This document shows, piece by piece, positions 1 to 64,000 of a DNA stretch of 64,000 nucleotides (position 1 is the first letter of the stretch; the number at the start of each line of letters is the position of its first letter). A program made the position numbers and the translations under genes. A model generated the notes under the pieces. That model worked only from the letters and a program-made list of their open reading frames with translations, searched no databases and was not told the origin of the DNA. Origin of the DNA: Candidatus Annandia adelgestsuga (GTDB lineage: Bacteria > Pseudomonadota > Gammaproteobacteria > Enterobacterales > Enterobacteriaceae_A); the NCBI RefSeq assembly GCF_003956045.1, contig NZ_CP026513.1, positions 182,363 through 246,362 on the forward strand. Reading direction: 5' to 3'.

Positions 1-772
1 ATTTTTTTTTTTTTTTATTAATTAATATCATAGATATATTTTTTTTTTTAACCATTCTTAATATTCTTTGATCATCCTCATTTCCTACTGGTTTTATAAG
101 ACAACTTACTCCCATTTTTTTTATCATACTTATATAACATTCTTCTAAAAATTCGCAATCAATTATAGCCATTACACAACTTTTGCTTATTGGTTTATAA
201 CACATTTTTTTTTTATAACGGTTTTCTAACATTTCCATTGTTTCAAAATGATTAACATGTCTATTATATGCATATATAATATATTCTATATTTATTTTCA
301 GTACCATATTATAAGCAAACATGCAATCTTCTATTTCTCGAAAAGATGGAACTCTATCCCCTATACTCATTAATGTTGTATCACTATATTTAATATTATT
401 ATCACTATTAAATATCATTTCATTATTATATATTAATATAAAGGTATATTTTTTTTTATTTAAGTTTTTTATTATATGTGTTGTAAAAGGTATAATAGCT
501 ATTTTAATATTTTTATTTTTTATTGAATTTTTCATTATTTCAAAATATAAATTTTTATTGAAAAATCTTAATTGGGGACAAATATATAAAGAAGAATATA
601 TATAATATATTTTATATTTAGATAAAATTTTTTCCATTTCATTTATAATATAATTATAATTTTTAGATTTAATTATAATGCCAATATATATTGGCAATTC
701 AATATTTTTTTTAAAAAAATAATCTATATTATCATATAAAAAATTTTTATTTTTTAATTTATAAATTTTCAT
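1..772 (-). CDS. purH: PurH C-terminal (AICAR transformylase-like) half, separate open frame, partial at window edge
   Basis: An uninterrupted frame of 257 codons starts at ATG 772 and is still open at base 1. Its second half resembles the C-terminal part of PurH: residues around GDRVPSFREIEDCMFAYN, then IIYAYN, then SCVMAIIDCEF, then MGVSCLIKPVG follow the E. coli order ELRDALF, IVYAKN, SSMASDAFF, AGVTCVIQPGG. Key residues are gone. The KHANPCG signature aligns at best with IKSKNYN (residues 34-40), losing the catalytic His. The SNAIVYAKN stretch reads IEYIIYAYN, and the glycine-rich GIGAGQ is absent. About 40 residues at the start of the domain (with MRYGENSH) are missing. It lies 25 bp downstream of the N-terminal half in another frame, has no Shine-Dalgarno sequence, and an in-frame TAA sits 15 nt before the ATG. 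It could be a decaying pseudogene or a maintained non-enzymatic protein. Confidence 0.6.
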   Translation of the reverse strand, partial: MKIYKLKNKNFLYDNIDYFFKKNIELPIYIGIIIKSKNYNYIINEMEKILSKYKIYYIYSSLYICPQLRFFNKNLYFEIMKNSIKNKNIKIAIIPFTTHIIKNLNKKKYTFILIYNNEMIFNSDNNIKYSDTTLMSIGDRVPSFREIEDCMFAYNMVLKINIEYIIYAYNRHVNHFETMEMLENRYKKKMCYKPISKSCVMAIIDCEFLEECYISMIKKMGVSCLIKPVGNEDDQRILRMVKKKNISMILINKKKKK

Positions 773-797
773 AATTTTTAAATTTTATTTATAAATA

Positions 798-1394
798 TTA
801 AATTTTATTATTTTTTTTTAAAAAATTTAAAAGTTTAATTTCATATTCAACTATATATTTAAATGCTTTTTTTGCTAATTTTTTTTTAGTTTCTAATTTT
901 ATACAATCATTGTTTTCATTCATTTCCTCAATAATTTTTTCATGTTTATCTATTACAATAGTAACTTCTTTATTATTTATAATAGCAGATTTTATTAAAG
1001 AAATATTACCTATTTCTATATTTTTAATTATATTTTCTAATTCAATATTTTTAATTTTTTTTAATTTATCAAAAGGTATTAAATCTACACATATCATATC
1101 AATAGGTACAACTCTATTATGTAACATAACATTATGGTCTTTAATACGTTTTCCTAAAACACCAGCATGTATTCTAGGATGTAAAACATTAATACTATTT
1201 ATAATAATATCAGGAAATTGTACATAATCAGAAAAACTAGTAGAAAAAATATTATTTTTTTTTAATATTTTTTTAGTTTTACTTGTAGATAATAAATTTA
1301 TATTTTTTTTAAATAATTGATTTACAAAATTTAAAATTAAATATATATTATATACATTAATTAAAACACATTTTATTGGATAATTTTCTTTCAT
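798..1394 (-). CDS. purH: PurH N-terminal (IMP cyclohydrolase-like) half, catalytic residues lost
   Basis: This 198-residue frame matches the N-terminal cyclohydrolase domain of PurH, which closes FAICAR to IMP. Alignable landmarks are LLST (34-37), FSDYVQFP, LHPRIHAGVLGKR, PIDMICVDLIPF, NIEIGN and KEVTIVID. Human ATIC catalytic positions are changed throughout: Lys66 to Asn (SINVLHP), Tyr104 to Ile (DLIPF), Asp125 to Glu (NIEIG) and Lys137 to Ile. The SGGT phosphate loop reads TSKT. The frame ends at the usual boundary between the two PurH domains (about residue 200 of 529). A good AAGGA lies upstream of the ATG, and aroQ is 63 bp upstream on the same strand. Function is doubtful; the homology is fairly clear. 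Confidence 0.65.
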   Translation of the reverse strand: MKENYPIKCVLINVYNIYLILNFVNQLFKKNINLLSTSKTKKILKKNNIFSTSFSDYVQFPDIIINSINVLHPRIHAGVLGKRIKDHNVMLHNRVVPIDMICVDLIPFDKLKKIKNIELENIIKNIEIGNISLIKSAIINNKEVTIVIDKHEKIIEEMNENNDCIKLETKKKLAKKAFKYIVEYEIKLLNFLKKNNKI

Positions 1395-1457
1395 TTTAAA
1401 ATCCTTTATAATATAATTATTAATTTTAAAAATATAATTTTATAATTTATAAAAAAT

Positions 1458-1895
1458 TTATTTACTATAAATTTTTAATATATATTTTAATGCTAAAAAA
1501 TATCCATAAGTACCAAAACCGCAAATAATTCCATTAGATATATTTGATATATAAGATTTATGTCTAAAATTTTCTCTAGAAAATATATTAGAAATATGTA
1601 CTTCAATAAAAGGTATTTTTACTGATAAAAGTGAATCTCTTAAAGCTATACTAGTGTGAGCGAAAGCTCCTGGGTTAATAATTATATAATCAATTTTTTT
1701 ATATGATTTATGAATTTTATTAATTAATAAACTTTCTGAATTTGTTTGAAAATCAGTTAATAAAATATTTTTTGTTTTAACAATATTTTTTAAATCTAAA
1801 ATTATTTTTGATAATTTTTTATTACCATATATATCATTTTCTCTTTTTCCTAATAAATTTAAATTAGGTCCATTTAAAACTAAAATATTATACAT
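1458..1895 (-). CDS. aroQ: type II 3-dehydroquinate dehydratase
   Basis: Converts 3-dehydroquinate to 3-dehydroshikimate, step three of the shikimate pathway, as a cytosolic dodecamer. The 145-residue length is normal for the family. The start LNGPNLNLLGKRE (8-19), Tyr23 (IYG, the catalytic Tyr), NPGAFAHTSIALRD, EVHISN with the catalytic His, REnFRHKSY, and GFGTYGYFLAL near the end are all present. AAAGGA stands upstream of the ATG. E. coli uses the unrelated type I enzyme AroD, while several insect symbionts of the enteric group keep type II AroQ. With aroC elsewhere in the window, this suggests that at least part of chorismate synthesis is kept. It is probably co-transcribed with the purH remnants downstream. 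Confidence 0.95.
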   Translation of the reverse strand: MYNILVLNGPNLNLLGKRENDIYGNKKLSKIILDLKNIVKTKNILLTDFQTNSESLLINKIHKSYKKIDYIIINPGAFAHTSIALRDSLLSVKIPFIEVHISNIFSRENFRHKSYISNISNGIICGFGTYGYFLALKYILKIYSK

Positions 1896-2259
1896 TATAA
1901 TCCTTTAATTTATATATTTATTAAATATATAAAACATAATTTTAAAATTATTTTTTATAAAAATTAAATAAATAATTTAATTTAAAATATTTTAAACAAT
2001 TAATTTTAATATTATTATAATTACAATATTTTATATAAAAAATATTTTTCATAAATAAATGTTTAATACTAATAATATAATAATATTAATAATAATATAT
2101 TATTATTTATTATTATTTAATATATTTTATATATCAAAAATATATTTTATTATATAAATTATATATTAATAAAATATATATAAATTAATATATAATTAAT
2201 ATAAATATTAATTATATATTTTTAAAATTTATTTAAATATTATTTATTAAATAAAAAAT
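1896..2259. other. divergent intergenic region between aroQ and rplM, almost free of G and C
   Basis: No gene is visible on either strand. It must hold the promoters of both divergent units, but the A+T bias makes -10-like hexamers meaningless. Between 2070 and 2261 only one base (C at 2135) is not A or T. A perfect inverted repeat lies at 2187-2220. Confidence 0.7.
2187..2220. repeat. perfect 16-bp inverted repeat upstream of rplM
   Basis: Arms 2187-2202 and 2205-2220 are exact reverse complements with a 2-nt spacer, A/T only, ending 39 bp before the rplM start. In RNA it would form a stem of about 15 bp in the leader of the rplM-rpsI transcript. In E. coli that leader is known to carry L13 autoregulation. 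No sequence similarity to that operator can be claimed. Confidence 0.4.
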
Positions 2260-2688
2260 ATGAAAACATTTATAGTAAAAAAAAATATAATTAATAGAAC
2301 ATGGTATTTAATAGATGCAAAAAATAAAATCTTAGGACGTTTATCTTCTAAAATTTCTAATTATTTAATGGGTAAAAATAAATCAATATATACTCCTTAT
2401 ATAGATACTGGTGATTATTTAGTAATTATAAATGCATCAAAAATATTAGTTACTGGTAATAAATTAAATAATAAATGTTATTTTTATCATACAGGTTATC
2501 CTGGTGGTATAAAAAAAATATCTTTAAAAAAAATGTTAAAAGATAATCCAGTAAAAGTTATTCAAAAATCTATAAAAGGAATGTTACCTAAAGGATCTTT
2601 AGGTAGAAAAATGTTTTTAAAATTAAGAATATATTCTGGAAAAATGCATAAACATAATATGCAAAAACCAAAAATATTAAATTTATAA
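2260..2688 (+). CDS. rplM: 50S ribosomal protein L13
   Basis: Structural protein of the large ribosomal subunit, bound early to 23S rRNA. The 142-residue length equals the E. coli protein. Recognisable blocks are [21 protein letters not shown] (split over residues 13-33), [41 protein letters not shown] and a C-terminal HNMQKPKIL. It is first in the conserved rplM-rpsI operon. There is no clear Shine-Dalgarno before its ATG, only A/T. Substitutions are mainly to Lys, Asn and Ile, as expected from base composition. Confidence 0.97.
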
Positions 2689-2710
2689 TTCAAAAAAAAA
2701 AAAAAAAAAA

Positions 2711-3106
2711 ATGAATAAAATACAATATTACTATGGTACTGGACGTAGAAAAAAAGCTATTGCTAGAGTTTTTTTAAAATTAGGATTCGGAAATATTTTA
2801 ATAAATAATAAAGAATTTAAAGAATATTTTAAAAATTTGTATTCTAAAATAATGGTTTTTCAACCATTAAAATTAACTAATATGGAAAATAAAGTTAATA
2901 TATATATTACAGTTAAAGGTGGTGGTTTAATGAGTCAAGCCGGAGCTATTAGACATGGAATAACTAAAGCTTTAATTAAATATAATTATTCTATGAGATC
3001 AAATTTAAAAAAAGCAGGTTTTATAACAAGAGATTCAAGACAAGTAGAAAGAAAAAAATTTGGATTAAAAAAAGCTCGTAAAGGTTCACAATTTTCAAAA
3101 CGTTAA
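2711..3106 (+). CDS. rpsI: 30S ribosomal protein S9
   Basis: Small-subunit protein whose C-terminal tail reaches the P-site tRNA. It has 131 residues (E. coli 130). The start [17 protein letters not shown], the [13 protein letters not shown] core and the basic tail ending SQFSKR are intact, including the final Lys-Arg that contacts tRNA. The ATG follows an uninterrupted run of 19 adenines (2692-2710), so no Shine-Dalgarno is possible. Translation probably relies on coupling to rplM or on the A-rich leader. Confidence 0.97.
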
Positions 3107-3131
3107 TTTTAAATAATTTAAAAGAGATTAT

Positions 3132-3794
3132 ATGATTATAAAAAAAAATAGATATAATCAATTAAAATTATTTTCAAAAAAAAATGATATTTATAGTCAT
3201 AAAATTAGAATGGTATTATCAATAAAAAATTTATATATTAAAATAAATAAAATATTATTAAATAATTTACCTAAAAAAATATTTAATTTTTATAATTATA
3301 AAAAAAAAAAAAAAATATTTTTTAGTAAAAGATTAATGTTGATAGATAGATATATAATATTATATGAATCAAATATTATTATAAATTATATAAATGAAAA
3401 ATTTCCTTATCCTATTTTAATTTCAAAAAATATTTTAAAAAAAAGTGAAAATAATTTTATTACTAATAATATAAAATTTAATTGGTATAAATTAATAAAT
3501 ATAATTGATAACAATATTAAAAATTATAAAGAAAAATCCAAAAATCAATTATCAAAAGAATTTTCAAAATTAAGTTATTTTTTTATTAAAAAATCTTCTT
3601 TTTTAATAAATTTAAAATTAACTTTATTAGACTGTTATATAGCTCCAATTTTATGGAAAATAAAAAAATTAAAAATAAATATAAATGGCAAATATAAAGA
3701 TGAAATATATAATTATATGTATTATGTATTTTCTCAGGAAAAATTTATAAAATCACTTACTAAATATGAAAAAAAATATTATTTTAAAATATAA
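3132..3794 (+). CDS. sspA: stringent starvation protein A
   Basis: A glutathione-S-transferase-fold protein that binds RNA polymerase and changes promoter use in stationary phase. The 220-residue sequence follows E. coli SspA: LFSKKNDIYSHKIRMVLS (13-30), LYESNIIINYINEKFP (77-92), a C-terminal domain with LTLLDCYIAPILW, and a final SLTKYEKKYY. Gene order rplM-rpsI-sspA matches E. coli; sspB is absent. The surface Pro-His-Pro motif used by E. coli SspA reads Pro-Tyr-Pro (residues 92-94). Keeping a stationary-phase regulator in so reduced a genome is notable. AAGAGA lies before the ATG. Confidence 0.85.
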   Translation: MIIKKNRYNQLKLFSKKNDIYSHKIRMVLSIKNLYIKINKILLNNLPKKIFNFYNYKKKKKIFFSKRLMLIDRYIILYESNIIINYINEKFPYPILISKNILKKSENNFITNNIKFNWYKLINIIDNNIKNYKEKSKNQLSKEFSKLSYFFIKKSSFLINLKLTLLDCYIAPILWKIKKLKININGKYKDEIYNYMYYVFSQEKFIKSLTKYEKKYYFKI

Positions 3795-4008
3795 TTTTTA
3801 TATTTATTTTTTTATAAATAAATATTATAATTTATTAATTTTTAAAAAATATAAAATTATAATTAATAAAATTTTAAAATTATTTATTTTAAAAAAAAAT
3901 TATAATTTTATTCATTAATATAAATATTATTATAAAATTTATTATTTATATTAATTAAAAATAAAAAATTAATTTTTAATATATTTAATTTTAAATTAGG
4001 TATAAATA

Positions 4009-4263
4009 TTGAAAAGTAAAGAAATTTATCTTATTTTAAATAAAAAATTAAAATTAAAAAAAATATACGTTGATGGTAATAATGGAAATTTTAATATAAT
4101 TGCTATAGATGATATTTTTGAAAAATTAAGTTATGTAAAACAACAAAAAATAATTTATGAACCGTTATCTGAATATATTTTTAAAAAAATAATACATTCT
4201 TTAATAATAAAAACATATTCATTAAAAGAATGGAAAAATAAAATAAACAAATATAATAAATAA
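4009..4263 (+). CDS. ibaG: BolA-family protein IbaG
   Basis: BolA/YrbA family protein, 84 residues as in E. coli IbaG. These proteins partner monothiol glutaredoxins in Fe-S or iron handling. The match runs the full length: VDGNNGNFNIIAIDDIF (21-37), VKQQKIIYEPLSEYI and IHSLIIKTYSLKEW, with the conserved His of the IHxxxIKTYT-like signature. It begins at TTG 4009; AGG lies 11 nt upstream and no in-frame ATG precedes the conserved part. In E. coli it sits next to murA, which is absent here. An A/T hairpin begins just after the stop. Confidence 0.85.
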   Translation: MKSKEIYLILNKKLKLKKIYVDGNNGNFNIIAIDDIFEKLSYVKQQKIIYEPLSEYIFKKIIHSLIIKTYSLKEWKNKINKYNK

Positions 4264-4267
4264 TATT

Positions 4268-4302
4268 AATTAAAATTTAATATAAAATATTAAATTTTAA
4301 TT
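4268..4302 (+). terminator. perfect 16-bp A/T hairpin after ibaG
   Basis: Arms 4268-4283 and 4287-4302 are exact reverse complements with a 3-nt loop, beginning 5 bp after the ibaG stop codon and followed by a T-rich stretch. The position fits a terminator or 3'-end stabiliser before rplU. It contains no G or C, so strength is uncertain. Confidence 0.4.
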
Positions 4303-4337
4303 TATATAATTTTTTAAATTATAAATGGATTATATAA

Positions 4338-4652
4338 ATGTATGCCATTTTACAATATGGAAATAAACAATATTTAATTAGTGAAGGAAAAATTATTAAT
4401 TTAGATAAAATAAATAATAAAATAGGAAAAATATTATTTTTAAAAAAAGTTTTATTTTTATTATATAAAAATAAAACATATATAGGAAAACCTATAATTA
4501 AAAATGTAAAAGTTAAAATAAAAATAATAAAACATGATAGAGAAAAAAAAATTAAAATTATAAAATTTCATCGTAGAAAACATCATTTAAAAAAACAAGG
4601 ACATAGACAATGGTTTACTAAAATTAAAGTTTTAAAAATTAAAATTAAATAA
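4338..4652 (+). CDS. rplU: 50S ribosomal protein L21
   Basis: Large-subunit protein; 104 residues (E. coli 103). It starts MYAILQYGNKQYLISEG, and its C-terminal half has the typical GKPIIKNVKVKIKII, then HRRKHHLKKQGHRQWFTKIKV motif that binds 23S rRNA. The start is an ATG 9 nt after a GGA. It forms the conserved pair rplU-rpmA, 16 bp apart. ispB, divergent from rplU in E. coli, is not here. Confidence 0.97.
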   Translation: MYAILQYGNKQYLISEGKIINLDKINNKIGKILFLKKVLFLLYKNKTYIGKPIIKNVKVKIKIIKHDREKKIKIIKFHRRKHHLKKQGHRQWFTKIKVLKIKIK

Positions 4653-4668
4653 TTTAAGGAATAATTAA

Positions 4669-4926
4669 ATGGCACATAAAAAAGCTGGTGGTTCAACACG
4701 TAATGGAAGAGATTCTCATTCTAAAAGATTAGGTATTAAAATATACGGTGGTGAAAAAGTATATTCCGGAAATATTATTGTTAAACAAAGAGGTTCTAAA
4801 TTTCATGCAGGAAAAAATGTTGGTTGTGGAAAAGATTATACTTTATTTGCTTTAAAAAATGGTTATATATATTTTAAAAATAAAGGAAATAAAAATAAAA
4901 AATATGTTAATGTTTATGATATATAA
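4669..4926 (+). CDS. rpmA: 50S ribosomal protein L27
   Basis: Large-subunit protein whose N-terminus reaches the peptidyl transferase centre. It has 85 residues as in E. coli. The start [55 protein letters not shown] and a Lys-rich end are intact. AAGGA lies 9 nt upstream of the ATG. The chain is among the best conserved in the window. Confidence 0.98.
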
Positions 4927-5013
4927 ATTTATCATTATTATAAAATTCGTTAATATTTATTATTTTAAAATTTAATTAAAATATTATAAATTAAATAATA
5001 AATAGGATAATTA

Positions 5014-6087
5014 ATGAAATTTATTGATATGGTTAATATTTATGTGGTTGCTGGAAAAGGAGGTGATGGAATAATAAGTTTTAGAAGAGAAAAATTTATA
5101 CCTAAAGGAGGACCCGATGGAGGTAATGGAGGTAGTGGTGGAAATATTTGGTTAAAAACATCTAATAATTTAAATACTTTAGTAAACTTTAATTTTAAAA
5201 AAATTTTTTTTTCTCAATCTGGTAAAAATGGTAATAATAATAATAAAACAGGTAAAAATGGAAAAGATTTATATATTATTGTTCCAATAGGAACAAGGGT
5301 TATAGATCAAAATAAAAATAAAACCATTATAAATTTATTATATAATAAACAATTATTTTTATTAGCAAAAGGTGGAAAACCTGGAATAGGAAATAATAAA
5401 TTTAAAAACTCTATTAATAGAACTCCAATGAAAAGAACTTTAGGTTTAAAAGGAGAAAAAAAAAATATTAAATTAGAATTATTTTTATTAGCTAATGTTG
5501 GTACTTTAGGTTTACCAAATGCAGGTAAATCTACTTTTATAAATATTATTTCTTCTGCAAAATCTAAAATATCATGCTATCCTTTTACAACTTTATCACC
5601 TAAATTAGGTTTAGTAAAATTTAATAAAAAAAAAAAATTTATAATAGCAGATATTCCTGGAATTATAAAAAATTGTTCAAAAGGTATTGGTTTAGGAATA
5701 AACTTTTTAAAACATTTAACTCATTGTAATTTATTATTACACATAATAGATATTTCTTCACAAAATATAAATATTATTATAAAAAATATTATAAATATTC
5801 AAAATGAATTAAAAAATTATAATTATAATTTATATAAAAAAAAACGTTGGTTAATTTTTAATAAAATAGATTTAATTAATAATAAAAATTTTATTAAATT
5901 ATCTTTTAAAATAATTAATAAATTAAATTGGAATAATAAACATTTCATAATTTCATCTAAAAAAAATTTTGGAATTAATGAATTATGTTTTAATATTATA
6001 AAAAAAATTTATAAAAAAAATGAAAAAAAAAAAAATTATAAATACTATGACATCACAAGGTGCAGAAAAATTAAGACAAAAACTTGA
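5014..6087 (+). CDS. obgE: GTPase ObgE/CgtA
   Basis: Essential GTPase acting in 50S assembly. The 357 residues include the glycine-rich Obg fold (about 1-158, with [25 protein letters not shown]), then the G domain: G1 GLPNAGKST (166-174), DIPG (213-216), NKID near 285 and a weak SSKKNFG G5. The acidic C-terminal tail of E. coli ObgE is missing. The last 20 or so codons run through an A13 tract and overlap greA by 68 bp, ending at a TGA. This terminal stretch ([10 protein letters not shown]) is simply greA read in another frame, so the natural end could differ. It follows rplU-rpmA as in E. coli, with AGGA before the ATG. Confidence 0.95.
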
Positions 6088-6505
6088 TAAATTAAAAAAT
6101 ATAAAAAGACCTTATATAATAAAATTACTATCATCATCTAGAAAAAATGGTGATTTAAAAGAAAATTCTGAATATCATGCTGCAAAAGAAGAACAATCTT
6201 TTTGTGAAAATAAAATTAGAGAAATTGAAAATAAATTAGCTAATGCTAATATTATAGATATACATAAAATTAAACATTATAATAAAATTATATTTGGAAT
6301 TCCATTTACTATTTTAAAAATAGATAATAATAAAATATTTAATTATATAATAGTAGGAAAAGATGAAGCTGATCCTAAAAAAAATATGATTTCTATAAAT
6401 TCTCCTATATCTAGAAGTTTAATAGGTAAAAGTATTAACAAAATTATTAAAGTTAATACTCCAAATGGAAAAGTAAAATATAAAATTTTAAAAATAGGAA
6501 AATAA
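6020..6505 (+). CDS. greA: transcript cleavage factor GreA
   Basis: Rescues backtracked RNA polymerase by stimulating cleavage of the nascent RNA. The 161 residues show the N-terminal coiled coil with [20 protein letters not shown] (41-60), holding the Asp-Glu tip, and the C-terminal globular domain with [23 protein letters not shown]. The frame opens at ATG 6020 inside obgE. A second ATG at 6047, giving MTSQGAEKL, matches the family N-terminus (MTLRGAEKL in E. coli) better and is a likely start. No Shine-Dalgarno is visible for either. The overlap suggests translational coupling with obgE. Confidence 0.93.
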
Positions 6506-6559
6506 AATATTTATTTATAATTTACAATTAATTTATTTATTTTTTAAAAAAATAAAAAT

Positions 6560-7195
6560 ATGAAAAATATAAAAATTAATAATAGAATAAATAATTGGTA
6601 TAAAAATAAAATAAATAATTTTTATTATAAACAAGCTAAAATTAAAAAATTAAGATCAAGATCTTGGTTTAAATTAAAACAAATAGATGAAAAAGAAAAA
6701 TTATTTTATTCAGGAATGAAAGTAATAGATTTAGGTTCATCTCCTGGTAGTTGGTCTTTATATGTTTCAAGTAAAATAAAAAAAAATGGATATTTAATAT
6801 CATGTGATTTGTTATCCATGAATCCTATTCCTTTTAATAATTTTAAATTTATTAAAGGTAATATTTTAGATAAATTAATTATAAAAAAAATTTTAAAAAT
6901 TTTAAATAATAATAAAGTAAATATTATTATTTCAGATATGTCTTCAAATATTAGTGGTATTTCTTATACTGATAATTATAATAATATGAAATTATTTGAT
7001 TCTGCTTTTAAAATATGTAAAAAATTTTTGTCTTTTAATGGAATTTTTTTAATAAAAGTTTTTCAAAATAATAATTTTAATGATTATATAAAAAAAATAA
7101 AAAATTTTTTTTTAAAAATTAAAATATGTAAACCAAAAGCTTCAAATTCTAATTCTAGAGAAATATATATATTAGCAAAAAAATATTTAATATAA
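6560..7195 (+). CDS. rlmE: 23S rRNA (uridine-2'-O-)methyltransferase RlmE
   Basis: SAM-dependent 2'-O-methylation of U2552 in the 23S A loop (RrmJ/FtsJ). 211 residues (E. coli 209). Visible: RSRSWFKLKQID (32-43) with the first catalytic Lys, VIDLGSSPGSWS SAM loop, ISDMSSN with the catalytic Asp, FLIKVFQ with the second Lys, and SNSREIYILAKKY with the Glu, giving the full K-D-K-E set. It sits directly upstream of ftsH as in E. coli. The leader is A-rich with no Shine-Dalgarno. Confidence 0.95.
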   Translation: MKNIKINNRINNWYKNKINNFYYKQAKIKKLRSRSWFKLKQIDEKEKLFYSGMKVIDLGSSPGSWSLYVSSKIKKNGYLISCDLLSMNPIPFNNFKFIKGNILDKLIIKKILKILNNNKVNIIISDMSSNISGISYTDNYNNMKLFDSAFKICKKFLSFNGIFLIKVFQNNNFNDYIKKIKNFFLKIKICKPKASNSNSREIYILAKKYLI

Positions 7196-7212
7196 AAAAA
7201 ATAAGGATTAAT

Positions 7213-9009
7213 TTGAAACAAATAATAAAAAATTTTATTTTATGGTTAATAATTTTGTTTTTTTCAATCTCTGTATTTTATAAGTATAATTTGATTAGAA
7301 ATTTTAGTCATAAAGTTGATTATTCTACTTTTTTAGTAGAATTAAATAGTAATAAAATTAAATATGTAACAATACAAAATCGTAAAATAAAATTTATAGA
7401 AAATAATAATAATAAATATAATACATATATTCCATTTCATGATTCAAAATTATTATATTTATTGATTTCAAAAAATGTTAGAATAGTTGGTAATCCTAAA
7501 ATATTACCTGGAATATTATTTTCTATTTTTATATCTTGGTTTCCAATATTTTTATTTATATTATCATGGGTTATAATTTTAAAAAAATTTCAAAAAAATA
7601 ATAAATCAAATATATCTTTTAGTAAAAATAAAGCAAAATTATTTTTATCTAATAATATAAATATTACTTTAAAAGATGTAGCTGGTTGTGATGAAGCAAA
7701 AGAAGAAATAAAAGATATAATAGATTTTTTAAAAGACCCTTATAAATTTCAAAAACTTGGTGCTATTATACCTAAAGGTATATTGATGGTTGGTCCTACT
7801 GGTACTGGAAAAACTTTATTAGCAAAAGCAATTGCTGGAGAATCAAAAGTTCCTTTTTTTAATATATCAGGTTCTGATTTTGTTGAAATGTTTGTAGGTG
7901 TAGGTGCTTCTAGAGTAAGAAATATGTTTAAAGAAGCAAAAAAAAAAGAACCATGTATAATATTTATAGATGAAATAGATACTGTTGGTCGTCAAAGAAG
8001 TTATAATAATTTCAATGGAAGTAATGATGAAAGGGAACAGACTTTAAATCAAATGTTAGTAGAAATGGATGGTTTTGATAAAAATCAAGGAATAATAGTT
8101 ATTGGAGCTACTAATAGACCACATATTTTAGATAAAGCTTTATTAAGACCAGGAAGATTTGATCGTAAAATTTCAATAGATTTACCAAATGTTTATGGAA
8201 GAGAACAAATATTAAAAATTCATTTTATTAATAAATCTATAGATAAAAATATTGATATTTTTTCTATTGCTAAAAATACTCCAGGTTTTTCAGGAGCTGA
8301 TTTAGCTAATTTAGTAAATGAAGCTATATTATTAGCAGTTCGTCAAAAAAAAGAAGTAGTTTCTATTGAACATTTTGAAACAGCAAAAGATAAAATTATA
8401 ATGGGAGTTGAAAAAAAATCATTAGTTATAACAAATAAACAGAAAGAATGTACTGCTTTTCATGAATCAGGACATGTTATTGTTGGTTATTTAATGCCAG
8501 AACATGATCCAATACATAAAGTTACTATTATTCCAAGAGGTGATGCTTTAGGAATGACTTTTTTTACACAAAGATGTGATGTAGTAAGCGTTAATAAACA
8601 AAAATTAGAAAGTAGAATTGCAGCGTTATATGGAGGGAGAGTTGCAGAAGAAATTATATATGGAAAAAATTATGTTTCAACAGGTTCTTCAAATGATATT
8701 AAAGTTGCTACTAATTTAGCAAGAGATATGGTAACTAAATGGGGGTTTTCTAATAGATTAGGTCCATTATTTTGTGCAGAAAAAGATAATAATTTTATAT
8801 TTGAAAATACAAAAATAAGAACAATATCTAATATTACTAATAATATAATTGATGAAGAAATTAAATTATTCATAAATAAAAACTATAATATAGCTAGAAA
8901 AATATTAAATAATAATATTGATATATTAAAAAAAATGAAAGATTCATTATTAAAATATGAAACTATTGATGCAGTTCATATAAAAAAAATAATGACACGT
9001 AAAAAATAA
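7213..9009 (+). CDS. ftsH: ATP-dependent zinc metalloprotease FtsH
   Basis: Membrane-anchored AAA+ protease that removes misassembled membrane proteins and selected soluble ones. 598 residues. Two membrane segments (about 7-23 and 100-123) flank a periplasmic domain starting KVDYSTFL. The AAA domain has Walker A GPTGTGKT (194-201), Walker [10 protein letters not shown], a second region GATNRP and Arg fingers RPGRFDR. The protease domain has HESGH and the third zinc ligand in [12 protein letters not shown]. It ends soon after [13 protein letters not shown], so the flexible tail of E. coli FtsH (about 45 residues) is lost. The start is TTG at 7213 with AAGGA 7 nt upstream. Confidence 0.98.
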
Positions 9010-9012
9010 ATT

Positions 9013-9043
9013 TTAACATAAATTAATTTATGTTAATTTTTTT
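9013..9043 (+). terminator. palindrome plus T7 after ftsH
   Basis: Bases 9013-9036 form a perfect 24-bp palindrome (12-bp arms) starting 4 bp past the ftsH stop, and are followed at once by seven T (9037-9043). This is the layout of an intrinsic terminator, with one C-G pair per arm and the rest A/T. Confidence 0.55.
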
Positions 9044-9078
9044 AATATATTTTAATAAATTTTATTATAATAAAATTT

Positions 9079-9303
9079 ATGTATATAATAATTTTTGTAA
9101 TTTTTATGATAATTTCTTTAATTTTAATATTTTTAATTTTAATTCAACAAAATAAAAAATTTTATTTATATAATAATTTTAATAATACAAAAATTTTTAG
9201 CAATATAATAAATAAAAATTTTATAAAATATTTAACAATAATTATAACAATAATATTTATTATAATAAATATTATTATTATAAAAATTAATAATAATTAT
9301 TAA
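9079..9303 (+). CDS. secG: preprotein translocase subunit SecG
   Basis: Small membrane subunit of SecYEG. 74 residues with two hydrophobic segments (about 1-22 and 49-70) around a short polar loop. LILIQQNK matches the conserved LxxLQQGKG of the family, and the chain ends at the second helix, so the long C-terminus of E. coli SecG (110 residues) is gone. Position before tRNA-Leu(GAG) matches E. coli secG-leuU; glmM and folP, between ftsH and secG there, are lost. The A/T-rich leader has no Shine-Dalgarno. Identification rests on both motif and synteny. Confidence 0.85.
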   Translation: MYIIIFVIFMIISLILIFLILIQQNKKFYLYNNFNNTKIFSNIINKNFIKYLTIIITIIFIIINIIIIKINNNY

Positions 9304-9339
9304 TTTTAAATTATTTTTTTTTTTTTTAAAAAAAAAAAA

Positions 9340-9429
9340 ACCGAGGTGGTGAAATTGGTATACACGCTACTTTGAGGTAGTAGTGCTTTTTTTTAAAAAA
9401 GCTTACGGGTTCAAATCCCGTCCTCGGTA
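9340..9429 (+). tRNA. leuU: tRNA-Leu(GAG)
   Basis: Full cloverleaf. The acceptor stem pairs 9340-9346 with 9422-9428 (ACCGAGG/CCTCGGT), with discriminator A at 9429. The anticodon stem CTACT/AGTAG encloses the loop TTGAGGT, anticodon GAG. The T arm has GGTTCAAATCC. CCA is not encoded. The variable arm is a GC plus T8/A6 hairpin, longer than in E. coli leuU. It sits between secG and the infB block as in E. coli, minus nusA, and is probably co-transcribed with secG. Confidence 0.97.
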
Positions 9430-9495
9430 TTTATTATTATATTTATAAAAATTTTATTAAAATAAAAAAATAATAATTAAATAAGAATTAGTTAA

Positions 9496-11271
9496 ATGAA
9501 TAAAAAAATAAATGCAAAATATTTGCATGTTAAAATTAATATTAAAATTTCAATATTAATAAGATATATGATTGAATATAATATATTATTAACTCCTAAA
9601 CAAAATATTAATTACAGATTTTTTAAATTTGTATTAAAAATGAAAAGAAAAAGTATAAAAGAAGAAAAAAAAAAAAATAAAAAATTAAAAAAAAAAGAAA
9701 AAATTAATATTAAAGTTTCTACTCCAATTGTAACTATTATGGGACATGTTGATCATGGTAAAACTTCGTTAGTTGATTATTTAAAATCAACTAAAGTAAT
9801 ATCTTATGAATCAAGTGGAATTACTCAAAATTTAAAAACTTATCAAGTTCATACTAAAAATGGTATAATAACATTTTTAGATACTCCTGGTCATTCTAAT
9901 TTTTCATATATGAGAAAACGTAGTATGAAAATGACTAATATAATTGTTTTAATAGTAGCAGCTGATGATGGTATAATGCCTCAAACTATAGAATCAATAA
10001 AATATGCCCAATCATATAATATACCTATTATAATAGCCATTAATAAAATAGATAAAGTTAAATTAAATATCGAAAAAATAACTAATGATTTATCTAAATA
10101 TAAAATTATATCAGAACAATGGGGTGGAGAAAATATTTTTGTTAATGTTTCAGCTAAATATGGAGTTGGTATAGATGATTTATTAGATTCAATATTATTA
10201 CAATCTGAAATACTAGAAATTAATACTCATCATAATGTAAAAGCTCATGGAATAATAATTGAATCTTATACAGATATTAATAAAATACCTATAGTAACTA
10301 TTTTGATAAATAAAGGAACTTTACATTTAGGAGATATAATATTATGTGGTTCTATTAATGGAAAAATTTCTTCTATAAAAGATTTTAAAAATAGAAATAT
10401 AATTAAGGCTGTACCTGGAACACCAGTAAGTGTTATAGGATTTGAAGTTTTACCTATAACAGGAAAGAATATTATTGTTATAAAAAATAAAGAAAATACA
10501 AATAATAATAATTTTAAAAAAAATAATTTAAAAAAAATAAGTTTAAAAAAAAAAAATATAAAAAAAACAAAATTAAAAAAAGAAAATATAAATAATAATA
10601 ATTTAAAAAAAAAAAATAAAATTAATGATGTTAAAAATTTAAATTTTAATGAATATGAATTAGAAAATAATAATATTATTAATATAAATATTATATTAAA
10701 AACAGATAAAAAAGGGTCAATAAAAGATATATTAAATGAATTAAATAAAATTATGAATAAAAATGTTAAAATTAATATAATAGAATCAAATATAGGAAAT
10801 ATAACAAAAAAAGATACATTATTAGCATTTAGGTATAAAGCAATAATATTAGGTTTTAATGTAGAAGTAGAAGATTTCCTTTATAACAAAAAAAATAAAA
10901 AATTAAAATATATATATTGTTATAATACAATATATAATTTGATAAAAGATATAAAAAATTTAGTAAATAAAAATATCAAATATTTAAATATAAATAAATT
11001 TAATGGTTTAATAGAAATTAAAAATATATTTAATTCATCTAAATTTGGTATTATTGCTGGTTGTATAGTTTTAAGTGGTAAAATAGATAAAAATAATTAT
11101 ATCAATATTATTAGAGATAATAAAATTATTTATAAAGGATATTTAGAATCATTAAGAAGATTTAAAAAATGTATAAATAAAGCTAGTTTTGGAATGGAAT
11201 GTGGAATAACTATTAAAAATTATAATAATTTTAAAATAGGAGATAAAATAAAATTTTTTAATAATTTATAA
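9496..11271 (+). CDS. infB: translation initiation factor IF-2
   Basis: GTPase that places initiator tRNA on the 30S subunit and joins the subunits. 591 residues against 890 in E. coli: most of the N-terminal region is deleted, leaving a degenerate first 60 residues and a Lys-rich linker. The G domain has GHVDHGKTS (82-90), DTPGHSNF, NKID and VSAKYG. The C-terminal domains end with SLRRFKKCINKASFGMECGITI and GDKIKFF. Between domain II and C1 (about residues 333-375) lies a low-complexity insert of Asn and Lys. Switch regions are unusual, for example SGITQNLKTY for the usual GGITQHIGAY. rimP and nusA, upstream in E. coli, are absent. Confidence 0.97.
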   Translation: MNKKINAKYLHVKINIKISILIRYMIEYNILLTPKQNINYRFFKFVLKMKRKSIKEEKKKNKKLKKKEKINIKVSTPIVTIMGHVDHGKTSLVDYLKSTKVISYESSGITQNLKTYQVHTKNGIITFLDTPGHSNFSYMRKRSMKMTNIIVLIVAADDGIMPQTIESIKYAQSYNIPIIIAINKIDKVKLNIEKITNDLSKYKIISEQWGGENIFVNVSAKYGVGIDDLLDSILLQSEILEINTHHNVKAHGIIIESYTDINKIPIVTILINKGTLHLGDIILCGSINGKISSIKDFKNRNIIKAVPGTPVSVIGFEVLPITGKNIIVIKNKENTNNNNFKKNNLKKISLKKKNIKKTKLKKENINNNNLKKKNKINDVKNLNFNEYELENNNIININIILKTDKKGSIKDILNELNKIMNKNVKINIIESNIGNITKKDTLLAFRYKAIILGFNVEVEDFLYNKKNKKLKYIYCYNTIYNLIKDIKNLVNKNIKYLNINKFNGLIEIKNIFNSSKFGIIAGCIVLSGKIDKNNYINIIRDNKIIYKGYLESLRRFKKCINKASFGMECGITIKNYNNFKIGDKIKFFNNL

Positions 11272-11285
11272 AGGTAAATATATAT

Positions 11286-11627
11286 ATGAAATTACTAAGA
11301 TTAAAAAAAATTGAAAAACTATTTAAAAAAGAAATATCTATAATAATTAATTATGATATTGATAATCCTATTATTAAAAATAAAATTATTATTATATCCC
11401 AAGTTCATATTTCATTAAATTTAAATAATGCTAAAATTTTTGTTACAGTTTTAAATGATAATAATTATAAAAATATTATATATATGTTACAAAAATCTAA
11501 TTTATATATTAGAAATATTTTAAAAAAAAGAATTAAAATAAGAAATATACCAAAATTAAATTTTATATATGATGATTCTTCTAAAAAAGGTAATAGAATA
11601 TTAAAATTATTAAAAAAAATAAATTAA
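11286..11627 (+). CDS. rbfA: ribosome-binding factor A
   Basis: Single KH-like domain protein that helps mature the 16S 5' end on the 30S subunit and supports cold growth. 113 residues (E. coli 133). Recognised by KKIEKLFKKEISIII near the start, the VHISLNLNNAKIFVTVL strand region, the IRNILKKRIKIRNIPKLNFIYDDSSKKGNRI motif (split over about 77-107), and its position directly after infB (14 bp). AAGG precedes the ATG. truB, next in E. coli, is missing. Confidence 0.9.
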   Translation: MKLLRLKKIEKLFKKEISIIINYDIDNPIIKNKIIIISQVHISLNLNNAKIFVTVLNDNNYKNIIYMLQKSNLYIRNILKKRIKIRNIPKLNFIYDDSSKKGNRILKLLKKIN

Positions 11628-11733
11628 TATGTATTAATTTATTTTTATAAATATTATAATTTTATTTGTAAATTTTATATAAAATAAATATTTAATTTTA
11701 TAATTTATTATATTAATAAAAAGGAATTAATTA

Positions 11734-12003
11734 ATGAATATTTATAAAAAAAAAAATTTTGAAATTATTAAAAAATATGGAAATGATAAAAATGATAGTG
11801 GTTCTACTAAAGTTCAAATAGTTATATTTACTAATTATATAAAACATTTACATAAACATTTTTTAATACATAAAAAAGATTTTCATAGTAAAACAGGTTT
11901 ATTAAAAATAGTTTCAAAAAGAAAAAAAATGCTTAATTATTTTAAAAAAAAAAATTTAAATGATTATATTAATCTTATAAAAAAATTAAAAATAAGAAAA
12001 TAA
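11734..12003 (+). CDS. rpsO: 30S ribosomal protein S15
   Basis: Small-subunit protein binding the central domain of 16S rRNA. 89 residues as in E. coli. GNDKNDSGSTKVQIVIFTNYIKHLHKHFLIHKKDFHSKTGLL (about 17-58 in the protein, in pieces) and the SKRKKMLNYFKKKN end match the family, including the HxxxHKKDxHS rRNA-binding signature. AAAGGA stands before the ATG. It lies between rbfA and pnp as in E. coli. Confidence 0.97.
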   Translation: MNIYKKKNFEIIKKYGNDKNDSGSTKVQIVIFTNYIKHLHKHFLIHKKDFHSKTGLLKIVSKRKKMLNYFKKKNLNDYINLIKKLKIRK

Positions 12004-12083
12004 TAAATTTAAAATATTATAAAATAAAAATAAATTATTAATTTAAACAATTAAATAATATAATATAAAATAAGGAAATTTAT

Positions 12084-14207
12084 TTGTCTACATATTTTAT
12101 TCATAAATTCAAATATGGTGATCATAAAATAATTATTGAAAATGGATTTATATCACGTAAATCAACATCATCTGTTGTAATAAATATGAATAATACTATT
12201 ATATTAGTAAATATAATGTGTAAAAAAAAAAAAAATAAAGATAATTTCTTTCCTCTTACTATACAATATCAAGAAAAAGCATATTCAGCTGGTAAAATAC
12301 CAGGTAATTTTTTTCGAAGAGAAGGTAAATCTAGTGAAAATGAAATTTTAATTTCTAGATTAATAGATAGATCAATTAGACCTTTATTTTCAAATGATTA
12401 TTCATATGAAATTCAAATTGTTGCTACTTTAATTTCATTAAATCCTGAAGTAAATCCTGATATTGTAGCTATTATAGGAGTATCATCAGCTTTAGGAATA
12501 TCTGGAATTTCTTTTAAAAATACTATAGGTGCTTCTAAAGTAGGTATTATTGATAATAAATATGTTCTTAATCCTAAAATTTCAGATATGAAAAAATCTA
12601 ATTTAGATTTAATTTTAACAAGTACTAAAGATTCAATATTAATGATTGAATCTGGATCAAATATTTTAGATGAAGAAAAAATTTTAGAATCAATAAAATT
12701 TTTATATGAAAAACAAAAAATTTTAATTGATAATATAAATATATTTATTAAAAAAGTTAATAAATGTCATTTATTTTTACATGATTATAAAATAAAAGAT
12801 TTATATTTATTAAATATTGTTAAAAAAATGTGTGAAAAACTTTTTATAAAAACTTATTTAACAAAAAAAAAAAAAGATTTTTATAATACAATAAAAATGA
12901 TAAAAAAAAAATCTACAAAAAAATTGTTAAATCAATTAAAAGAATATAATGAAAATGAAATAAAATATGTTATAAATAAAATTGAAAAAAAAACATTAAG
13001 AAAAATGATATTAAAAAATAAATTAAGAGTAGATAATAGAAAAATTAATACTGTAAGAAAATTAAATATGGGTATAAATTTTATACCTAATACACATGGA
13101 TCTTCATTTTTTACTAGAGGTAAAACACAATCTATTGTTACTATAACTTTAGGAACATCTCGTGATTCTCAAAATCAAGATGAATTATATGGTGAAAAAA
13201 TTTCTAATAGTTTTATATTTCATTATAATTTTCCATCTTATGCAGTTGGTGAAATTGGTATTTTAGGAGCTCCTAAAAGAAGAGAAATTGGTCATGGTAG
13301 ATTAGCAAGAAAAAGTTTTTTATATTTAATTCCAAAATTAGAAAATTTTCCATATACTATTAGAGTTGTTTCAGAAATAACTGAATCTGATGGTTCTTCT
13401 TCAATGGCTTCAGTATGTGGAGCGTCTTTAGCTTTAATGGATGCCGGAGTACCTATAAAACATACAGTTTCTGGAATTTCTATGGGGTTAATTAAAAATA
13501 AAAATAAATATGTTGTTTTAACTGATATAACAGGATATGAAGATTATATTGGTGATATAGATTTTAAATCTTCTGGAACTATTAATGGAATAACATCTTT
13601 ACAAATGGATGTTAAAAATAAAGGAATAAATTTAAAGATTTTAAAAATTATTTTTAAAAAATCTAGAAAAGCACGTATATATGTAATTAGTTGTATGAAA
13701 AGAATTATAGGACAACATCGTAAAAATATTTCCAAAAATGCTCCTCATATATGTAAATTAGAAATAGATCCAAAAAAAATAAAAGATGTTATAGGTAAAG
13801 GTGGTTCAGTAATAAAAAAAATAACAGAAATGACAGATTCTCAAATAGATATAGAAAACAATGGAACAATAATGATATCTGCTTCAAATAATAAAAAAAC
13901 GAAAGAAGCTATTGATTATATAAAAAAAATAACTACTGATATTATTGTTAATAATGTTTATTGTGGAATTATATCTAAAATAGTTAATTTTGGAATATTT
14001 GTTAAAATAGATGATACTGAAAAAGAAGGTTTAGTTCATATATCACATATTTCTGATAAACGTATAAATAATATTAATGATTATTTAAGTGTAGGTCAAA
14101 AAATATATACAAAAGTATTAGAAGTTGATAGAACAGGAAGAATAAGATTAAGTATAAAAGAAGCTAAGAAGGAAAATTTATTAAATAAAATTAAATTACC
14201 TAATTAA
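12084..14207 (+). CDS. pnp: polynucleotide phosphorylase
   Basis: Phosphorolytic 3'-5' exoribonuclease, trimeric, normally part of the degradosome. 707 residues (E. coli 711). Two RNase PH domains with FFRREGK and LIDRSIRPLF in the first and FTRGKTQ, KRREIGHGRLA and SEITESDGSSSMASVCG in the second; the Asp pair is in YIGDIDFK. A KH domain (VIGKGGSVIKKI) and an S1 domain (GIISKIVNFGIFVKI to GLVHISHIS) follow. The start is TTG 12084 with AAGGA 8 nt upstream. The long tail after S1 is trimmed. Follows rpsO as in E. coli. Confidence 0.98.
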   Translation: MSTYFIHKFKYGDHKIIIENGFISRKSTSSVVINMNNTIILVNIMCKKKKNKDNFFPLTIQYQEKAYSAGKIPGNFFRREGKSSENEILISRLIDRSIRPLFSNDYSYEIQIVATLISLNPEVNPDIVAIIGVSSALGISGISFKNTIGASKVGIIDNKYVLNPKISDMKKSNLDLILTSTKDSILMIESGSNILDEEKILESIKFLYEKQKILIDNINIFIKKVNKCHLFLHDYKIKDLYLLNIVKKMCEKLFIKTYLTKKKKDFYNTIKMIKKKSTKKLLNQLKEYNENEIKYVINKIEKKTLRKMILKNKLRVDNRKINTVRKLNMGINFIPNTHGSSFFTRGKTQSIVTITLGTSRDSQNQDELYGEKISNSFIFHYNFPSYAVGEIGILGAPKRREIGHGRLARKSFLYLIPKLENFPYTIRVVSEITESDGSSSMASVCGASLALMDAGVPIKHTVSGISMGLIKNKNKYVVLTDITGYEDYIGDIDFKSSGTINGITSLQMDVKNKGINLKILKIIFKKSRKARIYVISCMKRIIGQHRKNISKNAPHICKLEIDPKKIKDVIGKGGSVIKKITEMTDSQIDIENNGTIMISASNNKKTKEAIDYIKKITTDIIVNNVYCGIISKIVNFGIFVKIDDTEKEGLVHISHISDKRINNINDYLSVGQKIYTKVLEVDRTGRIRLSIKEAKKENLLNKIKLPN

Positions 14208-14239
14208 TTTTATTAATTTTTAATAAATTAATAAAATTA
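14205..14239 (+). terminator. perfect 15-bp A/T hairpin at the pnp stop
   Basis: Arms 14205-14219 and 14225-14239 pair perfectly around a 5-nt loop, and the left arm begins in the pnp TAA. No G or C. Likely a 3'-end structure or terminator between pnp and deaD (nlpI, between them in E. coli, is deleted). The downstream side has only short T runs, so stabilisation rather than termination is possible. Confidence 0.4.
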
Positions 14240-14286
14240 TTTGAATTACATATTTTTATTTATTTAATATTTATAAGGTTTATTAA

Positions 14287-15708
14287 ATGTATAATTCCAG
14301 AAAAACATTCTATGAATTAGGAATAAAAAATAAAATTTTAAAATCTTTAAAAGAAATAGGTTATTTTAAACCATCATTAATTCAATTAAAATGTATTCCA
14401 TATTTATTAAAAGGATATGATATTTTGGGAACCGCTCAAACAGGTAGTGGTAAAACTGCAGCTTTTGCATTACCATTAATACAAAAAATAAATTTGAAAA
14501 TTAAAAAACCTCAAATATTAGTATTAACACCAACAAGAGAATTAGCTATACAAATTTCTGTAGCTTTTAAACTATTTTCTAAATATATGAATAAAATAAA
14601 AACTTTATCATTATATGGAGGTCAATCATATGATATACAATTTAAAAAATTAAAACATAATCCTCAAATTATAGTTGGTACTCCTGGAAGATTATTAGAT
14701 CATTTAAAAAAAAAAACATTAAATTTATCTAAAATTAATAGTTTAGTATTAGATGAAGCAGATGAAATGTTAAGAATGGGTTTTATTGAAGATGTTAAAA
14801 GTATATTGTTTAATATACCAAATATACATCAAACAATATTATTTTCAGCAACTATGCCAAAAACTATCAAAAAAATAGCTAAAAATTTTATGAAATTTCC
14901 TAAAGAAATTTTAATTAAATCAAATTTTTTTACAAAACCTAATATACAACAGTATTATTGTGAAACAAATAAAAATAAATTTTATAATTTAATTAAATTT
15001 TTAGAAATTGAAGAATATAGTGCAGTAATTATTTTCGTTAAAACAAAAATATCTACTTTAGAAATTGCAGATAATTTAAAAAAATATGGTTTTTATAATA
15101 GTTCCGCATTAAATGGTGATATGAATCAAAATATGAGAGAAAAAACTTTAGAAAAATTTAAATTAGGTTATTTAGATATTTTAGTAGCTACAGATATAGC
15201 TGCAAGAGGTTTGGATGTAAAACGTATTAATTTAGTTATTAATTATGATATACCAATAGATGTTGAATCATATGTTCATCGTATAGGAAGAACAGGTAGA
15301 GCAGGACGATCAGGAAAAGCAATATTATTTATGGAAAAAAATGAAAATATGTTATTAAAAAATATTGAAAGATTTACAAAAGTTAATATAAAAAAAATTT
15401 TATTTCCAAGTAATATATTTGTTAGTAAAAAAAGACAATATAATTTTATAAAGAAAATTAACAAAAATTTATTAAATAAAAATATAAATAAATATAAAAA
15501 ATTATTAATTATAATAAAAAAATATTATAATAATAAACTAAAGAATTTTAAAAATATAAAATATATATTTTTAAAAATGTTACAAATTAAAAAAAAAATA
15601 ATAATATCTTATAAAAAAATATCTATCTTAAATAATAAATATAATTATTTTGATATATTATATAAATTTAATTATAAAAATAAAATAAATAATTATATTT
15701 ATTTTTAA
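14287..15708 (+). CDS. deaD: DEAD-box RNA helicase DeaD/CsdA, lacking the C-terminal RNA-binding region
   Basis: ATP-dependent RNA helicase for ribosome assembly and mRNA turnover in the cold. 473 residues against 629 in E. coli. Motifs: Q motif KPSLIQLKCIP, I AQTGSGKTAAF (about 51-61), Ia PTRELAIQ, GTPGRLLD, II DEAD, III SAT, IV VIIFVKTK, V DIAARGLDV and VI HRIGRTGRAGR. After about residue 375 the sequence turns into Lys/Asn/Ile-rich text with no recognisable RNA-binding domain. Position after pnp supports DeaD rather than another DEAD-box paralogue. AAGG lies before the ATG. Confidence 0.93.
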   Translation: MYNSRKTFYELGIKNKILKSLKEIGYFKPSLIQLKCIPYLLKGYDILGTAQTGSGKTAAFALPLIQKINLKIKKPQILVLTPTRELAIQISVAFKLFSKYMNKIKTLSLYGGQSYDIQFKKLKHNPQIIVGTPGRLLDHLKKKTLNLSKINSLVLDEADEMLRMGFIEDVKSILFNIPNIHQTILFSATMPKTIKKIAKNFMKFPKEILIKSNFFTKPNIQQYYCETNKNKFYNLIKFLEIEEYSAVIIFVKTKISTLEIADNLKKYGFYNSSALNGDMNQNMREKTLEKFKLGYLDILVATDIAARGLDVKRINLVINYDIPIDVESYVHRIGRTGRAGRSGKAILFMEKNENMLLKNIERFTKVNIKKILFPSNIFVSKKRQYNFIKKINKNLLNKNINKYKKLLIIIKKYYNNKLKNFKNIKYIFLKMLQIKKKIIISYKKISILNNKYNYFDILYKFNYKNKINNYIYF

Positions 15709-15825
15709 AATAATTTAAATTTAAAATATTAAAATTATATTTTTTAAAATACAATTTATATAATAAAAAATATAATAATATTTTAAATTTTATTTAAAAA
15801 ATATTTAAAAAATATATGTTATTAA

Positions 15826-16872
15826 TTATTCATATAATTTTTTATATTCAAGAATATTATTATTTTTATATAAAGTAGATATTAATAAAGATTTTATTGT
15901 ATGCAATCTATTTTCTGATTGTTTAAAAACTAAACTATTATTTGATTCAAAAATATTATTAGTAACTTCAATACCTTTTGAAGATAATTTATGATTTTTA
16001 ATAATTTCTTTTCCTAAAATAGAATCTTCGTTATGAAATGATGGTAAACAATGTAAAAATTTTATTTTTGGATTAAAAGAATTTTTTAACATTAAAGTAT
16101 TAACCTGATATGTTTTTAGTATAGAAACTCTTTCTTTCCATTTTTTAGAAGATTCTCCCATTGATAACCATACGTCAGTATATAAAAAATCTGAATCTTT
16201 TACTCCTAATTTTATATTATCTGTAACAATAATTTTTCCACCATTAGATTCAGAAATTTCTTTACAAATATTAAAAAATTTTTTTTCAGGATAATATTTT
16301 TTTGGAGATATTAATCTTAAATCAAAACCAAAAATAGCTGCTGCTTCTAATAAAGAATTACTTATATTATTCTTTGTGTCACCTATATATGATATAATAA
16401 TTTCATTAAAATATTTATTTAAAGGCATATTTTCTTTAATTGTCATTAAATCTGCTAACAATTGTGTTGGATGAAATTGATTAGTTAATCCATTCCATAC
16501 TGGAACTCTAGAATAATATGCTAATTTATTTATAACACTTTGATCAAAACCACGATATTGTATACCATCATATATTTTATCTAACACCCTAGCTGTATCT
16601 TTTATAGATTCTTTATAACCAATTTGACTATTTTTATAATTTAAATTTGTTACAAAAGCTCCTTGATCATAAGCAGCTACTTCAAAAGAACATCTAGTTC
16701 TAGTAGATTCTTTTTCAAAAATTAAAACTATATTTTTATTTTTTAATACTTTATTTTCTTTATTTTTATATTTTTTTTTTTTTAATAAAATAGCTAATTC
16801 TATTAAATAAATAATTTCTTGTGCAGTAAAATCAAATAATCTTAAAAAATCTTTTTTATAAATAGTTTTCAT
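15826..16872 (-). CDS. argI: ornithine carbamoyltransferase
   Basis: Makes citrulline from ornithine and carbamoyl phosphate in arginine synthesis; a cytosolic trimer. 348 residues. The carbamoyl-phosphate site ESTRTRCSFE (55-64), HPTQLLADL, the SMG loop in VWLSMGES, the HCLP motif and the final ENRLHTIKSLLISTL all match. E. coli has two near-identical copies, argI and argF; linkage to pepA and valS here is the argI locus. The -TRCSF- form rather than aspartate carbamoyltransferase motifs rules out PyrB. No Shine-Dalgarno is visible upstream of the ATG. Confidence 0.96.
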   Translation of the reverse strand: MKTIYKKDFLRLFDFTAQEIIYLIELAILLKKKKYKNKENKVLKNKNIVLIFEKESTRTRCSFEVAAYDQGAFVTNLNYKNSQIGYKESIKDTARVLDKIYDGIQYRGFDQSVINKLAYYSRVPVWNGLTNQFHPTQLLADLMTIKENMPLNKYFNEIIISYIGDTKNNISNSLLEAAAIFGFDLRLISPKKYYPEKKFFNICKEISESNGGKIIVTDNIKLGVKDSDFLYTDVWLSMGESSKKWKERVSILKTYQVNTLMLKNSFNPKIKFLHCLPSFHNEDSILGKEIIKNHKLSSKGIEVTNNIFESNNSLVFKQSENRLHTIKSLLISTLYKNNNILEYKKLYE

Positions 16873-16911
16873 AATTTTATAATATAATTTTTAATAATAA
16901 TTTTTATTTTA

Positions 16912-19761
16912 TTATTTTTGTTTTAATTCTTTTATTTTTATGTTTATTTTTTGTTTTATTTTTTTACATAATAATAAACGTTTTTTATTTTTATTTAAAA
17001 TATTTTTGGGAGCTTTTAAAATAAAATTTTTATTATTTAATTGTTCTTCTAAATATATAATTTCTTTTAATAAATTATTTTTACATTTATTAAGTTCTTT
17101 TAATTCATAATTAATATTTATTTTATTATCTATATTTATAATAATTTTTGTATTATCTATAATTCTTGTAATAAATTTTTTAATTTCTATATCTCTAAAT
17201 AAATATATTATTTTTTTTAAATTTAAAATTTTTTTTAAAATATTTTCATTTTGATACAAAAATAAAAAATGTTTTTTTTCATATAAAAATATTTTTATTG
17301 ATTTTTTATTTGAAATTTTATATTTGTAACGTAAATTTCTAATTATAATAATAATTTTTTTTAATAAATTCATTTGTATTAATATTAACTTATTTTTTTT
17401 TTTAAGATTATATTTAGGAAATTTTTGTAACATAATTGTTTTTTTTTTAATATTTTTTAAAAAAAATATTTTTTGCCATATTTTTTCAGTTATAAATGGA
17501 ATTATTGGATGTGATAAACGTAAAATAATTTCTAAAACATTAATTAATATATATTTTGTTTTAAATTTTTCTAATTTAGAACCATATTTTAATATTGGTT
17601 TAATTAATTCTATATACCAATCACAAAATTCATTCCAAATAAAATCATATAAAACATTAGAAGCTAAATCAAATCTATAATTATCTAAATTAATTCTATA
17701 TTTTTTTATTAAATTATTTAATTTTACTATTATCCAAATATTAATTTTATAATTTTTTTTTATTTTTATATTGTTTTTATAATTTTTTTTTTTTGTATTA
17801 AATAATACAAATCTACTTGCGTTCCATAATTTATTACAAAAATTTCTATAACCAGTAATTTTATTTATATCTAAATTTATATTTCTATTTATTGAAGATA
17901 TTGAAGATAAAGTAAATCTTAATGCATCTGCTCCTGAAGATTTTATACCATATGGAAATTTTTTTTTAGTTTCATAAATTATTTTTTTAACTAATTTATT
18001 TTTTATCATATTTTCTGTTCTTTTTTTTAAAAGATTTTTTAAATTAATTCCATCTATAACATCTATAGGATCAATAATATTTCCTTTTGATTTAGACATT
18101 TTATATCCATTTTCATCTTTTATTAAACCAGTTATATATATTTTTTTAAAAGGTATTTGAGATTTTCCATTACTATCTTTAATAAAATACATAGTTAACA
18201 TAATCATTCTAGCTATCCAAAAAAAAATAATATCAAAACCAGTAATTAAAATTTTAGTTGGATGAAAATTATTTAAATAATTTTCTTTATTAGGCCAACC
18301 TAAAGAAGCAAAAGTCCATAAACTTGAAGAAAACCATGTATCTAAAACATCTTTATCTTGATATAATATATTTTTATTATTTAAATTATATTTAATTCTT
18401 ATTTCTTTTTCATTATTACCAACATATATTTTATTATTTTTATCATACCATGCTGGAATACGGTGTCCCCACCATAACTGTCTTGAAATACACCAATCTT
18501 TAATATTATACATCCAAGAATAATACACTTTTTCATATTCTTTAGGTATAAATTCTATTTTTTTTTTTTTTACTATTTTTATAGCCTTTTTAGATAAATT
18601 AGATGTTTTAAGATACCATTGATTAGTTATTAAAGGTTCTATAATTGAACCACTTCTATCTCCTAAAGGTACAAAAATTTTTTTTTTTTTAATATTTTTT
18701 AATAGTTTTAAATTTTTAATTTCTTCAATAATTTTTTTTCTAGCAATAAATCTATCTACATTTTGATATTTTTTTGGAATTATAATTTTTTTATAATCAA
18801 TATTAAAATTATTATCATTATAAATTTTAGCTTTTTTTTTAATAAATCCTTTTTTATTTAATATATTAATAATTGGTAATTTATGTTTTATACCTATATT
18901 ATAATCATTAAAATCATGTGCTGGTGTTATTTTAACACATCCTGTATGTTTTTTCATATCTATAGAATCATCACCAATAATAGGTATAATTCTATTTATA
19001 ATTGGTAATATTACTTGATATCCAATTAAATTTTTATATCTATTATCTTTTGGATTAACAGCAACTGCTACATCTCCTAATAAAGTTTCTGGTCTTGTTG
19101 TGGAAATAATTAAATATTTTTTATTATTTTTTGTTTTAATATTATTTAATAAAATATATTTAATATAATAAACATAACCCTTAATTTCTATATTTTCTAC
19201 TTCTAAATCAGATATTGCAGTATTTAATTTAATATCCCAATTTACTAAACGTTTTCCTTTATATATTAATTTATTATTATATAAATTAATAAAAGCTGTT
19301 CTTACAGATAAAGAAAAATTATTATCCATAGTAAATCTGCAATTATTCCAATCTACAGAATTTCCTAATCTTTTCATTTGTTTTATAATATTATTACTTG
19401 AATATTCTTTCCATTTTAATATTTCTTTAATTAAATAATTTCTGTTATAATTATTACGTAATTTATTTTTTTTTTTTTTTATTTTATTTTCTACTAGTAA
19501 TTGTGTAGCTATTCCAGCATGATCTAATCCAGCTTTCCATAAAGTATTTTTACCATTCATTTTTTGATATCTTATAATAATATCCATAATAGTTTGTTGA
19601 AATGCATGCCCCATATGTAAATTACCAGTAATATTAGGAGGTGGCATCATAATACAAAAATTATTTTTATTACAATTCATGTCAGTTTTAAAATAACCTT
19701 CAGATTCCCATTTACGATAAATAAATTTTTCTATTTTTTTAGGATTATATATTTTATCCAT
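16912..19761 (-). CDS. valS: valyl-tRNA synthetase
   Basis: Class I aminoacyl-tRNA synthetase charging tRNA-Val. 949 residues (E. coli 951), so full length. PPPNITGNLHMGHAF holds the HIGH-type motif (about 41-55), the editing domain has TTRPETLLGD, GFDIIFFWIARM follows, and MSKSKGN is the KMSKS motif. The anticodon-binding domain (NEFCDWYIEL) and a Lys-rich C-terminal coiled coil are present. Between pepA and argI as in E. coli, with holC missing. Its cognate tRNA-Val(TAC) is at 22897. Confidence 0.98.
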   Translation of the reverse strand: MDKIYNPKKIEKFIYRKWESEGYFKTDMNCNKNNFCIMMPPPNITGNLHMGHAFQQTIMDIIIRYQKMNGKNTLWKAGLDHAGIATQLLVENKIKKKKNKLRNNYNRNYLIKEILKWKEYSSNNIIKQMKRLGNSVDWNNCRFTMDNNFSLSVRTAFINLYNNKLIYKGKRLVNWDIKLNTAISDLEVENIEIKGYVYYIKYILLNNIKTKNNKKYLIISTTRPETLLGDVAVAVNPKDNRYKNLIGYQVILPIINRIIPIIGDDSIDMKKHTGCVKITPAHDFNDYNIGIKHKLPIINILNKKGFIKKKAKIYNDNNFNIDYKKIIIPKKYQNVDRFIARKKIIEEIKNLKLLKNIKKKKIFVPLGDRSGSIIEPLITNQWYLKTSNLSKKAIKIVKKKKIEFIPKEYEKVYYSWMYNIKDWCISRQLWWGHRIPAWYDKNNKIYVGNNEKEIRIKYNLNNKNILYQDKDVLDTWFSSSLWTFASLGWPNKENYLNNFHPTKILITGFDIIFFWIARMIMLTMYFIKDSNGKSQIPFKKIYITGLIKDENGYKMSKSKGNIIDPIDVIDGINLKNLLKKRTENMIKNKLVKKIIYETKKKFPYGIKSSGADALRFTLSSISSINRNINLDINKITGYRNFCNKLWNASRFVLFNTKKKNYKNNIKIKKNYKINIWIIVKLNNLIKKYRINLDNYRFDLASNVLYDFIWNEFCDWYIELIKPILKYGSKLEKFKTKYILINVLEIILRLSHPIIPFITEKIWQKIFFLKNIKKKTIMLQKFPKYNLKKKNKLILIQMNLLKKIIIIIRNLRYKYKISNKKSIKIFLYEKKHFLFLYQNENILKKILNLKKIIYLFRDIEIKKFITRIIDNTKIIINIDNKININYELKELNKCKNNLLKEIIYLEEQLNNKNFILKAPKNILNKNKKRLLLCKKIKQKINIKIKELKQK

Positions 19762-19809
19762 TTTTAATTATTTTAATATTTATTAAATTATTTAAAATAT
19801 AATAATATG

Positions 19810-21315
19810 TTAATATAATGGTATATCTATTTTAGATTTTTTTAATAAAAATTGAATTAATAAATATAATGGTCTTCCAGTAGCACCTATATTGTTATAA
19901 TGAGATGTTCCAGCAATATCTAAATGAGCCCATTTATAATTTTTTGCAAAATATGATAAAAAACAAGCAGCAAAAATTGCACCACCAGAATTATTATTAT
20001 TTATATTTACTATATCGGCAAATTTTGAATTAAATTTTTTTTTATATTCTTCTTTAATTGGTAATAACCAAGTACAATCACCAGAAATTTTTGCAGAATT
20101 TAATAATTCTTTAGATAAAGTATTACTATTTGACATTAAACCATTAATTTTATTTCCTAAAGCAATAATACATGCTCCTGTTAAAGTTGCTATATCAATT
20201 ACTATTTCAGGATTAAATCTTTTAACATATGTTAAAACATCACAAATAATCAATCTTCCTTCAGCGTCGGTATTAATAATTTCTACATTTATACCAGACA
20301 TAGTTTTTATTATATCTCCAGGTCTATATGAATTTCCTCCTAACATATTTTCACAACAAGCTAAAATACCAATTACATTTAATGGTAATTCTAATTTAGC
20401 TATTGCAACCATTAGTCCATATACTACTGAAGCAGCACACATATCATATTTCATTTCATCCATTTTATAATGGTTTTTTAAAGATATTCCACCAGAATCA
20501 AAAGTTACACCTTTACCAATAAATACTATTGGTTTTTTATTAATATTTTTATGATTACTATATTTTATTATAGACATTAAAGATTCATTTTCAGATTCTC
20601 TTCCTACAGATAAATAAGCATTCATTTCTAGTTTTTTCATATCTTTTTCATTTATATTAAATACTTTAATTTTATCAGGAAAAATATCTTGTAATCTATA
20701 AGATCTCATAGATAAATATGATGAATTACATATATTAGGAGGCAAATTACTTATATCTTTAACAATTTTAATACTGTTAGAAATAGCTATTCCTTGTTTT
20801 ATTGCAATAATAGCCAAATTAATATTTTTTTCTTTATTTATATAAAAAATTATTTTTTTTATATTAAAAGTTTTTTTTTTATTTTTAAATTTATTAAAAA
20901 CATACAATTTATCTTCAATTAATTCTATTGCTTTTCTTATTTTCCAATAAATATTTAATTTATAAATATTTAATTCTGTTAAAAAAAAATGTATTTTTTT
21001 TATATTAGTATTTTTAATAATATTAATAATTTTATTAATACTATTAATATATTTATTAATATTAAATTTTTTTTTATTACCACATCCTATTATTAATAGT
21101 CTTTTATATTTAATATTTGGTACATTATGTAATAATAATGATTGATTAATTTTACCATTTAATCCACTATTATTTATTTCACATAAAATATAATTATTAC
21201 TTATTATATTTAATTTATTTCCAATATTTGATAATTCTTTATTTTTAAAAACAGATATTATTGCACAAGTATTTGTTTTTTTATCTAAAATATTAAAATT
21301 AAATGTAAATTCCAT
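19810..21315 (-). CDS. pepA: leucyl aminopeptidase A
   Basis: Two-metal M17 aminopeptidase of the cytosol; in E. coli it is also an accessory DNA-binding protein in Xer recombination and carAB regulation. 501 residues (E. coli 503). GKGVTFDSGGISLK (Lys and Asp metal/catalytic residues), NTDAEGRLIICD (the M17 signature, with the catalytic Arg) and WAHLDIAGT near the end are intact. The N-terminal domain is much less conserved. AAAGGA before the ATG. First gene of pepA-valS-argI. Confidence 0.96.
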   Translation of the reverse strand: MEFTFNFNILDKKTNTCAIISVFKNKELSNIGNKLNIISNNYILCEINNSGLNGKINQSLLLHNVPNIKYKRLLIIGCGNKKKFNINKYINSINKIINIIKNTNIKKIHFFLTELNIYKLNIYWKIRKAIELIEDKLYVFNKFKNKKKTFNIKKIIFYINKEKNINLAIIAIKQGIAISNSIKIVKDISNLPPNICNSSYLSMRSYRLQDIFPDKIKVFNINEKDMKKLEMNAYLSVGRESENESLMSIIKYSNHKNINKKPIVFIGKGVTFDSGGISLKNHYKMDEMKYDMCAASVVYGLMVAIAKLELPLNVIGILACCENMLGGNSYRPGDIIKTMSGINVEIINTDAEGRLIICDVLTYVKRFNPEIVIDIATLTGACIIALGNKINGLMSNSNTLSKELLNSAKISGDCTWLLPIKEEYKKKFNSKFADIVNINNNNSGGAIFAACFLSYFAKNYKWAHLDIAGTSHYNNIGATGRPLYLLIQFLLKKSKIDIPLY

Positions 21316-21402
21316 AAAATCCTTTAATAATATTTATTATAAATTTAAAATTAAAATTTATAAATTTTAAAATTTAACATAATTAAATAAAATAAATGAT
21401 AT

Positions 21403-22818
21403 ATGAAAATAATTACTAGATTTGCCCCTAGTCCTACAGGATATCTTCATTTTGGAAATATGAGAACAGCATTATATTCATGGTTAATATCTAAACATTA
21501 TAAAGGAAAATTTATTTTACGTATAGAAAATACTGATATAAAAAGATCTTCAAAAAAATATATTAATTCTATTATAAAAGATATGAAATGGTTAAAATTA
21601 AATTGGGATAAAGGTCCTTATTTTCAAATAAATAGATTTAAATTATATAAAAAATATTTAAATTATATGATAAAAAAAAAAATTGCATATAAATGTTATT
21701 GTTCAAAAAAACGTTTATTAAAAATAAGAAATTATCAAATTAAAAATGGTATTAAACCTAAATATGATAATTATTGTTTGAAAAATAATGTTATAAAAAA
21801 AAATAAACCTTATGTAATACGTTTCTGTAGTCCAAAAAAAGGTTATACAATATTTAAAGATAAAGTATATGGTTGTATTAAAATAAATAATTCAGAATTA
21901 GATGATTTTGTTATTGTACGTAATAATGGAATACCTACATATAATTTTTGTGTAGTAATAGATGATATAGAAATGAAAATAACTCATGTTGTAAGAGGAG
22001 ATGATCATATAAATAATACCCCAAAACAAATAAATATTATTAAATCTTTAAAATCAAAATTACCAACATATATACATTTACCTTTAATTTTAAATATCGA
22101 TGGTAAAAAATTGTCTAAAAGAAATAATGATAATAAAATATCAACATATAAAAAAAATGGATTTTTTTCAGAAACAATATTAAATTTTTTATTAAGATTA
22201 GGTTGGTCCTACGGTAATAAAGAAATATTTAATATTAATGAAATGATTAATTTATTTAATATAAAAAAAATTAATAAATCACCTAGTATTGTAAATATTA
22301 AAAAAATTTTATCGCTTAATAAAAATTATATGAAAATATTACCTCATTATAAAATAATTAAACATTTAAATTATTTTTTAAAAAAAAAAAAAATTAATAC
22401 TAAAAAAGGTCCTAAATTAATTTTAGTAATAAAAAATTTTATAAAACATTTTAATAATATTAAAGAAATGTCAAATAACTGTTATTATTTTTATTCAAAT
22501 AACTTTATATATAATTATATACTATTAAAAAAAAATGTCAACTATAAATTATATAAAATTTTAATACTTTTATATAATATTTTTAAAAATTTAAAAGATT
22601 GGAATAATAAAAATATCAATAATTTAGTAAAAAAAATATCTTTAACTATGAATTTAAATTTAAAAAGTTTATTTACAATATTAAGAATTTTAATAACAAA
22701 CAATAAAAAATGTTTTACTGTTATAAAAATAATATATTTAATTAAAAAAAAATCATTTTTATTAAGAATAAAAAATGGAATTAAATTTATATTTAAAAAT
22801 AAATTATATTTTGTATAA
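21403..22818 (+). CDS. gltX: glutamyl-tRNA synthetase
   Basis: Charges tRNA-Glu with glutamate (class Ib). 471 residues exactly as in E. coli. RFAPSPTGYLHFGNMRTALY carries the HIGH-type motif (about 5-24), a Cys-rich zinc loop CYCSKKR...YDNYC follows, GDDHINNTPKQI is typical, and KKLSKRNN is the KMSKS motif. The C-terminal anticodon-binding half is strongly drifted to Lys/Asn/Ile but collinear. Followed by tRNA-Val and tRNA-Lys, the E. coli gltX-valUXY-lysV arrangement. No clear Shine-Dalgarno. Confidence 0.97.
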   Translation: MKIITRFAPSPTGYLHFGNMRTALYSWLISKHYKGKFILRIENTDIKRSSKKYINSIIKDMKWLKLNWDKGPYFQINRFKLYKKYLNYMIKKKIAYKCYCSKKRLLKIRNYQIKNGIKPKYDNYCLKNNVIKKNKPYVIRFCSPKKGYTIFKDKVYGCIKINNSELDDFVIVRNNGIPTYNFCVVIDDIEMKITHVVRGDDHINNTPKQINIIKSLKSKLPTYIHLPLILNIDGKKLSKRNNDNKISTYKKNGFFSETILNFLLRLGWSYGNKEIFNINEMINLFNIKKINKSPSIVNIKKILSLNKNYMKILPHYKIIKHLNYFLKKKKINTKKGPKLILVIKNFIKHFNNIKEMSNNCYYFYSNNFIYNYILLKKNVNYKLYKILILLYNIFKNLKDWNNKNINNLVKKISLTMNLNLKSLFTILRILITNNKKCFTVIKIIYLIKKKSFLLRIKNGIKFIFKNKLYFV

Positions 22819-22840
22819 AATTATTTTTTTTTAAAAAAAG

Positions 22841-22869
22841 TTGACTTTATAAAAAATTATGTTTATATT
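22841..22869 (+). promoter_or_regulatory. sigma-70 promoter of the tRNA-Val/tRNA-Lys unit
   Basis: TTGACT (22841-22846) and TATATT (22864-22869) are separated by exactly 17 bp, 27 bp before the first tRNA base. The -35 element carries one of the few G and C in this stretch, which argues for selection. It is the most consensus-like promoter I could see in the window. Confidence 0.7.
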
Positions 22870-22896
22870 GTCTAGTGAATTTATTAATTAAATTAA

Positions 22897-22969
22897 GGGT
22901 AATTAGCTCAATTGGTAGAGCGTCTCCTTTACACGGAGAGGGTTGATGGTTCGAGTCCGTCATTACCCA
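22897..22969 (+). tRNA. tRNA-Val(TAC)
   Basis: Acceptor stem GGGTAAT (22897-22903) pairs with ATTACCC (22962-22968), discriminator A at 22969. The anticodon stem TCTCC/GGAGA holds the loop TTTACAC, anticodon TAC. The T loop is GTTCGAGTC. CCA is not encoded. E. coli has three tandem copies (valU, valX, valY) at this locus; here one remains. Confidence 0.97.
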
Positions 22970-22988
22970 ATTAATTAAATATTTTTAT

Positions 22989-23061
22989 GGGTCGTTAGCT
23001 CAGTAGGTAGAGCAGTTGACTTTTAATCAATTGGTCGTAGGTTCGAATCCTACACGACCCA
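22989..23061 (+). tRNA. lysV: tRNA-Lys(TTT)
   Basis: Acceptor stem GGGTCGT (22989-22995) pairs with ACGACCC (23054-23060), discriminator A at 23061. Anticodon loop CTTTTAA, anticodon TTT. Nearly identical to E. coli tRNA-Lys, and in the position of lysV, 19 bp after tRNA-Val. CCA is not encoded. It reads AAA, by eye one of the commonest codons in this genome. Confidence 0.98.
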
Positions 23062-23069
23062 AAAATAAT

Positions 23070-23098
23070 TTAATAAAATATTAATAATATTTTATTAA
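23070..23098 (+). terminator. A/T palindrome after the tRNA-Lys gene
   Basis: Arms 23070-23083 and 23085-23098 are exact 14-bp complements with a 1-nt spacer (about 12-13 bp would pair in RNA), beginning 9 bp after the tRNA. Only A and T. The position suits termination or processing of the tRNA transcript. Confidence 0.4.
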
Positions 23099-23184
23099 TA
23101 ATATATTAATTTAAATTTAAAATTTTTACATATTTTTTTTAATATTTTTTTTTATTACAAATAAATAAAATTAAGGTATTCCAA

Positions 23185-24144
23185 ATGTCAACAGATTTTT
23201 TAGTCGGAGATGTAGGTGGTACAAATATACGTCTCGCTTTATATAATAATAAAAAAGGTAATATTAAAAATATAAAATTTTTTTTAACATCTAATTTTAA
23301 AAATTTAGAAACAGTAATAAATATTTATCTAAAAAACAATAATAAAATTAAACATGGTTGTATTGCAATTGCTTGTCCTATTAATAATGATTGGGTTAAA
23401 ATGACAAATAATAATTGGGCTTTTTCTATAAATAAATTAAAAATTAATCTTAAATTTAAAACTTTAAAAATAATTAATGATTTTATAGCTATTTCTATGT
23501 CAATACCTATGTTAAATAAAAAAGATTTAATTAAGTTTGGGGGTAAAAAATCAATTAAAAAAAAACCAATAGTAGTATATGGAGCAGGAACTGGTTTAGG
23601 AGTAGCACATCTTATATATATAAATAAACAATGGATAAGTTTACCTGGAGAAGGTGGTCATGTAGATTTTGCCCCTAATAGTAAAGAAGAATTACTTATA
23701 TTAGATATATTAAGATCTGAAATAGGACATGTTTCTATGGAAAGAATTTTATCAGGAAAAGGATTAATTAATTTATATAAAACTATAATGAAAATTAATA
23801 ATAAAAAAATAAAAAAATTAAATCCAGAAGATATTTCTAAAAAAGCAATATTTAATAAATGTATATATTGTAAAAAAACATTATCATTATTTTGTACCAT
23901 TATGGGGCGTTTTGGGGGAAATTTAGCTTTAACATTAAATACATTTGGAGGTGTATATATTGCTGGTGGTATAGTACCTAAATTTTTAAATTTTTTTAAA
24001 TCATCTGATTTTAGAATAGCTTTTGAAGATAAAGGAAGATTTAAAAATTATATTAAAAATATACCTGTTTATATGATAATAAATAAACAACCTGGATTAT
24101 TAGGAGCTGGATTTTATTTAAATCAAATATTAAAATTTAACTAA
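23185..24144 (+). CDS. glk: glucokinase
   Basis: ATP-dependent phosphorylation of free glucose to glucose 6-phosphate. 319 residues (E. coli 321). [15 protein letters not shown] (6-20) is the phosphate-binding start, NDFIAIS holds the catalytic Asp, [10 protein letters not shown] is the next phosphate loop, [10 protein letters not shown] is a Glk signature, and [11 protein letters not shown] binds adenosine. No PTS genes are in this window, so glucose may enter unphosphorylated. AAGG lies about 10 nt upstream of the ATG. Confidence 0.95.
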
Positions 24145-24190
24145 AAATTTTATATTATAAAAAAATATAAAATATATAAAAATTTAAAAT

Positions 24191-25105
24191 ATGAAAAAAG
24201 AAAATGTTAATGAAATTATTAAAAGATTATATACTGTTCAAGATATTATAAGATGGGTTTTTAGTTGTTTATCATCATCAAATGTTTTTTATGGACATGG
24301 AATTGAAAATGCTTGGGAAGAATCTTTACAATTAGTTTTATCAAATATTAATCTTCCATATGAATATACTCAAGATATGAGAAATGCTAAAATTACTAAA
24401 AATGAATGTTCTAATATTTTAAATGGTATTGAAAAACGTATAAGAAAAAGAATACCTATGCCTTATATTACTAGTAAATCTTTATTTTATGGTTATGAAT
24501 TTTATGTTAACCAAAAAGTTTTAATACCTAGATCTTATCTTGTTGAAGTTATAAATAGTAGATTTCGAAAATATTTAAGAAATAAACCAAGTTATATATT
24601 AGATCTTGGTACTGGAAGTGGTTGTTTAGCAATAATATGTTCTTACAAATTTCCTAAAGCTGTAGTTGAAGCATCAGATGTATCTTCTGAAGTATTAAAT
24701 GTAGCTAAATATAATGTAGTTAAACATAGAAAAAATAATATAAAATTAATAAAATCAGATTTATTTGAAAATTTATCATTTAAAAGATATAACGTTATTA
24801 TAACAAATCCTCCTTATGTAAAAAGATCAGAATTTAAATATTTACCATATGAATATCATTACGAACCTCCTTTAGGTTTATTAGCTGACGAAAATGGTTT
24901 AGAATTTATAAATAAAATAATAATAAACGCTTATAAATATTTAACAGAAAATGGAATTTTAGTTTGTGAAGTAGGAAGCAACAAAGAAAAATTAGAAGAA
25001 TTTTTTCCAGAATTACCATTTAAATGGTTTAAATTTAAAGATAATTGTTGTAATGCATTTATTTTAACAAGAAGAGAACTTATGATACCAGATATGTTTT
25101 TTTAA
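24191..25105 (+). CDS. prmB: 50S ribosomal protein L3 N5-glutamine methyltransferase PrmB
   Basis: Methylates a glutamine of ribosomal protein L3. 304 residues. The N-terminal helical domain follows E. coli PrmB (IQDxxRW, FYGHGIENAWEE, LVLSNINLPYEYTQDMR), which separates it from the release-factor enzyme PrmC. The SAM domain has PRSYLVEVI, ILDLGTGSGCLAII (about 138-151) and the catalytic NPPYVKRSEF. Directly upstream of aroC, as in E. coli. By eye its codon use is a little less A/T-extreme than its neighbours. No Shine-Dalgarno. Confidence 0.95.
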   Translation: MKKENVNEIIKRLYTVQDIIRWVFSCLSSSNVFYGHGIENAWEESLQLVLSNINLPYEYTQDMRNAKITKNECSNILNGIEKRIRKRIPMPYITSKSLFYGYEFYVNQKVLIPRSYLVEVINSRFRKYLRNKPSYILDLGTGSGCLAIICSYKFPKAVVEASDVSSEVLNVAKYNVVKHRKNNIKLIKSDLFENLSFKRYNVIITNPPYVKRSEFKYLPYEYHYEPPLGLLADENGLEFINKIIINAYKYLTENGILVCEVGSNKEKLEEFFPELPFKWFKFKDNCCNAFILTRRELMIPDMFF

Positions 25106-25133
25106 ACTTTAAATAATAAATAAAAGGTAAATT

Positions 25134-26201
25134 ATGGCTGGAAATACAATTGGAAAAATTTTTAGAGTTACTACTTTTGGAGAATCTCATGGAAAATCTT
25201 TAGGTTGTATAGTTGATGGAGTTCCTCCTGGTTTAAAATTAAAAAAAAAAGATTTGCAAAAAGATTTAAATAGAAGAAAACCAGGAAAATCTAAATATAC
25301 GACAAAACGTCGTGAAAATGATAATATTATTATAATGTCAGGTATTTTTAATAATATTACTACAGGTACAAGTATAGGAATGTTAATAAATAATAATGAT
25401 TGTAGATCTAAAGATTATAAAAATATAAAAAATATTTTTAGACCTGGACATGCAGATTATACATATGAAAAAAAATATGGTATTAGAGATTATAGAGGAG
25501 GTGGTAGATCTTCGGCTAGAGAAACTACTATGAGAGTTGCAGCTGGAGCTATAGCGAAAAAATATTTGTTTTTAAAACATAAAATTAAAATAAGAGGTTA
25601 TTTATCTCAAATTGGTAATATTAAATGTGATTTTAAAAATTGGGATATTATTGAAAAAAATCCATTTTTTTGTCCTAATTTATTAAAAATAAAAAAAATA
25701 GAAAAATTAATATGTCAATTAAAAAAAAAAGGTAATTCTATTGGAGCTAAAATAACTATTATAATTGAGAATATACCAGTTGGTTTAGGTGAACCAGTAT
25801 TTGATAGATTAGATGCTGATTTAGCTCATTCAATAATGAGTATTAATGCAGTAAAAGGAATAGAAATAGGTGATGGTTTTAAAGTTATAAATCAATTAGG
25901 TAGTCAACATAGAGATGAAATGAACAAAAAAGGTTTTTTGACTAATCATTCCGGTGGTATATTAGGAGGAATAAGTACAGGTCAAAATATAATTATTAAT
26001 ATTGCACTTAAACCAACATCTAGTATTAAAGTTTGTGGTAATTCTATTGATAATAATGGAAATGAAGTTAAAATTATAACTAAAGGAAGACACGATCCTT
26101 GTGTAGGTATTAGAGCAGTTCCTATTGCAGAAGCTATGACAGCTATTACAATAATGGATCATTTATTAAGATATAGATCTCAATGTTATGATATTTTATA
26201 A
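25134..26201 (+). CDS. aroC: chorismate synthase
   Basis: Last step of the shikimate pathway: EPSP to chorismate, using reduced FMN without net redox change. 355 residues (E. coli 361). [20 protein letters not shown] (14-33), [41 protein letters not shown] and a C-terminal [17 protein letters not shown] contain the FMN- and substrate-binding residues. AAAGG before the ATG; 28 bp after prmB. With aroQ, it argues for host-directed aromatic amino acid or folate precursor supply. Confidence 0.98.
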
Positions 26202-26301
26202 TATTAAAATTAATTTAATTATTTAATAAAAATTTATTATATTAAAAAATTATTTACATATATTTTATAAAAAAATAAATTAAATAATATTTATTATAAT
26301 T

Positions 26302-26370
26302 AAAAAAAATAATATTATTTTTTTTTATATTAAATATTATAAAATTAAATAATATTTAATATAAAAAAAA
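26302..26370 (+). promoter_or_regulatory. truA leader with two competing perfect A/T hairpins
   Basis: A 24-bp palindrome at 26302-26325 overlaps the left arm of a second stem: 26319-26339 pairs perfectly with 26350-26370 over 21 bp around a 10-nt loop. The two share the T run near 26319-26325, so only one can form. The stem ends 12 bp before the truA start. The first may be the aroC terminator. No G or C is involved. Confidence 0.35.
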
Positions 26371-26382
26371 TAAAATTTAAAT

Positions 26383-27168
26383 ATGAAAATTGCACTTGGA
26401 TTAGAATATAATGGAAGTAGATATTGTGGATGGCAAATTCAAAAAAATAAAAATACTATTCAAGATAAAGTACAATATGCTATTTCAAAAATAGCTAATC
26501 AAAAAATTAAAGTTTTTTGTGCAGGAAGAACAGATGCTGGTGTTCATAGTACTGGCCAAGTTATACATTTTGAAACAAATAAAATAAGAAATGAAAAATC
26601 TTGGACTATAGGAGTAAATAATTATTTACCTAAAGATATTACTATAAAATGGATTAGAGAAGTAAAAAATAATTTTCATGCTAGATTCAGTGCATTATCA
26701 AGAAGATATTTTTATATAATTTATAATAATATTTATAGACCATCACTTATTTATAAAAATGTAACACACATAAAACATTCATTAAATATAAATAATATGT
26801 ATAAATCAGGACAATTACTTTTAGGAGAAAAAAATTTTAATTCTTTTAGATCTTCTAAATGTCAATCAAAAACACCATGGAGAAATGTTATTCATTTTAA
26901 TATTATTAAATTTTATTATCCATATATAATATTTGATATTAAAGCAAATTCTTTTTTACATCATATGGTTCGTAATATTATGGGAAGTATTATAGAAATT
27001 GGAAAAGGAAAATATCCCATAAAATGGATATCAGAAATTTTAAAATCTAAAAATAAAAAAATATCATTTATAAAAGCTAAAAGCAAAGGATTATATTTAT
27101 CAGAAATAGAATATCCTAAAAAATTTAATTTACCTAAATTTAAAGTAAATTCTTTATTTAATTTTTAA
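26383..27168 (+). CDS. truA: tRNA pseudouridine synthase A
   Basis: Makes pseudouridine at positions 38-40 in the anticodon arm. 261 residues. LEYNGSRYCGWQIQKN (7-22), the catalytic CAGRTDAGVHSTGQVIHFET (46-65, Asp in GRTDAGVH), FHARFSALSRRYFYII and FLHHMVRNIMGSIIEIGKGK are typical. The C-terminus is slightly shorter than in E. coli (270). The leader holds two alternative A/T hairpins and no Shine-Dalgarno. Ends 20 bp from the convergent pta. Confidence 0.97.
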   Translation: MKIALGLEYNGSRYCGWQIQKNKNTIQDKVQYAISKIANQKIKVFCAGRTDAGVHSTGQVIHFETNKIRNEKSWTIGVNNYLPKDITIKWIREVKNNFHARFSALSRRYFYIIYNNIYRPSLIYKNVTHIKHSLNINNMYKSGQLLLGEKNFNSFRSSKCQSKTPWRNVIHFNIIKFYYPYIIFDIKANSFLHHMVRNIMGSIIEIGKGKYPIKWISEILKSKNKKISFIKAKSKGLYLSEIEYPKKFNLPKFKVNSLFNF

Positions 27169-27188
27169 TAAATAAAATTATATTTTAA

Positions 27189-28166
27189 TTATAAAATTGA
27201 AGTTAAAGCAATAGTATATAATATTTCTTTCATTGAAGCTCCCCTTGATAAATCACTTATATTTTTTTTAACTCCCTGTAAAATAGGACCTATAAAAGTA
27301 ACTTTAGAAGTTCTTTGTACAGCTTTATAAGTAATATTACCAGAATTTAATTCAGGAAATATAAAAATATTTGCACATCCAGATAAAATAGAATTTTTGT
27401 TTTTTATGTACGATATTTTTTTAGATACAGCTGCGTCATATTGTATAGGTCCTTCTATTATTAAATCTGGTCTTTTATTTTTTACAATATTAGTTGCATG
27501 TAAAACTTTTTCTACTTCAATACCTGAACCAGAAATTCCAGTAGAATAAGAAAGCATAGCAATTTTAGGTAAAATATTAAATTTTATTGCAGTATTAGCT
27601 GTTTGTATAGCTATTTCAGCTAATTGATATTTATCAGGATTTACATTAATTGCACAATCACTATATATACAAACATTATTATTTAATAATACAAAAAAAG
27701 CTGAAGAAATTAAAGAACAATTTTCTTTAGTTTTAATTAATTGTAATGCTGGTCTTATAGTATTTGCTGTTGTATTTTCAATACCAGATACTAATCCATC
27801 TACTTCATTATTTTCTAATATTAATGTTGATAATATTATATTATTTTTTAAATCATTTTTAGCTATATTTTTTGTCATTCCTTTATGTTTTCTTAATTCT
27901 ACATATCTATCTATATAATTTTTATAAATATATTTTGGATTAATAATTTTTAAATTATATTTTTTAAATTCAATATCATTTTTTTTAGCTATATTATATA
28001 TTTTTTTTTTAGAACCAATTAAAATGCAATCTGCAATTTCATATTTAGAACAAATATAAGCCGCTTTTATAATTTTATAATTTTCACCTTCAGGTAATAT
28101 TATTTTTTTTTTATTTTTACTAGATAACAAAATTAATTTTTTTATAAAATTATTATTTTTAGTCAT
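27189..28166 (-). CDS. pta: phosphate acetyltransferase, catalytic domain only
   Basis: Interconverts acetyl-CoA and acetyl phosphate. 325 residues: only the C-terminal PTA domain of the 714-residue enteric enzyme. LPEGENYKIIKAA (24-36), DGLVSGIENTTANTIRPALQLI, MLSYSTGISGSG, RPDLIIEGPIQYDAAV and VFIFPELNSGN-type IFIFPELNSGN with YKAVQRT cover the CoA and phosphate sites. The N-terminal BioD-like and DRTGG domains, which regulate E. coli Pta, are absent. The ATG starts exactly at the domain, the short form found in many Gram-positives. ackA lies 75 bp upstream. No Shine-Dalgarno. Confidence 0.95.
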   Translation of the reverse strand: MTKNNNFIKKLILLSSKNKKKIILPEGENYKIIKAAYICSKYEIADCILIGSKKKIYNIAKKNDIEFKKYNLKIINPKYIYKNYIDRYVELRKHKGMTKNIAKNDLKNNIILSTLILENNEVDGLVSGIENTTANTIRPALQLIKTKENCSLISSAFFVLLNNNVCIYSDCAINVNPDKYQLAEIAIQTANTAIKFNILPKIAMLSYSTGISGSGIEVEKVLHATNIVKNKRPDLIIEGPIQYDAAVSKKISYIKNKNSILSGCANIFIFPELNSGNITYKAVQRTSKVTFIGPILQGVKKNISDLSRGASMKEILYTIALTSIL

Positions 28167-28187
28167 ATTTTTTTTAGAAAAATTTAA

Positions 28188-28223
28188 TTTAAATATAATA
28201 TTTTTTAAAATATTATATTTAAA
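28188..28223. repeat. 17-bp inverted repeat between ackA and pta
   Basis: Arms 28188-28204 and 28207-28223 are exact reverse complements with a 2-nt spacer, all A/T, ending 21 bp before the pta ATG on the minus strand. It lies where the missing half of pta would have been. It may act as an ackA 3'-end structure or a pta leader element. Confidence 0.4.
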
Positions 28224-28241
28224 ATTTTTTTTTAAATTAGT

Positions 28242-29444
28242 TTATTTTATTAAATTTATTCCTTCTTTAGCAATAATTAATTCTTCATCTGTAGGTAATA
28301 TTAATATTGGTATTGTATTTATTTTATTTATAAAACCTGATTTACCAACAATATTTTTATTTTTTTTTTTATCTATAATAATATTAAATAATGAAAATTT
28401 ATTAATAGTCAATTTACGCATTATAGTTGCATTTTCTCCTATACCACCTGTAAAAACTATAGCATCTAAATATTTATTTATTAAAGTTATATACCCACCT
28501 ATATATTTAGATAAACGATGACAAAAAACATTTAATGCTATTATAGCTTTACTATTTTTATAATATCTTTTTTCAATATATCTAAAGTCACTACTTTTTT
28601 CTGTTAAACCTAATATTCCAGATTGTTTACTCAATAAATTTTTTATATCTTTCATTGTAATACTTAAATATTCATATAAAAAAAAAATTATAGAAATATC
28701 AATATCACCACTTCTCGTACCCATTAATAATCCTTCTGAAGGAGTTAAACCCATAGAAGTGTCAATTATTTTTCCATTTTTAATTGATGAAATAGATGCT
28801 CCGCCTCCTAAATGACAAACTATAATATTTAATTTATTTTTTTTTTTATTAAATATTTTTGAAGTTTTATAAACAATATATTGATAACTTATACCATGAG
28901 CTCCATATCTACGAATACCATAATTTTTATATAATTTATAAGGTATTCCATATAAATATGATTTTTTAGGCATAGTCATATGAAATGAAGTATCAAAAAC
29001 TGCTACATTTTTTTTAGATAAATTTGGATAATTTTTTATAGATTCATAAATTCCTATTAAATGAGCAGGGTTATGTAATGGAGCAAATACTGAAGATGAT
29101 TTTATTAAATTAATTACTTTATTGTTAATTAAAGTTGAACTAGTTAATTTATTTCCCCCATGAACAATTCTATGCGCAATAACTTTAATTTTATTAAATA
29201 ATAAAATATTTTTTTTTAAAATATTATTAAAAACAAAATTTATAGCTTTTTTATGTGAAATATTTTTTATATATTTAATATTTTTTTTATATTTTAAATG
29301 ATCAAACCACATAATACGAGAATTAGGTAATTTTAAACATTCAACATTACCAGATAAATATTTTTTATCTGATAAAGGATTTATAATAGCAAATTTTAAA
29401 GAAGAACTTCCACAATTCCAAACTAATGATAATTTATTAAACAT
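28242..29444 (-). CDS. ackA: acetate kinase
   Basis: Makes ATP from acetyl phosphate and ADP. 400 residues, the E. coli length. VWNCGSSSLKFA (8-19) with the catalytic Asn, AHRIVHGG with the substrate Arg, VCHLGGGASI, MGTRSGDIDI, FTGGIGENA and PTDEELIIA with the metal-binding Glu are all intact. It precedes pta as in E. coli, and starts 34 bp after nuoN, so the acetate genes look like the tail of the complex I operon. AGG lies upstream of the ATG. Confidence 0.98.
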   Translation of the reverse strand: MFNKLSLVWNCGSSSLKFAIINPLSDKKYLSGNVECLKLPNSRIMWFDHLKYKKNIKYIKNISHKKAINFVFNNILKKNILLFNKIKVIAHRIVHGGNKLTSSTLINNKVINLIKSSSVFAPLHNPAHLIGIYESIKNYPNLSKKNVAVFDTSFHMTMPKKSYLYGIPYKLYKNYGIRRYGAHGISYQYIVYKTSKIFNKKKNKLNIIVCHLGGGASISSIKNGKIIDTSMGLTPSEGLLMGTRSGDIDISIIFFLYEYLSITMKDIKNLLSKQSGILGLTEKSSDFRYIEKRYYKNSKAIIALNVFCHRLSKYIGGYITLINKYLDAIVFTGGIGENATIMRKLTINKFSLFNIIIDKKKNKNIVGKSGFINKINTIPILILPTDEELIIAKEGINLIK

Positions 29445-29478
29445 AAATCAACCTATAATTAATTATATTAAATAATAA

Positions 29479-30909
29479 TTAATATCTTATATGTTTAGAT
29501 TCATTAATTAAAATTTCAGGATAAATTCCTAATAAAATTATTAAAAAAAAACATAATAAAAAAATTATTTTAGAAAATATTTGATAATCGTTATTATACT
29601 TATTTAAAAATTTATTCTTTCCAGTATCATATAAATTAATAATTATTTTTAAATAAGCATATATACTTATAACACTACTTATAATTATAGAAAAAGTCAA
29701 CCACCATAATTTTGTATTTAAACTTGCAAAAATAATATAAAATTTTCCTAAAAATCCTAAAGTAATTGGTAAACCAGCTAAAGACATAAACATTATAGTC
29801 ATAGCATAACCCATAATAGGAAAACGCCAAAATAAACCTTTATAAATTTTAATATTACTAAAATTTTTAATGTTAAATTTATTAGATATAATACTTATTA
29901 TACTAAATATACCTAAATTACTTAAAACATAATTAATTATAAAAACACAAATTATTTGTGATGATATTTTAGTTTTAATAATATAAAAAACAGACATTAA
30001 ATATCCTATCTGTGAAATAGAAGAATATCCTATAATTTTATTTATATTTTTTTGTGTTATTATCATTAAACTTCCAAATATCATAGAAGCACAAGACACT
30101 ATCATAAATAAAAGACGAATATGCATATAATAATCTGGTAAATATAATATCATTCTTGTTAAAAGAGCAAAGAAAACTATTTTATTATTACTAGATAAAA
30201 ATGATAATATTGGTAAAGATAATTTTTTATATATATCTGGAGTCCACAAATTAAATGGAACTAAAGATAATTTAAAAAATAAACCGCTTGAAAATATAAT
30301 GAAACCTAAAGCTAAAAAAGAAGAGTAAAAATCTTCTAAAATAAGAGAAGACATATCTAATGATTTTATTTTAATATATATTAAACTTAATCCAAATAAT
30401 ATTAAAGAAGATGATGTTAAAGATAAAATAGTATATTTTATAGAAGCATTTAAAGATTTTTTTTCATTATACGAAAAATTAATTAAACCAAAAATTGGTA
30501 AAGATAATAATTCTAAACCAATAAAAACAATATGCAAATACATTGTGCTAACTACAACAATTCCACCTAAAGTTGATATTAATATTAATAAATAAAATTC
30601 TTCTTTATAATATTTATATTTTTTTAACCAATAGTATGAAAATATACATGTTGAAAAACTAGAAAGAATTAATAAAGATATATAAAAAAAAGCATAATTA
30701 TCAAAATATAAATAATAATCTAAATAAAAAGCATCCATTTTTTTAATAAAAAAAATAGATGGTATAACTGAAATTAAACCTATATTAGTAATTATTAAAC
30801 TGATTAAATTACTTCTTTTAAAAATTATTAATAATATTAAAATTACAATTGTTAATTCAATTATAATAATAGGTATTAAAGTTAATAGTTCTAATGAAAA
30901 AATTTCCAT
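29479..30909 (-). CDS. nuoN: NADH-quinone oxidoreductase subunit N
   Basis: Proton-pumping antiporter-like membrane subunit. 476 residues (E. coli 485), about 13-14 hydrophobic helices. The key acidic residue is in GLELLSLPIFGL, the pumping Lys in FKLSLVPFNLWTPDIY, and SSISQIGYLMSV and LAGLPITLGFLGKFYI are typical. Last gene of the nuoA-N operon. Confidence 0.95.
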   Translation of the reverse strand: MEIFSLELLTLIPIIIIELTIVILILLIIFKRSNLISLIITNIGLISVIPSIFFIKKMDAFYLDYYLYFDNYAFFYISLLILSSFSTCIFSYYWLKKYKYYKEEFYLLILISTLGGIVVVSTMYLHIVFIGLELLSLPIFGLINFSYNEKKSLNASIKYTILSLTSSSLILFGLSLIYIKIKSLDMSSLILEDFYSSFLALGFIIFSSGLFFKLSLVPFNLWTPDIYKKLSLPILSFLSSNNKIVFFALLTRMILYLPDYYMHIRLLFMIVSCASMIFGSLMIITQKNINKIIGYSSISQIGYLMSVFYIIKTKISSQIICVFIINYVLSNLGIFSIISIISNKFNIKNFSNIKIYKGLFWRFPIMGYAMTIMFMSLAGLPITLGFLGKFYIIFASLNTKLWWLTFSIIISSVISIYAYLKIIINLYDTGKNKFLNKYNNDYQIFSKIIFLLCFFLIILLGIYPEILINESKHIRY

Positions 30910-30935
30910 AAAATTGTTAAACCTAATTTAATTTA

Positions 30936-32417
30936 CTAAATATAATATTGTGAATTATATAATGAAATATGATTTGTATCTAATATAAATTGTGGATAAA
31001 CTCCCAAAAATAATAATAAAATTACCAATAAAATTAATATAAAAAATTCTTTTATAGACATAGTTTTTAATAATCTTCTGTTTTTATTTAAACCATAAAA
31101 AACTCTATGCATAATAAATAGAGAATATATAGTAGTTAATATTAAACTTAATGAACATATAAATGAAATTATTGGATAAAATTGAAAAATTCCCATTAAA
31201 ATTAAAAATTCACCAATAAAATTTCCAGTACCTGGAATTCCTAAATTAGCCATTAAAAAAAATAAACAAAAACCAGGTATATAATTAATATTATTCCATA
31301 AACCATACATTTTTTTTGTATTACTAGTATATATTCTATCATAAATTTGTTCAAATATTATAAATAATGCAGATGTAGAAAAACTTATGGATATAAGTTG
31401 TATAATTAATCCATGATAAACTATCATACTTCTAGTATATGCAGCAATTAAAATTAATCCCATATGAGAAATAGAAATATAAGCTATAAATTTTTTTATA
31501 TTTTTTTGTCTAAAAGACATTAATGAACTATAAATAATAGTAAAAATACCAATATATCTAATAATATTTCCACAATGAATAGTAACATTAGGACAAAAAG
31601 GTATACAAAACCTAATTATTACATAAACAGAAGTTTTAACTATAATACCAATTAAATCAATTGATCCAGAAACTGGTGTATTTTTATGAATTTGAGATAA
31701 CCATCCATGAAAAGGTACTATAGGCATTTTTACTAAACATGCTATAAAAAAACCTAACATAATTAAATATTCTTGAAGACAATTCATATCTGTTTTTAAC
31801 AATAAATTATAATTAAATGTTAAATCACAAGTTTGATCATAATGAAGTAATACTAATATTATAATTGAAACTAACATTAATAAACTAGATAATTGAGAAT
31901 AAATAAAAAATTTATTTGTAATAAAATTTACATTTTTTTTTGAATAATAATTACCCCATTTTATAATCATAAAATAAATTGGAAATAAAATCATTTCCCA
32001 GAAAATAAAAAATAAAAACATATCTGCTGATAAAAATATTCCAAAAGAACAACCTATTATCCATAATAAATTTAATAAAAATAATCCTCTATATTTTTTT
32101 ATTATTTTCCAAGAACACAATATAGATATTATACTTAATATACTAGTTGTTAATATCATTAATATTGATAAATTATCAGCTGCTAGATGAAAATCTATTC
32201 CCAATTTTGTAATCCATGGAATAGAAAATTCAGACTCCCATTCATTAGGCAAAAAATTTTTATTATAAAGATCTAAAAATAATTTTGAAGAAATATAAGT
32301 AACAATTATCATAGATAATAAAGAAATAAAACGTGCGAATATTAAATTAAAATATGATATTTGCCAACAAATTAATCCTCCTAAAAAAGGAATTGAAAGT
32401 AATAAAACTAAAATCAT
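30936..32417 (-). CDS. nuoM: NADH-quinone oxidoreductase subunit M
   Basis: Second antiporter-like pump subunit. 493 residues (E. coli 509). FIFWEMILFPIYFMI contains the essential Glu, ACLVKMPIVPFHGWLSQIHKNTPVSGSIDL the Lys and quinone-side loop, and YISISHMGLI a conserved helix. About 14 transmembrane helices. Follows nuoL by 20 bp. Confidence 0.96.
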   Translation of the reverse strand: MILVLLLSIPFLGGLICWQISYFNLIFARFISLLSMIIVTYISSKLFLDLYNKNFLPNEWESEFSIPWITKLGIDFHLAADNLSILMILTTSILSIISILCSWKIIKKYRGLFLLNLLWIIGCSFGIFLSADMFLFFIFWEMILFPIYFMIIKWGNYYSKKNVNFITNKFFIYSQLSSLLMLVSIIILVLLHYDQTCDLTFNYNLLLKTDMNCLQEYLIMLGFFIACLVKMPIVPFHGWLSQIHKNTPVSGSIDLIGIIVKTSVYVIIRFCIPFCPNVTIHCGNIIRYIGIFTIIYSSLMSFRQKNIKKFIAYISISHMGLILIAAYTRSMIVYHGLIIQLISISFSTSALFIIFEQIYDRIYTSNTKKMYGLWNNINYIPGFCLFFLMANLGIPGTGNFIGEFLILMGIFQFYPIISFICSLSLILTTIYSLFIMHRVFYGLNKNRRLLKTMSIKEFFILILLVILLLFLGVYPQFILDTNHISLYNSQYYI

Positions 32418-32437
32418 ATATTTCTCATAAAAACAAA

Positions 32438-34312
32438 TTATATATATAAATATGTTTTTTTAATAACATAATGTATATGTAATATATTTATTAAAAATAA
32501 CATTATTAAAACACCTAATATAATATTATAAATATACCATCTTAAATACCCATTTTCTATTTTATTAAAAAAATTATTGAATAAAATAATTAAAAAAACT
32601 GGTATATACATTAATTTATCTATAAAATCTATTTTAAATAAAATAAAAGTTATAATTAAATAAGGTTTTACAAAAATTAAATCATATATTGAATTTAAAA
32701 AAAAAGAATTATAAAAAAATCTATGTAAATAATCTATATAATTTTCTTCTAATATGAATTTATATATTTCTATATTATTTTTATAAAATATATAAGAGAT
32801 AATAATTCCAAAAATAGAAGACAAACATGATATTATAATTAAAAATTTTTCATCAGATGATATTTTACAAATAAAACCGTCTAAATAAGGAAATTGAATA
32901 AATAAACCAGCAACTGTAGATAATAAACATAATATTAAAAGAGGTATATTATGAAATATATTTTTTTTAATTATATTATTATATTTTTTATATTTTTCAT
33001 GAAAAACATAAAATATCATACGAAAAGTATATAAAGAAGTTATAAAAGTACCTAATATACATATATAAAAAATATAAATATAATTATTAGAAAATAATCT
33101 CAATAAAATATATTCTTTACTGTAAAAACCAGAAGTTATTAATGGTAATGCTGATAGACTACTTCCACCTATTAAAAAACATATATATAAAAATTTATTA
33201 TTTTTATATGAACAATTCATAGTAAAAATATTTTGATTTCCACTACAATTTTTTATTAAAGATCCTGCAGATAAAAATAAAAGAGCTTTGAAATAAGAGT
33301 GTGTTATTAAATGAAATATTGCTGCTTGCCAAGAACAAATTCCTAAAGATAAAAATATATAGCCTAATTGACTAATTGTAGAATATGCTAATATTTTTTT
33401 TATATTTCTTTGAGTTAAAGCAAATAAACCAGAAATAATTAATGTTATTAATCCAATAACATACATTATATAAAGAATATTTGGTGTTAATATAAATATT
33501 TTATGCATACGAACAATTAAATATATTCCAGCTGTTACCATAGTCGCTGCATGTATTAACGCAGAAGCTGGTGTAGGTCCAGACATAGCATCTGGTAACC
33601 AAGTATACATTGGAAATTGAGCTGATTTACCAATTGCACCAATTAATAAAAATAAATTTGATATTTGTAATATATAATTATTTTTATATAAATACATTAT
33701 ACTAAATTTATTTACTTCTTGAATTGAAATTGTACCTAAATAATTATAAAATATAAATATAGAAATTAATAAAAAAATATCACTTATTTTAGTAGTTATA
33801 AAAGATTTAATTGCGTTTTTTCCATAATTTTTATTTTTATAATAAAAATTTATTAATAAATAAGAACATAAACCAACACATTCCCAACCAAAATACATAA
33901 ATAATAAATTATCAGATATAATTAATAATAACATATTAGCAACGAAAAAATTCATATAAATAAAAAATTTAGCATAATTTTTTTCGTTTTTCATATACCA
34001 TATTGAAAAAAAATAAATTATAGAACTTATTCCAATAACAATTGAAAACATTGTTAAAGATAATTTATCTAATGTAATTTTCATAGGTATTTCTAAACCC
34101 CTAATATCTACTAAATACCATAATATTTGATTAAATGTTTTTCCTTTATTATTAAAAAAATCTATAATACTATTTATTGTTAAATAAATAGAAAACCCCA
34201 TTGTACTAATAATTATAAAATTAATTTTATTTTTAGATAAACTTTTATGATATATAGTTAATATTATACAGCTAATAAAAAATAAAATTATAGATAAATA
34301 TAAAATATTCAT
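32438..34312 (-). CDS. nuoL: NADH-quinone oxidoreductase subunit L
   Basis: Distal pump subunit with the long lateral helix. 624 residues (E. coli 613). FGWECVGLCSYLLINFYY carries the essential Glu; IGKSAQFPMYTWLPDAMSGPTPASALIHAATMVTAG is the family hallmark (found as consecutive blocks); YSTISQLGYI follows. The last 120 residues form the lateral arm and are poorly conserved. Overlapping-style spacing (2 bp) with nuoK. Confidence 0.97.
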   Translation of the reverse strand: MNILYLSIILFFISCIILTIYHKSLSKNKINFIIISTMGFSIYLTINSIIDFFNNKGKTFNQILWYLVDIRGLEIPMKITLDKLSLTMFSIVIGISSIIYFFSIWYMKNEKNYAKFFIYMNFFVANMLLLIISDNLLFMYFGWECVGLCSYLLINFYYKNKNYGKNAIKSFITTKISDIFLLISIFIFYNYLGTISIQEVNKFSIMYLYKNNYILQISNLFLLIGAIGKSAQFPMYTWLPDAMSGPTPASALIHAATMVTAGIYLIVRMHKIFILTPNILYIMYVIGLITLIISGLFALTQRNIKKILAYSTISQLGYIFLSLGICSWQAAIFHLITHSYFKALLFLSAGSLIKNCSGNQNIFTMNCSYKNNKFLYICFLIGGSSLSALPLITSGFYSKEYILLRLFSNNYIYIFYICILGTFITSLYTFRMIFYVFHEKYKKYNNIIKKNIFHNIPLLILCLLSTVAGLFIQFPYLDGFICKISSDEKFLIIISCLSSIFGIIISYIFYKNNIEIYKFILEENYIDYLHRFFYNSFFLNSIYDLIFVKPYLIITFILFKIDFIDKLMYIPVFLIILFNNFFNKIENGYLRWYIYNIILGVLIMLFLINILHIHYVIKKTYLYI

Positions 34313-34314
34313 TA

Positions 34315-34626
34315 TTATTTTATCTCATTTAAAACATCAATATTTAATGTTTTTTTTAAATTATACAATTTAATTAATAACGCTAAACAAATACTAGATT
34401 CAGAAGCAGATATACTCATTAACATCATATATATTATTTGTCCTTCATTTTTATCTAAATAATGATTAGCTATAATTAAAAGTAAACCTGTAGAATTTAA
34501 CATAATTTCAATTCCCATTAATATAAAAAATAAATTTTTACGAATTATTAAAGAAGATGTTCCTAATAAAAACATTATAGTACAAATAATTATACTATTT
34601 TTTAAATTAATCATTATTTTTACCAT
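34315..34626 (-). CDS. nuoK: NADH-quinone oxidoreductase subunit K
   Basis: Small three-helix proton-channel subunit. 103 residues (E. coli 100). ILMGIEIMLNS has the first conserved Glu, and SASESSICLALLIKLY the second. Position between nuoJ (4 bp) and nuoL (2 bp) is the standard one. The N-terminus may instead start at the second Met (MINL), which is closer to the usual length. Confidence 0.95.
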   Translation of the reverse strand: MVKIMINLKNSIIICTIMFLLGTSSLIIRKNLFFILMGIEIMLNSTGLLLIIANHYLDKNEGQIIYMMLMSISASESSICLALLIKLYNLKKTLNIDVLNEIK

Positions 34627-34630
34627 AAAT

Positions 34631-35140
34631 TTATTTTTTTTTTATATTTTTACATATATGTATAGTAACAATCAATCCAGCTAATAAAATTATAGATGAC
34701 AACTCCATTATAAGCATATTATGATTTAATAAATGTAAACTAACGTTTTTAGGATCTATTATTTTTGTATATAAATTTTTTTTTTTTATCTTATTTAAAA
34801 AACGGTTAATTATAAATAATAAATATGACAAAGTTATAATTGTAAAGAAAAAATATCTTATTTTATTTTTATCATTTTTATTATTTTTTTTATAATTTTG
34901 ATTTAATAACATCATTACAAATATAAATAAAACCATAATAGCACCAGTGTATATAATTATTTCTAAAGCACCAGCTACATAATCACCAATATAAAAATAA
35001 ATACCAGATATAGAAATAAATGTAATTACTAAATAAATTAAAGCATATACTGGATTTTTATTAGTAATTACATTTATTATAGATAATATTGATATTGTAC
35101 TAAGTATATAAAAATAATAAATTTCCATATTTTCAACCAT
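34631..35140 (-). CDS. nuoJ: NADH-quinone oxidoreductase subunit J
   Basis: Membrane subunit with five helices. 169 residues (E. coli 184). NPVYALIYLVITFISISGIYF and AGALEIIIYTGAIMVLFIFVMMLLN (about 29-82 in blocks) match well, including the Tyr and Glu of the YTGAIMVL hinge helix. 3 bp from nuoI. The C-terminal half is drifted but still hydrophobic. Confidence 0.95.
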   Translation of the reverse strand: MVENMEIYYFYILSTISILSIINVITNKNPVYALIYLVITFISISGIYFYIGDYVAGALEIIIYTGAIMVLFIFVMMLLNQNYKKNNKNDKNKIRYFFFTIITLSYLLFIINRFLNKIKKKNLYTKIIDPKNVSLHLLNHNMLIMELSSIILLAGLIVTIHICKNIKKK

Positions 35141-35143
35141 AAT

Positions 35144-35677
35144 TTAAGGAATTAATTTTTTAATATTTATAAATTTATTTTTATTTAATTTTACATTATT
35201 TTTACTTTTAAAAGAAATTCCTGATAATTTATAAAAATTATAATCCGGATATTTTCCAGTTCCTGAAATTAATAAATCTTTTTTTTCATATATTAAATCT
35301 TTTCTTTTATATTCACTTAATTCAAAATCATCTATTAATTGTATAGCTTGAGTTGGACAAGCTTCTTCACACATTCCACAAAAAATACATCTAGATAAAT
35401 TAATTCTAAAAAATTTAGCATACCATCTTTTTTTTTTTTCTTTTTTTTGTAAAGATATACAACCTACAGGACATGATACAGCACATAAATTACATGCTAC
35501 ACATCTTTCATCACCATCAGGATCTCTAGTTAATATTAAACGACCTCTATATCTTGGTGAAACATAAGTTTTTTTTTCTGGATATAACTTTGTTTCACGT
35601 TTTTCAAAAGATTTTAAAAAAACTTTAAATATACTACACAATTGTGTAAAAAAAAATAAAAAAATTTTTTTTAACAT
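35144..35677 (-). CDS. nuoI: NADH-quinone oxidoreductase subunit I
   Basis: Hydrophilic subunit bearing two 4Fe-4S clusters (N6a and N6b) that feed N2. 177 residues. [16 protein letters not shown] and [16 protein letters not shown] supply all eight Cys ligands. The N-terminal amphipathic part, the [18 protein letters not shown] approach and the C-terminal extension follow E. coli. AAAGG upstream of the ATG. Depends on the ISC genes at 58474-62508. Confidence 0.98.
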
Positions 35678-35694
35678 TATAAACCTTTTAATTA

Positions 35695-36678
35695 TTAACT
35701 GTTAAAAATTAAAATAAAAAAAGCTGTTATTAATAAATTTATTAAATTTAATGGTAAAAAAATAATCCAACTTACTAACATAACTTTATCAAATCTAGGT
35801 CTTGGTAAAGAAGCTCTTATTAAAATAAATAAGAATATAAAAAAACATGTTTTTAATATAAACCAAACTATAGGAAATAAAAATGGTCCCTGCCAACCAC
35901 CCATAAATAATATAGTCATTAAAGATGATAATATAATAATATATATATATTCACTTATAAAAAATAAACCAAATTTCATTCCAGAATATTCTATATGATA
36001 ACCATCTGCTAATTCTTGTTCAGTTTCCGGTTGATCAAATGGATGTCTATGACATATAGCTAAACTTGCAATAAAAAAAGATATAAAACTAAAAAATTGA
36101 GGAATAAAATTCCATAAATTTTTTTGACTTAAAACAATATCTATAAAATTTAGAGAACCTGCTCTAGCGATTACCCCCATAGTTGATAAACCTAAAAACA
36201 TTTCATAACTTAGTGTTTGAGCTGTTGCTCTTATTGTTCCAATTAAAGAATATTTATTATTACTTGACCATCCTGCTAATAATAGTGAATAAATTGATAT
36301 TCCTACAATCATAAAAAAAAATAATAAACCAATATTTAAATTTATTATATAAAATTTTGAAGTAATTGGAATTGTTGCTGTAAAACTTAAAATAGATATA
36401 AATATAATAATTGGTGATAATACAAATAAAAATTTATGAGAAAATGGTGGTATCCAATCTTCTTTAAACATTATTTTAATCATATCTGCTAATATTTGTA
36501 AAGATCCTTGCCATCCTACTCTATTTGGACCATATCTATTTTGAAATAAAGCTAATAACCTTCTTTCAATAAAACTCATATAAGATCCAAAAATAATAAC
36601 TAAAAATAAAAATATAAAATTTTTAAATATATTAAAATAAATATTATAATTAAATAACATATTAAATTTATTTTTCAA
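35695..36678 (-). CDS. nuoH: NADH-quinone oxidoreductase subunit H
   Basis: Membrane subunit forming much of the quinone channel. 327 residues (E. coli 325), eight helices. [40 protein letters not shown] and [27 protein letters not shown] are classic (seen in adjacent blocks), as is [13 protein letters not shown] near the end. Its start overlaps the nuoG end by 11 bp. Confidence 0.97.
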
Positions 36679-39400
36679 CCTTTCTTATATTTGAAATATA
36701 TTTATTTAATAAATAAAATGGAATTTTAGGAATACCTAATGGTAAACCAACTCTTCTTTTTGTAAAAGTATTTGAACAAAATACTGGAAAACTATATGTT
36801 TGATTTTCACAATCAAATTTAATAATATCACCATTTTGAAGATCTATATTATTAGCGTCATACGTATTAAATATTATATGTATAGATTTTATCATTTGTT
36901 CTTTAAATAAAATTAAATTTTGAGTTAATTCTTCACTACCAAATAATAAATAAAATGGTAATATTTTAAAACTTTTTTTATTAAAAAGTTTTGGAATTAC
37001 TTTAAATAAATTTGTATCTTCTGATTCATCTGATTTAAAAAAACACATTCCTAAATTATTTTTATTTAATTTATCTTTAACTATACTACTTTTATATTTA
37101 TTTATAGAATTTAATGAATTCCATTTAGGAAACCACATGAATGGTATATTATAATAACTATGAAAATTATGATTATTATAACCCTCAGTAGAAAAATTAA
37201 ACATAGTATCTTTATCTTCTGTTATAGAATATTCATGTATATTGATATTATTATACATAGAAGAACGACCACTAAGTCTAAATGGAGATCTTGATATTTT
37301 TTTTCCTGAAATTCTAAAATTAGAATTTGGAGATATTAATTTCATAGGTAATAATTGTGGTATTTTATTTATACAATGATTAACAATATTATCAAAAGTA
37401 GACCAATTAATAGAATTTTTATTTAATTTTAATCTTATTTTATTAATCCAATCCCAACTTTCTAATTTATTAGAATTTTTATTATATAAATTTGGATTAA
37501 ATGTTTTAAAAAATCTTTGAGCTCTACCTTCATAGTTTACTAAAGTACCATTACTTTCAGCAAAATTAGTTGAAGGTAATACTAAATTTGATTTTTTATA
37601 AATTTCGTTTTTCTGGTGATCTATATAAATTATATTTTTTATTTTTTTAAAACTATTATTTACATACTTTTTAGATAAATATCTATAAATATTATTTTCC
37701 ATTATAATTAATGTATCTATGTTATTATATCTTATTTTTTTAAATGCGTTTTCTAAAGAAATTCCTTTAATTAAACTAACACCAACTGTATTAGATGCAG
37801 AAAAAATAAAAACCATTCCTACATTTTTTTTATTAATTTTTAATGCATAAGCTACATTATATGCAGATTTTATAATTTCTGAACTACCTGAATGTGTTCC
37901 AGATATAATTAAAGGTTTTTTAGAATTCATTAAAAATTTAGATATAAGATTAATTTTTTTTTGTAGTTTATTTTTAATATTTTTTACTTTAGGTAAATTA
38001 TTATTAATATTATTCGCAATTGAAAAACCTAATATAGCTTGGTCTTCAATTGAAGCATTATAATTCCAAAAAGCAATATCTTTTAAATCAGTATAATCTA
38101 TATTTGTAATAAATATAGGACATCTTTTTCTTTTAGAAATATTTAAAATAGAATTTATATCCCAATAAGGTATATTATTATTTTTTGCTATTTTAAAAAA
38201 ATTATTTTTTGACGCTTGACGTATAGATAAAGCCATACGAGCAGCAGTCTGTGTTATATCTTCACCTAAAATTAAAATAGCATCATATTTTTCAATTTCA
38301 TTTAAAGTTGGTATATGAATATTACATTTATTTATGATTTTTAATATTAATTTTATGTTATTTTGTTCTTTTTTAGGTATACCGGTAGAAAAATTTTTAT
38401 ATCCAACTAATTCTTTAAGAGCAAAATTATTTTCGATACTAGTTCTAGGAGAACCTATACCAATTATTTTATTAGATTTTTTTATAATATTAACTATTTT
38501 TTTTATAGCTTGTTTAGTATTTAAAATAAAAATTTTATTTTTACATCTTTCTATAGGATTTTGAGGTCTATTTTTTAAATTTACATATTGATATCCAAAT
38601 CTACCTAAATCACAAATAAAATGATTATTAATATTATAATTATATCTATTTTCAACTTTATTTATTTTACCAAATTTTTCACCTAAAGTAATATTACAAC
38701 CTATACAACATTGTTGACATATGCTTGGTGAAAATTGCATATCCCATTTTCTAACATAATTTTTAGAATTTATTTTATCTGTAAATACCCCAGTAGGACA
38801 TATTTCTATAAGATTACCAGAAAAAACACTTTTTAATATTCCAGATTTAAATCTACCAAAATAAATATTATTACTAATACCATAAACACCAAAATCTTTT
38901 CCATCTGAATAATCTTTATAGAATCTTACACATCTATAACAAGTAATACATCTATTCATTTCATGTTTAATAAATGGACCCAAATATTGATTTTTATATA
39001 TTTTTTTTTTAAATCTATAATTTCTATTATAATGATTATTAATTACTGTCATATCTTGTAAATGACAATTTCCACCTTCTTCACAAACAGGACAATCATG
39101 AGGATGATTAGTCATCATAAATTCTATTATTTTTTTTTTATATTTATTAACATTAATATCTTTAGTATCTAATATAATACCATCTGAAACTGATGTCATA
39201 CAAGAAATTATAGTTTTTCCTTTAATATCATTAAAATTTTCATATTTTTTAATTAAACATTGTCTACATGATCCTATACTTCCTAAAGAAGGATGCCAAC
39301 AAAAATATGGTATATCAAATCCTAATTCTAAACATACTTGTAATAAATTATGTTTTTTATTTACTTTATATTTTTTATTATTTATAAAAATTGTAGACAT
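36668..39400 (-). CDS. nuoG: NADH-quinone oxidoreductase subunit G
   Basis: Large peripheral-arm subunit carrying clusters N1b, N4, N5 and N7. 910 residues (E. coli 908). The 2Fe-2S domain has [15 protein letters not shown] (34-48) and a later Cys; [16 protein letters not shown] supplies N5 with its His; CITCYRC and a distal CPTG supply N4; CQQCCIGC with FICDLGR supplies N7, a cluster found in enteric NuoG. The remainder is the molybdopterin-like domain without molybdenum. Full length, so unlikely to be eroding. Confidence 0.97.
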
Positions 39401-39448
39401 AATATTATTATTACTATAAATAATTTAAATAATTAAAAATTATTTAAA

Positions 39449-40708
39449 TTATTTATAAATGATTCCTTTTTCAAATTCATTTTTAAAATATTTAATTGCA
39501 CTTTTTAAAGGAGCTAAAGCTCCTGGTGCATGTGCACAAAAAGTTTTACCTGGTTGTAACATATTACATATATTTTTTAATGTATTAATATCATTTATTT
39601 TGCCTTGTTTTTTTTTTAAACATTTTAAAATTTTAACTATCCATGGTAGTCCATCTCTACATGGAGTACACCACCCACATGATTCTCTAGAAAAAAAATT
39701 TTCTATATTTAATAATAAATTAACCATATTTATTTTATTATCTATAATTACAGCTAAACCAGTTCCTAAACGACTTCCAGCTTTTTGTATGCTATTAAAA
39801 TCCATAGGTAAATCTAAATGTTTATCTAATAAAAAATTAGTTCCCGCTCCTCCTGGTAACCAAGCTTTAATACTATATCCATTACAAATTCCATGAGCAT
39901 AATCCTCAAGTAATTCTCTAGCAGTAATTCCTAGAGGTAATTCCCAAACACCAGGATTATTAACTTTTCCAGAAAAACCCATCATTTTAGTTCCAGAATC
40001 TATACTAAGAGAAATATTTTTGTACCAATGAAATCCATTTTTAATAATTGAAGGAATATTTGATAATGTTTCTACATTATTAACACATGTAGGTTCCCCC
40101 CATAAACCAGATGATGAAGGAAAAGGAGGTTTAAATCTAGGATTAGCTCTTTTTCCCTCTAATGAATTTATTAAAGCAGTTTCTTCACCACATATATATC
40201 TTCCAGCTCCTGTGTGTAAATAAATATTCAAACTAAAATTACTATTAAAAATATTTTTTCCCAACATTTTTTTATCTAATAATTCATTTATTGCATAATT
40301 TATATTTTTTTCTGCAATAATATATTCACCTCTTAAAAATATATATGCACATTTAGATTGTAAAGCATAAGACGCAATTATAATACCTTCTATTAATTGA
40401 TGTGGTAAATTTTCTAATAAAAATCTATCTTTATAGGTACCAGGTTCCATTTCGTCAGCATTACATATTAAATATGATTTTTTTTTTTTTATCAAACTCC
40501 ACTTTATTCCAGTTGGAAAACCAGCACCTCCTCTTCCCCTAAGTCCTGATTTTTTTATTATTTCTATGATTTCATTTGGACTAAATTTTGTAATAGCTTT
40601 TTTAGCTCCATTATATCCATTGTATTTTAAATATTTTTTTAAAAATATAGGTTTTTTTTTTTTTTTTAATCTCCAAGTTAATGGATGTGTTTCTTCATAA
40701 ATTATCAT
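39449..40708 (-). CDS. nuoF: NADH-quinone oxidoreductase subunit F
   Basis: NADH- and FMN-binding subunit with cluster N3. 419 residues (E. coli 445; trimmed at the C-terminus). [16 protein letters not shown] (56-71) binds [19 protein letters not shown] and [21 protein letters not shown] (blocks) bind nucleotide, and [12 protein letters not shown] with a later Cys ligates N3. 3 bp from nuoE. Confidence 0.98.
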
Positions 40709-40711
40709 ATT

Positions 40712-41227
40712 TTATCTATATCTATTTAATATATTATTAACATATTTTGGAATAACATTGGTATATGTATCTCTATTTATCATTAAAATAGGACCTTTAT
40801 CACAATTTCCTAAACAACATGTTTGTAACAATGTAAATCTTTTATTTTTAGTTGTTTGTCCTGTTTTAATTTTTAATGTTTTTTCTAAAACATTTTTTAT
40901 TCTTTTATAATTTTTAACATAACATACAAAACTATCACAGTAACTAATAACATGTCTTCCTACAGGTTTTCTAAATATTTGACTATAAAATGTTGAAATT
41001 TCTTCTAAATAATTCAATTCTATATTCAAATATTTAGAAATAGCTTTTAAAGATATATCTGATATCCAATGACGATATCTCTGTACTACTTTTAGAGATT
41101 CTATGGATATTGCGTGATTATCTTTATATTTAAATTTAATTTTTTCTATTTTTTTAATTTCTAATTTACTTAATAAATTTTTTTTATTTAAAAAAATTAT
41201 TTGATTCATATTTTTTTTTTTTTTCAT
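40712..41227 (-). CDS. nuoE: NADH-quinone oxidoreductase subunit E
   Basis: Small hydrophilic subunit with the 2Fe-2S cluster N1a. 171 residues (E. coli 166). The four ligands are in SYCDSFVCYV and LQTCCLGNCDKGP; GQTT between them is also conserved. One bp separates it from nuoCD upstream, suggesting translational coupling. Confidence 0.97.
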   Translation of the reverse strand: MKKKKNMNQIIFLNKKNLLSKLEIKKIEKIKFKYKDNHAISIESLKVVQRYRHWISDISLKAISKYLNIELNYLEEISTFYSQIFRKPVGRHVISYCDSFVCYVKNYKRIKNVLEKTLKIKTGQTTKNKRFTLLQTCCLGNCDKGPILMINRDTYTNVIPKYVNNILNRYR

Positions 41228-41228
41228 T

Positions 41229-43016
41229 TTATCTATCTACATCAGACATAACAAAATCAATACTTCCTAGATATGCAACCAAATCAGATATCATACTACC
41301 ACGAATAACTGATGGTATTTGTTGTAAATGTGGAAAACTAGGAGTTCTTATTCTAGTTCTATAACTTGTAGAACTACCATCACTTATTAAATAATAACTA
41401 TTAATACCTTTAGTAGCTTCTACCATTTGAAAAGATTCATTAGCTGGCATTATTGTACCCCATGAAATTTGTAAAAAATGTGTTATTAAAGTTTCAATAT
41501 CTTTTAATGATCTAGATTTATAAGGTGGAGTTGTTAAATAATGATCAGCTTTAAATGGACCTTTTGGCATATTATTTAAACATTGTCTTAAAATAATTAA
41601 ACTTTGTTGTATTTCTTCTAATTTTAACATAACACGAGAATAACAATCACTTATCCCTGAACCTAATGGAATTTCAAAATCAAAATTTTCATAACCAGAA
41701 TAAGGAAACCACTTTCTTACATCAAAATCTATTCCCGTAGCTCTTAACCCAGAACCAGTAACACCCCATGAAATTGCTTCTAATTTATTATATTGAGCAA
41801 TACCTGAAGATCTATTTATTAAAATACTATTTTTTAAAGAAATTTCAGTATATTGTTTTAATCTATTAGGGATCCATTTTAAAAAAGAATCTAATAAAAT
41901 ATTCCAATTTTTAGGTAAATCGTTAGCAACTCCACCAATTCTAAACCAAGCAGGATGCATTCTAGCACCTGTTATATGTTCTATAATATCATAAATTTTT
42001 TGACGATCTGTAAAAGCACAAAATACTGGTGTCATAGCACCGACATCTTGTATAAAAGTTGAAATATATAATAGATGACTATTAATTCTAAATAATTCAG
42101 ATAACATTATTCTAATAACTTTAACTTTTTCAGGTACTTTTATGTTAGCTAATTTTTCAACTGCAAGTATATAAGGCATTTCATTTATACATCCCCCTAA
42201 ATATTCAATACGATCAGTATAAGGTATATAGCTATGCCATGTTTGTCTTTCACTTATTTTTTCTGCTCCACGATGATGATACCCAATATCTGGTATACAA
42301 TCTATTATGTTTTCACCTTTTAATTTTAAAATAATACGAAAAACTCCATGAACTGAAGGATGATTAGGACCAAAATTAAGAAACATATAATTTTTATTTT
42401 TTTTTTTTTTTTTTGTTTCATATAATTTTGAATCAAATTTTAAATAATCCATATTTAATTTTTCTTGTTCATTACTTAATATAAATGGTTTAAAATCAGT
42501 AGCTCTTGAATTATAATCTTTTCTTAAAGGAAAACCTAACCAATTTTTAGGCATAATAAGCCTTTTTAAATTTGGATGACCATCAAAAATAATACCAAAC
42601 ATTTCCCATGTTTCACGTTCATACCAATTAGCATTAGAAAAAATATTTGTACAAGTCGGTATTATTAAATTTTTTATACTTAATGATACTTTAATAATTA
42701 TATTTTGTTTTCTTTTAATGGATATTAAATGATAAAAAACAGTAAAATCAGTTTTAGGAATATTTTTTTTATATAATCTAAATCTTTCATCAATACCATG
42801 TAAATCAAATAACATGTCATAAGGTTTAGATAAATTTTTTAAAATTTTTATTAATTTTATTAATTTACCTTTTTTAACCCAAATTATAGGAAAATTAATT
42901 TTTGTAAATTGTATATATATATCTTTTATTATAATAAAATTACATAATTCTCTAATTATATCATAATTTTTATTTTTTGGAATCTTATTATATAATTTGA
43001 AATATTTTCTATACAT
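41229..43016 (-). CDS. nuoC: NADH-quinone oxidoreductase fused subunit CD
   Basis: Fusion of the 30-kDa (C) and 49-kDa (D) subunits, a trait of Enterobacterales and some relatives. 595 residues (E. coli NuoCD 596-600). The C part has [28 protein letters not shown], the D part starts about residue 205 with [21 protein letters not shown], then [30 protein letters not shown], and ends [18 protein letters not shown]. Quinone-site His and Asp positions look intact. Between nuoB and nuoE. Confidence 0.97.
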
Positions 43017-43046
43017 TTATAATCCATTAAATTATTAATTACTATT

Positions 43047-43655
43047 TTAAAAATTATCAGGGTTTCTAAAATTTTTTTTAGACATTCGATAATTTCTTTT
43101 TTTTTTTTTTTCAGATATAATTTTTTTACGGTAAATACCTTGGTCTCCTATACACCATGAAAGAGGTCTTTTTTCTTTTCCTATTAATTTTTGTAATAAC
43201 ATTAAAGCCTGCATGTAAGATTCTGGTCTAGGAGGACATCCAGGTATATATATATCTACTGGTAAAAATTTATCAACACCTTGTACTACAGAATATACAT
43301 CATACATTCCTCCTGAATTTGCACATGAACCCATTGAAATAACCCACTTAGGTTCTAACATTTGATCATAAAGACGTTTTATTATTGGAACCATTTTTAT
43401 AAATGGTGTACCAGATATTACTATAAAATCAGCTTGTCTTGGAGAAGCTCTTAAAACTTCTGATCCAAATCTAGAAATATCATGAATTGATGTAAAAGAA
43501 GTGATCATTTCAACATAACAACATGATAAACCAAAATTATATGGCCAAAGAGAATTTTTCCTTCCCCAATTTACTATTTTATGAATTATTTCAGATAATT
43601 TTCCAATATAAAAATTATTATTATTTTTTTTTATTCTTGTAGATGTATATTTCAT
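43047..43655 (-). CDS. nuoB: NADH-quinone oxidoreductase subunit B
   Basis: Carries the terminal cluster N2, which reduces ubiquinone. 202 residues (E. coli 220). Ligands: SCCYVEM (adjacent Cys pair), GSCANSGG and [23 protein letters not shown] and [16 protein letters not shown] are typical. 21 bp after nuoA on the minus strand. Confidence 0.98.
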
Positions 43656-43676
43656 TTATTAAAGTACCTATTATTA

Positions 43677-44081
43677 TTAATCATTAATTTTATATAATTT
43701 TAATGTTTTATTCCAATTTAATAATTTCATATTTATTAAATATATTAAACCAATAACTAAAATAAATACAAAATATAAAATTTCAATAAAACCCAACCAT
43801 CCGTTTTCTTTTATAGAAATTGACCATATATATAAAAAAATAGATTCTGTATCAAATATAACAAATAACATAGCTAAAATATAAAATTTAATAGATAAAT
43901 TAATTTTAGTATTACCTACAGAATCAATACCAGATTCAAATGGTAAATTTCTATTTTTTGTAATACATCTATTACCCAATAACCATCCACATAATAACAT
44001 AAAAAAACAGATAAATAAAGAAAATAAAATAAATATAAAAAAAAATACATTTTCACTTAAAATATTAGTTTGATTTAACAT
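43677..44081 (-). CDS. nuoA: NADH-quinone oxidoreductase subunit A
   Basis: Membrane subunit with three helices, first gene of the operon. 134 residues (E. coli 147). RNLPFESGIDSVGNTKINLSIKFYILAMLFVIFDTESIF contains the conserved PFESG, FDxE and YLLA-like stretches (given here in one block order, residues about 44-82). No Shine-Dalgarno before the ATG; the leader runs into the 338-bp spacer shared with gyrA. Confidence 0.95.
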   Translation of the reverse strand: MLNQTNILSENVFFFIFILFSLFICFFMLLCGWLLGNRCITKNRNLPFESGIDSVGNTKINLSIKFYILAMLFVIFDTESIFLYIWSISIKENGWLGFIEILYFVFILVIGLIYLINMKLLNWNKTLKLYKIND

Positions 44082-44419
44082 TATAATACTTAATAATTAT
44101 TATAAATATAATTTATATAAATTATATTAATTTTTAAAATTAAATAATAAAATTAAAATAAAATTAATATTTTTATTTAAATAATATATAATAAAAAATA
44201 TATTTATTATACAAAAAAAATAAATATATTTATTAATTTTAAAAAATTATAAAAATTATTTTTTAAAATTTTTAAATATTTATAATAATTATATTATATC
44301 ATGACATTTAATATTATAAAATTTATTAAATATTAATTATATAATAAATTTATATTTAAAAAAAATAGTTTAAAATAATTTTAGTTATTTAATAGAAATA
44401 TTTAAAGGAAATATAATAA
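44082..44419. other. divergent intergenic region between nuoA and gyrA
   Basis: No gene seen. It holds a 24-bp perfect palindrome at 44105-44128 and a 14-bp direct repeat (44196-44209 and 44222-44235, 26 bp apart), all A/T. It must carry the promoters for the long nuo operon and gyrA. AAAGGA for gyrA is at its right end. Confidence 0.6.
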
Positions 44420-46948
44420 ATGATTAAATATAAAAAAAATATAATTAATATTAATATTGAAAAGGAATTAAAACAATCTTATTTAAATTATGCAATGTCA
44501 GTAATAATTGGAAGAGCATTGCCAGATATACGTGATGGATTTAAACCTGTTCATAGACGTATTATTTACGCTATGAAAATAATTGGTAATTATTGGAATA
44601 AAAAATATAAAAAATCTGCCAGAATAGTAGGAGATGTTATTGGTAAATATCATCCTCATGGAGATATTGCTGTTTATGAAACTATAGTACGTATGGCCCA
44701 AAATTTCTCATTAAGATATACTTTAATAGATGGTCAAGGTAATTTTGGTTCTATTGATGGTGATCCTGCTGCAGCAATGCGTTATACGGAAATAAGAATG
44801 TCAAAAATAACTAACGAATTTTTACAAGATTTAGAAAAAGATACTGTAGATTTTATAAAAAATTATGATAATACAGAATTTATACCAGAAATTTTACCAA
44901 CTAAAATACCTAACTTATTAATTAATGGTTCTACAGGTATTGCAGTAGGAATGGCTACAAATATTCCACCTCATAATATTAAAGAAGTAATTAATGGTTG
45001 TATTGCTTTTATTGAAAATAATAATATTAAAATTAAAGAATTAATGAAATATATTAAAGGACCTGATTTTCCAACTGCTGGAATTGTTAATAATTCTGTT
45101 GGTATTAAAAGTTATTATAAAACAGGTAAAGGTAAAATTTTAATTAGAGGAAATCATATAATTGAATTAGATAAAAAAAATAATACTAAATCAATTATTA
45201 TTAATGAATTACCCTATCAAGTTAATAAATTAAAATTAATAGAAAAAATTGCTAATTTAATAAAGAATAAAAAAATAGAAGGAATAAGTGACTTAAGAGA
45301 TGAATCTGATAAAGATGGTATGCGTATATTAATTAAACTTAAAAAAAACACTTCTAGTGAAATTATATTAAATAATTTATATAGTTTAACTAAATTACAA
45401 ATTTCTTTTGGAATTAATATGGTTGCTTTATGTAAAGGAAACCCAAAAACTTTAAATTTAAAAGAAATGATAAATTATTTTATAGAACATCGTAAAAATA
45501 TAATTATTAGAAGATCAATTTTTAGTTTAAAAAAAATAGAAAAAAGAATTCATATATTACAAGGATTAATAATAGCAATTTTTAATATAAAAGAAATAAT
45601 TGATTTAATAAAAAATACTAAAACAATAGAATTAGCTAAAAAAAAGTTAATATCAAAAAAATGGTTTATTAAACATAATGATATTAAATTTTTATCGAAT
45701 AAAAATTTATATGACAATTTTATAAAAAATAATATTAGAAAGAATCATTATTTTACTTATATACAAATTATATCTATTTTAAAATTAAAATTATATAGAT
45801 TAACTAATTTAGAATATTCAAATTTATTAAATGAATATAAAGAATTAAAATTAAAAATAAAAGATCTTAAAAAAACTATAAAATGTAAAAAATATTTAAT
45901 GTCTATTATTAAAAATGAGTTATTAGATATTAAAAAAAATTTTGGTGATAAAAGAAGAACAAAAATAAAATATTTTAAGTTTAATATTAAAAAAGAAGAT
46001 TTAATTCAAAAAAAAAATATAGTTATTACTTTATCTAAAAAAGGATATATTAAATATCAATTATTATCTTTATATGTTACTCAACACAGAGGTGGTAAAG
46101 GAAAATTAGCTGTTAAAATTAAAAATAATGATTTTATAAAAAAATTATTAATAGCTAATACTCATGATACAATTTTATGTTTTTCTAATTTTGGTACAAT
46201 ATATTGGTTAAAAGCTCATCAATTACCAGAATCTGGTAAATATTCTATAGGAAAACCTATTATTAAATTTTTAAATTTAAAAAATAACGAAAAAATTACA
46301 GCTATTTTAGCGGTAAGTTTTTTTTCAAATATATTTTTAAAAAAAATATATATATTAATGGTTACATCTAATGGAATAATAAAAAAAACATTACTTACAG
46401 CTTTTATGCGTCCTAGATGTAATGGTATGATATCTATAAAATTAAATAAAAATGATAAATTAATATGTGTTTCTTTAATAAAAGATTTTGATAATATTAT
46501 GTTATTTTCTTCTTTTGGTAAAGTTTTAAGATTTGTTGAAAAAGAAATTCGTTTAACTAGTAGATTATCATCTGGAACTAGAGGAATGAAATTAATTAAT
46601 AATGATAAAATTGTGTCTTTAATTACAGTTAAAAAAAATATTAATACTAAAATTTTAACAGTAACAAAAAAAGGATATGGTAAAAGAACTAACATAAACC
46701 AATATCCAATTAGATCTAAATCTACCAAAGGAGTAATTTCTATAAAAGTCAATAAAAGAAACGGTTCAGTAATAGGTTCAACTGAAACTTTAGATAATGA
46801 TCAAATTATAATGATTACAAATATGGGAGTTTTAGTAAGAATTAAAGTTTCAGAAATTAATGTTATTAATAGAAATACACAAGGGGTTATACTTATAAAA
46901 ACTTCAAAAAATGAAAATGTAGTTAGTTTACAAAAAATTACTTTATAA
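44420..46948 (+). CDS. gyrA: DNA gyrase subunit A
   Basis: Breaks and rejoins DNA in the GyrA2-GyrB2 gyrase that adds negative supercoils. 842 residues (E. coli 875). Catalytic Tyr122 in AAMRYTEIR sits at the same number as in E. coli, and so does the resistance-determining region, GDIAVYE at 81-87: Ser83 is Ile and Asp87 is Glu. The GyrA box reads QHRGGKG (usual QRRGGKG), separating it from ParC. The C-terminal beta-pinwheel is present; the acidic tail is lost. AAAGGA before the ATG. Confidence 0.98.
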
Positions 46949-46962
46949 TTATCTCATTAATT

Positions 46963-47253
46963 TTATTTTATTATTAAAAAATCAATATGAATAATTTGAT
47001 TTTTAAAAGGATGATATTGTATATCTTTTATTTTAACTATTTTTTTTTTTTTGTCAATTAAAATTAAAATATTTTTATAAAATATTTTTTTTTCATATAA
47101 ATGTATTATTTTATCATGAGAAATTTCTATTGGTATATTTTTTTTAGATGTATTACCACCATAAATAATAGCTGGAATTTTATTATTAAAACGTAAAATC
47201 TTATTAATACTTTTACCAAATTTAACTCTTTTTTTTGCTTTTATTTTTAACAT
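46963..47253 (-). CDS. rplY: 50S ribosomal protein L25
   Basis: 5S rRNA-binding protein. 96 residues (E. coli 94), the short single-domain form. GKSINKILRFNNKIPAIIYGGN (13-34) and the end VKIKDIQYHPFKNQIIHIDFLII match the family (RRxxxPAIxYG and QxHPxxxxxxHVDF). AAGGA before the ATG. Convergent with gyrA, 14 bp apart. Confidence 0.93.
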   Translation of the reverse strand: MLKIKAKKRVKFGKSINKILRFNNKIPAIIYGGNTSKKNIPIEISHDKIIHLYEKKIFYKNILILIDKKKKIVKIKDIQYHPFKNQIIHIDFLIIK

Positions 47254-47578
47254 TAAAATCCTTATAATAAATTAATATTTATAAATTTAATATTTTGATA
47301 AATATGAATATTTAAAAAAAATTAAATTATCTATTTTTAAAATTTTATTTTTATATTATAAAATTATATCAAATTATAAAATAATATAATTAATTAATAA
47401 ATATTATAATTTTAAAAAATATTTTTTATTATTATATCATAATTTAATTTAATTAAAAGTTATATTATATAATATTATATAATATAAATTATATCAACAT
47501 CTAAAAATATTTTAAATTATTTACATTTTTAAATAATTTAAAATATATTATTTTATAAATTTTGGAATTATTTTTTAT
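47254..47578. other. divergent intergenic region between rplY and glyQ with a leader hairpin
   Basis: No gene seen. The notable element is a perfect 17-bp stem (47507-47523 with 47530-47546) around a 6-nt loop CATTTT, ending 32 bp before glyQ. Other A/T repeats of TATATAAT type fill 47461-47490. No G/C-containing promoter element is convincing. Confidence 0.6.
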
Positions 47579-48448
47579 ATGAAATATAATATTAATATAA
47601 GTTTTCAAAATATAATATTTAATTTACAAAAATTTTGGTCTAATAAAGGATTTACTTTATTCCAACCTATTGATTTAGAAGTTGGTGCAGGTACTTCACA
47701 TCCTATTACTTATTTTAATTCTTTAGGAAATAATAATATATATGCAGCATATGTACAACCGTCAAGAAGACCTACAGATGGAAGATATGGTAAAAATATT
47801 AATAGATTATATTATTATTATCAATTTCAAGTTATTATGAAACCATCATTAATAAATATGAAAGAATTATATATTTCTTCTCTTAAATATTTAGGAATAA
47901 ATTTTGATTTTAATGATATTATTTTTATAGAAGATAATTGGGAAAATCCTACTTTAGGAGCATGTGGTTTAGGATGGGAAGTATGGTTAAATGGTATGGA
48001 AATTACACAATTTACTTATTTTCAACAAATGGGAAATATAAAATGTAAACCTATAATAGGTGAAATTACTTATGGTTTAGAAAGAATAGCTATGTGTTTA
48101 CAAGAAATAAACAGTATTTATGATATAATATGGAATATAGGAATCAAAAATAATATTAATTATAAAGATATATTTTATAAACATGAATTTGAATATTCAA
48201 TATATAATTTTAAAAAAGCTAACATTAAATTTCTTTTTAAAATTTTTAATGAATATGAAAAAGAAATTTTACGTCTCTTAAATATTAATAAACCATTATT
48301 ATTGCCATCATATGATATTACTTTAAAAATAATTCATATTTTTAATTTATTAGATTCAAGACAAGCTATTTCTTCTATTGAAAGACAAAACTATATTATA
48401 AAAATAAATAATATAACGAAAATTATAGCAAAAAAATATATATCTTAA
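47579..48448 (+). CDS. glyQ: glycyl-tRNA synthetase alpha subunit
   Basis: Catalytic class II subunit of the alpha2beta2 bacterial GlyRS. 289 residues (E. coli 303). [28 protein letters not shown] (blocks from residue 13), [29 protein letters not shown] with motif 2, and [11 protein letters not shown] then [11 protein letters not shown] with motif 3 are all present. No Shine-Dalgarno; the ATG follows a T-rich leader with the hairpin described. glyS starts 24 bp on. Confidence 0.97.
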
Positions 48449-48472
48449 AATATTTATAAATAGAGAAAAAAG

Positions 48473-50425
48473 ATGAAAGATACATTTTTAGTGGAAATAG
48501 GTACTGAAGAGTTACCTGCAAAAATATTAAAAAAAATAGCAAAAAATTTTTATTTAAATATTTGTAAATATTTAAATAAAAATAATATAAGTTATAAAAA
48601 AATAATTTGGTTCGCTACTTCTAGAAGAATAGCAGTTAAAATAATAAATATTAATAAAAATAATTTAAATATAAAAAAAAAAAAAAAAATAGATAAAATC
48701 AATAATAAAAATTATAATAAATTATATATTAAAAAAAAATATATAAAAAAAATATTATTAAATATAATAAAATGTTCTATAGAAGAAATAAATTTACCTA
48801 ATAAAATGAGATGGGGGTATGGTAAAAATTATTTTATAAGACCTATAAAAAATATTACTATAATTTTAGGAAAAGATTTAATTAATACTAAAATATTAAA
48901 TTTAAAATCAAACCGTATTATATATGGAAGCCGTTTTTTAAAAAATAATATAATTTATATTAAAAACGCTTATAGTTATCCAAATATTTTATTTAAAAAA
49001 GGTAATATAATCGCAAACTATTACCTACGTAAAAATAAAATAATATCACAAATTAAAAAAATATCTAATAAAATTTTTGGTATTGTAGATTTAGAAAAAA
49101 AATTATTGGAAGAAGTAACTTCATTAATAGAATTTCCTATAGTGTTATTATCTAAATTTAATATTAATTTTTTAAAAATACCTAATGAAATAATATTATA
49201 TATTATTAAATATATTCAAAAATGTTTTCCAATTTATAAAAAAAAAAACCAATTAATTCCATATTTTATTTTTGTTTCTAATATAGAATTAAAAAATAAA
49301 AAAAAAATTATAAAAAAATATGAACAAATAATTAATAATCGTTTTCATGATATTATTTTTTTTTTAAATGAAGATATTAAAAAAAAAATTATAAATAATT
49401 TTTTTAAATTAAAAAAAATTTTATTTTATAAAAATTTAGGATCCTTAAAAGATAAAACTATAAGAATTAATCATATATCTTTATGGATATCTAAAATAAT
49501 TAATACCAAATTAAATCTTTCTAAAAGATCTAGTTTTTTATCAAAATGTGATTTAACAACAAATATAGTTAAAGAATTTAGTAATATGCAAGGAATAATG
49601 GGAATGTATTATTCAAAAAAAAATAACGAACATAAAAATGTATCATTATCTATAAAAGAACAATATCAACCTAAATTTTTTAAAGATAAAATTCCATTCA
49701 ATTTAATATCATGTGTTTTAGCTATTGCTGATAAAATAGATAATATTATAGGAATTATAATAATTAATAAAAAAAAAAAAATTAGTTCTGATCCTTTTGC
49801 TTTAAGACGTTCTATATTAGGTATTATAAATATAATTATTAAAAATAAAATTAATATTAATATAAATCATTTAATAAAAAAAACATTTAAAATATATAAT
49901 ATAAAAAAAGAAAAAATAGATATTATTAATAAATTTATAATTAAAAGAATATTTTATTTATATAAAAAAAAAAATAATACTAATTTTATTAAATCAATTT
50001 TATTTAATTGTAATATGAAATTTTATAATTTAAAAAATAAAATTAAAATAATATCTTATTTTAGAAAATTAAAAATATTTAATAATTTAATTTCTATAAA
50101 TAAGCGTATATATAATATAATAAAAAAATCTAAATTTAAAATTAATTATTATATAAAAAATGTTTTTTTTATATTTAATGAAGAAATTTATTTATTAAAT
50201 TTAATAAAAAAAATAAAATTTCAAATTAAATTTGCTATTTATAATAATAATATTAATTTTATTTTATTGTCTTTAATAAATTTATGTATACCTACTAATA
50301 AATTTTTTAATAATATTAAAATTTTTAATAATAATAAAAAAATTATAAATAATAGATTAAATATTTTAAACGAAATATTAAAATTAACTTCTATAGTAAT
50401 TGATAAATCAATTATTATAAATTAA
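48473..50425 (+). CDS. glyS: glycyl-tRNA synthetase beta subunit
   Basis: tRNA-binding subunit of alpha2beta2 GlyRS. 650 residues (E. coli 689). Landmarks are FLVEIGTEELPAKIL (5-19), FATSRRIAVKI, MRWGYGKNYFIRPIKNI, SLIEFPIVLLSKF, LSKCDLTTNIVKEFSNMQGIMGMYYS and DPFALRRSILGIINII. The C-terminal third is heavily drifted to Lys/Asn/Ile but lacks stops. A weak GAGAAAAAAG precedes the ATG. Ends 1 bp from the convergent nadK. Confidence 0.96.
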   Translation: MKDTFLVEIGTEELPAKILKKIAKNFYLNICKYLNKNNISYKKIIWFATSRRIAVKIININKNNLNIKKKKKIDKINNKNYNKLYIKKKYIKKILLNIIKCSIEEINLPNKMRWGYGKNYFIRPIKNITIILGKDLINTKILNLKSNRIIYGSRFLKNNIIYIKNAYSYPNILFKKGNIIANYYLRKNKIISQIKKISNKIFGIVDLEKKLLEEVTSLIEFPIVLLSKFNINFLKIPNEIILYIIKYIQKCFPIYKKKNQLIPYFIFVSNIELKNKKKIIKKYEQIINNRFHDIIFFLNEDIKKKIINNFFKLKKILFYKNLGSLKDKTIRINHISLWISKIINTKLNLSKRSSFLSKCDLTTNIVKEFSNMQGIMGMYYSKKNNEHKNVSLSIKEQYQPKFFKDKIPFNLISCVLAIADKIDNIIGIIIINKKKKISSDPFALRRSILGIINIIIKNKINININHLIKKTFKIYNIKKEKIDIINKFIIKRIFYLYKKKNNTNFIKSILFNCNMKFYNLKNKIKIISYFRKLKIFNNLISINKRIYNIIKKSKFKINYYIKNVFFIFNEEIYLLNLIKKIKFQIKFAIYNNNINFILLSLINLCIPTNKFFNNIKIFNNNKKIINNRLNILNEILKLTSIVIDKSIIIN

Positions 50426-50426
50426 T

Positions 50427-51293
50427 TTAAAATAAATTTTTAGACCAACCTAATTTAGATATTAAAATTTTAAAATAATCATAATTATAAGGATGAATAA
50501 AATTTAAAAAATTTTTATTACAATTTATTAAAATATCTTGTTTTGAATCTATTGATTTAATAACTTGATTATCAAAAATAATTTGAATATTTTCATAATT
50601 TTGTTCAAATTTAATTCTTATTTTATTTTTATTAGAAATAATTAATGGTCTAGAAGATAAAGTATGTGGAAATATAGGAATTAATTCAATAACATTTAAT
50701 GATGTCATTATAATAGGACCTCCTATAGATAATGAATAAGCTGTTGAACCAGTTGGAGTAGATATAATTAAACCATCAGATTTTTGAGAAAATGCAAATT
50801 TTTCATTAATATATACTTTAAAATTTATTGTTTTAGTTATATTTTTAGAATTTAATACAACTTCATTTAAAGAAGTTCCTATTTTTTTTAAATTATTAAA
50901 TTCATAAGCTTCTAATAAAAATTTTTTCTCTTTTATATAATTTCCAGAAAGTATAATTTTTAATTTTTTTTCTATATTATATGGTTCTATGTCAGCTAAA
51001 AATCCTAAATTACCTAAATTAATACCTATAATTTTTATATTACATGATAATAAATATTTTGAAGCTCCTAAAATATTTCCATCACCTCCTATTATAATTG
51101 CTAAATCACAAAATTTTCCAATTTCTTTTATATTTTTTATATTTTTAAATTTAAATTTATTAGCAATACTCATTTCAAAAAAAACTTTATAACCATTTTT
51201 CTTTAAAAAGTTATTAATTAAAACATATATTTTAAAAACATTATTATGGTTTATACTTCCTAATATTCCAATATTATGAAAAATTTTTGTCAT
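50427..51293 (-). CDS. nadK: NAD kinase
   Basis: Phosphorylates NAD to NADP, the only route to NADP. 288 residues (E. coli 292). The GGDGNILGASK motif (about 69-79) is the metal/phosphate site, NLGNLGFLADI follows, and STPTGSTAYSLSIGGPI is the second conserved block; HTLSSRPLI and DNQ complete the site. In E. coli it is divergent from grpE, as here. AGG upstream of the ATG. Confidence 0.97.
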   Translation of the reverse strand: MTKIFHNIGILGSINHNNVFKIYVLINNFLKKNGYKVFFEMSIANKFKFKNIKNIKEIGKFCDLAIIIGGDGNILGASKYLLSCNIKIIGINLGNLGFLADIEPYNIEKKLKIILSGNYIKEKKFLLEAYEFNNLKKIGTSLNEVVLNSKNITKTINFKVYINEKFAFSQKSDGLIISTPTGSTAYSLSIGGPIIMTSLNVIELIPIFPHTLSSRPLIISNKNKIRIKFEQNYENIQIIFDNQVIKSIDSKQDILINCNKNFLNFIHPYNYDYFKILISKLGWSKNLF

Positions 51294-51385
51294 TTAATAC
51301 CTATTTTAAATTTAATATATTTTATAAAATTTTAAAATATATTTATTAATAAATATAAAATTATTGATAATAAAAGGATATATAT

Positions 51386-51964
51386 ATGAATAATAATACA
51401 AAAAATGATAAAAAAAAAATAAATAATAAAGAAGATAAAAAAAAAGATGTAAAAGAAAAAAAAATTTTAAAAAATAATGAATTTTTTTTAAAAGAAAAAA
51501 TTAAAAAATTAAAAAAAAAAATAATGTTATTAACAAATAATTTTAATGATTTAAATTTAAGATCAAGAGCAGAAATAGAAAATATGAGACGTAGAAATGA
51601 ACAAGAAATAGAAAAAATTTATAAATTTTCTTTAGAAGATTTTGTTCATGAATTATTACCAACTATAGATAACTTAGAAAAATCTGTAGAATTAGCAAAA
51701 AAAAAAAAAATAGATATTTCTATTCTAAAAGGAATAGAACTTACTTTAAAATCATTTTTAGATACTATCATTAAATTTGGTGTTACTATTATAAAAGATT
51801 TAAAAGAAGAATTTAATCCTAAAATACATCAAGCAATATCAATTAGAGAATCAAATAAAATTGAAAATAATAAAGTTTTAGAAATAATGCAAAAAGGTTA
51901 TTTAATAAATAATAGATTATTAAGACCAGCTATGGTTATTGTATCTAAAAATACTAAAAAATAA
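51386..51964 (+). CDS. grpE: nucleotide exchange factor GrpE
   Basis: Releases ADP from DnaK. 192 residues (E. coli 197). Lys-rich N-terminus, a long coiled coil with SRAEIENMRRRNEQEIEKIYKF (around 54-75, in part), the four-helix region FVHELLPTIDNLEKS, and the beta domain with FNPKIHQAIS and LEIMQKGYLINNRLLRPAMVIV. AAAAGGA before the ATG. Kept next to nadK as in E. coli. Confidence 0.96.
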   Translation: MNNNTKNDKKKINNKEDKKKDVKEKKILKNNEFFLKEKIKKLKKKIMLLTNNFNDLNLRSRAEIENMRRRNEQEIEKIYKFSLEDFVHELLPTIDNLEKSVELAKKKKIDISILKGIELTLKSFLDTIIKFGVTIIKDLKEEFNPKIHQAISIRESNKIENNKVLEIMQKGYLINNRLLRPAMVIVSKNTKK

Positions 51965-51966
51965 AA

Positions 51967-52629
51967 TTACCATATAATTTCTTTAATATTATTTTTAATT
52001 AAAAATTTATTAGAAATTAAAAAATGTTTACAACCGAAAAATCCATAATTAGCTGATAATGGAGAAGGGTGTGAAGAAGTTAAAATTAAATTTTTTTTGG
52101 GGTTTATTAAATAAGCTTTTTTTTTAGCTTGTAAACCCCATAATAAAAAAACTATTTTACTTTTATACATATTAATTAATTTAATTATTTTATTAGTAAA
52201 TATTTCCCAACCTATATTTTTATGAGAAAGTTTTTTATTTTTTTCTACAGTTAAAATTGTATTTAATAATAATACACCTTGTTTAGCCCATTTAATTAAA
52301 CAACCATTTTTTGGAATATTAAAATTTGTAAAATTAGATTTAATTTCTTTATATATATTATTTAATGAGGGAGGAATATCAACATTTTTTGATACAGAAA
52401 ACGCTAATCCATCAGCTTGATTATTTTTAACATATGGATCTTGACCTAAAATCACTATTTTAATTTTATCAAAACTAGTAAATTTTAAAGCATTAAATAT
52501 ATATTTTTTTGGTGGATAAATAATTTTTCCTAAATAATATTCTTTATATAAAAATTTTTTTATTTTATAAAAATATTTTTTTTTATTTTCATTTTTTAAA
52601 AAAAAAATCCATTTCATTTTAAATACCAT
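51967..52629 (-). CDS. ung: uracil-DNA glycosylase
   Basis: Removes uracil from DNA, the main defence against C-to-T change from deamination. 220 residues (E. coli 229). Water-activating loop VILGQDPYVKNNQADGLAFSV keeps the catalytic Asp, but the usual GQDPYH reads GQDPYV. NTILTV, LLWG and the minor-groove loop SSHPSPLSANYGFFGCKHF are intact. Convergent with grpE, 2 bp apart. Keeping Ung in a genome this rich in A+T is of interest. Confidence 0.95.
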   Translation of the reverse strand: MVFKMKWIFFLKNENKKKYFYKIKKFLYKEYYLGKIIYPPKKYIFNALKFTSFDKIKIVILGQDPYVKNNQADGLAFSVSKNVDIPPSLNNIYKEIKSNFTNFNIPKNGCLIKWAKQGVLLLNTILTVEKNKKLSHKNIGWEIFTNKIIKLINMYKSKIVFLLWGLQAKKKAYLINPKKNLILTSSHPSPLSANYGFFGCKHFLISNKFLIKNNIKEIIW

Positions 52630-52634
52630 TAATT

Positions 52635-52660
52635 TTTAATAAATTATATAATTTATTAAA
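52635..52660. repeat. 26-bp perfect A/T palindrome between ung and lepA
   Basis: The 26 bases read identically on both strands (13-bp arms, no spacer) and lie only 6 bp upstream of the ung start and 45 bp upstream of lepA. It may be a bidirectional regulatory site or a cruciform-prone sequence; the A/T-only content limits certainty. Confidence 0.35.
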
Positions 52661-52705
52661 GTATAATATTAAAAATATAATATATTTTATATTAATAAAT
52701 AATTT

Positions 52706-54496
52706 ATGAATAATATTAAAAATTTTTCAATTATTGCACATATTGATCATGGAAAATCAACATTATCTGATAAATTTATTAAAATTTGTAAAGGACTAAT
52801 TAATAAAAAAACACCTCTTACACAAATGTTAGATTTTATGGATTTAGAAAGAGAAAGAGGTATAACTATTAAAGCTAGAAATGTAACTTTAAATTATTTA
52901 TCAAAATCAAATATTAATTATAAATTAAATTTAATAGATACCCCTGGTCACGTTGATTTTTCATATGAAGTATCTAGATCTTTATATGCTTGTGAAGGAG
53001 TTATATTATTAATAGATGCTAGTCAAGGTGTAGAGGCACAAACTTTATCAAATTATAATAATGCTATTAAAATGAATTTAGTTATTATTCCAGTATTAAA
53101 TAAAATAGATTTACCATTCATTAATGTAAAAAAAGTTTTAGAAGAAATAGAAAATATGTTAAATATTAAAAAAGAAGATGTTATACATTGTTCTGCAAAA
53201 ACTGGTTATGGAATAGAAATTTTATTAGAAAATATTATAAAAAAAATACCTTCTCCAAATGGAAAAAAAAAATCAAGTTTAAATGCATTAGTTATCGATT
53301 CATGGTTTGATAAATATAAAGGAATAGTTTTATTAATATGTATAAAAAGTGGTATTATCAATAAAGGAGATAAAATTAAATTTTTAAGTAATAATAATGT
53401 ATATTGTGTAGAAAGTTTAGGAATATTTACACCTAAAAAAATAAAAAAAAAAAAATTACAATGTGGAGATATTGGATGGTTAACATGTGGTATTAAAGTC
53501 ACTAAAAAAAATATTATAGGAAATATTATAACTAAAATAAATGATCCTATAAAAAAAAAAATATCTGTATTTAAAAAAACAAAACCACAAGTATACGCAG
53601 GTTTATTTCCTAAAAGTAAAAAAAATTATGAAAATTTTAAACAAGCTTTAAAAAAATTAAGTTTAAATGATTCATCTTTTTTTTACAAAAAAGAACATTC
53701 TTCTATTCTAGGGTTTGGATTTAAATGTGGTTTCTTAGGATTGTTACATATGGACATTATACAAGAAAGATTAGAAAGAGAATATGGATTAAAAATTATT
53801 ATAACAGCTCCTACTGTTATATATAAAGTAAAATATAAAAATAAAATAATTAACATCGATAGTCCACATAAATTATTATCTATAAAAAATAATATAGATT
53901 CAATATTTGAACCTATAGTAGAATGTCACATTCTTTCACCATTAAATTATTTAGGAAATATAATTAAACTATGTATGAAAAAAAGAGGAATACAAAAGAA
54001 TATTTTATATTATAATAAGCAAGTTAAAATAATTTACGAAATACCTATGATGGAAGTAATTTTAAATTTTTTTGATGAACTTAAATCAATTTCTAAAGGA
54101 TATGCATCTTTAGATTATAAATTTAAAAAATTTAAAAAATCAAAATTAATATGTTTAAATATATTAATAAATTCTAAAATTATAAATGAATTATCTATTA
54201 TAATACATAAAAAAAATGCACAATATTATGGAAATATGTTAATTAAAAAATTACAACAAAACATTAATAAACAACAATTTGATATTATAATTCAAGCTTC
54301 TATAAATAACAAAATTATATTACGTAAAACAATAAAAAAAATAAGAAAAAATGTAATTTCAAAATGCTATGGAGGTGATATAACTAGAAAAAAAAAATTA
54401 TTAAATAACCAAAAAAAAGGTAAAAAAAAAATGAAAATTTTTGGAAAATTATTTTTTTCTAGAAAAATGTTTTTAGATATTTATAATATAAAATGA
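52706..54496 (+). CDS. lepA: elongation factor 4 (LepA)
   Basis: Ribosomal GTPase thought to aid back-translocation and 30S assembly. 596 residues (E. coli 599). IAHIDHGKSTLSDKFI (10-25) G1, RERGITIKARNVTL switch, DTPGHVDFSYEVSRSL G3, NKIDLP G4 and HCSAKTGYGI G5; GFKCGFLGLLHMDIIQERLEREY and the LepA C-terminal KCYGGDITRKKKLLNNQKKGKKKMK follow. Stops at TGA, unlike most genes here. lepB, next in E. coli, is gone. Confidence 0.98.
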   Translation: MNNIKNFSIIAHIDHGKSTLSDKFIKICKGLINKKTPLTQMLDFMDLERERGITIKARNVTLNYLSKSNINYKLNLIDTPGHVDFSYEVSRSLYACEGVILLIDASQGVEAQTLSNYNNAIKMNLVIIPVLNKIDLPFINVKKVLEEIENMLNIKKEDVIHCSAKTGYGIEILLENIIKKIPSPNGKKKSSLNALVIDSWFDKYKGIVLLICIKSGIINKGDKIKFLSNNNVYCVESLGIFTPKKIKKKKLQCGDIGWLTCGIKVTKKNIIGNIITKINDPIKKKISVFKKTKPQVYAGLFPKSKKNYENFKQALKKLSLNDSSFFYKKEHSSILGFGFKCGFLGLLHMDIIQERLEREYGLKIIITAPTVIYKVKYKNKIINIDSPHKLLSIKNNIDSIFEPIVECHILSPLNYLGNIIKLCMKKRGIQKNILYYNKQVKIIYEIPMMEVILNFFDELKSISKGYASLDYKFKKFKKSKLICLNILINSKIINELSIIIHKKNAQYYGNMLIKKLQQNINKQQFDIIIQASINNKIILRKTIKKIRKNVISKCYGGDITRKKKLLNNQKKGKKKMKIFGKLFFSRKMFLDIYNIK

Positions 54497-54664
54497 TGTA
54501 AATTTTGATATATAAGTTATTTATTTTGTATTATTTAAATTATACTATAATTTATAAATTTAATAACAAAATATAATATAAGTAAATTGTTAAAATAAAA
54601 ATAATAATAAAAAGAAAAAATATCTTGTAGTGTATTTTATTTTATTTTTTTTTATATGTAGTTA

Positions 54665-55396
54665 TTGATAAAAGTATTTGAAATATTAGAAGAAATAAAT
54701 GTATCTTTTTATATAGAAAGAATCCTTGTAATAAAATTAGAAAGGTATATAGGATATAATTTTAATGATATAAGATTTTTAAAATTATCTTTAACCCATA
54801 GAAGTGCTAAATTAAAAAATAACGAAAAACTTGAATTTTTAGGAGATGCGGTATTAAGTTTTTCAGTGGCTCATACTTTATTTAATATGTATCCATGTAC
54901 TAATGAAGGTAATTTAAGTCGTATGAGATCCGTTTTAGTGCAGAGAAGCACATTATCAAGTATTGCAAGAGGTTTTCAATTACAAAAATTTTTATATTTA
55001 GGAATAAATGAATTAAACTTTTTTAATATTCGTGAATCATTTTTATCTAATTCAATAGAAGCCCTGGTAGGAGGTATTTATTTGGATAGCGATATGGAAA
55101 TTACAGAAAGAACATTATTATTATGGTATAAAAAATATTTTAATATGATAAAACCTTCAGAAAATAATAAAGATCCTAAAAGTCTTTTACAAGAATTTTT
55201 ACAAAAACATTATTTAAAACCACCATTATATTCTGTATATTTTATAACAAGTGAATATGAATTTTTTGTTGAATGTAAATTTGGAAAATTTATGCAATTG
55301 AATACATACGGACAAGGATTTAATAAAAAAGATGCTGAAAAAAAAGCTGCTAAAGCTGCTTTAAAAAGAATAAAATATTTTAAAGAAAATGTTTAA
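54665..55396 (+). CDS. rnc: ribonuclease III
   Basis: Cuts double-stranded RNA; processes the 30S rRNA precursor. 243 residues if started at TTG 54665 (E. coli 226). Catalytic NEKLEFLGDAVLSF (52-65) and NSIEALVGGIYLDSD hold the metal ligands, and the C-terminal dsRNA-binding domain has DPKSLLQEFLQKHYLKPPLY and NKKDAEKKAAKAALKRI. The first 19 residues extend beyond E. coli Rnc; no ATG, GTG or other TTG exists in frame before the conserved part, and there is no Shine-Dalgarno. Codon use is less A/T-biased than that of neighbours. Overlaps era by 8 bp. Confidence 0.95.
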   Translation: MIKVFEILEEINVSFYIERILVIKLERYIGYNFNDIRFLKLSLTHRSAKLKNNEKLEFLGDAVLSFSVAHTLFNMYPCTNEGNLSRMRSVLVQRSTLSSIARGFQLQKFLYLGINELNFFNIRESFLSNSIEALVGGIYLDSDMEITERTLLLWYKKYFNMIKPSENNKDPKSLLQEFLQKHYLKPPLYSVYFITSEYEFFVECKFGKFMQLNTYGQGFNKKDAEKKAAKAALKRIKYFKENV

Positions 55397-56225
55397 AATA
55401 AATTATTTTAGTTTTGTTCCTATAATAGGACAAACTAATGTTGGTAAGTCAACTTTATTTAATAAAATTTTATCAAAAAAAATATCTATTATTTCACATA
55501 AAAAAAATACTACTAAAAAAAATATTTTAGGAATTATTACAAATAATAATTACCAAATTGCTTTTATAGATACTCCAGGACCATTTTTTTTAAAAAAAAA
55601 AAATTTTTTTTATAAAATAAATAATAAATATGAAATATCTTTATATAATACAAATATTATAATATTTGTTTTAAATGGTACTAAATGGAATAAATTTGAT
55701 GAAATAATTTTAGAAAAAATAAAATTATTTAAAATACCAATTATTTGTGTAATAAATAAAATTGATAAAATTAAAAACAAACAAAAAACATTTTTACATA
55801 TAAAATATTTAGAAAATAAAGCTAATTTTTTATCTATTATTTCTATTTCTTCTAAAAAAGAAACTAATATAAATTATTTATATAATATTATAATAAATAA
55901 TTTACCTGAATCTTTTCATTATTTTCCATCATACTATTTTACTAGTGAATCTCCAAATTCTATAATTACTGAAATAATTCGTGAAAAATCTCTTAAAAAT
56001 TTAAACCAAGAAATACCTTATAATATTAAAATTGAAATTAATAATTTTGAATATAAAAAAAATATGTATTTTATTAAATCTATAATAAAAATGAAAAACA
56101 TAAATCAAAAAAAAATTATAATTGGTAAAAATGGTTCTAAAATTAAAAATATTAGTATATCTTCTAGAAAAGAAATTGAAAAAATATTTAAAAAAAAAGT
56201 ACATTTAAAAATTTGGATAAAATAA
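55389..56225 (+). CDS. era: GTPase Era
   Basis: Essential GTPase for 16S 3'-end maturation. 278 residues (E. coli 301). G1 GQTNVGKST (13-21), DTPG in G3, NKIDK in G4, SSKK near G5, and a C-terminal KH domain with IIGKNGSKIKNISISSRKEIEKIF. The KH end is slightly trimmed. Overlap with rnc by 8 bp matches the coupled rnc-era of E. coli; recO is deleted downstream. Confidence 0.96.
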   Translation: MFKINYFSFVPIIGQTNVGKSTLFNKILSKKISIISHKKNTTKKNILGIITNNNYQIAFIDTPGPFFLKKKNFFYKINNKYEISLYNTNIIIFVLNGTKWNKFDEIILEKIKLFKIPIICVINKIDKIKNKQKTFLHIKYLENKANFLSIISISSKKETNINYLYNIIINNLPESFHYFPSYYFTSESPNSIITEIIREKSLKNLNQEIPYNIKIEINNFEYKKNMYFIKSIIKMKNINQKKIIIGKNGSKIKNISISSRKEIEKIFKKKVHLKIWIK

Positions 56226-56278
56226 AAATAATTATAATATATAAAAAATATTATATTTATAAAAAAAATAAAACATAA

Positions 56279-56662
56279 ATGTCTATTATAGGATTAGGTA
56301 TTGATTTTTTTTATATGTTACGTATAAAAAAAATATGTAGCACAAAAAAAAAAAAATTAGCAAATAAATTATTAAATAATAATGAATTAAAAGATTATAT
56401 TTATAATTATAATGAATCTTACCGTTTTTTATCCAAAATTTTTGCTATAAAAGAAGCTGCTTCTAAAGCTTTAGGAATAGGTATGAGGAATGGTTTAAAT
56501 TTCCATAGTTTTGAAATATATAAAAATAAAATTGGTAAACCTAAAATAAAATTTTTAAATTATGCACATTATTTAAAAAAAAAAAAAAATATAAATAAAA
56601 TTCATGTTACTATAACATATGAAAATAATTATATATTTGCTTTAGTAATCTTAGAATCCTAA
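56279..56662 (+). CDS. acpS: holo-[acyl-carrier-protein] synthase
   Basis: Transfers phosphopantetheine from CoA to ACP. 127 residues (E. coli 126). IIGLGIDF keeps the metal Asp at position 9, FAIKEAASKALGIGMRNGL carries the catalytic Glu and Lys, and HVTITYENNYIFALVI closes the fold. pdxJ, upstream in E. coli, is missing. No Shine-Dalgarno. Its retention implies some fatty acid synthesis or another ACP use. Confidence 0.93.
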   Translation: MSIIGLGIDFFYMLRIKKICSTKKKKLANKLLNNNELKDYIYNYNESYRFLSKIFAIKEAASKALGIGMRNGLNFHSFEIYKNKIGKPKIKFLNYAHYLKKKKNINKIHVTITYENNYIFALVILES

Positions 56663-56668
56663 AATAAT

Positions 56669-57115
56669 ATGAAAATACATAATTTTTGGATGAAATATGC
56701 TATTTTATTAGCTAAAAAATCTTTTAAAAATAAAGAAGTTCCAATAGGTTCGGTATTAATATTTAATAATATTATAATTGGTGAAGGTTATAATTGTTTA
56801 ATATTATCTAATGATCCTACATCTCATGCTGAGATTATTGCTATTAAAAAAGGAAGTAAATATTTAAATAATTATAGAATGAAAAATTCTATTTTATATT
56901 CAACTTTAGAACCATGTATTATGTGTACTGGAGCAATATTTAATAGTAGAATTAATAAAGTTGTTTTTGGAATAAATAATAATAATATAATTAATTTAAC
57001 AAATTTAACAATTAAATTTAAAAAAAATAAATATATTAATATAAAAAAAGGTATTTTATTTAAAAAATGTTTAAAATTAATAAATATTTTTTTTAAAAAA
57101 AAAAGAAAAAAATAA
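56669..57115 (+). CDS. tadA: tRNA-specific adenosine deaminase
   Basis: Converts A34 to inosine in tRNA-Arg(ACG), so one tRNA reads CGU, CGC and CGA. 148 residues (E. coli 167). Zinc ligands and proton shuttle are in SHAEIIAI (His, Glu) and EPCIMCTGAI (two Cys). RINKVVFGINN follows. 6 bp after acpS. The C-terminus is a short Lys-rich helix. Confidence 0.96.
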   Translation: MKIHNFWMKYAILLAKKSFKNKEVPIGSVLIFNNIIIGEGYNCLILSNDPTSHAEIIAIKKGSKYLNNYRMKNSILYSTLEPCIMCTGAIFNSRINKVVFGINNNNIINLTNLTIKFKKNKYINIKKGILFKKCLKLINIFFKKKRKK

Positions 57116-57147
57116 AAAAATAAAATATAAAATATATTATAAATTTA

Positions 57148-58401
57148 ATGAAAAATTATAATAAAAATTTATTTAAATATGATTTTAAAATATGGAAATT
57201 TTTAAAAAATGAAATTATAAGACAAGAAGAAAATATAGAACTAATAGCTTCTGAAAATTATATTAACAAATATATTATGAAAATTCAAGGCTCTCAATTA
57301 ACAAATAAATATGCTGAAGGTTATCCTGGAAAAAGATATTACGCTGGATGTAAATATATAGATAAAATAGAAAATTTATCAATAAAAAGAGCTAAAAGAT
57401 TATTTAAAGCTAATTACGTTAATGTTCAACCTCATTCAGGTTCTCAAGCTAATTTTTCTGTATATAATGCTTTATTAAATCCAGGTGATACCATTTTAAG
57501 TATTAAATTAAATCATGGTGGTCATTTAACTCATGGTTCATTAGTAAATATTTCTGGTAAATTATATAATTTTGTACATTATAAATTAAATAAAAAAAAT
57601 AATATTGATTATAATAATATTCTAAAAATTTCTTGTAAATATAGCCCTAAAATGATAATAGGTGGATTTTCATCTTATTCAGGATTATGCAATTGGAAAA
57701 AAATTAGATTTATTGCTAATTATACAAAATCTTATTTATTTGCAGATATATCTCATATTTCTGGATTAATAATATCAAATTTATATCCTAATCCAATATT
57801 ATATGCACATATTATAACTACTACAACGCATAAAACTTTAGCTGGTCCTAGAGGTGGTTTAATTTTATCTAAAGAAAAAAAAAATTTTTTTTGTAAAAAA
57901 ATAAATGAATCAGTTTTTCCTGGAATTCAAGGTGGTCCTTTAATGCATATAATAGCTGCAAAAGCTATGTCATTTAAAGAAGCCGTTAATTCTAAATTTA
58001 TTGTTTATCAAATACAAACTATAATAAATTCTAAATTAATGTCTAAAATATTTATTTCTTTAGGTTATAAAGTAATATCTAATATAACTAAAAATCATTT
58101 ATTTTTGTTAGATTTAAAAAATAAAAATATTACCGGTAATAAAATAGAATTAAAATTAGAATATGCAAATATTATTGTAAATAAAAATATTATCCCAAAT
58201 GATAAAAAAAAATATTTCATAACTTCAGGAATTAGAATTGGAACACCAGCTGTTACAAGAAGAGGTTTTAAAGAGAAAGAAATTAGTATTTTAACATTAT
58301 GGATTCATGATATTATACAAAATGTTAATGATTTTAAAAAAATATTTAATATAAAAAAAAAAGTACTTAAAATTTGTAAAAATTTTATAATATATAAATA
58401 A
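57148..58401 (+). CDS. glyA: serine hydroxymethyltransferase
   Basis: PLP enzyme turning serine and tetrahydrofolate into glycine and methylene-THF, the main one-carbon source. 417 residues as in E. coli. ELIASENY (31-38), KYAEGYPGKRYYAGC, VQPHSGSQAN, PLP lysine in TTTHKTLAGPRGG, FPGIQGGPLMH and SGIRIGTPAVTRRG are all intact. No Shine-Dalgarno. It supplies glycine for the GlyRS substrate. Confidence 0.98.
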   Translation: MKNYNKNLFKYDFKIWKFLKNEIIRQEENIELIASENYINKYIMKIQGSQLTNKYAEGYPGKRYYAGCKYIDKIENLSIKRAKRLFKANYVNVQPHSGSQANFSVYNALLNPGDTILSIKLNHGGHLTHGSLVNISGKLYNFVHYKLNKKNNIDYNNILKISCKYSPKMIIGGFSSYSGLCNWKKIRFIANYTKSYLFADISHISGLIISNLYPNPILYAHIITTTTHKTLAGPRGGLILSKEKKNFFCKKINESVFPGIQGGPLMHIIAAKAMSFKEAVNSKFIVYQIQTIINSKLMSKIFISLGYKVISNITKNHLFLLDLKNKNITGNKIELKLEYANIIVNKNIIPNDKKKYFITSGIRIGTPAVTRRGFKEKEISILTLWIHDIIQNVNDFKKIFNIKKKVLKICKNFIIYK

Positions 58402-58473
58402 TTATATTTTTATAAATTTAATTTTTAAAATTATATAATATTAAACATTATGTAATTTAATGGATTTTATATA

Positions 58474-59691
58474 ATGAAATTACCTATTTATTTAGATTAC
58501 GCTTCTACTACACCAGTAGATAAAAGAATTTCTAATAAAATGATGAAATATTTAAATTTAGATGGTATTTTTGGAAATCCTTCATCTAGATCTCATTTGT
58601 TTGGATGGAAAGCTGAAAAAGCTATAAATAAATCTAGAAATCAAGTATCTAAATTAATTAACTCTCATCATAGAGAAATTATTTTTACATCAGGAGCTAC
58701 AGAATCAAATAATTTAGCTATTAAAGGAATAGCAAATTTTTATAAAAATAAAGGAAATCACATTATAACAAGTAGTATAGAACATAAATCTGTATTAGAT
58801 ACATGTCGCCAACTTGAAAATGAAGGATTTAAATTAACTTATATTAAACCTAATAAAAATGGATATATAGATGTAAAAAATATTAAAAAAAATATTACTA
58901 GTAAAACTATTTTAATATCAATTATGCATGTTAATAATGAAATTGGAACTATACAAAATATAGAAAAAATTTCAAAACTTTGTAAATCTAAAAAAATTAT
59001 ATTTCATGTTGATGCTTCTCAAAGCGTAGGAAAAATACCAATTGATTTAAATATTTTGTCTATAGATTTATTATCTTTTTCAGGACATAAAATATATGGA
59101 CCAAAAGGGATAGGTGTTTTATATATAAGAAAAAAACCTAAAGTTCATATTAAAGCTCAAATACATGGTGGTGGTCATGAATTTGGTTTGCGTTCTGGAA
59201 CATTACCAGTACATCAAATAGTAGGGATAGGAAAAGCTTGTGAAATTTTAAATAAAGAAATGACATTAGAAAATATTAAAATTAAATATTTAATATATAA
59301 ATTATGGAATGGTATTAAAGATATAGAAGAAATATATTTAAATAGTAATATAAAAAAAGGAATATCTAATATTTTAAATGTTAGTTTTAACTATGTAGAA
59401 GGTGAATCATTAATTATGTCATTAAAAGATATAGCTGTTTCTTCAGGATCAGCATGTACTTCTTCTAGTTTAGAACCATCTTATGTTCTTAAAGAAATTG
59501 GTGTTTCTGATGAATTAGCTCATAGTTCTATTAGATTTTCTATAGGAAGATTTACTACAGAAAAAGATATTAAATATACAATTTTAATATTAAAAAAATC
59601 AATTAAAAAATTAAGAGATATGTCACCATTATGGGAAATGTTTAAATCTGGAATAAATATAAAAAATTTTGATTGGTTAAATAATAAATAA
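58474..59691 (+). CDS. iscS: cysteine desulfurase IscS
   Basis: PLP enzyme that takes sulfur from cysteine for Fe-S clusters and tRNA thiolation. 405 residues (E. coli 404). [12 protein letters not shown] (5-16), [15 protein letters not shown] with the active His, [10 protein letters not shown] with the PLP Lys, and [17 protein letters not shown] with the catalytic Cys near 329; the C-terminal [10 protein letters not shown] that docks IscU is kept. iscR, which represses the operon in E. coli, is absent upstream. First gene of the ISC unit. Confidence 0.98.
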
Positions 59692-59703
59692 AAGGAATTA
59701 TAA

Positions 59704-60090
59704 ATGTCATACAGTAAAAAAGTTATTGACCATTATGAAAATCCAAGAAATGTTGGATCATTAAATAATGAAGATATAAATGTTGGAAGTGGAATAGTAG
59801 GTGCTCCTTCTTGTGGAGATGTAATGAAATTACAAATTAAAGTTAGTAAAAAAAAAAATATTATAAAAGACGCAAAATTTAAAACTTATGGTTGTGGTTC
59901 TGCTATTGCTTCAAGTTCTTTTGTAACAGAATTAATTAAAGGTAAATCTTTAAAAGAAGCTGAAAATATAAAAAATATTTATATTGCAAAAGAATTAAAT
60001 TTGCCACCAGTTAAAATACATTGTTCAATATTAGCAGAAAGTGCTATTAAAAAAGCTATTAAAAATTATAAAGATAAAAACAAAAATTAA
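59704..60090 (+). CDS. iscU: iron-sulfur cluster scaffold IscU
   Basis: Scaffold on which clusters are built before transfer. 128 residues as in E. coli. Ligands Cys37 and Asp39 (APSCGD), Cys64 (YGCGSAIASSS) and Cys107 (IHCSILAE) are present, and the HscA-recognition motif LPPVK is intact at 100-104. AAAAGGA before the ATG. Downstream iscA is deleted; hscB begins 24 bp on. Confidence 0.98.
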   Translation: MSYSKKVIDHYENPRNVGSLNNEDINVGSGIVGAPSCGDVMKLQIKVSKKKNIIKDAKFKTYGCGSAIASSSFVTELIKGKSLKEAENIKNIYIAKELNLPPVKIHCSILAESAIKKAIKNYKDKNKN

Positions 60091-60114
60091 ATTAATTTTA
60101 TTAAAAGGATAAAT

Positions 60115-60669
60115 ATGAATTATTTTAAGTTATTTAATTTAAAAAAATCTGTATATATAAATAATAAAATTTTACTTAAGAAATTTAAAAAATTACAAGA
60201 AAAAAATAATAAATTTTTATATAAAAAAAATTCAAAAAAAAAAATAAATAAAATTTTAAAAAAAAATATTTTCTTAAATAGAGTATATAATATATTAAAT
60301 AATAATATTTCTATAATAAAATATTTATTATTTATAAATAAAATTAAAATAAATAAAGAAAAAAAAACAATTAATAAAGATAAAAATTTAGAAAAACAAT
60401 TTAAAATTTATCAATATATAGATTTTTTAAAAAAAAAAAAAAAATATTTAAATAATAAAATATTATTATATATGTTATATAATTATATAAATTTATTAGA
60501 AAAATTTTATATTAATAAAATTAAATTTTATATTAAAAATAAAAAAATTTTAAATATATTTTTAATTTTAAATAAAATTATTTTTATAAATAAAATTAAA
60601 GATAAAATTAATTATATTAAAATATATAAAATTATTAATTATAAAAATTTTAATAATAAATTTAAATAA
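60115..60669 (+). CDS. hscB: HscB-like co-chaperone without the HPD motif
   Basis: In the family, the J-domain of HscB stimulates HscA ATPase and its C-terminal domain delivers IscU. 184 residues (E. coli 171). MNYFKLFNL matches MDYFTLFGL, then FKKLQEK, LNRVYNILNNN and YLLFINKIKIN follow the J-domain and linker; the C-terminal domain is nearly all Lys, Asn, Ile and Leu. The diagnostic His-Pro-Asp (E. coli 32-34) reads Asn-Lys-Phe at the same positions. Identity rests on the N-terminus and on position between iscU and hscA. AAAAGGA before the ATG. Confidence 0.85.
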   Translation: MNYFKLFNLKKSVYINNKILLKKFKKLQEKNNKFLYKKNSKKKINKILKKNIFLNRVYNILNNNISIIKYLLFINKIKINKEKKTINKDKNLEKQFKIYQYIDFLKKKKKYLNNKILLYMLYNYINLLEKFYINKIKFYIKNKKILNIFLILNKIIFINKIKDKINYIKIYKIINYKNFNNKFK

Positions 60670-60676
60670 ACACTTT

Positions 60677-62170
60677 ATGTTAAATAAAAAAAAAATAACA
60701 TTAGGTATAGATTTAGGAACTACATATTCTTTAGTTTCTTCTTTTTTTAATAACAAAATAAAAATATTAACTGATACAAAAGGAAGATTTTTATTACCAT
60801 CAATAGCATCATATAATAAATTAAAATCTATTATAGGATGGAAATTATTTAAAAAAAAATATAAATTTTATAATATATTAACATCTATAAAAAGAATAAT
60901 TGGTATTAATATAGATGATATAAATATAAAATTTTATAACAATTTTTTATATTCATTAAAATCAATAAATAAAAATATTTTTATTAATACTAATATAGGT
61001 TTAATAAATATTATAAATGTCTATATAGATATTTTAAAAACTTTAAAAATTAGATCAGAATATATTTTAAACATAAATAATATAAAAGATGTTGTAATAA
61101 CAGTTCCTGCCTATTTTAACAATGAACAAATAAATATTACTAAAGATGCTGCAAATTTATCAAATTTAAATTTATTAAAATTATTAAATGAACCTACATC
61201 TGCTGCTATAGCTTATGGTGTATATAAAAAAATAAATGGTTTAATAGCTGTTTATGATTTAGGTGGTGGAACATTTGATATTTCAATTTTAAAAATAGAT
61301 TATAATGGTTTTTATGAAGTTTTAGCTATTGGAGGAAATAATTATTTAGGTGGTGATGATATTGATTTTTTAATAGTTTCTTGGTTAATAAAAAAATTAA
61401 ATTTAAAAAATGTTAATAATAAAATAATAATAAAAAAATTAAAATCACTAGCTATAAAAATTAAATTAAAATTAACTTATCAAAAAAAATTTATTATAAA
61501 TTATAATAAATATCAAATTGAAATCTATAAAAAAGATTTAGAAAACATTATTGAACCATTAATAAATTATACTTTATTAATTTGTTATGAAACAATAAAA
61601 AATATTAATATTAAAGTTTTAGATATTAAAAATGTAATTTTAGTAGGAGGTTCTACCAGAATTCCATTTATTAAAAATAAAATACAAAGTTTTTTTAAAT
61701 GTAATTTACTTAATAATATTAATCCAGATAAAGTAGTTTCTATAGGAGCTGCTATTCATGCAAATGAAATTATAAAAAATAAATATAAAAAAGTTTTATT
61801 ATTAGATGTTATACCAATATCATTAGGTATAGAAACTATTGGTGGAGTAGTAGAAAAAATAATATATAGAAATACTAAAATACCTATTTCATGTACTAAA
61901 GAATTTACAACTTTTAAAGATAATCAAACTACTATGAGTATAAAAATTATACAAGGTGAAAATAATTTAGTTTCTAAATGTAAATGTTTATCAAAATTTA
62001 TTTTAACAAATATTCCACCGTTACCTTCAGGTAAAATAAAAATTTTTATTAATTTTAAAATTGATCATAATGGTTTATTAAATGTAAAAATACAAGAAAA
62101 ATCTACTGGAATAAAAAAAGAAATTAAAATTTATAATTTATATAAAAATAGATTATTAAATTATAAATAA
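60677..62170 (+). CDS. hscA: HscA (Hsp70-class Fe-S chaperone) lacking its lid
   Basis: Specialised Hsp70 that helps release clusters from IscU. 497 residues against 616 in E. coli. The nucleotide-binding domain is complete: GIDLGTTYSLV (10-20), VPAYFNNEQ, LLNEPTSAAIAYG, AVYDLGGGTFDISIL, LGGDDIDF and VGGSTRIPFI. The linker VLLLDVIPISLGIETIGG and beta substrate domain (FTTFKDNQTTMSI, IPPLPSG, NGLLNV, EKSTGI) are kept. The frame ends about 10 residues later, so the helical lid (some 110 residues) is missing. Ends 8 bp before fdx. Confidence 0.95.
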   Translation: MLNKKKITLGIDLGTTYSLVSSFFNNKIKILTDTKGRFLLPSIASYNKLKSIIGWKLFKKKYKFYNILTSIKRIIGINIDDINIKFYNNFLYSLKSINKNIFINTNIGLINIINVYIDILKTLKIRSEYILNINNIKDVVITVPAYFNNEQINITKDAANLSNLNLLKLLNEPTSAAIAYGVYKKINGLIAVYDLGGGTFDISILKIDYNGFYEVLAIGGNNYLGGDDIDFLIVSWLIKKLNLKNVNNKIIIKKLKSLAIKIKLKLTYQKKFIINYNKYQIEIYKKDLENIIEPLINYTLLICYETIKNINIKVLDIKNVILVGGSTRIPFIKNKIQSFFKCNLLNNINPDKVVSIGAAIHANEIIKNKYKKVLLLDVIPISLGIETIGGVVEKIIYRNTKIPISCTKEFTTFKDNQTTMSIKIIQGENNLVSKCKCLSKFILTNIPPLPSGKIKIFINFKIDHNGLLNVKIQEKSTGIKKEIKIYNLYKNRLLNYK

Positions 62171-62178
62171 AGTATATT

Positions 62179-62508
62179 ATGAATAAAATTTTTTTTTTAC
62201 CTCATAAAAATATTTTACCTAAAGGTAAAATAATTTATTATAATAAAAAAGATAGTCTTTTAAATATAGCTTTAGAAAATGGTATTTATATTGATCATGC
62301 TTGTGAAAAAGTATGTGCTTGTACAACATGTCATTGTATAATTAAAAAAGGATTTAATAATCTTAATAAAATAAAAGAATTAGAAGATAATATGTTAGAT
62401 AAAGCATGGGGGTTAGATTATAAAAGTAGATTATCTTGTCAAACTATAATATTTAATCAAGAATTAATTGTTGAAATACCAAAATATAATATAAATTATG
62501 TTAATTAA
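62179..62508 (+). CDS. fdx: 2Fe-2S ferredoxin of the ISC system
   Basis: Adrenodoxin-type ferredoxin that gives electrons for cluster assembly on IscU. 109 residues (E. coli 111). Cluster ligands Cys42, Cys48, Cys51 and Cys87 in HACEKVCACTTCHCII and RLSCQ; the E. coli acidic recognition helix is represented by KELEDNMLDKAWGL. 8 bp after hscA. iscX is not present after it. Confidence 0.97.
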   Translation: MNKIFFLPHKNILPKGKIIYYNKKDSLLNIALENGIYIDHACEKVCACTTCHCIIKKGFNNLNKIKELEDNMLDKAWGLDYKSRLSCQTIIFNQELIVEIPKYNINYVN

Positions 62509-62552
62509 AATAAATAATAAAATATATTAATATAAAATTAAATTTTAAATAT

Positions 62553-63631
62553 ATGAAAGTTAATTCAAAAAAAATTAATATTTTAAATTTAAATAAAAAT
62601 GAAATTGAAAAATTTATAATTTCTATTAAAGAAAAAAAATTTCGTTTTAAACAAATAATGAAATGGATATATCATTATTTTTGTAATAATTTTGATTATA
62701 TGATTAATATAAACAAAAAATTAAGAAATAAACTTAAAAAAAAATTAGAAATAAAATTAATTAAAATAAATAATATATTATATTCCAAAGACGGAACTAT
62801 AAAATATTTATTTAATATTGATAAACAAATAATAGAAACAGTTTATATACCCCTGAAATTAATAGAAAAACAATTTGTATTTCATCTCAAATAGGATGTA
62901 TGTTAAAATGTAAATTTTGTGCTACAGGAAAACAGGGTTTTAAAAAAAACTTAAAAATATCAGAAATTATAGGACAAATTTGGTATATATATAAAATATT
63001 ATATTATATAAATAAAAAAACAAAAATTTCAAATATAGTAATTATGGGAATGGGTGAACCATTATTAAATATAAATAATGTAATTAATTCAATAAAAATT
63101 ATATCAGATAATTATGGTTTTAATATAAAAAAAAAAAAAATTACTTTATCAACATCTGGTATTATACCTTCTTTTAAAAAAATTATTAATAATATAAATG
63201 TATCTTTAGCTTTTTCTTTACATGCTTCTAATGATACTTTAAGAAATAATTTAATGCCAATTAATAAAAAATATAATATAAATTCTTGTTTATTAAAAAT
63301 AAAAGAATATATAAAATTATCTAATATTAATAAAAATAAAGTAATGATAGAATATATTATGTTAAATAATATTAATGATAATATTTATAATGCTTATGAA
63401 TTAATAAATTTATTAAAAAATATACCAAGTAAAATAAATTTAATTCCATTTAATAAAATACCTAATACTATATATAAAAGTAGTTCTAAAAATAGAATAC
63501 ATAAATTTGCTGAAATATTAAAAAAAAATGGTTTTATTACTACCATAAGAAAATTACATGGAAATGATATAAATGCAGCTTGTGGTCAGTTATCAGGAAA
63601 AAATATTAAAAAAAATAAATATAATTATTAA
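62553..63631 (+). pseudogene. rlmN: RlmN 23S rRNA/tRNA C2-adenine methyltransferase, broken by a frameshift
   Basis: Radical-SAM enzyme that methylates A2503 of 23S rRNA and A37 of some tRNAs. The first frame (62553-62894) gives the N-terminal domain up to ETVYIP, then leaves the family sequence and stops at TAG. Reading one base back at the C4 run 62850-62853 restores EINRKTICISSQIGC and continues to the end at 63631. The CxxxCxxC cluster Cys codons are at 62897, 62909 and 62918, Cys118-equivalent at 62876, and Cys355-equivalent in NAACGQL. The second frame's first ATG (62900) lies after two essential Cys codons. All residues otherwise look intact, so this is a recent break, an assembly error, or rescued expression. 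ispG is lost downstream. Confidence 0.9.
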
Positions 63632-63642
63632 TTTAATTTATA

Positions 63643-64000
63643 ATGAGATTAAAATTGTTAAATAATATAAAATCAGTACGAGGAATGCATGATTTTTTAC
63701 CTAAAACTACAACTATTTGGCAAAAAATTGAATATAAAATTAAAAAAGTATTAAATAGCTATGGATATAACGAAATAAAATTTCCAATTATAGAAAATAA
63801 TAAATTATTTAAAAGAGCTATTGGAAATATAACAGATATTGTAGAAAAAGAAATGTATAGTTTTTATGATAAAAATGGTAATTATTTAACATTAAGACCT
63901 GAAGGTACTGCTAGTTGTGTTAGAGCAAGTATCGAAAATGGAATATTATATAATCAAGAACAACGTTTATGGTATTTTGGACCAATGTTTCGTTATGAAA
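63643..64000 (+). CDS. hisS: histidyl-tRNA synthetase, partial at window edge
   Basis: Class II synthetase charging tRNA-His. The first 119 codons are in the window, open to the edge. [10 protein letters not shown] (11-20) is the family start, motif 1 region [30 protein letters not shown], motif 2 [14 protein letters not shown] and [15 protein letters not shown] follow, closely matching E. coli. ATG 63643, 11 bp after rlmN. rlmN-(ispG)-hisS is the E. coli order. Confidence 0.97.

Follow-up and report, generated by a model that had tools for sequence, protein, structure and literature searches.

A split and catalytically disarmed PurH, probably conserved as a pseudoenzyme pair, in the reduced genome of Candidatus Annandia adelgestsuga

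Within a 64,000-nucleotide stretch of the Candidatus Annandia adelgestsuga chromosome (hereafter the window), the bifunctional purine enzyme PurH persists as two separate proteins in which the catalytic and ligand residues of both activities are gone, while comparison of codons with the sister species shows that both reading frames have been held by purifying selection since the two species separated. We consider it likely that these two PurH-derived proteins persist as a conserved pair of pseudoenzymes that work without catalysis, the two pieces probably performing a non-enzymatic role that is so far undescribed. Pseudoenzymes of this kind are known in principle; this particular form was not found in the literature searched, a set that does not include the 2018 Annandia genome paper. 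Genomes of this size are expected to retain only necessities, and in minimal genomes a dead gene is commonly written off as decay. In this case the decay hypothesis can be tested, and it fails.

Results

Two adjacent reading frames correspond to the two domains of PurH

The genome comprises 334,746 bp at 17.8% GC, and its single relative in the same genus (G001), which we infer to be Ca. Annandia pinicola, comprises 348,580 bp at 18.7% GC. Among adelgid symbionts, chromosomes can be as small as 0.34 Mb with GC as low as 17.8%, and nearly all genes are common to the two Annandia species (PMC8857208). The locus lies at the very start of the window, where the minus strand reads aroQ, then an open reading frame (ORF) for the N-terminal half of PurH, then one for the C-terminal half that is open to the window edge:

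1458 to 1895, minus strand: aroQ, type II 3-dehydroquinate dehydratase (NCBIfam; gene order in the free-living gammaproteobacteria L039 and L040)
1401 to 1405, minus strand: AAGGA, Shine-Dalgarno-like, preceding the N half (the sister genome has AAGAAG at a comparable site)
798 to 1394, minus strand: PurH N-terminal domain (IMP cyclohydrolase, MGS-like), a stand-alone ORF of 198 aa (NCBIfam PRK00881, AF2, Foldseek, omega)
773 to 797, minus strand: spacer between the N-half and C-half ORFs, 25 bp, leaving them in no common frame (24 bp in the sister genome)
2 to 772, minus strand: PurH C-terminal (AICAR transformylase) remnant, a separate ORF with 257 aa visible (PRK00881, hhalign, Foldseek, omega)

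The C half is cut short at its 3' end by a 100-N assembly gap (genome 182263-182362) that directly adjoins window base 1; beyond the gap lies a convergent gene that reads, by its translation, as rpoC. The edge of the window falls at a poly-A/T run next to this scaffold gap, one of five such 100-N gaps genome-wide. The three minus-strand genes are possibly co-transcribed. On the other side of aroQ, the divergent aroQ-rplM intergenic region (1896-2259) is very A+T-rich and about 360 bp long, compared to about 750 bp in the sister genome.

Sequence and fold homology to PurH extends across both domains. The N half matched the PurH model (NCBIfam PRK00881) with an E-value of 1.3e-39 over model positions 3-196, and the C half with an E-value of 5.6e-07 over positions 346-504; profile-profile comparison gave 7e-34 for the N half and, using hhalign, 1.6e-6 for residues 68-251 of the C half. 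In a contig profile search with the N half, whose coverage may not extend to the records of near relatives, all matches were distant intact PurH proteins (E 2e-27 or better, 28-34% identity). Matches to lysine decarboxylase (E 0.22) and bVLRF1 (E 0.17) were set aside as chance. The original prediction, made from sequence alone, had described frames of 198 and at least 257 codons, 25 bp apart and in different frames, as the two domains of PurH, with AAGGA kept before the first; ORF coordinates and profile matches bear this out, the AAGGA was located, and profile, profile-profile and Foldseek searches all pointed to PurH and to no other family.

Both active sites have been dismantled

Both halves and their sister counterparts were aligned with 21 intact PurH proteins to compare residues whose catalytic and ligand roles follow the original prediction and known ATIC structures. 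In the N half, both species have substitutions at S15, K17, G38, G39, R67, K69, T70, N104, Y106, G130, and K139 (E. coli numbering), and at six of these catalytic or ligand columns they have the same derived residue (S15Y, K69N, N104D, Y106I, G130N, and K139I). Position D127 reads E here and D in the sister, and the SGGT loop, the old phosphate loop, reads TSKT here and TESI there. At the cyclohydrolase positions expected in a functional PurH, which, as in the original prediction, are taken to be K66, Y104, D125, and K137 in human numbering, the residues are thus N, I, E (D in the sister), and I, and the GGT loop is lost. The alignment therefore agrees with the substitutions first proposed, except that Glu at D125 is specific to this genome, since the sister still has Asp there. 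Preferential loss of ligand residues over other invariant residues of the N domain did not reach significance (retained in both species: 5 of 19 vs. 31 of 70; Fisher p 0.19), and the five ligand positions retained in both (V14, V103, L105, I128, and G129) include no polar catalytic residue.

The C half is eroded in both species as well. The NNIADTDAA and KHANPCG segments are deleted, together with ~70-90 residues of the transformylase domain, and RYGENPHQ, SNAIVYAK, and GIGAGQ are unrecognizable, so that the motifs expected of a functional transformylase (KHANPCG with its catalytic Lys-His, RYGENPHQ, and GxGAGQ) are missing from both genomes. Loss of the KHANPCG, SNAIVYAKN, and GIGAGQ signatures had been predicted, and for KHANPCG the loss is an outright deletion. 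Overall, 16 of 147 near-invariant positions of the transformylase domain are retained in both species.

Both frames are conserved and under purifying selection

In the sister genome, too, both ORFs lie between rpoC and aroQ, in identical architecture and with no internal stops: an N half of 199 aa (67% identity) and a C half of 264 aa (64% identity) with a normal stop. Because the derived residues and the deletion are common to both species, both activities were lost before the species separated; comparison of the two sequences thus shows that the split of purH and the loss of cyclohydrolase and transformylase residues predate their divergence. The Annandia lineage is thought to be older than the Adelges-Pineus split, more than 87 My ago (PMC8692619), and if the Annandia identification holds, these losses are older than that host split. 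Across the only two sequences that exist, strictly conserved blocks include LHPRIHAGV, NRVVPIDMICVDLIPF, YKIYYIYSSL, and KKKYTFILI.

Selection was measured on the two-species pair with an MG94-type codon model fitted by maximum likelihood (ML) with position-specific base frequencies, a choice made because the extreme A+T bias compressed dS under NG86. The N half gave an omega of 0.241 (LRT vs. 1 = 23.6, p 1.2e-6) and the C half one of 0.264 (LRT = 25.1, p 5.5e-7), against a genome-wide median of 0.138 and 95th percentile of 0.295. Both halves fall in the upper quarter of the genome; omega for genes read as SecY, YidC, and RpoD is 0.26-0.33. Constraint is present at both ends of the N half (omega 0.25 and 0.23) and over the latter half of the C-terminal ORF (0.21), and is weak in the first quarter of the C half (residues 1-66; omega 0.43, LRT 2.2). 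Shifted sense frames of the same alignment gave omega >1 and 36-60 stops.

Predicted folds

AlphaFold2 (AF2) modeled the N half with a pLDDT of 79 and a pTM of 0.79, and pLDDT fell below 50 only at residues 63-69 and 125-128, i.e., the former substrate and catalytic loops. By Foldseek this model matched ATIC/PurH with TM scores of 0.82-0.84, followed by ForH, and PurH of M. acetivorans (9ou7_DA) was among the structural matches. The AF2 alignment included five intact PurH sequences, and since such rows pull a model toward the PurH fold, this prediction is supportive, rather than independent, evidence that the N half retains it. The C-half model is credible for residues 133-253 only, which match PurH by Foldseek; AF2 gave no credible fold for residues 1-132. 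Loss of catalytic residues, purifying selection, and a retained fold (in the N half and, partly, in the C half), as expected of a pseudoenzyme, are thus found together at this locus.

A vertically inherited gene that outlived its neighbors and its pathway

In L039 and L040 a single strand carries aroQ, accB, accC, prmA, a zinc-ribbon protein, dusB, fis, purH, and purD (aroQ, purH, and purD located by tblastn, the remaining genes by reading ORFs). Here, aroQ and the PurH halves keep this ancestral arrangement on one strand, and all the genes that once lay between them or beyond them have been deleted (accB, accC, prmA, dusB, fis, and purD), from which we conclude that the gene was vertically inherited and outlived its neighbors. 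Four genomes of ~200 kb from another genus of the family, which we take to resemble the weevil symbiont Nardonella, yielded no match to purH or aroQ.

The pathway has disappeared as well. Using E. coli queries, tblastn detected none of purA, B, C, D, E, F, K, L, M, N, guaA, guaB, and eight his genes in this genome or in the sister; weak matches to purN and guaA were read as Fmt and TrpG. With de novo purine, gua, and histidine genes absent, the cell has no known reaction that yields AICAR and no enzyme to carry IMP further; a supply of AICAR and a use for IMP, both expected around a functional PurH, are thus missing. A gpt-type xanthine phosphoribosyltransferase is encoded at genome 23313-23771 and is apparently the purine salvage route of this genome. 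Buchnera and Blochmannia, in which the purine synthesis of insect endosymbionts is likewise cut to the AICAR-onward steps, retain these steps fed by histidine synthesis (PMC2649895), whereas this genome has lost histidine synthesis together with all the downstream genes. By analogy, a histidine-fed, AICAR-onward route of this type was likely an intermediate stage of the Annandia lineage.

Discussion

Why the frames remain open

The original prediction had left a choice between selection on a non-enzymatic product and very slow decay. Plain decay, with frames open by chance or for want of time, would fit the lost catalytic residues, the split gene, the vanished pathway, and an omega above that of three quarters of genes. 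Yet omega is significantly below 1 in both halves (0.24 and 0.26 rather than the ~1 of a decaying gene), neighboring genes have been fully removed, and, if the Annandia identification holds, the losses are older than the >87 My host split (PMC8692619). Moreover, when neutral drift was simulated at 0.4 substitutions per site (roughly half of the dS between the two species), ~26 stops were expected over both ORFs and none of 2000 runs stayed open, whereas the actual ORFs contain no stop. None of the usual marks of a pseudogene was found, whether omega of ~1, stops or frameshifts, or a lack of conservation in the sister. Because the sister lineage split off without either copy acquiring stops, with omega well below 1, ~26 neutral stops expected, and the N-half fold kept, we reject plain pseudogene decay, which we regard as very unlikely. 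Constraint on an overlapping RNA or on antisense ORFs instead of two proteins is close to negligible in probability: antisense ORFs of 94 and 105 codons do exist, but substitutions are fewest at sense codon position 2 and most frequent at position 3, and every antisense frame of the aligned pair has 11-28 stop-containing codon columns.

Selection on the product accordingly stands while decay falls away, and the choice is now between a non-enzymatic product and an enzyme with a different reaction. The latter, in which the old active sites were dismantled and another reaction arose on the same fold, would be compatible with purifying selection and with the blocks strictly common to both species (e.g., LHPRIHAGV and NRVVPIDMICVDLIPF). 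We consider it unlikely, as the phosphate loop differs between the species (TSKT vs. TESI), order in the modeled substrate loops is poor, and no pathway gap was found for such an enzyme to fill. Residual classical activity, with AICAR imported from the host or a companion bacterium and IMP handed back, is highly improbable. The presence of folD means that folate one-carbon units may exist, and the overall PurH fold is predicted to be kept in the N half, but both species lack the KHANPCG segment and any equivalent of Lys66, Tyr104, and Lys137, and there is no purA or guaB for IMP use.

A possible second function of PurH

Retention of a dead, split, and pathway-less PurH for >87 My, as dated from the adelgid host phylogeny, implies a second PurH function separable from its chemistry. 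We infer that, as in Buchnera and Blochmannia, the recycling of AICAR from histidine synthesis would have kept purH in place after the de novo purine pathway was gone. Histidine genes, purA, and purB would then have been lost while the folded PurH core stayed under selection for a second property that does not involve catalysis, with the N half keeping its fold and probably still dimerizing, and the C half acting as its partner.

The most concrete candidate for this property would be an association with some other macromolecular machine, e.g., the ribosome. In the single case we found described of PurH in such a job, two copies of M. acetivorans PurH with empty active sites, joined through their N-terminal domains, bridge 50S subunits together with two aEF2 (PMC12605026). 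This precedent and a missing HPF make a ribosome role a specific candidate: no HPF family member was found in this genome, which is suggestive at most. That the pair forms a dedicated non-enzymatic complex on the bacterial ribosome, e.g., a hibernation or subunit-storage factor, is by this analogy conceivable but quite unlikely, the alternatives being binding of another partner or a new enzymatic role. The methanogen ribosome dimerization factor (PMC12605026, 9ou7) resembles the Annandia pair in that PurH works with empty active sites and its N-terminal domains dimerize; however, that protein is an intact archaeal enzyme, while here PurH is bacterial, dead, and in two parts, with ribosome binding a candidate. 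If the ribosome reading is true, the pair would be a bacterial counterpart of the Methanosarcina PurH-based 50S dimerization factor. With the 2025 report of the archaeal ribosome-bridging PurH, a hidden role of a textbook enzyme becomes directly testable.

Relation to known families

The bifunctional PurH/ATIC families (NF002049, TIGR00355, PF01808, PF02142) are alike in the homology of both domains, the N-half fold, and the aroQ...purH order. In contrast to them, the Annandia protein is split, 70-90 transformylase residues are deleted, and the catalytic and ligand residues are gone, and NCBIfam cut-offs are far above the score obtained here (402 vs. 136 bits). ForH (PDB 6nko; Foldseek TM 0.76-0.79), an IMP-cyclohydrolase-like protein of formycin biosynthesis, is a natural example of the N-half fold as a stand-alone domain, ~190 aa long. 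ForH is presumed to be an enzyme, whereas the active-site residues known from PurH are gone here.

Other observations in the region

Downstream of rplM-rpsI, a diverged SspA (stringent starvation protein A) ORF at 3132-3794 on the plus strand scores 137 bits against a cut-off of 314, and is possibly another protein drifting from its own family. It is followed at 4009-4263 on the same strand by a BolA/IbaG-like ORF that starts with TTG and scores weakly against its family (27 vs. 137 bits). In the other genus of the family (L075, L076, and L078; ~200 kb genomes, 15-18% GC), cls is found beside rpsI, as tested in L075.
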